Origin: Diadema setosum
Lineage: Eukaryota; Echinodermata; Echinoidea; Diadematoida; Diadematidae
Length of the DNA stretch: 64,000 nucleotides
Direction of reading: 5' to 3'
Assembly (NCBI RefSeq): GCF_964275005.1
Contig: NC_092690.1
Location: 4,938,836-5,002,835 of the forward strand
Shown here piece after piece: positions 1 through 64,000 of this stretch (position 1 is its first letter; each line of letters starts with the position of its first letter). The notes below the pieces were generated by a model. The model did no database searches, was not told the DNA's origin, and saw only the letters and a program-made list of their open reading frames with translations. The position numbers and the translations under genes are program-made.

Positions 1-1436
1 TTTTACCTATATTGCACATTTTGTTACAAAATGCTACTTCCGGCGGGGACATATGTTACGCACCGCGTAATTTCTACTTTTCCTTGTTAGTTAAGAGCAG
101 ATTCTAAACGAGCAGACTCTAAGCTCTAAACTGATGCATAACTCTGTACAAATGGACATTTTTAACCCATCTATATAATGCAAAGAAAGTCCACACTTTG
201 GAATCGTGTGTACTGAGAAAGGAAGCTTGAAGTACAGGAGATCTATTCATTCAAACTCTTAATCTTGCCGAGCCATGCACTGTGCAGTGAATTGGACAAA
301 AAACAGGATGTGAAACTCCAGGGCAACAACAATGAAGGGATTATCAGATTAAGCTGAAATCAAGCATGCTTTATAAGCCTACTCTACACATGACTACTAC
401 CAACTTTCAAAGCAGTAGCTCTGTTCTTTCAAAAGCTAATAGAGTTGAAAGTGAAGTGTGCAAAGGGTTTTTAAGAAATGAAAAGAAGTCTCTCAGACAT
501 ACTCTATCACTGCATTCTACAAAAAAGTGTTCCAGAAAAAACTGCTAAAAATACAAATTTTGCATTCGCTCTGTGATCCCAGACTTCAGAATGATATAAA
601 ATGAAATTGCTTTTTCCGAAAATATGAAAAACTCAAGATTGACAAGGTTGACCCATCTCATCTATATTGAATTCTGACGTAAAATCAGGACATGCAACTT
701 TTTGTTGGTTTTGTGATGCACTGTCACACATGATCATGGGGGAGAATAATGTTTAGTTTGTATGCTATGGAATGTGGGGATTGAATAAAACTGTGCTCAG
801 TGCGAGCTAGTTTGAAAACTTTTAAGTCACTTTGTAAGCAATGTATGGTTATGGAGACAAAGCTACTGTCCAGTACAATTTGCCATATTTGATATGTATA
901 CTTTTTTCCTGCATCCTAAAAAAAAAAAGAAAGAAAATTTATGTGTGAACTGAGAAGAATGATCTCTATGCATTGTCAATCAGTATGCCACGGTTTTATC
1001 CCTCTTTATATTTTACTAAAGATGTGTTGCTGTGTATTGTGTGTTTTGTTTTATTTCTTGCCTTCAAAGTAATGTTAATCAATCTAATCAATGTTTAGTA
1101 TTGCTAAATATACAAAATGTGAATAATAGTTCCATAGAAATTGTTTCTAGAATATTAAAAACAGTCTACAAATATGGTATATTGAGAAAGTCATGAGATC
1201 TATATAATAGGCTTTAATGCAAAATTGTTATATGGTGGGATGATTTGTGATACAACTGACCTCCACATACAATGTATGCATCAAATGTGATAATTTGAAC
1301 ATTCTTTAGATTACTGCTCCCAGTGGTATCAACACAACAGTGGTTTTATAGTGAGTGTGCTTCAGTACACTTTCTGTGGTCAGCATACATGCAGGCAGTC
1401 CTGAAACAATTTCACGTCCCCTTCCCTCCCTTACAG
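1..1436 (+). other. Intron of TBC1D23 (3' part)
   Basis: AT-rich non-coding sequence upstream of the first recognisable TBC1D23 exon. I found no stretch here that reads as an upstream exon. It holds one interspersed repeat (about 313-740), listed separately, and ends in a pyrimidine-rich acceptor at 1431-1436. Confidence 0.6.
313..740 (+). repeat. Interspersed repeat, copy 1 (family R1)
   Basis: About 430 bp that aligns along most of its length with the reverse complement of 62100-62530. Shared landmarks, in order, are GGGATTATCAGATTAAGCTG, an AACTTTC-AGCAGTAGC block, AGAGTTGAAAGTGAAG, a GTGATCCCA block, and GACCCAT followed by CGTAAAATCA. Two diverged copies at opposite ends of the window, in opposite orientation, show that this is a dispersed element. 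I see no terminal repeats, so its class is open. Confidence 0.75.
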
Positions 1437-1546
1437 CATTGCTGAAGCTGGTCGAGAAGGAGTCGACGTCGGGAATGATTGACCCCGTCATACTCAAGTC
1501 GGTCATCATCTCTCAGCCAGAGAGTGCAGGGTCGGACGACAGCGGG
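1437..1546 (+). CDS. TBC1D23: TBC1D23 linker exon
   Basis: Acceptor CCTTCCCTCCCTTACAG and donor GGG|GTAGGT bound 110 bp: two bases finishing a split codon, then 36 codons reading LLKLVEKESTSG...SDDSG. It ends on a whole codon, matching the phase-0 start of the next exon. GC content is well above the flanking intron. Sequence conservation with vertebrates is weak here, so assignment rests on position, phase and splice signals. Confidence 0.75.
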
Positions 1547-4500
1547 GTAGGTCCTGTCTGGTTTTCTTCCCCCTCCATGATTTTACAAAAGCTGCTAGCT
1601 TACTGTGATATTTATAGAAACTTCTTCAAGAATTGGAACTTCTGTGCACAAATTGGCAATTTGGAGTGATGTAGTTGTTGAGCAGCTCTCAAATTCAGTT
1701 TATGCACGGGCATTCACCAATTTTCACTTTTCTTGTGGGAAAATTTTTCCTCAGATTTTTTTTTCTTGGCATGTATTAAATAAGAGCAAAATATTTTTGC
1801 ATCTCCTCATCAGCAGATAAGTTCTATCTGTGCCCAAATATGTGAGAAAATGTACAAACTCAATGAAGAACTGTCTAACAACTACATTACCTACGGTACA
1901 TCCGTAGATATACCAATTTGTTTTTACTCTCTAAAATTCAAAAGTTCTTAACTTTCCTTGTGTTTATGATGTGGCTTCCATATTTTCAGTGATCTGCTCT
2001 GATTTGTCTATTTTCATACAAAGCAACAAAATGTCAGAAAAGAATTTCCCTGTAAAAAAAAAAAAATCTTTCATACCCAACATGAAGCTAGAGTGCTAGT
2101 TAAAGTGTCTTTTTAGCTCATTCTGCTAATGATGCAATGTGCACTTGTCAGAGCAAACCTGCGAAAACTTTGCAGACACAAAGTTTTGTGAGTTCATGAC
2201 ATTGTAAACTTTTACACTGAGCATAATGAGTCTACATCTGTTCTCTGCCCACTTTCCCACATTTCCTTTCTGTCATCCATTCATGTCTTTTGTGTCTCTA
2301 ATTTGCATGTCTCCTCTTTTATTTGTCCGTCATATTTTTTCTCTCTATTTCTTTCACTCCGCTCTTACCGACACACATGCACAAACACTTTTCTGTAACT
2401 GTAATTCCTGTTGCACCAATTTCTTGTGCATCTACACGTTGCATATTTCTGCTCCTTCTTCCAAATCCCCAATGCTTTCTTGTCCTCGTCACTTTGTTCG
2501 TTGTCAATTTTTGCTTGTCCCCATCTCCTCCTTCTCTACCCCCTCCTCTTTCTCATATTCATCTTTCTTCCCTCTTTCTTTCCTTCATTCCATCCTTCAA
2601 CTTTATTTCCACTTAATTTCCTTTTCTTCTAACATTCTCTGTGTAATCTTGTCATCTTGTATTTCCTGGTCAAATCCATTGCCCTCCGCATCTACTTCAT
2701 TGTTCTTCATCCTATCTTCCGATTCGACGTTGCTCGGAACCCTCCTCCTCCTCCCTCCCTCCCTCCATCTCTCGGCCCCTCCCATTCACTTCATCCTTCT
2801 TCAACTTCCATCTAAGTTCCCTTTTTTCCAACATTCTCTGCATAACCTTGTCATCTTGTATTTCTTTTTCATATCTTCATATCCATCGTTCTCCGTATCT
2901 ACTTCATCATTCCTCCTCTCTTCCGATTCGATGTTGCTTGGACCTTGCCTTCTCCTCCTCCCCCTCCAACTCTTGGCCCCTCCCATTCTAGATTGGCGAT
3001 TCTCCTCAGAAGCTGACGGAGAGGGGGGCGGCGGTCATGGGACGACTGACCACCATGTTCAAGTCCAAGTCGGCCTCGGTCAAGGACAAGGTCATCGAGT
3101 TCATCAAGAACGAGGGGGCAAACGACGAGAAGTGAGTGAATTGTTTGTTTTCATTCTCCATCTGATGAGATGGATGAATAAGCCACATTTTCTGTATCAC
3201 ATATAACTGAAAAATGAAACAGTGGCGTCTATGAACAAAAGGGAAAAAAGTATGATATTAGAGATTTCACATTGTATCATATCTTGATAAAGAGTTCTCT
3301 AAACACATCCAATAGTTGTATTCACCTGTGACAGTTTCAACAACGTACTGTCATCTTTCTGAAACAATGGCTGTAATTGGCAACTGATGATTTGGCACCA
3401 ATCATCAGTTGCCAATTAGCCATCATTAAGAAAGATGACAGCCGGTCGTCGAAATTGTCACAGGTGAATACAACTATTGGATGTGTTTAGAGAACTCTTT
3501 ATCTATATTCATCAACCATCCTTGTGAACTTACTTTGCAATGCATCATGTCTTGTTTCTTGCAGGCATGTGAGTAGCATGGATACAGGCAAAAGATACAG
3601 GAGTAACAACGTCCAGTCTGTCTTCAGCATCGGCGATGAGGACGACGACAATGGTGAGACAAACACGACATCCTGAGAAAGATGATATCAGAGACGCCAA
3701 CTGTTTTGCAGTGTTTTGTGTTTTGTTTTGTTTTTCTCCAAAAATATTGTGGGTTTTATGGAAAATGCTGTTTTTCCACCAAAAATAAACCTTTTCAGCC
3801 CTCAAAATCAATGCTGTTTTCAAGGCTGGCATCCCTGGGATATTGACAATAATTCCTCTTCTCCTCCATTTGTGTTTTTCTCTATCTATTTTTTTTTTTT
3901 TTTTTTTTTTTTATTTGGTCAGATGTTTTGCTTGTTGCTGCGGACTAGTAGATAAGACACCTGTCTTGAGATCAGTAGTTTGTTGTAGGTTCAAATACTG
4001 CTCGATTGTGTATGCCTATGATTTCTTTTGTCACTAATCAATTAAGTGCTTATTTACGTTGATATAGGGCAATTTGTCAATCAGCTGCAATTAAAGCAAC
4101 TCGGCGCAAGAATTTCATCATTCAAATAAAATATCTGGAAGAAAGTTTAACCACCTCTGTTAAGTGTCTGTATCATTTTCAAATATGCACACATTGTTGG
4201 CATTGTTAGAGAGCACCATCTACAGTCAACTTGATTGATGTCTAGATTCGTCTTTTTGCCTTGTTCTACCAGAGAGCCTCGGCGGGGCGGGATCGTCGGA
4301 TGAAGAGAGGAGAGAGCTTGTTAGCACCGACACATGGCTGAAGAAGCCAGAAGTCCTCAAAGCTTTCGACTGTCAGGAAGTCAAGGACAGTGGGCAGACA
4401 TTCCCAGGGTGGGTGTTTGGTGTCGTAGTGTTAGTGTTAGTGTTTGTGTTTGTGTTGTGTGAGGTTTCACTACATAAGCATGAGTTACAATTAGTATGAA

Positions 4501-5709
4501 TTTTAGAATGAAAGGTTGTGGTGTTCGTGCACTCATTCAGAAAAGTCAATTCACAGTCTGTATAGATCCCTTAGATTAGCATCAGTTTTTAATGGTTGGT
4601 GTTCAATCATCATGTCCAAGCGTCAATGTTTTTTGTATTGTAGAGAAAAAAAAGTGCCAATGAAGCACATATGTTTGATGATGAGTATACAGCATGTAAG
4701 GGATTTAGTGTTCATTGCACATGGATCCAGATATGACTTGTGTAAGTGTAGGTATAGGGTCAGGAAACAGTAACGTACACACAGTCCATCCAGAGATAGT
4801 GTAGTGTGGTTGTGTCGGTGTTGGAGTACACAGCCATGTACAATGTAGGACATAAAAGTGAGGACACACTCCCAGTGTGGTTGGATATTGACAGTGAGTG
4901 AGGTGTAATACACAGAAGGATTATCTGGCGGTATGGAGGTCTTCTAATTCCTGTATGATTCTCGCTGAAAATTTTCCAAGTTTCTCGGTGTGTGGCAGCA
5001 GAATTGAACAGTCTCCCTGATTTTAGAATGATTTTTTTTACTGAAGTGCAAGTAGCAAATAAGTATCTCCATGTTTATTCTGTGGAACCTCTTCGGTTTT
5101 GATGTGGAAATGTTGGCAGCCCTGGGCTAAAGCGTATTTGTTGAAGAGAGATGATGTAAGTGAACGCTGTTGAGGAGAGTTGGGGTTTTGAAAACTCCTT
5201 GATGTCTTGTCTTGTCTTGTCCACCTACCAGACACGTCCTTGTCACCCCAACCCATCTCTACATCCTGCGGGAGGCGCCCAACAAGCGCGGCTTCTCGTA
5301 CATCATGGCGCGCCGCTCGCTCGCCGACGTCGTCCGGATCACGTCGAAGAAGCGCTGCTCGGAGTTCATCACCTTCCGCTACGGGCGCGTCAACAGCGCC
5401 GGCGAGACCACCGTCTACGGTGTCGACCGCATCTACATCCCTGACGCGGCGGAGGCCACGAAGATGATCAAACAGCTCATCGTCAAGTGCATCGATGAAA
5501 AGGAGCCGGAGAAGGAATCTTCAAAGGAGACGGGCAACGCTGACCAAACAGAGAGTGCCAAGGACACCAGGACAGATAGTAAGACTGATAGTGCGACGGA
5601 GAACACGGACAAGGGAACGGGGGAGGAGTCGTCGAACGGCACAGCGGACAAGGGAGAGAACGAAGGAATGAAGGATGACCAAACAGAGGAGGTGCAAGCG
5701 GAGAGCTAA
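1437..5709 (+). CDS. TBC1D23: TBC1D23, C-terminal part (five exons, 5' end outside window)
   Basis: Spliced model: 1437-1546, 2992-3131, 3565-3653, 4273-4408, 5232-5709, joined in phase with GT-AG introns. TBC1D23 is a catalytically inactive TBC-domain adaptor that links endosome-derived vesicles, captured by golgin-97 and golgin-245, to the trans-Golgi. Its C-terminal PH-like domain is known to bind the WASH subunit FAM21. The visible part is the linker with the family signature AAVMGRLTTMFKSK, the HVSSMDTGKRYR / VFSIGDE segment, the WLKKPEVLKAF block, and the PH-like domain (HVLVTPTHLYILRE, then ITSKKRCSEFITFRYG). The N-terminal TBC and rhodanese domains lie to the left. An acidic, low-complexity tail of about 75 residues follows the PH-like domain; vertebrate proteins end close to that point. 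Identity is firm; the first visible exon is the least certain part because it lies in a variable linker. Confidence 0.92.
2992..3131 (+). CDS. TBC1D23: TBC1D23 exon with AAVMGRLTTMF motif
   Basis: A very strong pyrimidine tract ending CCCATTCTAG precedes 2992; the donor is GAGAA|GTGAGT. The frame reads IGDSPQKLTERGAAVMG then RLTTMFKSKSASVKDK, matching the conserved linker before the C-terminal domain. A second AG 18 bp downstream (exon start 3010) keeps the frame and would drop six residues, so tandem-acceptor use is possible. Confidence 0.9.
3286..3503. repeat. Near-perfect foldback element in a TBC1D23 intron
   Basis: Two arms of roughly 100 bp are inverted copies: the left starts GATAAAGAGTTCTCTAAACA and the right ends TGTTTAGAGAACTCTTTATC. 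The inner part, with GGCAACTGATGATT, also pairs, leaving a loop of only a few bases. This is a MITE-type hairpin about 218 bp long. Confidence 0.88.
3565..3653 (+). CDS. TBC1D23: TBC1D23 exon with HVSSMDTGKRYR motif
   Basis: Acceptor CTTGTTTCTTGCAG and donor AATG|GTGAGA. The first base completes an AAG codon; the frame then reads HVSSMDTGKRYRSNNVQ and VFSIGDEDDDN, the counterpart of the vertebrate HVSSSDR...VFSIGDE segment. The last base starts a GAG codon completed by the next exon. Confidence 0.92.
3925..4015 (+). repeat. Degenerate tRNA-derived SINE-like segment
   Basis: The segment carries an A-box-like TAGTAGATAAG and, about 45 bp later, GTAGGTTCAAATACTGC, a good match to the internal RNA polymerase III B box. 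An anticodon-arm-like CTGTCTTGAGATCAG lies between them. A T-run (3888-3913) precedes it. No intact acceptor stem closes, so this is not a functional tRNA. I read it as a SINE head or old tRNA pseudogene within the intron. Confidence 0.45.
4273..4408 (+). CDS. TBC1D23: TBC1D23 exon entering the C-terminal domain
   Basis: Acceptor TTGTTCTACCAG, donor CCCAGG|GTGGGT, 136 bp. The frame reads ESLGGAGSSDEERRELVST, then DTWLKKPEVLKAFDCQEVKD, then SGQTFPG. The serine/acidic stretch is a possible casein-kinase-type phosphorylation region (inference); the W-KP-V block matches the start of the C-terminal domain in other animals. Confidence 0.92.
5232..5709 (+). CDS. TBC1D23: TBC1D23 terminal exon: PH-like domain and acidic tail
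   Basis: Acceptor TTGTCCACCTACCAG; the first base completes GGA. The exon encodes the rest of the PH-like domain (HVLVTPTHLYILREAPNKRG, then ITSKKRCSEFITFRYG, then IPDAAEATKMIKQLIVKCI). A tail of about 75 residues rich in Glu, Lys, Ser, Thr and Asp follows, then TAA at 5707-5709. The domain part is very GC-rich; the tail is purine-rich and drifts towards repeats of T-D-S-K / T-E-N-T-D-K type. Confidence 0.95.
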
Positions 5710-7030
5710 TAGCAGCTCGGTGTGGACGCCTCGTTCGATAAGTGATGAGCGAAACATTGCGGATGGCTGGTGCTGCAAAGGCCATCGTCTCTGATTCTTG
5801 TGCAAAAAAACTTTAACAATTCTGCCGCATAGTTCACAATTTCTTATGTAATGTTTTTGTGACCCAATATCATCACACTGCTTGAGCATGGCAAATGCAA
5901 AAAATAGGAAAAGAAAACCTGTGCAGTTGTACTGTTTGGATGGCACCAACAGGGAATTTCCAAGATGATGAAAGAAGAAACTTACATCAGCATTTTTGTA
6001 ATGGGTTAGGAATCTGTCATGAAATACAGCTTTGGTGAGACTTCTTATTTCTTTTTTCAATCTTTTTTTTTCTTTTCCACTGAAAGTCTGTATCTGATGC
6101 TGAGAATTGGTCACAATCATATTGTTATCAAAGCCTTGACTGTTCTTGAACTGATATGGACCATTATTGCTAAAGCCTCACAGACCCTGATACTTTCTCT
6201 TGCAAAATTTCTCTGTGGGGGGAAATTGTAGTTGAATTGTGAGCAACAGCGTGATGTATCAAGCATACAGAATGACTTGTATTCGTAGGTCACTAATTCT
6301 TATCTTTGAATTTAGTGCATACAGCACCTGTTTCGTGAAGAGAAAGTAGGAATTACGATCAAATCAATTAATGAATTCCAACATAAATACATGCATGAAT
6401 GTTTACAAATGTAAATAAGGAACATGCTGAATAAGCATAAGCTTTTATTTTTTACACTTTTTTTTCACATTTTTCGCATCCAACTGTAAAAACTCAGACG
6501 GCATGCCATCGGGCACTATTTGATTTCCACAACAATGAGTCAAGAATGCCTGAAGCACAGTGTGAACTCTATTTGATCATACACGTATAACAGGGAGTAC
6601 TATCTCGAAATTGCAAGTTTAGTAGGTTACCTTAGCATCTGCTAGGAAAATGAAAATGCTCTTCTACTGTGAAGTCATAATAGAAAGGAGAAAATTAGGT
6701 ATGATTACTGCATAATAAGCTTTGCTCATGCTTGATGTACAGTAAATTTGCATTACAGGGAGTGGACAAGTGAACCGCAAAGTGTGACTCCCCATGTTGC
6801 GCTTGGGTGCATGAGATCACCTCATATTTGCATGTAGTGTATGACCAGCATGTGGACCCGATCACTAGCGACTGCTTGTGTACCTTTGATGTGATTCATC
6901 ACACTGTGCTCTGCATTTGTCGCAATATGCAAGACATCCATTGTACTATATTAAATGATTAGATCTCCTTTTGCCTTTGCGTACACTTCTAAAAATCCAA
7001 GAACAGAAGAATTTAAATTTAAGAATATTG
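5710..7030 (+). other. TBC1D23 3' untranslated region and downstream non-coding DNA
   Basis: Sequence after the TBC1D23 stop codon. The mRNA must end somewhere here or further right, but I see no canonical AATAAA close to the stop, so the 3' end is undefined. No other gene is visible. Confidence 0.5.
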
Positions 7031-7033
7031 TTA

Positions 7034-7242
7034 CTGTAAATGTGGATATTTTTGCGCGACTAAGTTTTCGCGCTCAGCTGGGTAAGAAGGGTTTCGCATG
7101 TTTTTAATTCGGCGGAGTGAAGACATCAACTACTAGAACATATGGCAAGCAAAAATGTTTGCATGTTTTTATTTTCGCGCTAGTTTCTGGTTACACAAAA
7201 TGCGCAAAAATTTCAACACCATGACAATTTCCACATTTACAG
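7034..7242. mobile_element. TA-flanked MITE (CTGTAAATGTGG termini)
   Basis: A 209-bp element with inverted termini CTGTAAATGTGG / CCACATTTACAG, flanked on both sides by TA (7032-7033 and 7243-7244). The TA duplication suggests a Tc1/mariner-type mobiliser. It is rich in TTTTCGCG-type motifs, like the elements at 8164, 16129 and 53261. Confidence 0.8.
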
Positions 7243-7245
7243 TAG

Positions 7246-8160
7246 TCTGAAGCGACGGTGGCAAGGGCTCCTTTGAAAGCGCAAATATCATTGGTTAAAT
7301 CCAGCTTATTGTCAAAATCTGAGGCAAGGTTACAAACTTGCAGATTGTGTATGCTGCATGTTCTGCTGTATTCTGTAATTAAGCATGACACTTTTGACTA
7401 CAGATTTCCGTTTTTGAAGTATCATTGAAAAAGAAAATATTTTGATAACTACCATGTATCCATTTCAACCATACTCATGTAGAACTAATATTATTGTGAG
7501 GCCAACTTACCTGTAGCTTTTTTTAACCTGCTGGAGATTTCAGTTGATATGCACTATTTTTTTCTTTTCAGCTTCTGTCATTCCAAACTTACAAGTTGTA
7601 GCTGTGGCAAAGTAAGACACATGTTGTACTGGTGTCTTTCTTTTGTTTTATTTTTTTTTTTTTGGGGGGGGGGAGGGTTCCTCAGTTCTGTCATTTATCA
7701 TATCTAGTGTTGGTCTTTTTTTTTTCTTTTTTCTTTTTTTTTTGCTCTATTTCCTTTTATACCTTAATAGTTGTAACTGAAGTTTTGTTAAAGATTTGAA
7801 TTGCCGCAAGACATTTCATTTATTTGTAAAAGGTCTATAATGAATGCAGTGCAGTGGACCAATACCAGCTTCATTTAAGACTTATCCTGTATATCACTTC
7901 CTTTACCCTTGTTCTCAATTTCCATATGAAGGCAATATTTGTAAAGATTGTTTCATGGCAGTGTATGATAAGAAGAGGTGTGTGATTGTTAATCCCCATC
8001 ATAGATAGCCAGTTGCAGTGTTCAGTGCATGTACATGGCTAGCTGAGAACTATTACATTGAAAAGGCGATGGTGCAGTTCTTTATATCTTATATGTGATT
8101 ATATGAGTGGACAAAATGGGTGGGGGGGGGGGTTGAGATATCTAATCAGGGCTAAAGAAA
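7246..8160. other. Non-coding intergenic stretch
   Basis: AT-rich sequence with T-runs and a G-run near 7667. No coding region, RNA gene or defined repeat is recognised. Confidence 0.5.
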
Positions 8161-8163
8161 ACA

Positions 8164-8376
8164 CTGTATACGCCAAACATTTCGCGAGGTTTTTATTTTC
8201 GCGAATTTCGGAGTCAGGTGTTGTTCGCGAAATTAAAGACACGCGAAAATGTTACCTCGGATCCAGATGTGGATGTGATGTACACGTGTACATTTCTCCT
8301 TTCAGTACAAGACTCCACGATTGCGAATTTAACCACTCGCGAAAATTTAGACTCGCGAAATATATGGCGTATACAG
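8164..8376. mobile_element. TA-type MITE, family E copy 1
   Basis: Inverted termini CTGTATACGCCAAACATTTC and GCGAAATATATGGCGTATACAG, with several internal TTTTCGCGA/TCGCGAAAA motifs. A TA follows the right end; the left flank reads CA, probably a decayed TA. A diverged copy lies at 16129-16369. Confidence 0.8.
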
Positions 8377-8379
8377 TAT

Positions 8380-11300
8380 TGGGACTCTGCTTATTAAGCA
8401 AGTATTTTGTTTCAGATCTCAGTACACCAAGTTTTCAGTGTTGTGTGTCATGAGATTGCAGACATAAACAAACTGTGTTACTGTCTGGGAAACACTGTTT
8501 GCTTATAGCTTAAATTGTTCTTTCTCTGGCGACACAGATTAATGTAGCATGCAGATTTAGCATGGACAAATATTAAGGAAATAATGAAACGCAATAACCA
8601 ACTTGTTTGACAGAGGTTTTTCTTTGGTCTCATGATTAGTCCTTTGTTTTGGCATTGTATTTTCTCTTTCTTTCTTTTTTTGTCAACTGATGAAGCAAAG
8701 TACTGGTACCCGATGTCATTGTAACACTCTTCTGTTGGTAGTGACACTCTTCAGTTGGTAAAGCATGGTCTCTTGTATGCAAATATTACCATATAGATAC
8801 AGTAGAGGTTCCAGCACACAAGCAGAGGAGTCACAAAATGAAAGTTCTTGTTCAGTCGTATTATTTTCTTGGTCAAATGTAGAAATACACCATTTTGACA
8901 GCAGGCGTACTGTTAATGAACGCAATATTGATTATAGCACTTGGCACTCCCAAGCACGCTTCCAGTCAGGGCTGGATTGAAAGACTAGAGATACACTCTG
9001 CCGGATGGCAAGAGGTCTGTCAGAAGCACGTTATCACATTTTCCCCCCAGCATGCATTTGTACAAGATGGTTGGTTTACTGGTATGTAAATTTCTATGCA
9101 CAGTAGCAAAAGTTGCGAAAACGTCTTAGTGGAATTTGCCAATGTGTAGAATTTGCCTTGCTGACTAAAATGCTTAAAAATTTTGAACAAAAATAATAGG
9201 CATGGGATTATCAAGATTTACAAGTACCATCAACACTCTGCATAAATATGATCTAAGTGTATCATATGGGACTACTGTAAGTTTGGCATGAAGGTACAAA
9301 GACTGGGGATTCAAGAAGACACTGTTACATGGACCCATGCTGTACACATCTGCCATATTTCGAATGCCCCAGTTAAACGGTTTTGTGCGGTATGTCTGTA
9401 GTTGTTGAAATAATGTTGGTCTTAGTTCATCTCTTGATTCGGCCATTGTACCTGGCTGGTTCCACTTAATGCAATCAGATCCTTCAAAGACAACTTTAGT
9501 TTACTTAATACAGTGAAAACTCAGTAGAACGAGATCCCCTGGACCAAGACAATTTGTTCTCTATGTCAGATATTTATTATATCAGTAATCGATCGACAAC
9601 ACAAAACAAAGGAAATAGATTCATTGGGACCGGAGAAACTACAATAGTTTGTTATATCATGTATTTTGTTATATCAGATCTTTTTATATCGAGTTTCCAC
9701 TGTAGCTAGTTTCAGAAACTTGCATGTACAGTACATCTGCGATCGGCTTTGCTGGACAGTAGCTAGCTTTACATCATTGATTTTTGTTTTGAAGATGGCA
9801 GCAATCAACAGTATCCTCTTGAATCCCAGGTCAGTGTATCTTTAAGCAATGTTCAATCCATGTGGTTTGATTGCCACATATTAATTTTTTTATTTTTTTT
9901 TTGTCATATTATTCTGATGCAAGGATAAGCTCACAATGTGGGTGATATGCGACTAACATTAACTTTTTAACTCAAGGAGAGTTGGCTGTACTCTGGGGCT
10001 GTCCAAGTAGCCGCTGTCAAAAACTTGATGTGTCATACAAGACTACAAAGATTAGCTCATTTGTATCGTTTGGTGAGAGTGATCAAACAATCTCATCACG
10101 CATGTATCATGCACGGGTTGTATTTAGTCATATGGAGTGGAAATGGTAGAGGGTTGATGGCAGTTATGTTGTGGGCTCCATGTGGACTAACTGTGCGGTT
10201 TGAAAAATATATATGACTATCAGCTTTGTTCAAGTTTGTTACAATATGTATGTGTGTAGTGCAAAAACTAGTGCTTTCAATCTGTAGGAGCACAAACTGT
10301 GAAAGAAAAAAAAAAAAAGAAAAAAACTTGTTATTGATGGACGTACAAGGATGTCACAAAACTAGATGCCATTTTTTTTTTTTTTTTTTTTATGAAGGGT
10401 GCACGTACAACTTGAGTATCACCAAACTTATTGAGAAGACCTCAAGTGTATGCATTGCGACGTGCACTAATCAAAATATACACGACCTTGCAAATACCGT
10501 TTTATGTATTCAGTCTTTAAAGGTAGCTTCCTGTTCAAAACCCGACTGACGAATGAACACACAGGGTGGTTGGAAAGGATCAAATGATCGATAAAAATGT
10601 GGTCATCATATTCTCTTGGCCTTACACATGACACACACGTGAAGAAGTACATGTACATGTACTTTAAATCTGAAAGAAACCAACACAAGAATAAACTACA
10701 TTCATATGTCTATCTCTCGACCATTCCACTTGCGTGAATCCGTGATATTACCAACGTCTGAGAGGTAAATTACGTCATGTTACATCGTTCGTGGAATGAA
10801 ACTTTCGGAGTTTCAGTTATTGTGTCCTCTAATGCAAACTTGCTGGGATGACTTAGGTTTTTGATTTACACTGCTGACACTGAAAATATTGTACAGTGGA
10901 AAATTATAGTATAAAGAGACTTGACACATTTATATTAAAGAAATATCTGAAATAAGAGTCTCTTCTTCTGTCTCCAAATATTTGATATAGTGCACTTACT
11001 TGAAGCTCCGTGGAACAGGTAAAGTCACTTTGTACTCAAATGTTATATCAGGGTTTAAAGAAAGAAAACTGATGTTGTAATGACAGTTTGTTAGATCAGT
11101 GTTCTTAGTAGTGAGAGTCCACTGTGAGTGTTACAAGTTCCTTCATACATACCAGGAAACCCAGCTGTAGCGAGTTTCCGTACAAGGTACCGCTTTTAAG
11201 GCGGTGAATTTGATGGTCTTGATTTTCGCATTATTCTATCAACATGTAGCTGGTCTCTTTCCTAGAATGTCTATGATGTACCGGTTATCACGAGGTGAAA

Positions 11301-11735
11301 TCGGTGCTCCAAGCAACCTCCAGTTTCTCTGTACAATAAAGAATGCTTCTATTGCCCATGGTCGTCAGTAGAATGAGGTTTCCTTGTACAATGCACATTA
11401 TGTACAATGGAACCTTGTTTTAACGATGTTGAATATAGCAAGATAATCGTACGTGAAATAACAAGGTAATTTTGCAGGGTCTGATTCCTTGTATATTCTT
11501 TTGTTTCTTATCCCTGATATAAAAAGGTAGCGTTATAATGAGAATCAATACAGTGGATACTCATTATAAAGAACACTGATGTAACAAATTATCATTAGAG
11601 TGGATTCATCTGCCCCAAAGTGCCCCCAAATTTCTTTGTTCCACTGTACATTGTATGTCATTGATTTGCCACCCTGATACAAGGTAACTTTTTGTGCAAC
11701 ACACACATTTTTTTTTTTCTTCATCTGAGAGTTTG
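8380..11735. other. Non-coding intergenic stretch
   Basis: No supported gene. It contains a decayed TATA-rich repeat (9510-9706, listed), homopolymer runs near 10300 and 10371, the tandem palindrome at 10648, and further degenerate GTTATA-type repeat fragments at about 11400-11610. Confidence 0.5.
9510..9706. repeat. Degenerate TTATATC-rich MITE
   Basis: About 195 bp bounded by ACAGTGAAAACTCAGTAGAA and GAGTTTCCACTGTAG, imperfect inverted ends, with repeated internal TTATATCA. It resembles the element at 11741 in style but not in detailed sequence. Confidence 0.55.
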
Positions 11736-11740
11736 TTATA

Positions 11741-11926
11741 CAGTGGACTCCCCATATAACGAAGTCCTCAGGACTGGCAGTTTTCTTTCGTTATATCAAA
11801 ATTTCGTTATAACCGAACAAATAAACAATAGAAATACATAGAGCGGATAATGTTGCGGCCTGAATTTTTACTTCGTTGTAACCGGAAGTTTGTTATAACC
11901 GTGTTCATTATAACGGGAGTGCACTG
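11741..11926. mobile_element. TA-flanked MITE, family F copy 1
   Basis: A 186-bp element beginning CAGTGGACTCCC and ending GGGAGTGCACTG, flanked by TA on both sides (11739-11740, 11927-11928). Internally TTTCGTTATA and GTTATAACCG repeat in both orientations. A second copy is at 21149-21349. Confidence 0.8.
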
Positions 11927-11929
11927 TAA

Positions 11930-12395
11930 TGAGAATTGTACTTTAACACAAGAACAGGATGCCATTCCCACCAACCCCCATACACACACTGATACATAAA
12001 CAAACACAATACACTTTTATCTCTTCTTTACTGTCTATTTTTGTTTGTTTTCTACGCTGCTTATCTCATATTATGTTGTACTGTATTTATTACTTTCTAC
12101 TTTGTGATAGCAATCTTTGGAAGAGGATTAAACAACACGATTAACAGAATGTTAATGAATTTTCACCAATTTTAACTGGGACAGGTGAAAGAGGCAGATT
12201 CCAGACTTTATTGACTGTGTGGAGACGCTAAATCTAGTGCTTGGGTGTATTTCTGTTCTGTTATGCATGTAATTATTTAATGAAATCATATATTATTTTT
12301 CTTATCGGGCAGAAATCACTCTGTAAATATTGTACATTTTGTCGAGCAGACTGCATGATTTCATTACAAGAACATAGTAAATTAATTGAGATATA

Positions 12396-12441
<46 letters not shown>

Positions 12442-14145
12442 GTTAGCAAAAAATTCTATTTGGTTCATTTTTGGCCACAACTGGCAAGGGTATTGTGAAT
12501 GTATACATTGTGAAAAGGATTATTACGAGGAGAAAAAAAAATGATAACATATATGACGTGTGTTGTACGTTGCACACATTATGATGCATTCAAATAAATG
12601 AAGTGTATTATGCAAATCTTACATGCTTCTTTATTTCTGTGTGATCAAGTGAAAACCATCTGTATGACGGTGTTTGGTGTATTGTTCTGTGCAGTTGTGG
12701 AGGAAGAGATGTACATATTGTATAGGTTTACACGAGGCCCATGGGACCTTTACAGCCCATCCCCATGTACACATGTAAACAGTACCAGTGTACATTGTAC
12801 CCTCAGCAACAAAAAAAAAATTATATATATATATATATATTAAAGATTATTTAATTGGCTATTAAGCTGGTAGGTTTATACAAAGGGAAATGAGTGAACA
12901 CATTTATTATTGTCTTCCAAGACAGAAAAGTGAAAATTGCAAAAATTGACATATTGAAATTCATGTGCAAATGCCCTCCAAGATAGCAATGATAACAAAA
13001 GACCAATTTCACGTAATGAGAGACATGAATGAAATGGGAGAAATAAGTTTCTGTTCCCTCATTTCTCTTTATATTCTAAAACAAAAACATAGTGGGGAAA
13101 CTGAAGGTGGAACATAAGAATTTTCTATCAATTCAAACTTTTAAATGGCATAGGGAGTAAGCCACAAAGGTGATAAAATTGACAGAATTTCCTCATTTCA
13201 CCTTTTAAACAAGGAATTTAATAAGAATGCATGAGACAAATTCAAGAACCAAATATTATTTCAAATTTTCTCAATTTGGAATAACGTTTCAAATTTAACC
13301 TTTGTTACCATTACTTTTTCTCTTATGTCTTTGGACTATGGATTTCACAGTAAAAGATTTTTCAATTTCCACCATTATTTTTTTTTTTTATTTCTTTATC
13401 TTTGGAGGGTTACAGAGACATTATAGAGATCATAGGTTGATTTTTGCAAATTTGCATTTTTATTGTGTTGAATTTGTCTTTTGTTCTCATTGTTATATGG
13501 AAGAGCATACACGCTTGAAGAACAACTTGGCCATTTTTTTTTTTTTGCAATTTATACTTCTGTGCCTTGGAAGAGAAAAACGAATGTGTTCGCTCGTGCG
13601 TAAAGTTTCCCTTTTTACTGACCTACCAGGTTGATAGCTAACATGGAATACAGTACACCATTTTCAGCCAAATTAAGCACGAAGTCTATGAGAAAGATGA
13701 ACTCGAAAATACCTTCTTTTCGTGCTGAGTGTATATTCATTTATCGGTACATGTATTTATCTCTCATTTTCTTTTCTCTTATTTCCTTTTCTTTTCCTTT
13801 TTCTTTGGGGGGGGGGGGGATTAGGCTCACTGGGGATGTAGATTTGGGTAAGCAACATGTACTGTACTGTGAGCACTCTCTGTCAGTTGTCTAGTGTTAA
13901 ACTGTCATCATTTTCCAGTTGAGGCACACTGTCCAAACAAGACACACTGCACAACAGTGCCTTTTTAAGTCAACTCGAACGCACAGACTGGTATCTTTAT
14001 TACCACTCACTGACAATGAACTGCACCACATTTTATAACAATGTACAGATGTGTATTTCAAAGAGGAGAAACGGTCACATGACCAAGTCTTTATACAGGT
14101 CTGTTTGTACGGTAATACAAAGCAAGATAGAGAGGATGGTACACA
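11930..14145. other. Non-coding intergenic stretch with simple repeats
   Basis: No gene seen. It holds a (GA)n microsatellite at 12401-12438, a short AT run at 12822-12840, T-rich runs near 13377 and 13534, and a G-run near 13808. Confidence 0.5.
12401..12438. repeat. (GA)n microsatellite
   Basis: About 19 uninterrupted GA units, seen directly. Confidence 0.95.
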
Positions 14146-14148
14146 TCA

Positions 14149-14506
14149 TTAAAGGGATCGTATAGCTTTGGTTGAGACCTAACTTCAGGTTTCCAACATT
14201 TTGGGGTGAGACAATGAGAAACCTCTCATGAGATATGAAAGAGCATGTAATTCTAAGAGGAAATCAACGTTTATCTGATGGAAATTGGTTTTGAAATGGC
14301 TGAGATACCCAACACAGAGCAATCCTAACAAAAGGGCAGGGCCCACCTTTTATTACACTTGCTTTGTTTTTGGATATCTCATTCATTCCAAAACCGATTC
14401 TCATCAAATAACTTTTGAATTGCTCTGTACTATTTCACAAGTGTGTTCTTGATATCTCACGAAAAGCCCAATCCTCATCTCCACCAATATTATACCATCC
14501 CTTTTG
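14149..14506. mobile_element. MITE family B, copy 1
   Basis: A foldback element starting TTAAAGGGAT and ending ATCCCTTTTGTAA. Its core carries the family hallmark AAATGGCTGAGATA and, in the other arm, GGATATCTCATTCATTCC. The arms are inverted copies of about 170 bp. Related copies: 35604, 56101, 59137, 60730 and 62597. Confidence 0.85.
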
Positions 14507-14519
14507 TAACACAAACACT

Positions 14520-16125
14520 AAAATGGCAAGGAGAGGCAATAGAACGTTACCTGAAAGAACACATACCGTAATGCATATTCTGTGTATTCGGTACATTCTC
14601 CTCCATTTATATCTCGTGAGAGATAATCAACATAAACACTGAAGCATTTCACAAAAAGTGAACCTAACACTGTCACAACAACATCAGTTGAAAACCAGGA
14701 GGATACTAGGCTGGCTATGTCCTAGACTTGTTCAGCTTTAATCCTGTATGTGCCTCACATGCAAGTACATTGTACTGTATCAGTATTGTAGGTCTATTGT
14801 TCATAACCATTATGCTCACTCTTACATACTCGTACACATGTATAAGGCATCGTGTCCTAAAGACACATATTTTGTCCAACACAGGCTCGAGTCTGGCTAC
14901 ACAGTCACTGCAGATCTCGGTAAAATCGTTTGGTGTCCGTGGCTTTAATCAATTATGTTTGCGGAATCTCCTAGCATGGTTGCTTTTGTTGTTTTGGTTG
15001 TATTGGCATACATCATTCAACTTTCACTCCTATGTCTCTACATAAATCTCCCTTTATTTGTTTTGGGTTTTTTTCTTCTTCCTGGAGTGAGTTGCTGTTA
15101 TTTTTCTTTGATGTTTTCCCAATACAGCTGGTGTTGAAGGCTTGGCACCATTACACTGGCTGAAAACTTAGAGTGCACACAGAGGGTTAATGCACTTTCA
15201 AGGTTCTCAGCTAATAATTAACAATGATACTGTAATACAAACTCATTGTTGCGAGGAATGTTCAGATTACTTCGAGTCCAAACTAGAACTTGTGTACTAT
15301 ACATGTACTAACTCAGCGGCAACAGCAGTAAAATTCAAACTGCCTATTAAAGTTATCATTCAAAAATGCCTCCGGCACCACTTCGTGGCGGAGGCATAAC
15401 AAGTATGGGAGAAAGCTAATAAATCAAAACAAGTGAAAATCAATACGCTGTAGCGACAAATATTACTGCAGCAAAGTATAAAAATGATGTACAACTTCAA
15501 AATGCAATGTTATTCATCAGTTACGTGTATACACGCAAAATTGAACTGTGCATTTCTCATGCTTAAATACAGTACATGTATTCAAAAAGCATACTAGTAT
15601 CTAAACACTTCAGATTCGAATGATATTTTGGACTGATACTACTCAACAAATGACCCCTAAACTAAGAGAATACACAACTTTTCAGAAATTTGATGGATAC
15701 AATCATCCAAAGTACATTGGATGATAATACCAGTAATCATTGATGAACTACAACACTCAGGGCAGGTTTAATAGGAACATACAAACACTAGAAATACACT
15801 GTACCACTAGTGTACTCTAGATGTTCTAATCACAGAAAATATCAGTTTGAGTGAAATGAATTATGCATATACATGTATTTAGCTTCCAAACAACTATCAT
15901 TTGACAAGTTAAAGTTTATTGCTAAACACCTTTTTGATAACTTTAGTATATACAGTGTCAAATAAGAATGTCACATTTAATGTTTTAAATAACTCTGAAA
16001 ACTGTAGTACACTGTACAATACAGTACAAAATATTTCGAGTACATTGAGTTGTGGGTTTGCAATATGACCATAAGCCAGAGAAGTGCTGAACATTCAAGA
16101 TACCAAATCTTGTGTTCAAACACAT
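14520..16125. other. Non-coding intergenic stretch
   Basis: No gene recognised. It contains the short hairpin repeat at 15366 and three copies of the octamer TACATGTA. Confidence 0.5.
15366..15400. repeat. Short hairpin repeat (TGCCTCCG...CGGAGGCAT)
   Basis: ATGCCTCCGGCACCACTT then CGTGGCGGAGGCATAA folds into a GC-rich stem with a 3-4 base loop. A near-identical hairpin sits inside a MITE at 56372, so it is a dispersed unit. Confidence 0.7.
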
Positions 16126-16128
16126 ATA

Positions 16129-16369
16129 CTGTTTATGCCGAATATTTCACAAGGTTTCTACGTGTGCGAATTTCGCGAGACGGGTGCTATTCATGAAATT
16201 AGAGACACACCAAAATTTTTATTCTGATCCCGATATGAATATGACGTACACGTAAACATTTCTCCGTTCAGTTCAGTACTCCACGATCGCAAATCTATCC
16301 ACTCGCAAAAATTGTCAGGAAGTTCAGATTCGCAAAAATTTTGACTCGCTAAATATTTGGCGTATACAG
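16129..16369. mobile_element. TA-type MITE, family E copy 2
   Basis: It aligns end to end with 8164-8376: left CTGTTTATGCCGAATATTTC, right AAATATTTGGCGTATACAG, and a shared TGACGTACACGTAAACATTT-like centre. A TA precedes the left end. It is more diverged and slightly longer than copy 1, with one internal duplication near 16310-16345. Confidence 0.8.
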
Positions 16370-16374
16370 CAGAT

Positions 16375-17357
16375 TACTAGAGATACAAAATGTACGATTT
16401 AAAATAGCTGGTCATCTTAGTTCTAGCTGCAATACAGTCCTCGTAACAACATTCATCTGTCCTTCATGAATACAAGCTGGAAGGGTAAGAGATGTGGCTG
16501 ACCCTCTTGTGGAATGGAACCAAAACCGATGCTCTAAACGGCATCGACATGTATGCACACACAACAGACAAGGAGTACTACACATATGATACTATAATTC
16601 GATCATGGAAGCTTTCCATAGACATTACCAAATGTCACAGCCCCCCTACTCCACCCCACTCATAAAGCTATCACATGGGTGTGACTGCAGATATTTTGCG
16701 GAGGCTCCTCTCAAAGACTAGCAAAACGGTTGCTGGAGTACTGAATATGCCATAGTATTTTGCATGCATACTGTACTTGCAAATTGATACTTGCAAGACA
16801 ACTGTAGGATCATCGATCTAGAAGCACAGCAGTGGAAACAGAAAAAGATATCATCATTTTTAAAGGAACAAACTTTATGAACTCTCATTTTGGAGATGAT
16901 GTGTAATGCATCTGTGAAACAAAAATCTAATTATTTTGCCATGTTGCTACCTTGACAAAAACTTGTACCAGTCAACTACATTGTAGAGCTTCTTATTGAC
17001 TCAAATCCACTTCGACTTGTTTAATAGCATTTGCTGCAGCTTGTCCAACACTGTATGTGTTGGTCAGACATGGTTGCCTCCAACTCTCCTCCCCTTCCCC
17101 ATTATGTGCTGCTGTTGATGTTCCCATTTCTCTAATTTTCTTATCATGAATAAGGGGAGCTAGTTTCAGTTTTACTAGTTTCAGAATCTTTGGTTATTTG
17201 CCTGATTGTAAATTTCTCTCTCGTTCTTCCCAAAGAGTACTTATAACTTTGGAGCAAAGTAAAACTGTACAGGCTTCTGCCATTGGAACATCTCAGTTAC
17301 ATAATGCATGGCAAGGAAGTGTAAAGAGTTCATCATCTAAACACGACACATAGCACC
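16375..17357 (-). other. Downstream flank / 3' UTR side of the chimeric transposase gene
   Basis: Non-coding sequence downstream of the stop of the minus-strand gene. ATTAAA on the minus strand at 17020-17025 is a possible poly(A) signal about 330 bp after the stop; no canonical AATAAA is nearer. No other gene is seen. Confidence 0.4.
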
Positions 17358-19332
17358 TCAATGGAGGTGTGTGAACATTGTCTTAAGGAGCATCTCAACA
17401 GATGAATTGTCATCGTCTACTTGCTCTGTCACTTTCACTGCTTTGCTTGAACAAGGTGTGTCCGACTTGGCTTTTCGCTTGTGACAGTTCACAGTGCCAG
17501 AAGAGGTAGCCGCTATTGCATCAGGCATCTCTGTTGATTCCTCCTGTTGTGACACTGCGGGAATTGTGCTTTGAGTCTGAGTTGTGGTATCCATGGACTC
17601 TTGACCGTCGGGGGGCTCCCGCTCTCTGCCAAGAGAGAAATAAGCATCGATTCCCTTGGAGGGCTCATCCTCAACCCCTTCCTTGATTGTCACTTCCTTG
17701 TCTGCTTCCCAGAATGCAACCAGTTCCTTGAGCTGGTCAAGTCTGGTGTAGAACTTCCGATGGTTTGTCTCACTCAGGGCGGTAGCAAGCTCTTTGGCAA
17801 CTGCGAGGGCAGCGTTCTCCTTCTCTTCCTTGCTCATATCAGCATCAGTTGGTGCATTGCTGCCATTCTCCTCCACCGCCTTGTCCAACTGGTAGTTTTG
17901 CTTCCAGCGGTCTGGAACCATGCTTTTCCCATACAGTGGCATGTTAAGATGATCCCTGGAGCAGAATATGTGCCTGCAAGGTAATCCCATGGAGGAAGAG
18001 AAATGGCATGAACAGCTCTCTGTCCCATCACTGCCACCTGACACCATGTAGGATGCTCCATCCTCTACTACAGTTGCAACTATGTCCCTCTCCCTGCTGG
18101 CCTGTGATGTACGAAGCTGGGGCGCACTGATCACCTTGCATTCGCATGAACGACAGAGCTCCTTCAGCATTTTCTCTGCGGCGTACGATGTGCATTCTGT
18201 GAGGATTGCCTTTGCAACTTCGGGATGTTTGCTCTCTTGAACAAGCCTGGAGGCAGTACCGGTTGGTGCTCTTTGCTGCGATGCATCTTTGAGGAGTTGA
18301 CCATGCAAGGATATCAGTCCCTTGAAACATTCTGTGATAGTGGTGCTTGGGGTAATCACAGTTTTTAATGACTGGTACAATCCTTCCAGTCGTTTCACAG
18401 TTCTGTTTCCAAAGTGCTGCGATCCACCATAGAAGGCTGGAACCCACATACATCTGCAGACATGCCACTGACCGTTGAAGTAGCTCTTGAAGTCGACTGT
18501 AGCATGCCTCTCCAGCTCCTCATGAAGTTCTTCATACTCGCCTTTACTTTTTGTGTACACCATCTCCTGGAGGATCTTTCTCACACTGTCAATGCTTGAG
18601 GTTGGCAAGGCCTGTGTTGCCTTCTTGAAGGTCTGCAGCACTTGAGACATGCATAAGTGGACCTTGGCCTGAGGGAATATCTTCTTCACTGCGGTTACCT
18701 CTGCAAAGTTGGCATTTACAAGGAAGAGCCCGGCACTTTGAAGGGTGTCTCCTCCACTCTCCTTCAGGAGTCTGAAGACATGTCTGAGGGTTTCCTCTTT
18801 TTGATCCGCAACCAGAACATGGGCACACGGAATGCTCTTCCCGTTGCCATCGACCACAAAGAAGGTGTACAGCGGCATCTTATTCTGGTTCACATTGCAT
18901 GTGACGTCGCACATGATGACCTCTGGAAATTTGTGGAGAGATCTGAGCATCTGGACCGTCTGCAGATACAGCACTGAAACCTCACTGTCGGCCCCCAACA
19001 CCAAATTTATAGTGCTGGTTGGGTCGTCGTTGATGATCTTGTTGATGGCATCCAGTATGGGTCCCCTGTGGTCACTGGAAAGTGAGGACTTTAAGCTGTG
19101 GACATCATGCTGGATTACTTTTCCTGGTGTCTGGTGATTGGGGGCTGCAAAGCCACAGCTCTCTGACTTCTGGTTTTCTTTGCCATTGTCCTCTCTGTTC
19201 TTGGGATGAGACGTGAAGTCCTCACAAGTGATGTCACGGTGATGATAAAAGCAACCATGCATTATCACAAGTTTGTCCTTGCATCTATCCACACTGGCTC
19301 TGACATTCATGGGGCACCTGTTACTTCTCGTG
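17358..19332 (-). CDS. Exon 5: FAR1 C-terminal half, MULE transposase core and SWIM zinc finger
   Basis: Acceptor CTTTTGGTTTCAG|CACGAG. 657 codons then stop at 17358. The start (STRSNRCPMNVRASVDRCKD, then LVIMHGCFYHHRDI) completes the FAR1-like domain. The MULE core shows VIMCDVTCNVNQNKMPLYTF (Asp, model residue 759), GLFLVNANFAEVTAVKKIFP (Asn 823 where the second catalytic Asp is expected), the C/H segment KVHLCMSQVLQTFK, and NRTVKRLEGLYQSLK (Glu 933). The SWIM motif is CSCHFSSSMGLPCRHIF. The C-terminal 200 residues are charged and probably disordered, with a basic CHKRKAKS stretch that may act as a nuclear signal. ZSWIM1/3-like identity is firm for this exon. Confidence 0.92.
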
Positions 19333-22300
19333 CTGAAACCAAAAGTGACACACCACATTACCCTTTTAATAGACAAAATTTAAACTAATGGTTTTGCACA
19401 CTTAACTAGCAACTTTCCTTTGAATTTAGTCAACAACTGTAATCTCTGTTACAAAACAGTTGATCAATTAATCATGGCATTGCTGGCCTCATGGAAAGTG
19501 ACAAGTCTTTGATCTCTCTTTGTTCTTTGTTCTTTTTCTCTTTATTTTGTTCTAATGATTTCAGGCAAGTTATTATAGTGTATCTTATTTTGCAAAACAA
19601 GATCCTTGATGAATGATTCAGTCCACTTTAAAATGTTTGTCCTACATTGTCCAAAATGATCCAGAGCAAAGTACCAACTGTATGACACAACCTACGTATG
19701 CAAGATATCATTTCCTTTCATCTTCACTCAATCCAGGCATCACATAAATTCCATCACTGAGTTTTCCTAACCCATATTTTTTTTCTTAGTACAACATCTG
19801 ATGGAATCTTAATTTCAGCATGAAAGACGTTTTTCATACACCCCATTTTCATATCAAAGACTTACATGTAACCCGTCAAAAAGACTAGTCCCGAGTATAA
19901 CTTAAGCAGGTGTCTCAGGGAAATGCATGTTAAAGGAAAATCAGCTTATCTGTAATTGGTTGACATACTGTAATATAATTTGCCCTTCCCAGCCAAACTT
20001 GGTGCAGGACTAACCTTTGAATGGAGCCCTCTTTAGTGGGGCATCCCTTGGAAGACCTGTGTTGCTTGCACCTAAGCTGGATGTAGCTGTACTTGAATTT
20101 CTCTGCAACGGGCACAGAGTTCTCCTGCAGGAGCTTATTAGCTGACTCCACAGTTCTGCAGTTGTCCGTGGACAGCTTACATAACTCTTGGCTTTCATAG
20201 AGCTCAACAGCAGCCCGAAAATCTTCATAGTCATTGAATTCTTGACCAGTGTGGAGTATTCTGTCGGAAGAAAGAAAGATACTCGAGTACTCAAATCTTC
20301 ATATTTAAAAGACCACATTCTCGATATATATCTCAGATACATCCAGATATAATAGTCTATTTCATACCTTCTTGAAGAGACACGTTAATTGTTCTTGTGA
20401 TGTCTTCAAAAAAATATATTCACCCTAAATTGCTTTCCAACTTTTAGTACTTTTTTCCAATATTGTGACATCACAAATTGGTGTAGAGTTCCCTTAAATA
20501 GAAAAGGTGGCACATGGAATTATCCAAACTTTTTAAACTGATAACCTTTAAACATTGTGACAGATTTTCATCAAACTTTCACCAAGCATCTCACTATAAG
20601 AACTCTCCTGCATTCATTGAATTAGAAAACAAAAAACTACCCTGGCCTCTGTGAAAATAATTCAAAAATATCACAGCTAAACTGCACTAGTATTGAGTAG
20701 GATTGGCATACAGAATGGTATTTTTTTTAACAAGAATTCAAAAGAAAACAAGAAAGTAGTAATTGGGACTTTTACTAGTAGTGGGTTCATAAGAAAGTCA
20801 AATCAGTCACCACTCCACAGTGAATGAAAATAACAGTCTGAGATGATGAAATAAAAAAAATCAAAAGTGAACGCACTTACAGGACATTGCTTCCTATCAT
20901 AAGTATACACATGATAAACAGCAGTGCATCTACACTAACAGTAACAGTAACTCACAAAACATAGCAGGGCTCGACACTAACTTCTATTTTTGGTGGCCCA
21001 CTGGGACTACTTCAATCTTTGAATTACAAATTTTAATGGAACAAAATAAAATCAAACATAACAATTAATTTGGAAACATAGTTGCCCAATCCAGCCACAA
21101 AAAGACAACCTCTTTGGAAGTTTGGTGGCTCACCATCAATTACTAGTAAAGTGGACTCCTGTTATAAAGAAGTCCTCGGGACCGGCAGTTTTCTTTCGTT
21201 ATATAATGGGAATTTTGTTATAACCGAACAAATATACAATAAAAAACATAGAGCCGATAACGTTGCGGCCTTGAATTTTATTTCGTAGTAACCTGAATTT
21301 CTTTATAACCATGTTCATATACTTGTAGTGGGCAAGGGGAGTGCACTTTAGCCCCAGGCCACTGGGCCTCCGCTTATGTTGCGCCCTGTTCATAGAGTGT
21401 ACATGTAGTTTCATCCTCATCATTCACCCCACTTACTGTTGCGGTACCTCCCCGACTGGAGACTTTGTCTGCCCCAGGACTGCGGCTGTCGTTCCCTGTA
21501 GCTCGTCACCACTGGCTGGAGGCAAACTCGTCTCATCACCTCCAGGCTGGGGGAGAGTGCCATCCATAGATGAGAGTCTGTTCTCCCTGGTATCACCGGC
21601 GGTGTCATCCTTGCTGTCTTCACTACCTGGTAAGACTTCAAAAAAAGGATGCCACAAGAGTCTTGCTTTATTTATGTGCAGTGGTGCTGGTGACTGAGGG
21701 TACGAAGGTATAGAACAAGTGTTAACTTCCTCAAGAAAGTTGGAGCAAGATTTGGTCATTCTGAGATCAAGAAACTTAATCCGTGGAGGACAAGTTTTGA
21801 GTATATTCAGGCAGGTGTCTATGGGAAATGCGTGTTGTAGCAAAATCAGCCCGTCTTCGACGGGTTTAAATAAATACAGAATAAATATACAAGGTCTCAT
21901 AGAAACAGCTGTAGGTATCACCATCTTGTTTATATCCGATTCCAGCCAATTAGTGCTACAGCCAGGTGACTCTCTTTATAATGAAGCCATCACCACCACC
22001 AATAATCGTTCGTCATATATCGAAGTTTCATCCTGAAGAGAATTTTGCAGTGCAAACTTTTAATAACACACATGTTTGATAATAATTTCTGGATCCAAAT
22101 TTTTATTCAACTGGAATGAAATATTGTTACAACCATACATTGTAGCAGGAGCATCCTATACTTGGTACATTTTACTACATGCTCTACAAATGGTTAATTC
22201 CATGCAATATATAATAAGTACTACAAGTAAATCATGATCATTGTCTTCAACTGGAAATCTTTTGATCATAGCATTTCTTTCAGCAGGCAACACTCAATTT

Positions 22301-25300
22301 CATCTTTAAAATAGTTTTATTTTTAGCATGTAATTCTTTTTTTTTTCACACGGTCCCGAAGTGTTTGCTTGATCAAATTTGTTTGTTCATTATATCTCAT
22401 TCACTGTGTCAAAACCCACTGACTTTTAGCGCATTATAATCCGTACTGCAAATTAAACTCTGCTCATTTTGGTTTTTTTTTTTTCCGGCATTGGTCGTTT
22501 CATGTGATGTGAATAACCACATGATATAGTATGCACTTATGCACTGTGAAAACCTTGTGAGATATTGCACACTAAACAACATGCAAAGCTTGAGAAACGG
22601 TACGGTACCATCACTGATCACTATAATGAAAAAGTTTTTTCTTTTTTTTTTTCTTTTTTTAGCTAAATGCATCAAACACAAAATTTCATTCCAGTAACAA
22701 TACAGTCTGCATATTCAAAAAAAAAAAAATATATATATATATATCAATCAATCAAAGGCAAAAAAAAAAAAAAAAAAGAGTTAAGGAATTATTCAATTAA
22801 TACCGGTACCTTGCGGAATTTCATCTTCCGAGTCTTCCATTTTCACTGAATAAAGCTGCACGTCATCTTGTCCGTCAAGAAAATCTGCACGACCGCTGCT
22901 CTCCTCTGCTCCATCAAACTCCTGTTTGATTCCCGATGCATCCAGGACAGGACCAGATGCTTCCTGTGAAAATCCACATCAAAGGGTGGCATTCATACTT
23001 CTCTCTAGTAAAGGATGTCTGTGACAGCTATGTGAATTATCTCCCTATGGATTTCTTACAGTACAAATGTATGTGGGTAATTCCATGAAGTTGGGGCAGT
23101 GTCCATGTAGCATCGTGATATTTGAAAAATACATTTCAGCATAACTCAATGTTGATTATGCTATACATTTATTGTTTGTAAGCTTTACATTTGCATTGAG
23201 GCCACACATTTTCCTGGAAATTTTGTGCCATTCAGACTCAATTTTGATGAAGTTATTAAACAATATGTAACGGTGTCCTGTAGCATCGTGACGTGTCCAT
23301 GTAGCATCGTGAAATTTTAACATTTGGTCCTAAGAGACAAATTATGGCAATTAGCTTGACCAAAATTTGATGCAATATGCATATTTACTAGATTAGTCAG
23401 ATAGCTAAATATCTCAAATTTCCTGTACACAGTTTTAATTTTAAAAGAAAATTACAAAATGTATCACGATGCTACGCGGTGTCCTTTTTTGTTACATTTG
23501 GTGGACACCGTGTAGCATAGTGACACATTGTGTAATTTTCTTGTAAAAGTAAAACTGTGGAAAACAGAGTTAAGATATTCAGCTATCTGACTACTCTAGT
23601 AATTATGCATATAATATCAAATTTTGGTCAAGCTAATTGCATTAATTTGTCTTCTAGGACCAGATTTTCACTATCACGATGCTACATGGACACGTCACGA
23701 TGCTACAGGACACCGTTACATTTTTTAAAAATAACTTCATCAAAATTGAGTCTGAATGGCACAAAATTTCCAGGAAAATGTATGGTCTCAATACAAATGT
23801 AAAGCCTATAAAGAATATATGTATAGCATAATTAGTATTGAGTTATGCTAAAATGTAACACTTTGTGCCCCAACTTCACGGAATTACCCATGTAAGACAT
23901 TGAGGACGAGTCCCGAGTATACATGGGTAGGTGTCTATGGGAAATGCGTTTTGTAGCAAAATCAGTCCGTCCTCAATGGGTTAACTACATGAACAAAAAA
24001 AAAACAAAAAAAAAGTTACAGATATCCAGGTGAAATCATTTACACGTATTATTTTTATGGACAAATGTCATCATTTACTTGGCAAATTAGAAATAATTTT
24101 AAAATTGGATGGAAATGGACATTAAGAAAACTGTGGTGGAATTCGTTTGAATCATTATGTAAACTACACGATTTACAAGTACAAATGTAAACAATACTTT
24201 TAATACATAATTGTTGTGTTGTGCAAGTTAATTCAAACGAATCTCATGGGATGAGAACTGTTTAATTATGGAAAAACAAAAGTTTCAAACATTATGCATT
24301 TGTACCGGTAGTTTCAGTACCATACTTTGTTGCTGCATTTTGTTGTTTTTTCCTTCTTCTTTTTTTTTTATATGAGCTGCCAAATATTGCAAAATAGTAC
24401 ATTGTAGGGCCTAGTGCTGTCACTGTTCATTACCCTCATCCTTTCAGTTTCAGTCTTTAAAGGACAAGTTCACCTTCATTAACATAAGGATTGGGGGAAT
24501 GTAGCAATATTAGTAGAACACATCATTGAAAGTTTGAGGAAAATCGGACAATCCGTTCAAAAGTTATGAATTTTTGAAGTTTTTGTGCAGTCACCGCTGG
24601 ATGAGAAGACTACTGCAGTGTATGATGTCACATGCATACAACAATATAAGGAAAATATAAAGAGAATTTCACAAAATTTCATCTTTTGAAAAAAGTACAC
24701 ATTCCCTTGACTCGTTACTGACATATATGTTATGGGTAATATCATTCCCATTGCCTTTAGAAAGAGGCAAGTCAAGTGCTCTTTTATTATGCAAACAAAG
24801 TGAAAATATGTTGAATTTTCTTTACATTTTCTTTATACTGTTGTACTCATATGACATCACGAGCCTTAGTAGTCTCCTCATCCAGTGGTTACAACACAAA
24901 AGTTTTAAAAATTCATAACTTTTGCATCGATTGTCCAATTTTCCTCAAACTTTCACTGATGTGTGCTACTAATATTGCTGCATTCTCTCAATCCTTATGT
25001 TAATGAAGGTGAACTTGTCCTTTAAGTTAAAACTGATTTCTTCTGGATTGATTACTACAATGTCACCAGGTTTGTACAATGTATTCATGATCACAGTTTG
25101 TGTGGTTTAGAAGTGGTATTGCAGAGAATGAACACACATTTCCTTTACTGAAACAATGACATTAAATGCTGCATTTTGTCAAGAATGTGTAGGCCATTTA
25201 CCATCTTTAAAAAAATAAAAAGCAAGAGTCAAGAGAAAAACTTGAAAAAAAAAATACATAGTTTCAGGTAGTCTATTCTAGCCGCCTCCCCCCCCCCCCC

Positions 25301-27166
25301 CCATTCCTTCTTTAAATTCATTCCCTGAATTATGTTGGTGATGGTGGTGGTGGTTGTTGTTGTTGTTGTTGATGTTGCTGCTGCTGCTGCTTCTGTTGTT
25401 CTTTGACTTTCTTTTCACACACACACACACACATCAACCATGCGCCGATTTAGGCATTATATCATAGGCCTTCTGTATGCATCACTGTAATTAACTATAC
25501 ACAGCCCTGTCGCTGTACACAACGGGTATGCCGTGCTTTGCACAGCGTCTGGTCAGGCTACATTGAAATCTAGATTTCTACCCATCTTTAATAATATCTA
25601 TTCTATGCCATGAACCAAGATGTGAATGAAGAGGTGTGCACCCTACTTGTTGTCAGCCTTTTATAAATATTGTTTTATACTAGGCTCTAGAACGTCTAGA
25701 TCCATTTGCTTTTTATTTCCATCTGTTTCTGCAGGCTCTCTATATCGTTTTTTCTTCATTAAAAGCAACTGAGAACCCACAAGTTCAATATTGATCTGTT
25801 TCAGTTCTATGTACGTGTACATGTAAATATACTACACAAAGCTTCAGAGGGTTTTTAGTCTGGTGACTCAAAAAGGGATCCAGAACACCGAATACTTTTT
25901 GCTCACCTGTTGATGTTGTGATGTTGCTGCTGATGTTGAACACAGCAAAGTGTCAACTGTCACCACGGGTGCACTCACACTTGGTGCATTTCTGATGCAA
26001 CTGGTAGGCCTATTATTGGTCTGTTCCAGAGCTGAGATCAACAGGCTCATTTGCCGCTTTTGTTCTTCAGCGACCCCAGAACTCCGCGGGAGAGACTTGG
26101 GCCGACGATGGCAGGCCGACGAAGTCATGGCGTACCTCCGCCCATCGAAGTCAGCGGCATTCAGTGAAGCGACGCTGGTCGCTCGCAGACAGTGGTTCGT
26201 GTATTTGTGCGAACATTTTGCCTCAGTTGAGATTCTGACCATCATCATTCCCAGGTTGTTCTTGCCAAGAGGAACACCCTCATACCAGTGAACAAGGTCG
26301 GGGTGAAAGGTTGTCTTTGGCCGCTGCCAGAAGTACAGGCACGCAGGATCAAGACGCGACAGGTAAGTGCAGAAAGACTTCACGGGGCAGCCACCGACTG
26401 CATACTCGTTCTCGTACATCCTGGTCATCCTAGCACTTGAGCTTTGCACTGCAGCAAGTTCACTAACCTCACCACCATCATCACGATCATGTTCATATTT
26501 CCCTTTTTTACACTTTTTGAAATATATGTACCGTCGACTTGATGAGTCAACAGCGAGATGGAAGTCACTCTTTTTCATTTCGCGTAAATTGTCTCGCCCA
26601 CAATCGCAGAAATTATAGAGCAAAACATCGATAAAGACTTTATTCTGAAGGCCCCTGGGAGTGGAAACGTCCAGAGCAGACGACTTCCGAATTTTGATCA
26701 TGTCCTCTTTATGTATCGGGTCCTTGCGTCTCATTAATCCTTTGCCTTCGGCCCTTAGCCTTCGCATCACAGCCCGGTGCATGTCGTTGGCTGGTTGAAA
26801 ACGTTTATCATTTGCGATGTTGATTGATTTCACATTTTGAAAATGGCGCGTCAAACCATATCGGAGCGAGATCATGCTACTCACGGCATAAGCATCCCCG
26901 TTCGCCCGCCGAGCTTCCGCGTAGAAACGACGCAGGAATTCGCACAGTTCGGCTGGGTCCTTCTGCTCTATCTCGGCCAACGTAGTGTCTCTTTCCTTCG
27001 CGTAGAGCGCGAGAATGTTGACCGAATGCTTGATGAGATCCTGGGTGTTTTTCGAATGTTTTCCTCTATAACTAACATTTCTGGAAAGCTCATCGTCGGA
27101 CAAAGATGGAAATCGAGGGCCTTTCTTGGCCATCGAGAAAGCCGTGCTTCTAGACGACGAGGCCAT
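17358..27166 (-). CDS. Chimeric gene: Crypton-like recombinase domain plus FAR1/MULE/SWIM transposase domain
   Basis: Spliced minus-strand model: 27166-25907, 22963-22810, 21626-21437, 20260-20015, 19332-17358; 1274 residues. All four junctions use GT-AG and keep frame (phases 0, 1, 2, 2). Residues 1-380 resemble the DUF3504 / Crypton tyrosine recombinase domain of ZMYM2, QRICH1 and KCTD1 relatives. Residues 420-535 are an acidic linker. Residues 540-660 are FAR1-like with Cys/His zinc ligands. Residues 720-950 are a MULE transposase fold as in ZSWIM1/3, and CSC...CRH (1057-1071) is a SWIM finger. Both catalytic centres look damaged: no tyrosine after the ACHRR segment (residues 351-355), and Asn at 823 where MULE enzymes have Asp. 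A domesticated DNA-binding protein is inferred. If the 2.9-kb first intron is wrong, this would be two adjacent genes. Confidence 0.62.
19869..19965. mobile_element. Small TTAA-type hairpin MITE, family C copy 1
   Basis: A diverged copy of the roughly 91-bp family: TAACCCGTCAAAAAGACTAG, CCCGAGTATAAC, AGGTGTCTCAGGGAAATGCA, CAAT/AATTGGTTGAC end. It is aligned to the clean copy at 56148-56238. Confidence 0.65.
20015..20260 (-). CDS. Exon 4: FAR1-like N-terminal half
   Basis: Acceptor TCTTTCTTCCGACAG and donor TTCAAAG|GTTAGT. It reads ILHTGQEFNDYEDFRAAVEL, then YESQELCKLSTDNCRT, then KFKYSYIQLRCKQHRSSKGC. This matches the F-x-s-x-e-e-F / Y-x-C-x-H pattern that opens the FAR1-like zinc domain of ZSWIM1/ZSWIM3-type proteins. 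The last two bases (AG) join C of exon 5 to give Ser. Confidence 0.85.
20270..21148. other. Intron 3 of the chimeric gene (with flank)
   Basis: AT-rich intronic sequence between exons 4 and 3. No coding sequence beyond the exons is seen; the MITE at 21149 occupies its distal part. Confidence 0.5.
21149..21349. mobile_element. TA-type MITE, family F copy 2
   Basis: It matches 11741-11926 along its length: AGTGGACTCCTGTTATAAAG, GGCAGTTTTCTTTCGTTATA, AACCGAACAAATA, GTTGCGGCCT, GGGGAGTGCACTT. A 20-bp insertion lies near its right end. It is intronic in the chimeric gene. Confidence 0.78.
21437..21626 (-). CDS. Exon 3: Ser/Asp/Pro-rich linker
   Basis: Acceptor GTCTTACCAG and donor CAACA|GTAAGT. 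The first two bases complete a Gly codon begun in exon 2; 62 codons follow (SEDSKDDTAGDTREN, LPQPGGDETSLPPASGDE, GEVPQ) plus two bases of a Gln codon finished by exon 4. Low-complexity, probably disordered linker. Reading through the donor meets TAA almost at once, which supports splicing. Confidence 0.75.
21776..21869. mobile_element. Small TTAA-type MITE, family C copy 2
   Basis: Bounded by TTAA at 21776-21779 and 21866-21869. It carries the family centre AGGTGTCTATGGGAAATGCG and TTGTAGCAAAATCAGCCCGT, ending CGACGGG. Confidence 0.75.
21880..22809. other. Intron 2 of the chimeric gene
   Basis: Non-coding, AT-rich, with T-runs near 22341, 22475 and 22638 and an (AT)n run at 22730-22744. No exon seen. 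Confidence 0.5.
22810..22963 (-). CDS. Exon 2: acidic linker
   Basis: Acceptor TTTTCACAG|GAAG and donor CCGCAAG|GTACCG bound 154 bp with no stop in the used frame: 51 codons plus one base. The peptide contains GIKQEFDGAEES, a match to the SUMO-acceptor pattern (hydrophobic-K-x-E), and KMEDSEDEIPQ. It contains no early Met, so it needs an upstream exon; its phase-0 start fits the phase-0 end of the 25907-27166 exon. Confidence 0.75.
23075..23889. mobile_element. 815-bp foldback element with ~400-bp arms
   Basis: The left half (from GGGTAATTCCATGAAGTTGG) and right half (to CCAACTTCACGGAATTACCC) are inverted copies over almost the whole length. The element is flanked by ATGT on both sides (23071-23074, 23890-23893), a candidate 4-bp target duplication. 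The unit TGTCC(A)TGTAGCATCGTGA recurs in both arms. It sits in the first intron of the chimeric gene and could form a very long RNA hairpin when transcribed. Confidence 0.88.
23893..23984. mobile_element. Small TTAA-type MITE, family C copy 3
   Basis: ATTGAGGACGAGTCCCGAGT at the left, TGTCTATGGGAAATGCG in the centre, CCGTCCTCAATGGGTTAA at the right. The right TTAA is intact (23981-23984); the left reads GTAA. It abuts the 815-bp foldback directly. Confidence 0.78.
24456..25026. mobile_element. MITE family A, copy 1 (570-bp foldback)
   Basis: It begins TTTAAAGGACAAGTTCACCT and ends AGGTGAACTTGTCCTTTAA; the arms of about 270 bp are inverted copies (TAACATAAGGATTG, AGAACACATCA, TTTGAGGAAAAT, CTGGATGAG in each). 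Related copies lie at 31376, 41791, about 52990 and 61885. Confidence 0.88.
25030..25906. other. Distal part of the first intron of the chimeric gene
   Basis: Non-coding. It holds a C-run at 25288-25301, a GTT/GCT trinucleotide stretch at about 25337-25400 and a short (CA)n at 25416-25432. If exon 1 is unspliced, this region would contain the alternative 3' end. Confidence 0.45.
25907..27166 (-). CDS. Exon 1: Crypton/DUF3504-type tyrosine recombinase-like domain
   Basis: Start ATG at 27166 has a good context (ACAATGG). 420 codons run to a consensus donor CAACAG|GTGAGC at 25907; without splicing the frame continues only 12 more codons to a stop at 25868. Visible recombinase landmarks are CDCGRDNLREMKKSDF (first Arg, residue 191 or 195), a basic patch FKKCKKGKY, PVKSFCTYLSRL, WYEGVPLGKNNLGMMM, KYTNHCLRAT (H-x-x-R, residues 325-328) and VAEEQKRQMS. 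The second His is at 353, but the position of the catalytic Tyr reads SLPRSSG, so strand cleavage is unlikely. Residues 20-130 form the helical core-binding-like region (FYAEARRANGDAYAVSSM). Confidence 0.85.
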
Positions 27167-27310
27167 TGTTGCTGTGCAGGGCCCGGTGAAGCCAAAATAC
27201 GCTCGCTCGCTCGCGATCGCTCGCGCATCGCTAGTAGTAGTCTATTCGTACAGCAATGTACAGTACATGTAGTCAGTACAGCTCCACAGCTAGCTCGCTG
27301 TAGCTGAAAT
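27167..27310 (-). promoter_or_regulatory. CpG-rich 5' flank of the chimeric gene
   Basis: Just upstream of the minus-strand ATG the sequence is unusually CpG-dense (CGCTCGCTCGCTCGCGATCG, then CTCGCGCATCG), in contrast to the AT-rich surroundings. A TATA-less CpG-type promoter with a short 5' UTR is the simplest reading; no start site can be defined. Confidence 0.35.
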
Positions 27311-27321
27311 TCTCTGTGTTT

Positions 27322-27543
27322 TTATGCATTGATTTTCAATACGTGCGTGTACGTGCGCTTGACAATCTTATTCACGCGTACATGCTGCTGGAAGTGGTCG
27401 ACCTTATGAGTTGATTTATCGGCGTTCTTCTGCGGTGCGTGTACCCGACACGCAGCGACGTCCTTGAATGTTTTCTCTTCGTGGTCGATCGGAATGTTTA
27501 TATGTAGAGTGAATGGCGAAACCCCGAAGAAGCAAAATACCAA
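27322..27543 (-). repeat. Inverted duplicate segment, left copy
   Basis: On the minus strand it reads NIPIDHEEKTFKDVA in an open frame and aligns, at roughly 80 percent by eye, with the plus-strand segment 28732-28965 (NIPIDHEKKTFQDVA). Shared DNA includes AACATTCCGATCGACCACGA and CGCACCGCAGAAGAACG. I do not recognise the peptide; it may be a fragment of a transposon or of a duplicated exon. Confidence 0.6.
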
Positions 27544-27839
27544 CGATTATTATAATTTTTTTTTTAAAGTATCAGTGAAATCATGTAGGTAGAAGTACTA
27601 GAACATTGTACCTCCATCCAAATAGTCAAATCATCAAAACTTTTTTTAATGTTTTTATTGAACAATAGATAACATATGTACAAAAATGGGTATGAACACA
27701 CTTGAAGCAACAGAACAAAGCACTGAAAAATAAGAAATAAAAAAGTAATAAAAGAGAGAAAAAAAAGGAAAAAATGCAGTCACAGATAAATAAGAATATA
27801 TGCTGACCCGCGGGTATCCACTATGATGTATCCAATCGC

Positions 27840-28160
27840 ATTAATTTCAGCGAAATACCAGTATTCGGGCCTCCCCCAGGATGACCCGAAGATCATCTCC
27901 TGTAAATATGATGAGTTTGTTTGCAAAAACCGATAAGTCCATTTTTGAAGATTTTGAAATACGGTCTCTGTCATAAAGTGCAAAATTACACCTTTTAAAT
28001 GATATATTGATCACTACATAAGGTATATTTTTGAAGTTATGGTCAAAAGAAACAAAAATTTTCTTATTATTCTCTTTGTTTTTCTTGACCTTTAATCGCA
28101 AATATCTCCATTTGACAAATATGGACTCATCGGTTTTTGCAAACAAACTCTTCATATATA
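27840..28160. repeat. Foldback with GAGTTTGTTTGCAAAAACCG arms
   Basis: GAGTTTGTTTGCAAAAACCG at about 27912 is found inverted at about 28128-28147, with flanking pairing (GTCCAT-TTTG). The arms are about 55 bp and separated by about 150 bp. Confidence 0.65.
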
Positions 28161-28731
28161 TTGCTTCATTTCAAACTGCCACTTACACATATATACCAAC
28201 ATGCAGGAGAGTGCATGTATAGAGACCACCACACTATAGGGAGGCATGCCTCCCTGCTTATGCATTCATCATTCGCGCGGCGTTGTCCACAACGTAGATT
28301 GTTATGATAGCCATGGGACCTGCCCCGATCTCCGGACTTACAACCTGTCGACACCGCCATCCATGGAAACATAAACCCAAGCTGCTTCAAGGCTCCTAAC
28401 TAATAAAAACAGACGCGATCGAGCGACCACCCCAGTAGGGGGTCAGTGGGAATCCCGCGGCGGGCCAGACTGCAAAAGTGTATGAGATGCTTTAACATGT
28501 ACAATGTGCATTTGTTATGAACTTCATCGAGAACAGCCCAACGATTTATATTACCTATACGAGGTAGTTTTGCGAGGCAATTGCAGTTGTTATTTTGCAG
28601 GGTCAAAGGTCAGCAGTCAATATTCGTTTCGCCACGTCGCTGCGTGTCGGTTACACCAGGGAGGTGACCTCCCTGGTTACACACACCGTTCCGTACACAA
28701 AACAATGTGTGCAAACAGTGCAATCTTCCGG

Positions 28732-28965
28732 TTTTCGCCATTCACTTTACACAGGGAGGTGGGAAGAGAAAGAGTGGAATCTCTCTCCCCACCTCCTTGC
28801 TGCTTTAAATGTAAACATTCCGATCGACCACGAAAAGAAAACATTCCAGGACGTCGCTGGGACACCGGTGTCGGTTACACGCACCGCAGAAGAACGTGTG
28901 ATAAATCAACTCAAACAAGGTCGACCACTTACAACAGCATGCTACGCGTCAAACAATGACTAGTC
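28732..28965 (+). repeat. Inverted duplicate segment, right copy
   Basis: Plus-strand counterpart of 27322-27543, with an extra 40-bp CCCACCTCC-containing insertion. See the left copy for shared landmarks. Confidence 0.6.
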
Positions 28966-29249
28966 CGTCCATTCGTGCTCAATAATTGCACAGTGACCAT
29001 CAGTTTTACAACTCTCCGAATTAAAACAGAAGTAAAAATAAAGTGTAAAAGCGTTCAGATGTTTGAGGCTCGCCTGTTACAACTTCATATATCTTTGAAG
29101 TTGGAGTTGTATGATATACATTGATGAACAACAATTATTCGACATGTTGATGATCTATGGGTAGTCAAGTGGCTTGATCTATCATAGTGTATAGCCGTAT
29201 TCACATATTTTCTTAATTTATACCTAGGGGATAGGTAATAATTATGATA

Positions 29250-29393
29250 TTGACTGGCATTGAGGGAGATACCAGATAAATATTGCCCGCACTGAAAGAA
29301 TATTGTCCTCGTCTTCGACTCGGGCAGTATTCTTTCAGTTTGGGCAATAATTATTTTCTGGTATCTCGATCCCTCGAGGCCAGTCAATATTAT
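29250..29393. repeat. Hairpin, GGTATCTC / GAGATACC arms
   Basis: TATTGACTGGCATTGAGGGA at the left pairs with TCCCTCGAGGCCAGTCAATA at the right; CTGAAAGAATA pairs with TATTCTTTCAG near the centre. Confidence 0.7.
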
Positions 29394-29501
29394 ATAAATA
29401 TAACTGCTGGCCTCCACGACCCTGCAAAATACCAACTGCAATTGACTCGCAAAACTACCTCGTATAGGTAATAATAGTACACATTGACCGGGCTATAATT
29501 C

Positions 29502-29748
29502 AGGGGCGGATCCAGGAATTCCGAAAAGGGGTCCGAGGCGGGGCAACAAAATTATATTTCTGGAGCCAAGTCTCCAGTCCAATTTTCCCCATTTATAACG
29601 GATTATAATTTCATCGGCTGACAAGCAGTAATTCTCTGCCATAGTGCCACTACAATCGATAATTAAAGGGAGACGTCCCCTTTCATTTTTTATTTTTATT
29701 TTAGAGGGGGCGTGCACCCGGTGTGCCCCCCCCCCCCCGATCCGCCAC
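29502..29748. mobile_element. GGCGGATC-ended MITE, copy 1
   Basis: It starts GGGGCGGATCCAGGAATTCC and ends with a C-run and GATCCGCC, so the ends are inverted. A second, shorter copy is at 58491-58634. Confidence 0.7.
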
Positions 29749-29759
29749 CGCGTTTCGCT

Positions 29760-31375
29760 ATTAGTAGCAGTTAGGCCATATTCTGGACGTAATCACAATA
29801 CCTTCTCGCCTGTTTATTATCCATGACTCCCGTTTAATTAGGTTTTCCCGACCATGCAATTTCGCACTTATGTCAGTCCATTTGAGAGATGGTTCAATCA
29901 CAATTTAGCAAAAACCTCGTTGTCGCACAGTAGGTGTCTATATAGCTGTCTTTAAATTGCAACTTGTGCATTCAATTTAGCATTTGCCGCATACTGTTGC
30001 TGTAAGAGGCTTTCGATTCGTAAAAGGGGCATTCAAATTGGCTGGTACTCTGTCATTCATTCAAATTTGCCATCACTCGCCGGAAAGGGTATTTGAGTCA
30101 TTCAATTTCGCAAATGGGCAGTCAAATTCCAAACATTTCCCTTCAGATCTACGTCATGTTATTTCTTTTTTGAAAAGGTGAGAACTTTTATTTCTATAAA
30201 CATATGTGACTTTTTGTTTCATCCACACACTGTTAAGCAGTAAAAGTATATAAATGTATCATATTTTTGACCCAATAATAACTCGAGTTTGTGGTTCTGT
30301 ATAATAGCTCCCCTTTTCTTTCATACAAATTGTATGCCATTATAACAAATATGCCTACATACTACAGATTAACTTCATCTTCTTACAGTCAGGACAACAC
30401 AAGTTGGATACAGACGTAAGCCTCTACCTCAAGAAGACAGAGAAAGAATTATAGATCATAACCTCGGACTTCCCATACTGCATGGCCGACACACTCGGAA
30501 TATTAGCAGCGCTCAACGGCCAAGGTGGCCACATTCACTATCTTCGGACTGACGGACTAAGAGACTGAATATAAGCACATTGGGAGAAAAAAAAAAAAAA
30601 AACTTTTGCCAAAATTTCTAAAATGAATACGAAAATATGAAATGTAATAATGCTTACAAAACAAATACTGTGATGTAAAAAAAAATAAATATAAAGAAAA
30701 ACCAAATCATAAACACGTCGTGTGCTAAATTGACTGCAAAAGCTGTTAAATTGCAATGGATGCCCAAAAATGAATTCGAATGAACGAGCGCAGCACGTAT
30801 ACCCTACGTGATCACGTGGCTATCCTGTTTCTAAATTGACTGAAGGAATAACAAAATGGTGCTTGTCTTACGAATTTCAGTTTAAAAGGTGTTAAGTAGA
30901 ATGAGGTTAAAGGTAATTTCTGAATGCTCCAATATGAATTTGAATGAAGAGGTCATAAAAATTGAAATACCGAACATGTCATGGATTTTGTACGCTAAAT
31001 TTTGCTTGAATGCAGCAATAAAGAATTGGAATGACAAAAGTGCGAAATTGGCCGGGAAAACCTATATTAAAAAAATACATTAATAATAAAATCCCCTGTC
31101 CCGCAGATCAACACAGACTTACTGATCAAGGCAGTTGGGTCCATGCCATTGAGAACGAAAATTCATAATTATATCAGTCTGGATAGCATTCATTCGTTAT
31201 TGCCTGTATAGAACTCAATATGCAGCTCTTAGCTTACGAATAAACATGCAGAGCAGAGCATTATGTCCTATGATTAGGCCAGTCACTCCAGTAACCATGG
31301 TAACGATTTGTTATACTGCTTATAGGCAAATGTAGGCCTTTTTGGCACACGTATATATACGTACAAGTTTAATAT
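29760..31375. other. Non-coding intergenic stretch
   Basis: No gene that I can support. A possible terminal exon or retro-fragment at 30389-30552 is discussed as a finding. An A-run is at 30585-30602. Confidence 0.45.
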
Positions 31376-31735
31376 GTTTAAAGGACAAGTTCACCTTCAT
31401 ATACGGCATGTGGAATGAGTGAATGCAGCAGCATTATTAGAACACACCAGCGAAAGTTTAAGGAAAATCCACACCCCATTCACCTTAGTGTCTGCGCAGT
31501 CACTGCTGGATGAGAAGACTGCTACTGTGTGATATGATGCCACATGCGTACAATTTACGATATAAGGAAAAAATAAAGAGAATTTCACAATTTGTTTGTT
31601 TGTTTGTTTGTTTGTTTTTTACAAAAGTGCACATTTCCTCAACTTGTCGCTGATGTATGTTAAGGGTACTATTATTCCCCTACCTTCTGAAAGAGGCAAG
31701 TCAAGCATTCTTTTATTATGCGAGAAAAGATTTTC
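31376..31735. mobile_element. MITE family A, copy 2 (truncated)
   Basis: It starts TTTAAAGGACAAGTTCACCT and follows copy 24456 through GAATGCAGCAGCATTATTAG, CTGGATGAGAAGACT, GAATTTCACAA and AAGAGGCAAGTCAAGC, then stops near the centre of the foldback; the second arm is missing. Confidence 0.78.
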
Positions 31736-31886
31736 CCAAAGATTTTCTTATCATTAATTCTCTAAATTCTGGATGCTTTTAATGCAACTGTCTCTGAGTC
31801 TGAACCATAATGGATATAGCATGTTTTGCGATGAAACTCTTCATGTGTAAATTCAAACACCGTACACACACATCGGGCCTACGCAT

Positions 31887-32350
31887 ACACACACACACAC
31901 ACACACACATTATTATAATTATGATATGCTTATTATTGTCTATATATAGCCTATAGAGTTTTGTCCCACTTCACTCCAACCAATGTCAAACTTAAGGGGG
32001 AGGCCCATAACACACCCCGCGGTTCAAGCCTTTTTCAAATCAATAATACCACAATTTTGATATGAGACTTTTATGAATATGGAGTCACAACCCATCATGT
32101 ATTGTGGTCTAGCATCAGAAGTCTTTGGGTCCGAGACATGAGAGCCCCATTCTAAACATCAGAGAAGTTATTGGAGCAAATTCATCAAATCATTTTTGTC
32201 CCACTTCTCCCCACTCCGCTCCCCTATACGTATACACACCCACACACACGCACACACACACATACACACCCACACACATACACACACACGCATACACACA
32301 CACACACGCATACACACACACACACACATACGCACACACACACACACCTT
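31887..32350. repeat. (CA)n microsatellites
   Basis: Pure (CA)n at 31887-31909 and a longer imperfect CA/CACACATA array at 32236-32348. The intervening sequence is non-coding. Confidence 0.9.
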
Positions 32351-32471
32351 AATAATAAAAGAGCACTAATAATGATACTTTCAGACTTGAGAGCTCAGTT
32401 GCTTTTATCATACCGTATCAAAATAAACCTCACCACGTTGACAGGATCGATGGATTACATACTAAGTACAA

Positions 32472-33256
32472 TAGGGAGTTTTCGATTGGGTGAACGAGAA
32501 GGACGTGCCGCCGAGCGCAACCGTACGTCAAGGCGTCACGTCTGTACGTTGACCCGCTGCTAAAACACATTTCGATTTCGGGCACCGGCGTCACGTCTCG
32601 TGCGTGGCGTGTGCAGGAGGCAACCTGTGCCTTGCGTGCATATACTAGTATGCGGAATTTGTGACTCGTTTCTGTACTTGTAATATTTATTTTGTCTTTG
32701 ACTAGATGCGTATCCTGGGAGGAATTATGCGGATTTTAAAACATGATGCATGGTAAGACTACTAGGCAAATGCACTGCTGCACTAGCTAGGCCAAAAGCA
32801 CCAAGATCTGTTTGCGTAAAGCATTACGTGTGAATGCATGTGTGGGACTACGGTAGGCAGTTGAAAGTGCGAAACAGTGAAAACGGACAAATAAAGTAGG
32901 TACCAGAGGCTGTAGTTTGTGTGTCAGCGCTGCTGCTGTGACGTATCAAGATCATAAGCTTTCATGTAATTAGAATATAAATATTCTCTCGAAAGAAAAA
33001 GGAAAACTGGTGAACTGAGCACGGATTTCCCGAGAGTCATCGTGCTCTTTCGCACGATACCCGAGAGGAGTGTGACGTCATAGCAAGAGTGGGTTGAGCG
33101 CGGCGCAACCGATTTGGGTGGACGGTGATAACCGGGGTTAACGCGTTCGAAATTTGTGCGATGAGCCGAGGGTCGACACTCGCGCATGCGCAGTACGTAA
33201 AAACTACGTCATAACAGGGTGACGCCTGGCTCAACGTGCAAATCGAAAAGTCCCTA
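32472..33256. mobile_element. Element with TAGGGAGTTTTCGATT-type inverted ends
   Basis: Left end TAGGGAGTTTTCGATT; right end AATCGAAAAGTCCCTA (one mismatch). The 785-bp interior is GC-rich and CpG-rich compared with its flanks and has no intact open frame, so it is a non-autonomous DNA transposon candidate. Confidence 0.65.
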
Positions 33257-33259
33257 ATG

Positions 33260-34900
33260 TAGTAGAACGTCGTACGTAGTCTGGGCTCCGTCCCCTTTTC
33301 CTTGGTGCTATAAACCAAGAGAGGGCGCAAATTTTCTGATTGAGAGACTGGAGACTGCGCGCCCAACGAATCTTTTTTCTCGGGTATCGCAGTTCTCGGC
33401 GTATCGCAATCCTCGCCGTGTCACGCCCTCATACGGCTTGTCGCGTACACTGAATCACCGCTACGAGTAAAAAGAGTCCAGAAGCTAGACTATGGATTAC
33501 ATGGCCGGCGCCACGTTTTCAAAAGTGGCGGGGGGTGGGGGGCACTTCAGACTTCTGGTGCCACTTCCGGGCTTAAAAAAAGAAAAAGAAAGAAAAAAAA
33601 AAGGTCTTCAGCGCAAAAACAAAGCCTTACCGCGTTCACACTTCAAGGTTTCTATATCTATTTCTTTATGATTATAGTGCCACTTTTATGTGTTCTTTGT
33701 ACGGTGCAAAAAAAGGGGAGGGCGCCCCCCCCCCCCCCGGCCCCGTTCCGCCGGCCCTGAATTAAACACTGTTAATCTCATTTGAAGATATTCATGGTTT
33801 TTAACTTATTCATGGCTTCCATTGAGAGGCCTTGTTTCGGAGTGAATAACCAGTCAGGTTGATAATCTGTTGGTAATGAATACATTATACACGGTAATAC
33901 ATGATATTATGTGTGTGTGTGTGTGTGTATGTGTGGTGAAGGCTACGCATAGAAGGTAGCCTGTATTATAGATCGTCTTTTTCAGTTCTTATCATCAGTG
34001 GTTTTCATAGACCTTCCGATAATGTCATAAACTCTGTTTTTCGTATTTGTTAACGACTCTAATATAATAGGCTTAATCATTCTTATCTTAATTCGCTTAT
34101 CATCCATCAACCAAATAGAATAGCCTTTGATAATAACCTAATAATAATACATCTCTAGACACGCAGAAAGGGCAAATTAAATATTTCTCAGCCTATGAGT
34201 TTCATATACATATTCGCACTGGTATAATCATCATGCACTTTACGCGCAAGACGCATTAATCCATTACAGCAAAATCAAGAGTTGCTATAGTTGGTTGCAT
34301 ATTCTTTCGATCATTATTAAGCTCCGCAGTACAATGTTTATACTTTGAATATTGTTTTCCCCCATCAAACATTCAGAACCAGATGCATTAAGGATAACAT
34401 GCCCAGCTTTCATCACGTACAGTAAGCCATAATTACATACCTCAACAATAATGATATCTGAATCCATTTTTTACAAACGTCGACTTGGAAAAGATATGTA
34501 ATGGTATATATATCATACGTGTGATTAAAGATTCACCGAAATACTTTACCAATATCAATGGCAAAATTATTTATATAGTTTCACACCATATTGTAGTAGG
34601 CCCCACATTCTGTCATGACCACATCTTGTGGAATTCATAGTGTCCTTGAGCATAATATTACATAAAACCTACTATACTGTGACAAAAAAAAAAAGTACAC
34701 GCACACGCGCACGCAATACACTAAATGATGATGACAAGGCGTAGACCTTATATTAGTAATATCATTACAACACCACTTGCTCAATAAGTTAACGTGAGTA
34801 GAATTTATTTATACTTCCTTCTATTGTTCTGTTTTCTTGAGAACGCAGTCACGCATTCTGTGCGAAGCAGCTGCTATTGTATGATGTCATCTATAACTGA
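33260..34900. other. Non-coding intergenic stretch
   Basis: No gene recognised. It contains a poly-purine/poly-C segment (33520-33750) bounded by GGCCGGCGCC and GGCCGGAACG-like ends, and a (GT)n run at 33911-33929. Confidence 0.45.
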
Positions 34901-34903
34901 GTA

Positions 34904-35363
34904 TCTGAATATAAGAACGACCCAAGTCCATGGAAGACCATTTCGAGTAAACTTAAAAAAACTTCATATCTTTTTTACTTGTCCAATAATATTCTATTTA
35001 ACTGTGATGAGAAGGCAACATTGTATATACAAATTAGAACATCATGAATGACAATTAACATTTACATTGATTGTGGAGAGGCCATTTTGTGTGATGGACT
35101 TGGGTCGTTCTTTGAATCATATACATGATATTGTGTTATAGAGATGAGAGAAGGACGAGAGAGGGCGCTATAACACGAATGTAAGAATGACCCAAGTCCT
35201 TCATTCTTACATTCAGATAAGATTTAACTCATTCATTTCAGGCACTTCCGGGGGTAATTAGGATTTATTATTTTACACAAGATGAGTCCATGCATAAGGT
35301 ACAATTTCCCATGTCAAACTAAATTTGGCCAAAAATTCGACTTGGGTCGTTCTTATATTCAGA
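34904..35363. mobile_element. 460-bp MITE with perfect 25-bp terminal inverted repeats
   Basis: Left terminus TCTGAATATAAGAACGACCC (continuing AAGTC) is matched exactly by the right terminus inverted. The motif GACTTGGGTCGTTCTT recurs internally at about 35097 and, inverted, at about 35184, giving four copies in alternating orientation. Confidence 0.88.
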
Positions 35364-35603
35364 TCTTCAACTCTTAACTAAAATACACAGCCCATCATCC
35401 AGTCGCCGTAAAAACGCGCTGTGCTCCACAAGGAGTCTGGTCGGGCTATGTGTCATCATCCTTGTTCATCGTGGTTTGTTCTGAATTGCTACAAGTATTT
35501 TCATTCTAGATGAAGAAAGACTTCCGGTAGCATAACTGTCTCCCTGTCTCCTCCTCCCTGTGTGTAATTATTGTTGTTTCTGAAGCTCTGTATATCGGAT
35601 TAC

Positions 35604-36030
35604 AAAGTCAAGGGGTGGTTTGACGATTCAGCATTTTATTTTGCAAGGTACTTAGAACCCACTTTATGCATAATGTTAAAGAGCATACAATTTTCAGAGA
35701 ATTCAAAGTTAATTTGATGGAAATCGGTTTCGAAATGGCTGAGATATCCACAAACAAAGTAAAGCAAAGCCCTCCTTTAATTGGTTTGTTTTCGATATCT
35801 CAGTTATTTCAAAACCGATTTTTATCAAATAATTTAACATTGCATTCCTCGTAGAATCATTATTATAATTATATTCTTTCATATTTGATAAAAGGTTTAT
35901 CATTGTCAAAAAATAAACAATATCATAAAAATGTTGAAAACCTGATGTCTTATCCAACCGAAACTGTAACATCCCTTGAAAAGATGTTCAAATGCAACAA
36001 TCTAAAGTCATCTGAAGGTCTCCTTTAACC
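35604..36030. mobile_element. MITE family B, copy 2 (degenerate)
   Basis: It carries the core GAAATGGCTGAGATATCC and its inverted partner GATATCTCAGTTATTTC, with GATGGAAATCGGTTTCG. The ends are decayed. Confidence 0.75.
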
Positions 36031-36483
36031 TGAAAATGATGATGACGGAATCAAACCATGAGCAAAATCTGCGGTATTAGAGGTGCGATTTTGATCGGAG
36101 CCTGATCTCAAAGACGTATAAAGACTGCTAGAAAACTCAAAGTATTGAGCAAACGTACTGGCTTGCGCATCAAAATCCAACATAATCATGATAATTTTCT
36201 TTTTCATTTCATTTCATTTATTAAGTTTCCACACTAATCATACAATGTTGCATTTACAATATCCATCCATGACAATGTAAAGTAACACATAAATTATAAG
36301 TTCGGTATATACAAAATAGATAATGACATTAACATGATACAGAATCAATTGAAATCTTTCTCAAGTACATTACATTCATGACGGATAAATAAAGTTGTGT
36401 GTGATGGGAACCTACATAGAAGCAGACGTGTTGTGAGAGATAAGTTCCAAGAAAGAAAGTCAAACACAGGCTGTTACACTCAT

Positions 36484-36486
<3 letters not shown>

Positions 36487-36523
<37 letters not shown>
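36487..36523. repeat. (CA)n microsatellite
   Basis: About 18 CA units, seen directly. Confidence 0.95.
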
Positions 36524-36525
<2 letters not shown>

Positions 36526-36609
36526 CACACACTGCCAGCACGCAAGTGTATCTGGACGAGAGTGCGTGCAACACACTCACACACAACAAAGAGAAGAGAA
36601 TGAGAGAAA

Positions 36610-37370
36610 AAAAAAAGAGAAAACACCAGCAAGACCGTCATAGGGACTGTCACAATATCAATGTCGGTATACCTGCAGCTGCAAGATTATGAAAGAAAAA
36701 AAATAAAATGAAACCATAGGATTGTGATGGACCTGTTCTGCAATTATGCCGAATAATCTGTATCAGTATTAATAATTTCAATTCATCTGCTAAATCACAT
36801 TAATTCATATTTATCATTGAAAAAAGAAGTTTATATATAAGCGTGTAGGTTTGAATGAACCAGGAGAGAGTTCGCTGTATTTCACTAAAGAATTCACAAA
36901 TTTGGAGCCATTGTAAATTAAAGTATTCTGCAGTATTCGTAATCTATATAGTTTTCGGTATGTGGAACATATCACTCTGTCCCCAGTCTGTCGTGTTGGA
37001 TATTTATGTATTTCTTTATTTTCTCAAATAAAAGCTCAAAAACTTCAGGCAAAACACTGCAATGATACATCAGAGCTCCTAGGTTCATTAAATACAAATC
37101 GTCTATTTTTTATTTTTTATTTTACTATCTAAGAAAGTGGATCAGTATGTGCATATCAACGTTTATAAGTACATCTTAAAATTCTCCTTTGAGTAACCAA
37201 ATCTATCAATATTAAGCCAATCATGATGATCAGAACACTCGACAAGCAAGTAAAGAGACGAAAGGAAATTGGACAACATAGGATACGTCTCTTGTTGCCA
37301 TTTTTTTTAATGTACAGTTTGATCTAAACTTAATGATTTTTTTTTCGTCAATTACAATTTGTCCGTCCCG
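36610..37370. other. Non-coding intergenic stretch
   Basis: AT-rich with T-runs; no coding or structured RNA signal recognised. Confidence 0.5.
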
Positions 37371-37375
37371 TGTAA

Positions 37376-37556
37376 AGCCGAACGCCCACTGACCTGAGCT
37401 GGTGCGAGCTGTATGGGGCTCCAAGTGTCACATGGCCTATTTCGTTACGAAATCTTCTATCATTTCGTCGACGAAATGACTGAAAGAGGCCATGCGAATG
37501 ACTTGGAGCCCCGTACAGCTCGCGCCAAATCAGGTCACACAGTGGGCATTCGGCTC
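37376..37556. repeat. 181-bp palindromic MITE
   Basis: The left arm AGCCGAACGCCCACTGACCT... and right arm ...CACACAGTGGGCATTCGGCT pair with few mismatches, including GGGGCTCCAAGT / ACTTGGAGCCCC, around an AT-rich centre with TTTCGT/ACGAAA palindromes. Confidence 0.82.
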
Positions 37557-37649
37557 AATAATGTTACGATGGCATAAAAAGCGCAAATTAAACGTTGTTT
37601 CTTTTGTCAAATCATGACATGTCATGATGTCAATGTTGTCATTGATACT

Positions 37650-37655
37650 TTTATT
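37650..37655 (-). terminator. Poly(A) signal AATAAA for the sulfotransferase gene
   Basis: AATAAA on the minus strand about 322 bp after the sulfotransferase stop codon; the first canonical hexamer I see downstream, so a plausible 3' end signal. Confidence 0.45.
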
Positions 37656-37734
37656 CTCTTTAACCATAGCTTGAATTCTTGCCACTGTTTATGACGGTTT
37701 TCAAAGTCAAGAAGGCTGGCCTATACACTGCCCT

Positions 37735-37934
37735 ACTTTGGCAAAAGGAAGCAAGTGACATTTCTCGTAAAAGAGCAAAATGTGTCTGTCATTTACACTG
37801 ACGTCAATGGACTATCATGATGTCTTATCTAACATATCTCTTAGTTGATAGGAAGAACTGCTCATTATGTGAATTATGAAAACATAAATAACTCAAATTC
37901 GGATGGTATGTCACTTGCTTCCTTTTGCCAAAGT
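37735..37934. repeat. Perfect 26-bp inverted repeat in the sulfotransferase 3' UTR
   Basis: ACTTTGGCAAAAGGAAGCAA plus GTGACA (37735-37760) is exactly inverted at 37909-37934. The arms are 148 bp apart and lie between the stop codon and the putative poly(A) signal. Confidence 0.85.
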
Positions 37935-37976
37935 ATGGCTGTATATTGCTCAATGTATTACGAGGACAGATCACGG

Positions 37977-39488
37977 TTATATCTTGGCGTACATGGGCTC
38001 GTAGCCCAACCGATCCATAACATCCAAACATGCGGCTTCCACCTGCCAAATTTCGAGGCTACGCAGTTCTGACATCCAGCGTTTTGCCGTAGCTTTGGAA
38101 TTCTTTTGGACGTCAAACGTCCCAGTGTTGATCTTGCCCACCTGTGTGTGTTTGTATACCCATGATTTCACTTTATCAGGGAGGGGCATCCCAACAAATT
38201 TGTACAGGTCCTCAGTCACCTTCAACGGCGCTTCGGCGAAGTCCTCGTACTTCAACAGGAAATAACGACCCCGTAGCCAGTCGGGAAGATGCGACGAGTC
38301 TTGGAGGTTCTCGCGCACCCATGAACACATTCGGGTGATGCTATCTTTTGGCTTCTGCGTCGTGTTCAGGAGGCCTAGTGGAGCCAGGCGGCCGTACATT
38401 GCGAATTCATGCCAGTGCTTTTTCACCGCGCGCCGACACAAGGTGAAGTAGTAACGAATACGCGAAGCGGCGGAACCGCGCGGATCGCGAACCAGGTGAA
38501 TGACCTTGACATTAAGTTTCTCCTCGACAATGAGCGGCCGGATGTTTTCGAGATCGGCCCTGATCACCTTAATCGCGACGCGGCCTTTGAACATCGAGCA
38601 CAGCTTCCCCAACCATTCCGGACTCGGTAACTGGCACCGCAAGCCTGGCCTCAGGCTGCATATGACATCGTTGTTGAAGATTCCAGTCCAGGTGTTGGTG
38701 ACGTCAACGTATTCGGATGTGAAGTTACATGTGGCGATGCTGTGCAAGATATTGTCCGAATATCTCCGACGCTCTGAGGAGAAAAAGTCGAGAGGAAGCT
38801 TGCCAATGTTACGCAGATGATCAACTATCCATAGTGGTTCGTACATGTAAAAGAACTCAGGATTCTGATTGAAGATTTGTCCGACGATGCTGGAACCGAA
38901 TCGCCATTGGCCGAGAACTATGACAAAGGGAGGGTTAGATGTTTTATAATTTAAAGGTCGTGTAAGTTCTTTGAACGCTTCCTTGATATCATGATTGAAC
39001 CGTTTACCATATCCTGCTGCTGGTTTTCTAGCAGGCCCATAACGATGTTTAAAACTTTTCCAGGCATTATTTCTTTCCTGAATCTCCTCGTCCTGACTGG
39101 ATGACGTCACATAATCAGTGTCATTAATCTTTGTAAGGAACGCCCAAACGTCTCGTCCTGACGAACTCGTCTCTTTGCTTTCATGGGTGACATCATTGTC
39201 CATTTGTGTCGTGCCGTCAGTGACTCCCTCGTTATCGGTGTCGTAGAGACTTGGAGCGTCAACGAATGCCGCATCGAGTGACGTCTTGCTGTGTCTGTGA
39301 GCTACGAACAGTACTGTTAAAAGGACGCACACGAGGCACGCGTGCAGAATTCTCCTCATTACCTTCAAGCGTCCACATGGAACTATCACTCCTCTCATGG
39401 TTTTAAGTTGCTTCCAGATCATGTTGGGCATTTTACTGTTCAGGATGAGCACATGTTCAGGGCTGACAAACCTTTTCGTCGTCATCAT
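37977..39488 (-). CDS. Carbohydrate sulfotransferase (CHST1/CHST3-like), Golgi type II membrane protein
   Basis: Intronless, 503 codons if the first ATG is used. It transfers sulfate from PAPS to a sugar hydroxyl, by family most likely the 6-O position of Gal or GalNAc/GlcNAc in a glycan, in the Golgi lumen. The PAPS 5'-phosphosulfate loop is VLGQWRFGSSIVGQIF (about residues 191-206) and the 3'-phosphate loop is VKVIHLVRDPRGSAASRI (about 327-344). MYEPLW, WVRENL and LLKYEDFAEAPLKV are further family blocks. A single hydrophobic anchor, LHACLVCVLLTVLFVAH (about 48-64), follows basic residues. The usual short cytosolic tail suggests that Met31 or Met44 could be the true start. Potential N-glycosylation sites are NDT, NFT and NTT. 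The stem (65-180) is acidic and Ser/Thr-rich. The acceptor sugar cannot be read from sequence. Confidence 0.92.
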   Translation of the reverse strand: MMTTKRFVSPEHVLILNSKMPNMIWKQLKTMRGVIVPCGRLKVMRRILHACLVCVLLTVLFVAHRHSKTSLDAAFVDAPSLYDTDNEGVTDGTTQMDNDVTHESKETSSSGRDVWAFLTKINDTDYVTSSSQDEEIQERNNAWKSFKHRYGPARKPAAGYGKRFNHDIKEAFKELTRPLNYKTSNPPFVIVLGQWRFGSSIVGQIFNQNPEFFYMYEPLWIVDHLRNIGKLPLDFFSSERRRYSDNILHSIATCNFTSEYVDVTNTWTGIFNNDVICSLRPGLRCQLPSPEWLGKLCSMFKGRVAIKVIRADLENIRPLIVEEKLNVKVIHLVRDPRGSAASRIRYYFTLCRRAVKKHWHEFAMYGRLAPLGLLNTTQKPKDSITRMCSWVRENLQDSSHLPDWLRGRYFLLKYEDFAEAPLKVTEDLYKFVGMPLPDKVKSWVYKHTQVGKINTGTFDVQKNSKATAKRWMSELRSLEIWQVEAACLDVMDRLGYEPMYAKI

Positions 39489-39577
39489 CGCTCAAGTTCT
39501 ATCGCGTACAAATTGATCACGTTTCACGCTGCTTGATTACTTGTTGAAGATCCAGCCAAACAATAAGCACAGCCAAA

Positions 39578-39592
39578 TCTTTATAACGCCCA
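39578..39592 (-). promoter_or_regulatory. TATA-box-like element upstream of the sulfotransferase
   Basis: The minus strand reads GGCGTTATAAAGATTT about 92 bp before the first ATG, preceded by TGACGTGGGCG, which resembles a CRE-like site. Spacing suits a start site near 39550 with a short leader. This is pattern-based only. Confidence 0.35.
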
Positions 39593-39599
39593 CGTCACT

Positions 39600-41670
39600 C
39601 GTCTATGAAGACCGGAAATGTGTTTTTGACAGAGCATCTTGCTTGTTACTAATTATTTGTGTATCAAAAACACCTGCTCACGAAGATAAACTTTCATTCT
39701 CGCCGTCAAGTGGTGAGTCGCATAATAAAAATTGTTTCGTTTTCACAGTCAAAAATGTTTCGTTTTCACAGTATTACCTCTTGGTGGATGGGCTCAGCAG
39801 CGACGGTGTCTGCATATCCACGTGGATAATTTCAGTCCACCATCATAATGTATTTTTGCTGTTAGTTAGTATATTCTGTGAAAAGTGTGGTTCGATGAAC
39901 TTTTAACAACATCCATTCACTGCAGATTAGCACCATATATTATGTTTCAGGAAAGATATGAATCATGATTATGAGATATTAATTTCGCGAATCACTCCAT
40001 GTCATCCGGTATTGATACTATTCTCATCTTAGAAGGTGAGATAGTGATCCCCTGTGGGTTTCTGCTGCACTCACCTGACGTCCTAATGTCTCTGAGTTCA
40101 TAAAAGGTCGTCCGGAATACTCACAAAACACAACATAAATCCTCCGTGTATTATAGTCGCATACCTCAATCATTCATCGGTTTGACAGCAATCCGTAGCA
40201 TCCTTGTCCTTGAATAGTGAAGGCATGATCACATTAAAATGAGTATAGTTTAGCCAAGTTCATGCCCGGTGATACATTCCGTATATACTCCTCATATCAC
40301 TTTCCGTGACGACTATATAAAATACATTGCGTTATAAGCAACGAAGAAGGAAGAATGTTATAAAACGATCCCTATGATAACCCTATTAAGTACTTCCATG
40401 CAGGTATTCAGCATGTCATTCGCATGTAGGGGAAAACTTATTGTGACTGCTCACACACACAAGAAAGACGGCTTGCTATGGTATTAATGATTTCTTCCTG
40501 TAGATGCCTCATTATGTTCTAGTTGTCTCAACTTCAAGAACACGCATACGTCGTCACACAAAGGAGGGCAAATAATCGTCACGCGGGCTGTGGTAAGTGT
40601 GACAGCTTTCGCCGGTTATACTGGCATAGCAACGGTTAATTGCTTAGAAACAGTACTCGGAGAAGGAACAGATGAGTCCTGCATTGAGATGCCGTCTTCA
40701 TTGCGCTGCCATATAGACAGTGAATATAGTATGAGACAGTTCGTGAAAAGTTATTAGATATGAGGTGTTCACAGTGACTTATTCTAACTCTTCAGCTTTG
40801 TTATTTTTTTTTAAGTCTAACATACAATATACAGCGGTAGGTTGTGTATATGCGTCTTGAAGACATAAAATTACACTTATATATGCCTATATACACTAGA
40901 CTTCAGTAATGTACACATCCACACACGTATATATTAAAAAAAAAATATGTATGTGCATGAACCTGAATGCACTATGTAATACTATACTTTATATTCACAG
41001 AAAATGAATAATTATGCGAAGTGTAGTTTCATTACACCGAGACCGATGCCCGGGGTGAATTAGGATTGTACGAAGGCATGATCATGCACTTGGAGTGTGT
41101 AATGGCAATTACGAAAAAAAAAAAAAAAATGCTTTATACACCTGTGTACAGGCGCCGCGCAAAAATCAAAGAACATCGTTCAAGACAGTGAACTACAACA
41201 AATTATTGACTGTCACGTGGTACCGATTCGACCAATTACCAATTGCGATGTTAATGCACTATATGTATGATGGAATATTGTAAGATACTGTAAGTAGTGC
41301 CTATACATGAATATACACACAGGACGATTTTGTGGATTGCATATTTTGTGCCTCGTATGTAATAAACGGATCCATTGTATATCGTAGTTGTTATGATATC
41401 ATTTTTAGATACATTTTAGTCTCTTTAATTCTATATACTGAAAGACGTTCTCAGATAAAATAGCTAGATATAAATGAGCATACGACTCTTACACAGATAC
41501 CCATTTTGAGATTTTTGTAGTAAAGTCTTATTGCTTATGATTTTTAACCTTTTTAAATGTAATTTTCTTCTCTGGTGATTTTAAACATGTTTGTTAATTG
41601 CGAATTATGTATAATCCCGCATTATTTACATATAACATATAACTGCAGTTATTATTTCTTTTTTTCGTAT
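39600..41670. other. Non-coding intergenic stretch
   Basis: Upstream flank of the sulfotransferase. No gene recognised; a 20-bp direct duplication (TGTTTCGTTTTCACAGT) occurs at 39733-39770. Confidence 0.5.
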
Positions 41671-41673
41671 CTA

Positions 41674-41752
41674 TCTTTCTATCTACCTACTCTATATATC
41701 TATCAATCAATCTATCTATCTATCTATCTATCATATCTATCTATCTCTCTAT
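41674..41752. repeat. (TATC)n tetranucleotide repeat
   Basis: Imperfect tandem CTAT/TATC units, seen directly. Confidence 0.9.
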
Positions 41753-41790
41753 ATAAACGTTTATTATCATATGCAAGTCCGATGTCAATA

Positions 41791-41909
41791 TTAAAGGACA
41801 AGTTGTTAGTTCACCTTCATTAATATAAGGATTGAAAGAATGCAGCAATATTAGTAGAACACATCAGTGAAAGTTGGAGGAAAATTGGCCAATCGATGCA
41901 ATAGTTATG

Positions 41910-41956
<47 letters not shown>

Positions 41957-42378
41957 TGGAACCGCTGGATGAGGAGACTACTAAGGCTCGTGATGTCGTG
42001 TGAGCACAACAGTATAAAGAAAATGTTAAGAAAATTCAACATATTTTCACTTTTTCGCATAATAAAAGAGCACTTGACTTGCCTCTTTCTAAAGGCAATG
42101 GGAATGATATTACCCATAACGATTCAAGGGAATGTGTACTTTTTTTCAAAGGATGACATTTTGTGAAATTCTCTTTATATTTTCCATATATTGTTGTACG
42201 CATGTGACATCATACACTGCAGTAGTCTTCTCATCCAGCGATGACTGCACAAAAACTTCAAAAATTCATAACTTTTGAACGGATTGTCCGATTTTTATCA
42301 AACTTTCAATGATATGTGTTCTACTAATAGTGCTGATTCTCTCAATCCTTATGTTAATGAAGGTGAACTTGTCCTGTA
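41791..42378. mobile_element. MITE family A, copy 3, with internal microsatellite
   Basis: It starts TTAAAGGACAAGTT and ends GGTGAACTTGTCCTGTAA, with both foldback arms. Two changes compared with 24456: a 7-bp duplication near the left end, and a (GT)n tract at 41913-41954 replacing the segment between AGTTATGA and CCGCTGGATGAG. Confidence 0.87.
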
Positions 42379-42422
42379 AATTCTCTTACACCCGCTTGCG
42401 TATAGACATTGCACACACAGAG

Positions 42423-42424
<2 letters not shown>

Positions 42425-42503
<79 letters not shown>
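42425..42503. repeat. Compound (CA)n(TA)n microsatellite
   Basis: About 19 CA units followed by about 20 TA units, then a further short (CA)n at 42523-42532. Confidence 0.95.
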
Positions 42504-42507
<4 letters not shown>

Positions 42508-42952
42508 GGATATATTTCATACACACACACACACCACACACATTGTACAAAGAAACACACTCCCCCCCCCCCCCAAAAAAAAAAATAAATAAAAAATGAC
42601 ACATTCAACATTATAGTGCGCTAGAATAAATTCATGACAAACGTCAGGGCCGTAACTGTTGTCTTTTTTTAATCTAATTTATACACAGTTTTTACATAAT
42701 ATAGACCTACATCGCTTTGTGGTAGTCGGTGATCGACATTGACAGGGCTCCGAAAAGACGCAGACTTCGTGTTATGAGTAGTCGGCATTATGCCGGAATC
42801 ACTTAATCACTTCCATGCAGAAACTTACACTTGCAAAACCCTTAACAGGACGCGACCATGACTAAAGGGCGGGGGGGGGGGGGGGGGGTAGGATTACTGT
42901 TGGCCTTGACCCAACCACGTGTACTATACCCTTGACCCTCGCCGCCCTCTCC

Positions 42953-42953
<1 letters not shown>

Positions 42954-42989
<36 letters not shown>
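42954..42989. repeat. (CA)n array at the LINE 3' junction
   Basis: About 18 CA units directly abutting the LINE poly(A) tail, which reads as a T-run on the plus strand (42990-42998). Confidence 0.95.
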
Positions 42990-42991
<2 letters not shown>

Positions 42992-43639
42992 TTTTTTTAT
43001 AATATTCTTTTATTTGAGTTTCATTCAATGTGAAATCCATATTAACAATAAGATTAATACATCCACCAACAAAAGAAGAAAGCAGCTGTATTCTTCTTTC
43101 TTGTGCTGCTAAATCATTTTTCAAACATACAGTACAATATATTTGATTCTTTTTACCAAATCATACCCTGTTTTTATAAGGGAAATGACATAAAAATCTA
43201 CATAATTCTCAGAAAAAGCTATTTTGATCAGCCTAATCAAGCCAATCCGAATGTGCCTTATCACTCACACACCGACTAAGAAATGTGTGCTACTCAATCA
43301 CTTTTTCACTTAACTTCCTTTTTTTTTCTTTTTTTTTTTTGGCAGAGCACGCACTATATACATAAATATATCAGATAAAGTTTAACTCTTAAAGGGAAAA
43401 AAAATCTTGATCAACTTGATCAGATTGCTCAATATCCACTTCATTATATAAATTCTCTTACACTCTTTTGAGAATACAGCAGTTCCTAAAACATATAAAA
43501 AAGCATTCTTTACTTAACCGAACAAAACTCATCATTTTTTTTCCATCTAACCTATCAACCACCCCTCTCCCCCCCCCCGTACAAGCACAAAATAACCATA
43601 TGTGTATATCATCAAAACAACCATATTCCTGCCTGACCC

Positions 43640-43785
43640 CTTAACCATTATTCTACCATTGCCTAACTACATCTACCTAACCCTAACCATCCCCACCTAT
43701 TTCCCCGCTAACCATTACTCTACTCTAACCTAACTACATCTACCTATAACCCTAACCATCCCCACCTATTTCCCCACTAACATAC
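43640..43785 (-). repeat. Tandem ~66-bp duplication in the LINE 3' UTR
   Basis: CTAACTACATCTACCTA and CCATCCCCACCTATTTCCCC occur twice in the same order, with one unit from about 43643 and one from about 43709. Confidence 0.75.
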
Positions 43786-44096
43786 TCCCCCCCCCCCCGT
43801 AGCCTTCCCTCAACACACACACACACACCCATATATGCACTAGACATCAACCAAAACAACAACAACATACCCACCAGTGCGCACTCACAAACACCAACAT
43901 TTGCACGCCAAATCACACTACATACTTGTGGTATCTTGGTTACCTGTTTCTTTGACAGTTAAACACACACCAAATTAAAACCGAAGCTAACTAAACATTT
44001 TACATGGGGGAAAAAAAAGTGACCAGCATAATGCTGATACATACCAATTCCTAAACATTAATACGGCTAAAACCTAAACTGACCATACATCTGACT

Positions 44097-44849
44097 CTAT
44101 GAAAGTTTCAACTGCTCCCATTTTTGCAAATGAAAACCGAGCTTACCTGCTTTAACCGCAACGTTCTTTTCCTCCTCTATAAAATCCAGAACAAATTTCT
44201 TTATCTTTTCCCTCTTGGGTAACTTATTTTGTTCTCTTGACCGAAATATTACAATTTTCATCAAAATTATCAAGGCATTCACGCATTTGATTCGATTTGA
44301 ACTACCTCGTAAACCTAAAAAAATATCTCTCCATTCTAATTCTTCTAACTCAACTAAATCATAAAACTCAATAAGAAACTGCCATATCGGCTTTACTTTC
44401 ACACAATCAAAAAATATATGTGAATAAGTTTCCCTTTCCAATTGACAAAAAGAACAAAGATTATCATTCACAAAACCAAACTTAAACAAATGTTCCCTTG
44501 TATATATCACCCCGTGTAACAACTTAAACTGAAATTCCCTATGTTTACTAAGTAAAGTCGTGCTTCTAGGTCTAAGAAATAAATTTCTAATTTCCTTATC
44601 ACTGCAATCATACTTCACTTCACCATATCTTATTTCCAGAGTATACAATTCTTGTAAAGCTGTAACAAAATACTCATACACTATTTTTGATTTAATATTT
44701 TGAAATTCTAATATCTTACCAAAAATCTTCACCTGTATATCATAATTTAATACATCAATTTGCTGAAACCTTACACTCCCTGTGGACTCTTTCCACTTTT
44801 CTGGAAGAACATTATAAATATCATTTATCTTAAATATACCATTTCCCAT
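44097..44849 (-). pseudogene. LINE ORF2, part 3: C-terminal Cys/His motif
   Basis: Third frame of the broken ORF2. It contains LSKHREFQFKLLHGVIYTRE and the zinc-knuckle-like CSFCQLERETYSHIFFDC (C-x2-C...H...C), the usual end of L1/Tx1-type ORF2. The stop is at 44097; the 3' UTR follows. Confidence 0.85.
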
Positions 44850-44854
44850 AATAC

Positions 44855-45475
44855 CTAAATTCGAAAATACCCAACGGGTTTAATAAAACCTCCTTGTAAA
44901 ATATGATGTACATTATAAACACCTTTTTCATATAAATCACAATCAAAAATACTCTTCCCTTTTATACATACTTTTCTATTATTAAATATAACTGGATTCA
45001 TCACTTCATCTTCAAAATTCCTACATTTATCCATTTCCTGCCATACCTTAACCATTTCTAAATAAAAAGGTGGAACTGGATTTGTCAATGTCAATCTAGA
45101 CCATTCATAGTCACATAAAAATAAGAACCTTCCTCCTACTGATCGAAAACTAAAATCAAAATACATTTTCCACCCAGATTTCTTCTCACCATACAATAAA
45201 CGTTTCAGCCACATAATACGTTGCGTTTTGACAAACAACTTAAAATTTATCATTCGCAGTCCCCCATTAACATAATCTTGATACATAATATTCCTTTTTA
45301 CCCGGTCTTTACCATTCCACAAAAATTCAAAAATCATCTTATCCAATTCAGGAAATATCCATTGAGGAACAACTATGAGTGATGAAACATAATTTAACCT
45401 TGATAATGCATAAGTTTTCAACAAATGAATTTTTCCCATGAGTGTTAAATCACGCTGTTTCCACCATCCTAACAA
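44855..45475 (-). pseudogene. LINE ORF2, part 2 (post-RT region), shifted frame
   Basis: It continues the protein after a frameshift: MLGWWKQRDLTLMGKIHLLK, then LSRLNYVSSLIVVPQWIFPE, the typical region after the polymerase in L1/Tx1-like LINEs. It ends at a second frameshift close to 44850. Confidence 0.85.
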
Positions 45476-47495
45476 CTTTTTTTATTCTACTCAATATTTC
45501 TTTAAAATTGATCTCATTCATCCCCCTCACATCTCTTACAAAATTCACCCCCAAAATTTTAACTGCATCAACATATTTTCCAGATACAGATAATACAGGT
45601 TTCTCTGTATCCTTACCCATCCACAAAAAATTAAATTTTTCTTTATTTACAATTAAACCGCTTATTTTCCCGAATTCATCAAAAATATACTGTAACCTAT
45701 TTAAAGATTTTATGTCCTTTATAAACAACGAAATATCATCCGCATATAAAATTTGCTTTATTTCATTTCCCCCAAAACATATTCCTTTTACAGTGTTATC
45801 TTTCCTTACTACTTGTGCCAGTGTTTCAATTACTAATAAAAACAAATACGGAGACAGGGGATCACCTTGCCTAACCCCTCTCTTGATTTTGAAATAACCA
45901 GTAGAGTGCCCTCCATTCATAACACAACTGCTAATATCCTTATAAAGCACCTTAACCCAGGAACAAAACGATTCACCGAAACCAAACCTATGTAAGACCC
46001 GAAATAAAAATTCATGTGCAACTGAATCAAACGCTTTTTCGAAATCCACTGTGACCAAAAACCCACTTGTATAGTGCAAAGAATGAAATAACATATCATC
46101 TACTAATCTTACCGCTTCTCCTATATTCCTATTCTTTATGTACCCAACTTGATCAAAATGAATAATCTCTCCCAAAACTTCTTTAATTCTATTTGATAAG
46201 ACCTTAGATAATATCTTATAATCTACATTCAAAAGTGTAATTGGTCTATAATTTTTGATGTATAGTACATCCCTATTTTCTTTTTCTAATAAAGTAATAA
46301 CACCTTGCTTTTCTGATATTGATAAAGCCCCTTCATCATATGCCTCATTCAGAGCATCTACCATCATTTGCCCCAGAACCGACCAGAAAGTGAGATAAAA
46401 CTCCACTGTGAAACCATCGTTTCCAGGAGCTTTATTACCTTTCATTTCTTTTAAAACCATAAAACATTCATTTATATTAACTTTCCCTTCACAACTTTCT
46501 CTACTCTCTTCACTTAATTTCGGAATATCATCAAAAAATACACAATTTATATCATAGATATATTCATCATTATTAGAATACAACTTTTCATAAAATAACC
46601 TAATTACTTTCATTATTCCATTTACATCCTTTATCAACTGTTCTTTATTATCATATATTTCCTTAATAACACTTTTCTTTTTATTAGATTTCAACAATTG
46701 TTCAAAATACTGTGTTTTTGTTTCTCCTTCTTCAAACCATTCAGCCCTAGACCGAACTCTCAAACCTTGTCGAGAATACTCATATATTTTTCGTAACTCC
46801 GATTTCTTCTCCTCTATATCATCTACTACCGCATTGCTGGATGAAACTAATATCTGGTTCTCTAATTCCTCAATATTTCTTTCTAACTCCTCTATTCTAC
46901 TTCTTCTCAATTTTGCTTTATCTTTAGAATAACTTATAATATATCCCCTCATTTTCATTTTCATAAAATCCCATAACAATCGTTTACCCTGAATACTCAA
47001 ACTCAATTCTTCCCTTAATCTAATTATTTCATTACTAAATTTTTCAACAAATTCTCTATCCATACATAAACTGTTATTAAATTTCCAGTATGACTTACCA
47101 TAACAAAATATATCTACCAACTGTTCAACCTGTAACAAAACACCAGAGTGATCAGGCGTTATTGACGTTATTATTTCACACTTTTTCACAGAGTGTTGTA
47201 AACTAGAAGAACAAAACCAGTAATCTAAACGGCTTTGAATAACAGGCCATTTTTGTCTAAACGTAAATTGTTGTTTATTCAGATTTCTCTTTCTCCATAT
47301 ATCTATCAAATTATATTTATTCAAAAAATCTTCAAATTTTTCATTAAAAACAGTTTTCAACACCTTCCTTGGTCCCATATAATCTAAACTTCCATTCATT
47401 ATCAAATTAAAATCCCCTCCTATAAAAAACAATTGATTAGGATTATACAACCTAGATACACTAATATCTAATTTCTGCAAAAACTCCACTTGCAT
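45450..47495 (-). pseudogene. LINE ORF2, part 1: endonuclease 3' half and reverse transcriptase
   Basis: 681 codons from an internal Met; the frame continues upstream (PTRDKER) to the truncation point. The endonuclease part shows FFIGGDFNLIM, SRLDYWFCSSS and TPDHSGVLL. The reverse transcriptase part shows KAPGNDGFTVEFYLTFW, NYRPITLLNVDYKILSKVLS, GFLVTVDFEKAFDSVAHEFL, KIKRGVRQGDPLSPYLFLLV and QILYADDISLFI. It ends at a frameshift near 45450-45475. The product would make and insert LINE cDNA; here it is a decayed copy. Confidence 0.9.
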
Positions 47496-47517
47496 TCTCT
47501 CTTTATCTCTTGTAGGG

Positions 47518-47559
47518 AACTTGCTTCAGAACCTTGTAGATGTAGATGCCGTAGCTCTC
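47518..47559 (-). pseudogene. 42-bp fragment of histone H2B coding sequence
   Basis: The minus strand translates without interruption to ESYGIYIYKVLKQV, the conserved H2B alpha-1 segment (about residues 35-48 in standard numbering). The fragment lies exactly between the 5' truncation of the LINE and the (CA)n array, in the same orientation as the LINE but not in its reading frame. It is a junction fragment, not a gene. Confidence 0.88.
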
Positions 47560-47563
47560 ACAC

Positions 47564-47594
<31 letters not shown>

Positions 47595-47595
47595 T
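47558..47595. repeat. (CA)n array at the LINE 5' junction
   Basis: About 18 CA units with one CG interruption, matching the array at the other end of the LINE. Confidence 0.93.
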
Positions 47596-47599
47596 GCAG

Positions 47600-47907
47600 A
47601 TGAAAAACGTTCCCCAGCCCCAACATGCCCCACCAGTTTAGTCCTGTTCTGAGGTGCTATATCTGGAGAAAAGATCTGAATTGAACCCAAGAGGTATATA
47701 AAATAGGCCTTCCCTCTAGAACGTCTTTAGTTTGTTCCCTTTGCCTGGCTTTTCCTGGTTGGGCAAAAACAAAAACAAAAACAAAAACAAAAACAAAAAC
47801 AAAAACAAAACAAAAACAAAAAACAAGAAAAATGCTTTTTACATGTAGAGTAGTTAAATCTTCGAGGAAAATAAAAACACGTTTACCACAAGAAGGGCGT
47901 TTCTCCT

Positions 47908-47942
<35 letters not shown>

Positions 47943-48660
47943 TTCCTTTTCAGTCAACGTCTATGTTATTAATAGACACCTATAACAGGACAGCAAACCA
48001 CCCTCGTGCTATATGCACACCAACACCTCTATATTATTTAAATAAGTATACGAACAAAGCGTATTCTTGGGATATGCTAACAAAGAAATAAAAACAGAAT
48101 AATGAGAAGAAGCAGGCGACGACAATGGCAACGGAGATGACAAAGAAGAAGAAAAGGAGGAGGAGGAGGAGGAAGAAGAAGAAAAACATAAAAATCGATA
48201 AAGAAATAAAACAAAAAACAAAAATAAACATTATCTGGTCCGAAATTGCTCGAAGCAAATATCGTTATTCTCTTCAATCTGTCGGATGTTAAAAACAGCG
48301 ATTTAAGGAAACAACAACAACAACAACATCAATAGTCAGGAATATTTTATATAATCATAGTCGAGTGAGTTACGCCAAATACAAACCACATAAAACTTTA
48401 TGTTTGTTTCTTCGTTTGTTTTTGTCTTTTTGTCTTCTTTTTTCTTCTGGAGGGGATGCTGTACCTATTGGAGTCAACGGTGTGCGTTATGATTTTACAG
48501 GCTGGGAAGCGACAACATTATATAACGTAGAGGGCGCTATTCGGCATCTGTCAGAGGCACAACAGGTGAGCTGCAGCAGTCGATTGGACAGTCTGTGGTT
48601 ACTAGTACTAAAGTGTACGGCCGGGCTATTTACTATTAAGTATAGATGATAGAGCGGGGG
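47600..48660. other. Non-coding stretch with simple repeats
   Basis: It contains an (AAAAAC)n hexanucleotide array at 47764-47823, a (CT)n run at 47918-47941 and a purine-rich GAA/GGA stretch at 48130-48190. No gene seen. Confidence 0.55.
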
Positions 48661-49420
48661 CGCTCCCAGCCCCCCCCCCCCCCCCCCCCCACCCCCCCCC
48701 CCCCTCCAGATTTCGGGCCGTGGGCCGTCGACCGCGCGATCGCGACGAAAATTGGCACACACATTGCCTATGACGTAATTTAAAGTTATACCATTAAGTT
48801 AATTTTTCAAAAAAATTATCATTTATGCTAAATTATGCTAATTTATGCATAGGTATGCATGAAATCAGACAATTTGGTGTAAATCACTAAACAACGCTCA
48901 AAACAGGCACATTTTTTTGTGTAAATATTCTTTTCAGTGTCCTTAGCAAATGTAAGAGAAAAAAAAATGTGCCATCAGAAAAAAATGTCTTAAGTATTTT
49001 ATTGTTTTTGAATTTCTTATGTAATTCTTTGCTTTTTGTACTTTATGTTTTTCATTGTTTTTTCAATGAAATTTGTCCGCGACATTGTTCCGGACAAGAA
49101 ATATGTTATTAATTTATTTTAATCAATAAAACCCCAAAATAATCATCCTTTTATGAAATTTGCCTGTAAGCATCGTTTGCATTGGAACTGTACACGAATT
49201 CACGTTTTTGAGCAATTTTTGGTCTGACAGGCACGTACATATTAATGTGCAACTTCGGCACCGCGCGCCCGGGCATCGCAAATTTGGTGTCAAAAGACGC
49301 GGGAGACTCGAAAGAAAAAAGTCATGAAATGTCGCGGCGATAGCTTTTCGCGATAGCGACATCGCGCGGAACGTCGAGGGGAGCACCGCCCCCCCCCCCC
49401 TCCCGGCCTAGTTAGGGTTA
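48661..49420. repeat. Poly-C-bounded, CpG-rich segment
   Basis: It begins with a G/C block and a long C-run (about 48670-48704), then CGCGCGATCGCGACG; it ends with GTCGCGGCGATAG, ATCGCGCGGAACGTCG and another C-run (49389-49400). The AT-rich middle is non-coding. The two CG-rich ends are inverted in style, so this may be one old element about 750 bp long. Confidence 0.4.
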
Positions 49421-51500
49421 AACATCAGATGAAATAATATTACTCAGCATTGGTTGAAGATGAAGAAGTAGAAAAGTGAGGAAGAGAAGAAGAAGAAGAG
49501 AAGAAAGGAGAACACGAAGAAAGAGACAAACGAAGAAATTCAGATAAAGAGGAATGAGAAGAGAAGAAGAAGAAGAAGAAGAAGAAGACTAAATTAAGGA
49601 TCTGAGGAGATGGCCATAAGAAGACAAAGAAAATGAGAAGGGAGGTGACTCTTCCCAGATGTGAAGGAGAGAGAGAGAAAACAACAACAACAACAACAAC
49701 CACGAATCGGTATAAGGGTTATGACTAGTAGATAGCATTATTATACTGTCTCTGTCATTACATATCCCTATTCAATATGCTACGAAAAAGTTAATTTGAC
49801 CACTCTTTTTTTTTTAACGAGAACGATCTGTCTGTTTATTTTGTCTGTTTGTCTGTCTATAATATATGCCTGTTTGTTTTGTACGTCTGTCTGTCTGCTT
49901 GATGTTTATTTCTGCCTCAGCTTCCTCCCTTTCACTCTGTCAAAACAGCCAGTAGTACATATAGATTTTTTTTTTTTTTTTTTGTAACCGGTGAACAATA
50001 ACGTTCCATACTTAGCCTGCTATTACCCATGAGTATCTATCTAGATGTATTCCATGTACTATCGAATACTTGAAAGTTTTTTTGTTTGTTTGTTTGTTTG
50101 TTATCTTTGTTTACTTTGTTTGGTTGGTTTTGGGCTGTGAACTGTATCAATCGCGTCTCCGCGGTGAGCAAGTTTCATAATAATTTTGTATTCATTGTCC
50201 TTACCTACTACAGCAAGTTCTTCGGCACATAATGGTTCGGCTAACATGGATTCCGAAATAATGAACGGCAAACGCTAAAAGGCTATGATGATATTACTTA
50301 TTAAACTTCCGGGTCATGAGATTTAAAAGTGGAAAGGGTCACACGCCGAGTCCTCTATACACGACTACAGGACAGGATAGGCTCGTAGTATAGGCCCTTT
50401 TTATAGTATAAACTCTTCTCCGTGCATGGGCATTATAGCGACTCTTGTATTATGCATTCATGCCAGTGCATGCTTCCATATACATTATAGAACAAACTCG
50501 GAGCCCAGAAACAATAAACACTGAACGGCAACAACAACAACAAAAATGTTAGGCGTGGCTGCGGAGCGTTTTCCAAATTCCTGAATGAACCCATTACCCC
50601 ACACTTCCTTCTTAATCGATCCTTATGACGTCATCTCATTGTCACAATGTTCCTTCTCTGTTCTACGTTTGTCTTTCTTTTTTTCTTTCTCTCTCTGAAT
50701 GTTGTTTACAGAGTCCTTGACCATGCAGTATCCATCCATGTAGAAATTCAAGAATGATGTGATACTCCCGCCCCTTTATCAAGCATGCAGGCTAAAAATG
50801 TGTGCTTTGGTCCCAGATTAAAAAAAAAAAAATGTAGCAACTCTTGCTAAAATAATTAGCATTATCTGTATTCTCTTAGCAACAGCCAACCATCTCAGGA
50901 AGCAGGATTATTGTTATTCATTATGACAATTGTATGCACTGCATAGCGAGAGTAAATTTATCATTTTGTAGGCCTATTTAGCATTGATCACTGTATACTT
51001 ACCACCGGGATTACTTTACTGTAACCATTTTTTCCAAGGAGCGCGGAACACTTTGTGTGTATGAGTGTGTGTGTGTGTGTGTGTGGGGGGGGGGTGATTT
51101 TCGGTTGTTGTTGTTGTTGTTTAGATCTTTTTTTTTTTTAAACGATGGGGGACAGGGGTGGGGGAGGCTGCACCCCCAGGAGGTTCCGCGGCTCCTGCTC
51201 TATAGAAAATGAGAAGCTCTCAGGGCGACACAGAATTCCAGTCATAGGCCGGAGTGTCACTCATGGGGGCGGATCTAGCTTTTTGCTATAGGGCTGGGGG
51301 GGGGGGGGGGGGGAGAGAGGGTGACCCAATGACCTTGGGTCATGACAAGCAAACCCCCCCCCCAAAAAAAAAAAAAAAAAAAAACAACAACAACAACAAC
51401 AACGAACAAACAAACAAACAAGAAAGAAGAAAGAAAGAAAGAAAGAAAAAAAAAACATTGTCACATGCTTTGATGTCACTTCTATAATATACCCAAATCG
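49421..51500. other. Non-coding stretch with simple repeats
   Basis: GAA-rich stretch at 49455-49590, T-runs, a (GT)n at 51066-51084, a G-run at 51297-51312 next to GGGGGCGGATCTAGC (a fragment of the GGCGGATC element family), and A-rich AAC/AAAG arrays at 51366-51455. No gene recognised. Confidence 0.5.
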
Positions 51501-51510
51501 GCGACAAGGA

Positions 51511-51575
51511 AAATGAATGAATGAATGAATGAATGAATGAATGAATGAATGAATGAATGAATGAATGAATGAATG

Positions 51576-51626
<51 letters not shown>

Positions 51627-51638
51627 TAATCAATAAAT
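51511..51638. repeat. Compound (AATG)n-(AATC)n tetranucleotide array
   Basis: About 17 AATG units change abruptly to about 12 AATC units by a single-base switch in the repeat unit, then decay to AATT/AATA. Confidence 0.95.
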
Positions 51639-51888
51639 GAAAAAAAAAGTCACTGATTGCAATGTACTTGGATTTTCAGAACCAAATCTTTGACCCTGGA
51701 TCAGGATCATGATGACCCCCTTTAACTAATCTCTCCCTTTTAACCCAATGGACCTATTCCAGACATTCATTTATACATTCATTAATGAATTTCAGATGGA
51801 TAATTATTGCTAATCAACAGATGATAGACAAGCGATGAACAAAAACATTATGATATTATATTAAATGGGTTAGTCAAATACCGGTTAG

Positions 51889-52250
51889 TGATTGGCTAAG
51901 CACAGTCACGTGATGGAGGAACATTGGTAATGTTCGCCCATTGGCAGAACATTTTTGTAATGTTCTTCCATCATGGGAAAACATTTTCACGTAACAAATG
52001 ACAAACGATACCAAACGATTGAACAATCATATTTTTCACGCAATCGATAAGATAAATTTGACTGTAAAATTTAATAATCGAACAGAATGTTATGATGACT
52101 TTTGTTGTCGGGAACATGTTACCAAACGTTCCACCCTCAGGGTTTGAAATGCTATTTCGGGATGCTATCTATCCCTCGACTTCGTCTCCGGACTTATAAC
52201 CTCCCTAAATAGCATTTCAAACCCTTCGGGTGGAACATTCGGTATGTTCC
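51889..52250. repeat. Nested hairpins with GGAACAT motifs
   Basis: 52111-52250 is a palindrome: GGAACATGTTACCAAACGTT and GGGTTTGAAATGCTATTT are inverted at AAATAGCATTTCAAACCC and GGTATGTTCC. A second GGAACATTGGTAATGTTC-type hairpin lies just left at 51930-51985. Confidence 0.75.
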
Positions 52251-52720
52251 CTCCCCCGCCAGTCATCATCAGTATTTATATAAACCAACCATCAGCAAAG
52301 CACAGCCCTGTTATACCAAATAGGCGGAGGTCGGTATCTTTATTTTTATTCAATAACAGTTCACCTGTTTCTTCATGGCTGTGGAAACTATTTTTAAATA
52401 ATGTTGGGTGGTATTGTCTGTCCATGTATACCAGGAGATACCAGGCTGTACCGGAGAGAATCCTCCCTACCCCCTCTATATCCAAAAAAAAAAAAAAGTA
52501 AAAAACACTAAAGACAAAACAAGTCACTAGTGTGTGTGTTTTTTTTTTCTTCTTTTCTTTTCTTTTCTTTTTTTTCTTTTTTTTTTTTTTGACGGGGAAC
52601 CAAGGAAGAAGGGAAGAGTTACAGCGATGTCTGTCTGGTATAGTAAGCTGATTTTGAAGGGGGGGGGGGGGAATCGAGTGAATATTGAGGGGTTCAAGAT
52701 CTTTTGGGTATAGTATATGA

Positions 52721-52983
52721 ATGGTTAGGAAAGGTAGGTATAGGGAGACTTGTTTTGGAGGTGGGCTTTATTCTGTTAGCTCTGCCTGTTTTATTCAGCA
52801 TATTTCCAGTTTTCTAGCATGGGTTGAACAGATAGACTTACATGAGAGTGTTCAATTCATGCTAGAAACGTGGAAAATATGTTGAATAACACATAGCTAA
52901 CAAAATTATAGCTAACAAGTATATGGCCTATCCAGAATAAAACCCTCTAAAATAATTCTCCCTATGCTACCCTTCCTAACCAT
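52721..52983. repeat. 263-bp foldback MITE
   Basis: ATGGTTAGGAAAGGTAGGTA at the left pairs with TGCTACCCTTCCTAACCAT at the right; inner arms (TTCTAGCATG / CATGCTAGAA, ATATTTCCA / TGGAAAATAT) also pair. Confidence 0.82.
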
Positions 52984-52989
52984 ATTACA

Positions 52990-53170
52990 AAGGCAAGGGA
53001 ATAACATCTGTAGCAAACCTTGGAAATGCGTACTTTTCTTTTAAAAAGATGTTGAATTTTCTTTGAATGCATGTACTATAGTATTACATTATTTTTTCTT
53101 TGCTAATCATTATCGTTGTCCATGTATGACGTCATGAATTGTAGTCTTCTCATCCAGCAATATATACTGA
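52990..53170. mobile_element. MITE family A, fragment
   Basis: It carries AAAAAGATGTTGAATTTTCT, TGACGTCATGAATTGTAG and TCTTCTCATCCAGC in the order seen in the 24456 copy; the ends are lost. Confidence 0.6.
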
Positions 53171-53260
53171 ACCTTTTTCGATGGGCTGGAACGCAGCGGC
53201 CGCCGCGGTATCGGTACTGCGGTACGGTTCGGGGAGCCCAGTGGGGAACGAGCTAGCATA

Positions 53261-53488
53261 CTGTACGAGCTGAAATTTTCGCGGTGGTTTTATTTTCGCG
53301 AATTTCGCGAATCGCCTTTGAACCGAAAAAAAAAATAACAACACGCGAAAATAATAACGCACAAATAACTAAGATCAGTTCAACCGTTCAGTTCGACCCT
53401 CGCTACCGCGAAATTAACAATACGCGAAAATGTCCGCTAAGTAGCTCTTCGCGAAAATATCTGTACGCGAAAATTTCAGCTCGTACAG
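53261..53488. mobile_element. TA-type MITE with CTGTACGAGCTGAAATTTTCGCG ends
   Basis: Left terminus CTGTACGAGCTGAAATTTTC and right terminus GAAAATTTCAGCTCGTACAG are perfect inverted copies; TA precedes the left end. The interior has many TTTCGCG/CGCGAAA motifs, as in families D and E. Confidence 0.85.
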
Positions 53489-53489
53489 G

Positions 53490-54528
53490 TGTACACGGCG
53501 CGGACTAGTCAGGGAGTGCTCCCTGGTGTAGTTCAGTGCAGTGGGAACGTGTCGAACGTGTACATACAGGAAGCGCGCATCGGGCGGGTCGGCTGCAAAT
53601 GAATCGGTACGCGGTACCGGTGCACGCATCGCATTCATTTACATACAAGTTTAGTCCCCATGTGGAAGCAAAGACAGGGTACCTCGGCCACTCGCGATGG
53701 ATTTCGCTACGCTCTTAATTTACTAAAGTCCACTTTCCAGCCTCACTGGTAGAAAACATACTTTGCCGCATGGACTAGAGTCTAATCCAAGGAGAGAGAG
53801 TGATCCGCTAGAACTCGACAAACGGTAGCCAAATATCTATCCATCGTAGCAGCACGTGTGATAGCATCGGATTCACATCCTCTTCGTAAGCCGTAGACGT
53901 CGGGCCGGCTGCTTGAGAGCGTTCGCTGGTGTGCGACCTGGCTGGGAACTCTACTACTACGCTAGCAGCAGAGTAATCATTGCATTGTGTGCATGTGTTT
54001 AGCTGTAGCTTCGTGTACAAGCTACATTTGCAAGTTAAAATTCCATGTAGCGTGACCCTCGAATCGAGGGCTAGAATTACTATATGTCACCATTTGAATT
54101 AAATTTACTGGCAGTTTTCCTCGACTGTTAAGGATTTTCCTCTTGTATTTGCATTGAAAACCACTTGAGGAGGTTCAGACAGTGAATTGCACGTTATCAC
54201 CCTGTCTCACAAGCGATTCAATAGACAATACAATACCGGTATTCAATATCCAGCTTACATTCTGTAGTAATCAATACTACTAGTACTACTATACTACTAC
54301 TAGAGTGTGGACTGTGGTCTAGAACCGCAGTTTGCTAAGATTTTCATTTTAAGGCAAGGGAATCCAAAGTGTTATTACTGTTACTAAGTGTAACGTTACT
54401 TGTTAGCGCTACCTACTGTAGGCTAGGATGATGCCTTGAAATTTTACTTTTTCTATGATTGTGCAAAACTGTCTAAAAACTGTCAAAAAAATACTGGCAT
54501 TGACTTTAGTAACACTCGTCACATCACG
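53490..54528. other. 5' flank of PTPMT1
   Basis: The segment 53490-53630 and parts up to about 53960 are CpG-richer than average and could include the promoter, but no TATA box or defined start site is visible. No other gene recognised. Confidence 0.4.
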
Positions 54529-54663
54529 ATGGGTAAAGCACTATTCTACACCACGCTCTACTGGAACGTGTTTATGAAGAACGTGTCATCGCGAAACTGG
54601 TACGACAGGATAGACAAGACAGTGATCCTTGGAGCATTACCATTCAGGAGTTACATCTCTCAG
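54529..54663 (+). CDS. PTPMT1: PTPMT1 exon 1
   Basis: 45 codons ending at a consensus donor CTCTCAG|GTATGT. The segment RNWYDRIDKTVILGALPFRS is diagnostic for the family; the hydrophobic/aromatic first 16 residues correspond to the mitochondrial-targeting N-terminus. Confidence 0.93.
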
Positions 54664-57600
54664 GTATGTTTAAAGCCAAAGACTGAAAGAGATAATTACA
54701 GAGATTAAATTTTGAAATAGAGTTTGCCGATGTACACTGAAGTTGAAATTGGCCAGGATATATGGTGTGATATTTCCAGGAATACTGTCTCATTTAATTT
54801 TGTAGGTTACATCCATGTCAAAGCTAATTTATGTTGTGTGTCTCAGAAGAACATTTTTCAGAGGGGAGGACTACTGGACTCTTTCTGATTATGTATCTTT
54901 CATTACCTCCGCCAAGGAAGGAGGAGGTTAAGTGATCAGCAGCGTTGGTTTGTCTATTTGCAAAATAACTCAAAAAGTTTTTCATACCAGTACCGATTAA
55001 AATGAAACTTGCATTCTCTTTGCACTATAACGCTTACTGTGCCCAAAGCTCGCAAGCAGGCTAAATCATGGTCCAGCTGGCGGATCTCGAACTTGAAGAG
55101 CGTCGATGGGTCGACACAAGGAACATAGCCTCATTCAATTTTGAAGGATTTTTCATCTTTTTAACACTATGTAAGGTCAATGAACGTGTGGCTCAAGCTG
55201 CACGTACTGCAGGGCTGCCAACTCTCACTCACTGAGAGTGAGACTCACTCATTTTGGTCCTTTCTCACTCTAAAACTTTATTTCATTTGCATGCATTTCT
55301 ATTGATCTCACTCATTTTGACTCCAAAACTATAGCATTGGCCTATGGGAGTCTCACTCTCAATTAGTTTCCAATGTTGGCAGCCCTGACGTACTGGAGGT
55401 TTACATACATTGTATATGCGCCCTACAGTGTAAAGCGCGCACTCTACTCGGGCAAGGCGCCGTGCAATGACGTTACAAAAGGCTTGCATGCGTGTAAGGT
55501 TGGAATATGAGTTGCTGGCTTGGCGTAGGTCTGTGTTTTCTGAGTGCTTTTCTAGTTATATTGTTATTATTTTTTATGAGCAAAACACAAAATGTAAGGG
55601 AGAGGCTGCAGCCCCCCCCCCCCCATTCTACTGCCCCAAAAGTGAGCATTATGACCTCTGTAATACCATAAAGTATTCCCATTCAAATAACATTGACAAC
55701 CTTCAACTTCCAAAGACTCCTCAGAAACTCCCATCTTTGTGCATCTGTACAACATTACAAGGACAGCCATCAGATCATTTTGCTTGATGAGAATGTGAAT
55801 TGATGATTTCCAGAAACTAAAATAACAAATTTACCAATTTGCAAATAGCACTTTTAGAATCTGTGCAGATTGGTGTCCCATTTGACCTTGTTTTATATCA
55901 ACTTCATGATCTCAGAAAAGCATGTTGCAGACAGGAGGGTGATTTGTACAGCTACACTTTGCTGATTGATTGGTATCTAATTTTTCAAGGAGAGTAGACC
56001 ATACCGATTGCAAGAACTATTGAGGAGAGAACTTTAACTGAACTATATTGGACAACAGATCAGCTAGGGCAAAACACACACACACACACACACACACAAC
56101 TTAAAGGAACAGTCTAGTATTGGTGGAGATGAGGATTCAGCCTTTAACCCGTTTAGGACAAGTCCCGAGTATACCCGGACAAGTGTGTATGGGAAATGCA
56201 TGTTGTAGCAAAATTAGCCCGTCCTCAGTGCCAATGGGTTAACTTTTTGCAAAATACTGGGAAACCAGTTGTAAAATGTTACAGAGCATACCATTCTGAG
56301 AGGATTTCAAAGCTTATTTGATGAAAATAAATCAGATTTAAATTGCTGAAATATATCCTAAAACAAAGAAAATAATGCCTCCGGCGACACTTATTGGTGG
56401 AGGCATAAAAACAGGGATCCTAATAAAAGATGGGAGCCAGCTTTTATTATAGCTCTTAGTTTTGGATATCTCAGCCTACTGTAAATGAATATTGAATTCC
56501 TGTTGGAATTACATGCTCTTTCATATTTCATGAGAGGTTTCTCATTATCTCCCCCCCCCCCCCAAAAAAAAAAAAGAGAAGAAGTTAGAAACCTGAAGCC
56601 AGGTTCAACAAAAACTATACTACATTCCATTCATGTACATGTATACACTGAAAGTAGATTGGATAGTCAGTTTGCTGTCATATAAATGTTCTAAGATGAG
56701 GACTGGTTAAGCCATTTATTGCAGAAAAAAAATATTTGAAAATATTTGAAAAAAAAATTCTAACTTGTGTCACTTTCTGAATTCAAAGTCTTAAAAGAAT
56801 GATGTGACATTAGAAAATAAAAATGTTAAAAAAATACTTCATGGTACAGATTGTGTTGTTTTACCATGATGTACCACTGTTGCAGGCGGTCTGCAAACTA
56901 TCGTAAAGTTTGAAGCCTTCTGCATATCTGTCAGAAATTTATGCCATGATGTGTAGGTTATTGGATTTTCCAATGTTAAGTCATGGAAACCTCAACATGG
57001 TTTGATTCTAGGCCAGATGCACTAGTGTTATTCAAGTTGTGACTGAAGTCTCTAGAATGTTGAACAAATTCTGTCTGCAAAGTCTGTCTGTCACTTAACA
57101 TTCATTACAAGGATTAACTCACCCTAATTCAGCTAAAAAATTATAAAATGTCTTGTACAGGCAGTCACAGAATGGGTAGGGTCCAATTCATAAACACTGC
57201 TCTTTTAATACTTTATCTGATGGTATTCAATCTGTACACATTTTGTACAAGAATGACTACGGTAGATAAACACAGCATGACAAGCATTTATAAGCCATCA
57301 CCCTGTTCGGGTATTGCAAAGGAGTACAACATGTATATTGTATTTAACTACTAACTGCTTTGTAAGGAGCTTTGAGATGATGTCATCAGACTTGTGAAGT
57401 GAAAGTGAAGTGAGGAAGAAGAGTTGGAAGGATTTGGGATTTTGCATGCAAATTAAATCCAAGTTTCACACTACAACAGTTCTGCACATATGAGGTTGGT
57501 TTACAGGGCGCAGTTGCGTGCATTCCACGAGCCTATTCGTCTCAGTGGTCCAGGACAAAAACACTGACAATGGCTCATAGTCGTTCATCCGTATTGTGTA

Positions 57601-60600
57601 GGAACGAGCGTGACCTCATACCAACAAGATCCGACTGTATTCACTCTTCAGAAGTATTTCCAAAAGCAATTCATTGAGCGGCCTCGCCCTCAACACATGA
57701 TGTGGGTGTGTGGGAGGCGAGATCCACTTGAGCATTTGTATGTCATGTTTGTGCTCGTGTGGACGACAATAAGTTTTGAATGGCTATGTACAATACTTTC
57801 TCAATCACTCTACTGAGATAAGTTTATATTAAATACAGAATAGAATCTTTTATTTTTAGACTGCAGTCGATATTGTTGGTTATTTTCAGTGAATCAAGTC
57901 ATGTAGACTATGCCTAATTCCCACCAGTATGCTAAGTGTAAATTTGTTGAATTATTGATATGATCTGTTCTTCTTTTTTGTTGATATGTGATTCACAGGC
58001 TGATGAATGTATTGATTCAAACAATGCTGAGTTATTTGGTTTGTCTTCCCCCCATTGGAATAATGGAATTATACATGGGGAATGAAAGTTTTCATTGATC
58101 AGATACTTATAACAAATTTCAAGTGGACAAAATCTTTCCAGATAACATACAACATCACAGGAGAAAGCATAAATTGGTGTTTCTTTATTTCTAACACCCT
58201 TTACTTCTCAACCAGTGCTAGACTTGATGAGGTACAATGGTGTACAATGTAGTGTGAAATCTAGCAAACAGGGTGTGTGTGAAAAGCAAGAATGTGTTTA
58301 GTGAAACATGTTCAATTTTAGTTTAGTACGTGTACTAGTATACCACACAAATTGCAGCAGAATATTGAGAACTTGATAAGCAGTTCTTATCAGTTTTCTT
58401 TGCAAAGAAGACATTTTCAAAAGACACTTCCGGAGGAATAATATGAGTATAATGGTTGACATACATGTAACTTGCTCATGGATCTACTATCGGGCAAATC
58501 CAGGAATTCCGTAAAAGGAGGGGGGGGGGGGGGGGCGCCTTTACAACATTAAAGATGGTGCACACGCCCCCTCCATGTTTTCAAATTCATTTCTTCTAAA
58601 ACAATAAAGGGGAGGCCCCCCCGATCCACCACTGACTATTTACAATAGTTGTTCTTTTTCGGTCCAATTTGTAAATCTGGTCAATATATAATGTCTAAAC
58701 AACTGACAAGGATCAATTCTTTGATGTCATTGAGAATATGGCAACAAAAATTGATCTACTTCAATAGTGATGACAAGGTGCAATATAATGCCACTCGAGT
58801 AAAGAGTGTAACCATACTCTGAAATAACTCACAGTGTATCCGCTTCACAGTTTAAAAGGGATGCCGTATTCCGAAAGTTAGTCGCATGCCAATATCAATT
58901 GAGAGAGTTCAAACAAATGGGTGAGACGAACAATGGGTGTGTTTGATCGAAAAATCAATCGGGACTGGTCACCACTCCAGTTACTGGCCAGTGGCACATA
59001 CAGTATATTGCACCCCTATTGCACACACCTACTGCAGACTGTGTACAAGTCTGCTGGCTTCTTTTGACACTGTAGTTGGACATTTTTATTGACCACCAGG
59101 AAGGCGTTGGGGAAGGAGAAGATTCCAATTTAGCATCAAAGGGATTGTTTAGTTTGGATTGAGATGGGGGATTCAAAATTTAACTTTTTGTGAGATAATT
59201 ACATTGTAGAAACCACATACATCTGTAAATGACATATTAAAGAGTATATAGGTACAATCCTAATAGGAATTCAAAATTTATTTGATGAAAATCGGTTTAG
59301 AAATGGCTGAGATATCCAAGAACAAAACAAAACAAAGGGGTCATACTTAAAGGTGGCTTCCACATTTTACTCAGCCATTTCAAAGCTTTTTTTTTTCCAT
59401 CAAATGAACTTTTGATTGCTCTTTGAGGTGTATGCTCTTGGATATTTCATATAAGTGGTATCTCACAAAAAGTTAAAACGTGACTTCACATCTCAGCCAA
59501 AACTATGCCATACCTTTATATTCTGTTGTAAACCCACCTCAGAGGTACATGTATAGTGCATCATCAATTTTTATCAGGTACTTAACAGAGGAGGGGAAAA
59601 TTTCACATATTTGTTTTTTATAGCAAAATTGAAAAGTACTGTAAATTAGAGTTTAAATTACAGTGGAGTAGGATGGTACTCTGAACAAAACAGAAGCACC
59701 ATTCTCATTGAAATTTTTAAAAAGCAGGTTGTAATGTTTCACACTACATGTGTATTCTCAGCTATAACTTTTGATGTTACATTGCAGCTCTGATTCCATG
59801 ATAAAGACAGCTCATGCAAAGTTTCTCGGAGGTGTACTGCCAGAGACTCCAACTCTCCCGTTTTCGACGGGAGATCTCCCGCCGAAAACCCATTTCTGCA
59901 AAATCTCCTGTTCTCCCGCTTGAGATTTAATTTCTCCCGCCCTGGCTCTGTGTCTCCCGTTGGAAAGGATTTCTTACTTATTGCTATTGTATGTTGAAAA
60001 AAATAAGCCTTAGATTAGCACCAGAGAGCATCTAGAACCCTAGGAACTTCGCGCTTCGCACACATCAACTTGGAGTCTCCCGTTTGCTAGGGGTTTCAGG
60101 CGGGAGAAGCTCCAGATCAGAAGGTGCTTTGGGTTGGAGTACTGCATGTGCCCTGTTTTGACTTTTCCCGAACTGGGCTCACAAGATCAGCTAAAGCATC
60201 CAAACCCTAAGCAAATCATTCTATAAAGAAAATACTCTGTTTTACCCACATATAACCATGGTAAATGGTTGCCAATTTGAATGTACATCAAAGGAAGTTC
60301 AGCAGGATTGCAGCCAGATTAACATCTTTCACGATAGACGGAGAAAGCCTCACTGAGGTTGTAGCTCCCAGTATTAAAAACATGTCAAGATTTGTTTCCA
60401 GTGAACTTGGTAAAACAATTTTGGGTTTGCAGGATGGAGAGAATGGTTGTAGAGATTACCTTTGTTTTAATATATTCATACACTGTAGGCCTAAATCTAC
60501 AATTTGCAATATGGGAGCAAACATTTACATGTAGTGGTAGATGACTGCTTAATGCACACAGGAAATTCTAAATGGATTAATATCTGGCTTGCCTTGTTCG

Positions 60601-63416
60601 ATGATTATGGAATAGAAATTGTTATCGTATCAGATTACAATTGTTGTAGGTCAGGATAAAGTACATTTGCATAGTACGTTCCTGACCTATATTGTACAAT
60701 ATTATACAAAGTCAACATGGTACAATGTATTAAAGGGACTATACAGTACTGGTTGAGGTGAGGATTCAGGATTATAACATTCCTAAGTGAGATAATGAGA
60801 AACGTCGTAATATGAAATATATGAAAGAGCATGTAATTTTAAGAAGGATTCAACGTTTATTTGATGAAAATTGGTTTTTCGAATGGCTGAGATATATCCA
60901 TAAAAGTGAAAATAATAGAAGGCGACAGGACACGCCTTTTATTAAGATCTCTTTGTTTCACCTTGTTTTTGGATATATCGGCCATTTCAAAACCGATTTT
61001 CATCAAATAAACTTTTGATTCCCCTTAGAATTGCATGCTCTTTGAAATCTCATATATAGAGTGGTTTCTGAATATCTCGAAAAATTTTAAAAGCTACAGC
61101 ATGTATTAATCCTCACCTCAACCCGAACTGTACAGTCCCTTTAACACACATGTATGTATTTTTCCTTTTGGTAGGTCTCCTATCTCTGCTTTTACTCAGG
61201 GACTACACAATGTCTTGAAGTATTTGGTTCTTTTTATTTTTTTTTAAGTATTCATTTGGTGAAGTGTTGTATTTTTGTGTAAATCTGTTCACCTTTGACA
61301 TTGATTTCTGAGATGGCATAGTGTGTTTTGTTTAGTTGCTTACATTTGCTATTCCCTCAGAGTCGACCTCTCTTACTTTATTCCTCCCTATACATGCAGA
61401 ATCATTCTATTAAATTTAATACCATTCTTTTACTTTTGCAAATTATCCTTTTATTTAAAGCATCCAGCAGTAGTTTTCAATGACATAATTTCTGACATTA
61501 CTTTTATCTTGAAAGTAAATGCATGGGCAGTGAATAGAATCGAACCATAGCCGTGCTGTTTGTAGAGTGGTTTTCTGGCGCAATGTATTATGGACAAATA
61601 TGCCAAATATGGTATTGTCAGACAACACTCTAAAACTGACTGATATTTTTATTCACTAAGTGGTAGAATGTTGTAGCTATGGGTGTAGAAAAGTGTAAGG
61701 CCAAGATGGCTTTTGATATTTGTGGCTGTCTCCAGCTTTTCAATTTGAGAAGTTTTACTTCATGCCAGGGTACGTTTACTGCCCTGTTCATCTAACAAAG
61801 AAAAAAAAAGTGTACTGTATGTATGATACTGTACAATAATGAGCTTTATAAAAGCACATTGCATAACATCCAAACTACTTTTTTTTTCTTCATGTTGTTT
61901 TACTGTGATATCACAAACTGTTGTACAATCTTCACATCCAGCAAATATGGTGCCGGAACTTTAAAAATTTGTATAAATGTTCTGTTGAATGGATTGTCTT
62001 ATTTTCCTCAAAGTTCACTTACAACTATTTTGGTGTGCTAGTAATATGTTTGCATTCACTCCATCCGCATGTACATTGCATGTTTGGGTTTTATTCCCCT
62101 TTAAAAAAGGTATACTTCATACTGACATAGTAGTGACCGTGCATCCCAAAACAAACAAAAAGTCGCACCCCTTGATTTTACGTGAGGACTCAAGAAAGGT
62201 GAAATGGGTCAACGTATACAATTTTTAGTTTTTCATATTTTCTGAAAGAGCTATTCTTCTGCATTATTCTTGAGTTTGGGATCACGAATTGAATGGGAAA
62301 GTGGGTTTTCAGCAGTTTTTCTACAAGCCCTTTTTTGGTAGAGTATTGTGATCAGGTTTTTAGAGGCCCCTTTCATTTCCTGAAAATCCTTTGCACCCTC
62401 TTCACTTTCAACTCTTAATAACTTTTGAAAGGATGATGCTACTGCTCTGAAAGTTGACATTTATCATGGTCAGAATGTGGTAATAGACCATGCTCAATTT
62501 CAGCTTAATCTGATAATCCCTTAATTGTTGGTGCTACAGTGGTTAACATCATGATTTTGTCCCATTCATGGCACAGGTAGCATGGCTTAGTAAAGATTAA
62601 AGGGTTTGTACAGTTCTGGTCGAGGTGAGGATTTAGCTTTTAACGTTTTGCGAGATATTCAGAAACCACTCTATGAGATGTCAAAGGCATGCAGTTCTAA
62701 GGGGTATCAAAAGTTTATTCAATAAAAATCGGTTTTGAAATGGCTGAGATATCCAAAAATAATGTGAAACAAAGAGATCCTAATAAAGTTGTGGCATGTC
62801 GCCTTTTATTATTAGCTTTTTTTTGGATATCTCGGCCATTTGAAAACCAATTTTCATCAAATAAACGTTCAATCCGTCTTAAAATTACATGCTCTTTAAT
62901 ATTTCATTAGAGGTTTTTCATTATCTCACTTAGGAATGTTCAAAACATGAATCCCCACCTCAACCAGTACTGTACAGTCCCTTTAAGCACTTGAATAGAC
63001 CCTGTACTTCATAACCTCTTTTCTCAGTTCACACTTTGCAGAGTGTGTGCTTTCTTTCCAATATTTAATTAGGTTAGGAGAATCCTTTTGAATTGAGTTA
63101 TACATCATTTTAAAGCTTAGAGTCTGCTCTTTCAGAATCTGCCCTTAACTAAAAATCCATGTCTGGCGACTTTCTGTTTGTTTTCTGGTGCAGGGTCACA
63201 TAATATACTGTATGTAGATTTGTAGTCAGTGGCTCCGATGGGGACACTTTAAACTGTCCATCCTCTGATGATATACCTTGTCTTTACTGACCAGTGGTTC
63301 TTCTTTCCTTTTGATTTCTTTTGCTTGTGTTTCAGCTGAAGGAAAAGGAGAATGTGAGAGGCATTATTTCCCTCAACGAGGACTTTGAACTTCAGGGTCG
63401 GACACCCAACAAAGAG
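54529..63416 (+). CDS. PTPMT1: PTPMT1, first two coding exons (3' part outside window)
   Basis: Model: 54529-54663 and 63336-63416, in phase 0, with an 8.7-kb intron. PTPMT1 is a mitochondrial inner-membrane dual-specificity-type phosphatase that converts phosphatidylglycerophosphate to phosphatidylglycerol in cardiolipin synthesis. The start ATG has a good context (ACGATGG). The N-terminus MGKALFYTTLYWNVF and NWYDRIDKTVILGALPFRS match the family N-terminal block (W-Y-x-R-I-D-x-T-V-x-L-G-A-L-P). Exon 2 reads ENVRGIISLNEDFEL, the counterpart of ENVRGVITMNEEYE. The catalytic H-C-x5-R loop is encoded to the right of 64000, so activity cannot be judged here. A 31-codon in-frame extension exists upstream of this ATG but has no family resemblance. 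Confidence 0.92.
55210..55387. mobile_element. hAT-type MITE with 8-bp target duplication
   Basis: A 178-bp element with termini CAGGGCTGCCAAC / TTGGCAGCCCTG, flanked by the identical 8-mers ACGTACTG at 55202-55209 and 55388-55395. CAG...CTG ends plus an 8-bp duplication are typical of hAT elements. The interior is built from CTCACTC/GAGTGAG repeats. Confidence 0.9.
55400..56095. other. Intronic non-coding stretch (PTPMT1 intron 1)
   Basis: No exon recognised. It contains a C-run at 55612-55624 and a (CA)n at 56076-56098. Confidence 0.5.
56148..56238. mobile_element. piggyBac-like MITE (family C) with TTAA duplication
   Basis: A 91-bp element starting CCCGTTTAGGACAAGTCCCG and ending GTGCCAATGGG, flanked by TTAA at 56144-56147 and 56239-56242. 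The host MITE without the insertion reads TTTTAACGTTTTG at this point (62637-62650), so a single TTAA was duplicated. Confidence 0.85.
56372..56408. repeat. Short hairpin repeat inserted in MITE B
   Basis: ATGCCTCCGGCGACACTTAT and TGGTGGAGGCATAA form a stem like that at 15366. The block is absent from other family B copies. Confidence 0.7.
56640..58485. other. Intronic non-coding stretch (PTPMT1 intron 1)
   Basis: No exon, RNA gene or defined repeat recognised. Confidence 0.5.
58491..58634. mobile_element. GGCGGATC-ended MITE, copy 2
   Basis: GGGCAAATCCAGGAATTCCG, a long G-run, then CCCCCCGATCCACC at the right; a short relative of 29502-29748. Confidence 0.7.
58640..59130. other. Intronic non-coding stretch (PTPMT1 intron 1)
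   Basis: Nothing recognised. Confidence 0.5.
59137..59518. mobile_element. MITE family B, copy 4
   Basis: AAAGGGATTGTTTAGTTTGG start, GAAATGGCTGAGATATCC core and an inverted second arm ending CCATACCTTTA. Confidence 0.83.
59845..60140. repeat. CTCCCG-rich repeat
   Basis: The segment has at least nine TCTCCCG/CGGGAGA motifs, with an inner hairpin CTCCCGTTTTCGACGGGAG and inverted outer ends (GACTCCAACTCTCCCG / GGCGGGAGAAGCTCC). It looks like a decayed DNA-transposon remnant. Confidence 0.6.
60145..60725. other. Intronic non-coding stretch (PTPMT1 intron 1)
   Basis: No exon recognised. An 89-codon open frame at 60265-60534 has no family resemblance. Confidence 0.45.
60730..61144. mobile_element. 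MITE family B, copy 5 (near full length)
   Basis: TTAAAGGGACTATACAGTAC at the left and GTACAGTCCCTTTAA at the right; arms of about 200 bp pair through GAGATAATGAGAAAC, AGCATGTAATTTTAAG and the GGCTGAGATAT core. Confidence 0.88.
61150..61880. other. Intronic non-coding stretch (PTPMT1 intron 1)
   Basis: Nothing recognised. Confidence 0.5.
61885..62090. mobile_element. MITE family A, right-arm fragment
   Basis: TGTGATATCACAAACTGTTG, TTCACATCCAGC, TTGAATGGATTGTC and ATTTTCCTCAAAGTTCAC follow the order of the right arm of 24456-25026. Confidence 0.6.
62100..62530 (-). repeat. Interspersed repeat, copy 2 (family R1)
   Basis: Reverse-complement relative of 313-740, sharing CAGCTTAATCTGATAATCCC, TCACTTTCAACTCTTAATAA, GGGATCACGAATT and TGATTTTACGTGAGGAC. 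It contains a 69-codon open frame with no recognisable product. Confidence 0.75.
62597..62985. mobile_element. MITE family B, copy 6 (near full length)
   Basis: TTAAAGGGTTTGTACAGTTC at the left, GTACTGTACAGTCCCTTTAA at the right, core GAAATGGCTGAGATATCC. Flanking TTAA on each side is part of, or duplicated at, the termini. Confidence 0.88.
63336..63416 (+). CDS. PTPMT1: PTPMT1 exon 2
   Basis: Acceptor TTTGCTTGTGTTTCAG and donor AAAGAG|GTTCGT bound 27 codons: LKEKENVRGIISLNEDFELQ, then GRTPNKE. Both junctions are phase 0. Confidence 0.92.
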
Positions 63417-64000
63417 GTTCGTGATTTTCCATCCATTGTAATGTACAGGGTGCTCCCATTACAATTAATAAAAAGTTAAGCTTCCCGAATCTGTATCGGT
63501 AACGTCTGCAGTGCAGAATTCCCTTTGGTTAGAATGTTGATTCAATATACATTTGTAGCGAAAGAAAACTGCTGGTCTCGAAGACTTCATTATAAAGGGA
63601 CTTGCCTGTGTCCCCTGGTTTGACACATATTCTTTTGATCCATGAATCTGGAGTTCTACAGTTTATTAGATTAACAATGCAGGGATGATCCTTCTGAATA
63701 GTCACAAATACACATACAGTACATGTACCAATTCAACTCTTTCTTCATGGACAAAGCAGAAAACCAAAGGAACAAATAATATATTTCAAATTTTGATATA
63801 CTTGTTTAATACACCTCATAATCATTACATCAAGTACTGTCTAACATTATATGATGTGGTGTGTTTTTCAAGTGCACTTTGTGATGGTTGGGCATAATGT
63901 TTTCAAGGTCATGCTACATTCACGAGTAAAACATATATGAAGCCCACTCTGTCTGTTTATTCAGGTTTCATGCAGTGTCTAGCTCCATCTAGACAGGGTG
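63417..64000 (+). other. PTPMT1 intron 2 (start)
   Basis: Sequence after the exon 2 donor. No further PTPMT1 exon is visible before the window ends. Confidence 0.55.

Follow-up and report, generated by a model that had tools for sequence, protein, structure and literature searches.

A Diadema gene model that joins Crypton- and MULE-derived transposase domains, probably a host gene

Introduction

To our knowledge, the transposase-derived fusion genes described so far each combine a single transposase with a domain of host origin. Coregulators of the QRICH1/Zincore type bind zinc-finger factors on DNA together with SEPHS1, and within the Zincore complex QRICH1 reportedly contacts DNA or a DNA-bound partner. 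We know of no MULE domain in ZMYM2/3/4, QRICH1 or WOC, and of no recombinase domain in ZSWIM1/ZSWIM3 or the DUF5575 proteins. According to Kojima and Jurka (PMC3212892), KCTD1 isoform b arose from a Crypton that inserted upstream of a gene and holds the Crypton domain in a single exon, vertebrate DUF3504 proteins have lost the Tyr and the second Arg, and WOC is widespread among bilaterians. SETMAR, CSB-PGBD3 and KRABINER are described in PMC12062965 as a transposase fused to other coding sequence. FHY3/FAR1 appear as MULE-derived plant regulators in PMC10027918 and PMC13306707; the former also reports MULE-derived FHY3 in animals, and its main text contains 0 occurrences of 'Crypton' or 'urchin'.

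Here, we describe a locus of Diadema setosum on the minus strand of a 64-kb window at C6:4938836-5002835 (the whole stretch of DNA analysed, in which all coordinates are given). The locus resembles KCTD1 isoform b, as described in PMC3212892, in that a Crypton tyrosine recombinase (YR) occupies one exon, seems to have inserted upstream and has lost catalytic residues. The two differ in that the partner in KCTD1 is a BTB/POZ gene and not a second transposase, and in that the KCTD1 insertion belongs to vertebrates and took place before about 527 MYA. Exons 4 and 5 match the same Pfam models as ZSWIM1/ZSWIM3 and DUF5575 proteins and, like FHY3/FAR1, are MULE-derived; FHY3/FAR1, in contrast, have no Crypton part. 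Whereas SETMAR, CSB-PGBD3 and KRABINER each combine one transposase with a host domain, two unrelated transposase classes meet here, and the Crypton–MULE fusion has so far been found only in Diadema, unlike WOC with its wide bilaterian distribution. The sequence supports a host–transposase fusion that appears unusual in joining two transposase classes. Titles and abstract openings in the open-licence literature, a scope with subscription journals mostly outside it, described no Crypton–MULE or DUF3504–ZSWIM fusion.

A five-exon gene model

The earlier note had proposed five minus-strand exons with matching phases, and this proposal stands: the exons join into one frame, with junction phases 0, 1, 2 and 2, of 1275 codons in which the sole stop is the last codon. 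The remaining 1274 codons run without stop or frame break, and 4/4 introns are GT-AG. The NCBI predicted protein P0002 (D. setosum) matches the joined frame with 100% identity over 99% of its length, so the five-exon chain also stands as a public gene model. Chance chaining of open reading frames was ruled out, as predicted proteins in two species match. The features are as follows.

25907..27166, minus strand: exon 1, Crypton tyrosine-recombinase-derived domain (Pfam, P0002 match, AlphaFold, fold matches)
26228..26611, minus strand: Pfam DUF3504 match in exon 1, protein residues 186-313
26183..26194, minus strand: HxxR box; both residues intact in D. setosum, with Gln in place of Arg in D. 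antillarum
26081..26083, minus strand: catalytic Tyr position, Ser in both Diadema fusion proteins
25868..25906, minus strand: Crypton frame beyond the exon 1 donor, 12 codons and stop, spliced out if the donor is used
22810..22963, minus strand: exon 2, acidic linker with phase-0 acceptor
22919..22930, minus strand: IKQE, a psi-K-x-E motif common to both Diadema species
22835..22846, minus strand: VKME, second psi-K-x-E motif, common to both species; its Met is the earliest potential start of a shorter ZSWIM-only protein
21437..21635 (acceptor of the NCBI model) or 21437..21626 (acceptor of the earlier note), minus strand: exon 3, linker
20015..20260, minus strand: exon 4, ZSWIM3_N (FAR1-type) region, which runs on into exon 5 (Pfam)
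17358..19332, minus strand: exon 5, MULE/ZSWIM1-3 RNase H-like and helical domains, SWIM finger, C-terminal tail and stop
18906..18908, minus strand: first Asp of the MULE active site, unchanged (read from an alignment with L032-L034, MULE frames elsewhere in this genome)
18714..18716, minus strand: second Asp of the MULE active site, replaced by Asn in D. setosum and D. antillarum (alignment to L032-L034)
17970..18014, minus strand: CxCx9CxH ligands of the SWIM finger, present in D. setosum and D. antillarum alike

P0002 departs from the exon boundaries first listed at the exon 3 acceptor. It has three residues (VLP) beyond that first chain, which moves the acceptor 9 nt earlier, to 21635. 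Since the D. antillarum protein P0003 carries VIS at the VLP position, 21635 is likelier than 21626. The first ATG of exon 1 (420 codons) lies at 27166, and P0003 starts at the equivalent of this Met; P0002 begins at the second Met, 27133.

The donor of exon 1, CAACAG/GTGAGC, had been described as a consensus site. It ranked first among the 563 GT sites of the minus strand between 17.4 and 27.2 kb, and the donors of exons 2, 3 and 4 ranked 54 (weak), 10 and 6, all with a scoring matrix built from site frequencies. In agreement with the earlier description of an acidic exon with no early Met, in-frame stops directly precede exon 2, whose first Met is codon 42; therefore, the part before this Met needs a phase-0 coding exon upstream.

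These features bear on whether gene prediction has merged two neighbours, a separately domesticated Crypton gene of one exon that stops at 25868 and, next to it, a ZSWIM-type gene with a first exon of its own. Such a merger would accommodate the stop of the Crypton frame at 25868 and the AATAAA that follows 151 nt later, at 25717 inside intron 1, as well as a Met in exon 2 that could start a ZSWIM-only protein. Other Crypton frames in the genome, moreover, are mostly one uninterrupted frame. We nevertheless consider a merger unlikely, because the best of the 563 donors sits on exon 1 in the phase that exon 2 needs, the D. antillarum model uses the identical exon 1–exon 2 junction, and exon 2, with its upstream stops, aligns between the species without a gap.

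The Crypton stop and the AATAAA make a Crypton-only transcript possible. One locus might then yield two products, the fusion and a shorter ZSWIM-only (or Crypton-only) isoform, for which KCTD1 isoforms b and a offer a precedent and to which the intronic poly(A) signal and the codon 42 Met would lend themselves. Against this, protein searches returned solely fusion models for the locus. A two-product locus is compatible with a host fusion gene and shares part of its probability; we regard it as a tentative possibility.

The psi-K-x-E motifs of exon 2 (IKQE and VKME) are presumably of the SUMO type, making both putative modification sites. Inverted-repeat (foldback) elements occupy much of intron 1 (23130-25025). 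A tblastn stretch that joined the tail of exon 1 to the intron before exon 2 was rejected, the alignment revealing a chance extension across stops, and an Rfam scan of the whole 64-kb window gave 0 matches.

The Crypton-derived exon

Profile, tree and fold all identify exon 1 as a Crypton tyrosine recombinase. Its Pfam DUF3504 score is 31.1 bits (cut-off 29.7); on the whole proteins the score is just below this cut-off (P0002, 28.5; P0003, 29.5). A profile search restricted by length, with long fusions outside its reach, gave 51 relatives, and 51/53 alignment members match DUF3504. In the tree, exon 1 is sister to P0004 (support 96/90), with a stem branch of 0.72 compared with 0.18 for P0004. 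The AlphaFold model of exon 1 has a pLDDT of 81.5, and its top fold matches are QRICH1 and Cre; because Cre and other recombinases share the fold, it is not specific for QRICH1/Zincore-like proteins. A PDB sequence search with the Crypton profile found no match at E 0.01, and a scan of viral contigs confirmed no relative.

Catalytic residues of this recombinase have changed. Besides the substituted Tyr, the second conserved Arg (that of the HxxR box) and the box Lys are present in D. setosum, whereas in D. antillarum the Arg is Gln and the Lys is changed. At the Tyr column, the 51 database relatives have Tyr in 35, another residue in 8 (one Ser) and a gap in 8. In the best 19 other genome copies (L010-L028, from at least 105 matches), Tyr is kept in 16/19; this count excludes L026, which shows Tyr in a stretch where it is frame-shifted (17 becoming 16), and L014 and L028 break before the column. 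Among the near-invariant columns of the Crypton family, 58/64 are kept in D. setosum and 57/64 in D. antillarum.

A protein search of the assembly (912.7 Mb) with exon 1 gave at least 105 matches, 100 of 262 candidates being scored. There was one 100% match, and the next-best full-length match was 45% identical among the matches listed. The closest partial matches among those listed lie on C13 (59% identity across 136 residues) and C18 (61% across 64). An active Crypton element would have R-K-H-R-H-Y and further copies, as L010-L013 and L015 do; exon 1, in contrast, has Y changed to S and no close second copy.

We compared exon 1 and the two partial matches with P0004, the C13 and C18 remnants pairwise and outside the tree. 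Over 363 residues, exon 1 shares 51.8% identity with P0004, with 0 stops and in one frame. The C13 remnant (60.9%) has 7 stops and 2 frames, and the C18 remnant (74.7%) 1 stop and 3 frames. Of eleven further copies at 40-48% identity to P0004 (L017-L027), 10/11 are likewise without stop or frame break, L026 being the broken one, so the argument from the intact frame of exon 1 rests on the C13 and C18 remnants. Some of the divergence of exon 1 may be older than its capture.

Other Cryptons of this genome look young. Six copies of a ~2.1-kb Crypton (L010-L015, on C11, C12, C3, C10, C18 and C11) share 93-100% DNA identity, which indicates that Cryptons were mobile recently in this genome, and the full catalytic set R-R-K-H-R-H-Y is readable in 5/6 of them (L010-L013 and L015). 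The pairs L020/L021 and L022/L023 share 96.8% and 99.7% DNA identity, with catalytic residues in place.

The MULE/ZSWIM-type exons

The last exons are of the ZSWIM1/3 type. Exon 4 matches Pfam ZSWIM3_N with 39.2 bits, and exon 5 matches ZSWIM1-3_RNaseH-like with 87.4 and MULE with 44.9; the two also match the DUF5575 model. The modules found are thus ZSWIM3_N, the RNase H-like domain, a helical domain with a model score below cut-off, and a SWIM finger whose ligands are present and whose score of 17.2 bits is below the cut-off of 19.6 (14.2 on P0002; absent from the match list of P0003). The earlier identification of exon 1 as Crypton/DUF3504-like and of exons 4 and 5 as a FAR1-MULE-SWIM protein of ZSWIM1/3 type is therefore borne out, with the SWIM match sub-threshold.

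The MULE active site was read from alignments to partners that are only ~22-26% identical (L032 ~22%), so that the residue calls depend on short conserved motifs. Compared with L032, exon 5 keeps the Glu and has Gln in place of the CxxH His, in both species; with Asn at the second Asp, it lacks the intact D-D-E and CxxH of an active MULE transposase. Taken together, Tyr to Ser in one half and the second DDE Asp to Asn in the other mean that neither transposase should still catalyse, and judging from these substitutions both active sites look dead.

The exon 5 protein found no match besides itself in the D. setosum genome (4 candidates scored), where a family search located 27 places with a MULE domain. 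AlphaFold with a three-sequence alignment gave exon 5 a pLDDT of 31.4, and a PDB sequence search with P0002 returned four chance-level rows (best E 0.18).

These results also bear on a new composite transposon that would encode a MULE transposase alongside a Crypton recombinase. Both halves do derive from transposases, and intact-looking copies of both parent kinds exist in the genome. However, protein searches gave no second copy among the candidates scored, the gene has four introns and both active sites are changed. On these three grounds we rejected this reading, which we consider highly improbable.

Among the MULE copies themselves, L032 (C6:11365449) has an 857-aa frame with a MULE transposase and, at its C terminus, a PHD finger that scores 24.1 bits against a cut-off of 24. 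It scores equally with C16:23256157 and C18:17451416 and, going by the scores alone, the three are perhaps a young MULE family. L033 (C5:20931402) is a single 1203-aa frame in which MULE is the only Pfam match; its N-terminal start has, by eye, finger-like CxxC...HxxxH motifs.

Conservation in a second species

The earlier note had suggested searching the proteomes of related species for proteins with both domains. This search yielded one predicted fusion protein, P0003 of D. antillarum, which has DUF3504 (just under the cut-off) and MULE/ZSWIM1-3 domains in one chain; the QRICH1 model also appeared in its scan, below cut-off. The whole-protein search (7,989 candidates scored) returned only P0002 and P0003, and the search with the ZSWIM half (7,990 candidates) found only the two Diadema proteins under settings that required 5-residue words in common and proteins of 471-1499 aa, which limits its reach beyond Diadema. 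The sequence is conserved between two species of one genus, and not as a repeat copy.

The exon 1–exon 2 and exon 2–exon 3 junctions fall at the same residues in both species. Identity over aligned residues is 328/401 for exon 1, 40/51 for exon 2 (all 51 residues aligned gap-free), 53/67 for exon 3 and 551/623 for exon 5. The P0003 model is without exon 4 and the beginning of exon 5, and ZSWIM3_N is consequently absent there, which may reflect a real loss, alternative splicing or an error in the model. The two Diadema gene models may not be independent, as either could have been used in predicting the other.

Exon 1 (82%) is less conserved between the congeners than exon 5 (88%). Differences in exon 1 avoid the most conserved Crypton columns: by conservation quarter they number 6/85 in the most conserved, then 17, 20 and 21 of 85 (6/85 versus 58/255 elsewhere; Mann-Whitney, p 0.0019), for the 340/401 aligned columns with enough family coverage. 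The lower identity of exon 1 and its long stem branch fit relaxed constraint as well as a new function. Together with the catalytic changes and the absence of exon 4 from P0003, they could be taken as signs of a fusion that formerly coded and now drifts with no present function. Such decay seems improbable to us, since the 1274 codons are unbroken while two Crypton remnants nearer to P0004 are broken, the conserved core columns are spared, and exon 5 and the SWIM ligands are maintained.

Proposed origin and function

We propose that the locus is probably a Diadema host gene in which a Crypton was captured upstream of a MULE-derived gene, likely encoding a DNA- or chromatin-binding regulator. 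The earlier note had likewise taken this two-transposase gene model for a host gene, and the hallmarks expected of one are present: no close second copy, dead-looking sites, a maintained frame and a second species. We infer that the gene is transcribed as one mRNA and that its product acts in the nucleus; binding to DNA or chromatin is probable by analogy with the DUF3504 relatives KCTD1, ZMYM and QRICH1.

A Crypton element would have landed in front of a MULE-derived gene of ZSWIM1/3 type or within its 5' region, the MULE capture perhaps being the earlier. With a strong donor lying 12 codons short of the Crypton stop, the recombinase frame would have become the initial coding exon, spliced in phase 0 onto the acidic linker and from there to the FAR1-MULE-SWIM body. 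This route has a precedent in KCTD1 isoform b and fits here by analogy. The core of the recombinase fold and the SWIM ligands are retained even though neither half should still catalyse its reaction. In the resulting protein, the YR-fold half may contact DNA or a DNA-bound partner, much as QRICH1 reportedly does within Zincore; a second contact would come from the FAR1 and SWIM fingers, and the acidic linker, possibly SUMO-modified, might recruit cofactors.

The protein, with its two dead transposases of different chemistry (tyrosine recombinase and DDE), might instead guard the genome against mobile relatives of both, the Crypton domain still binding Crypton ends or poisoning multimers of live recombinase and the MULE/SWIM half anchoring chromatin repression. 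The genome does hold young, catalytically intact Crypton families; even so, we give this role little credence. If the host-gene reading is correct, two disarmed transposases kept in frame in two species would mean that transposases, once domesticated, are able to recombine with one another. As intact Crypton families and decayed remnants occur in the same genome, the locus offers a testable case of recombinase capture and disarming.

Neighbouring sequences

Elsewhere in the window, a LINE with pieces of reverse transcriptase and zf-RVT lies at 44100-47525 (minus strand), and GC skew is strong at 42-48 kb. A sulfotransferase open reading frame of 504 aa occupies 37980-39491 (minus strand), and an exon-like open reading frame at 5203-5706 (plus strand) matches the end of the TBC1D23 C-terminal domain.
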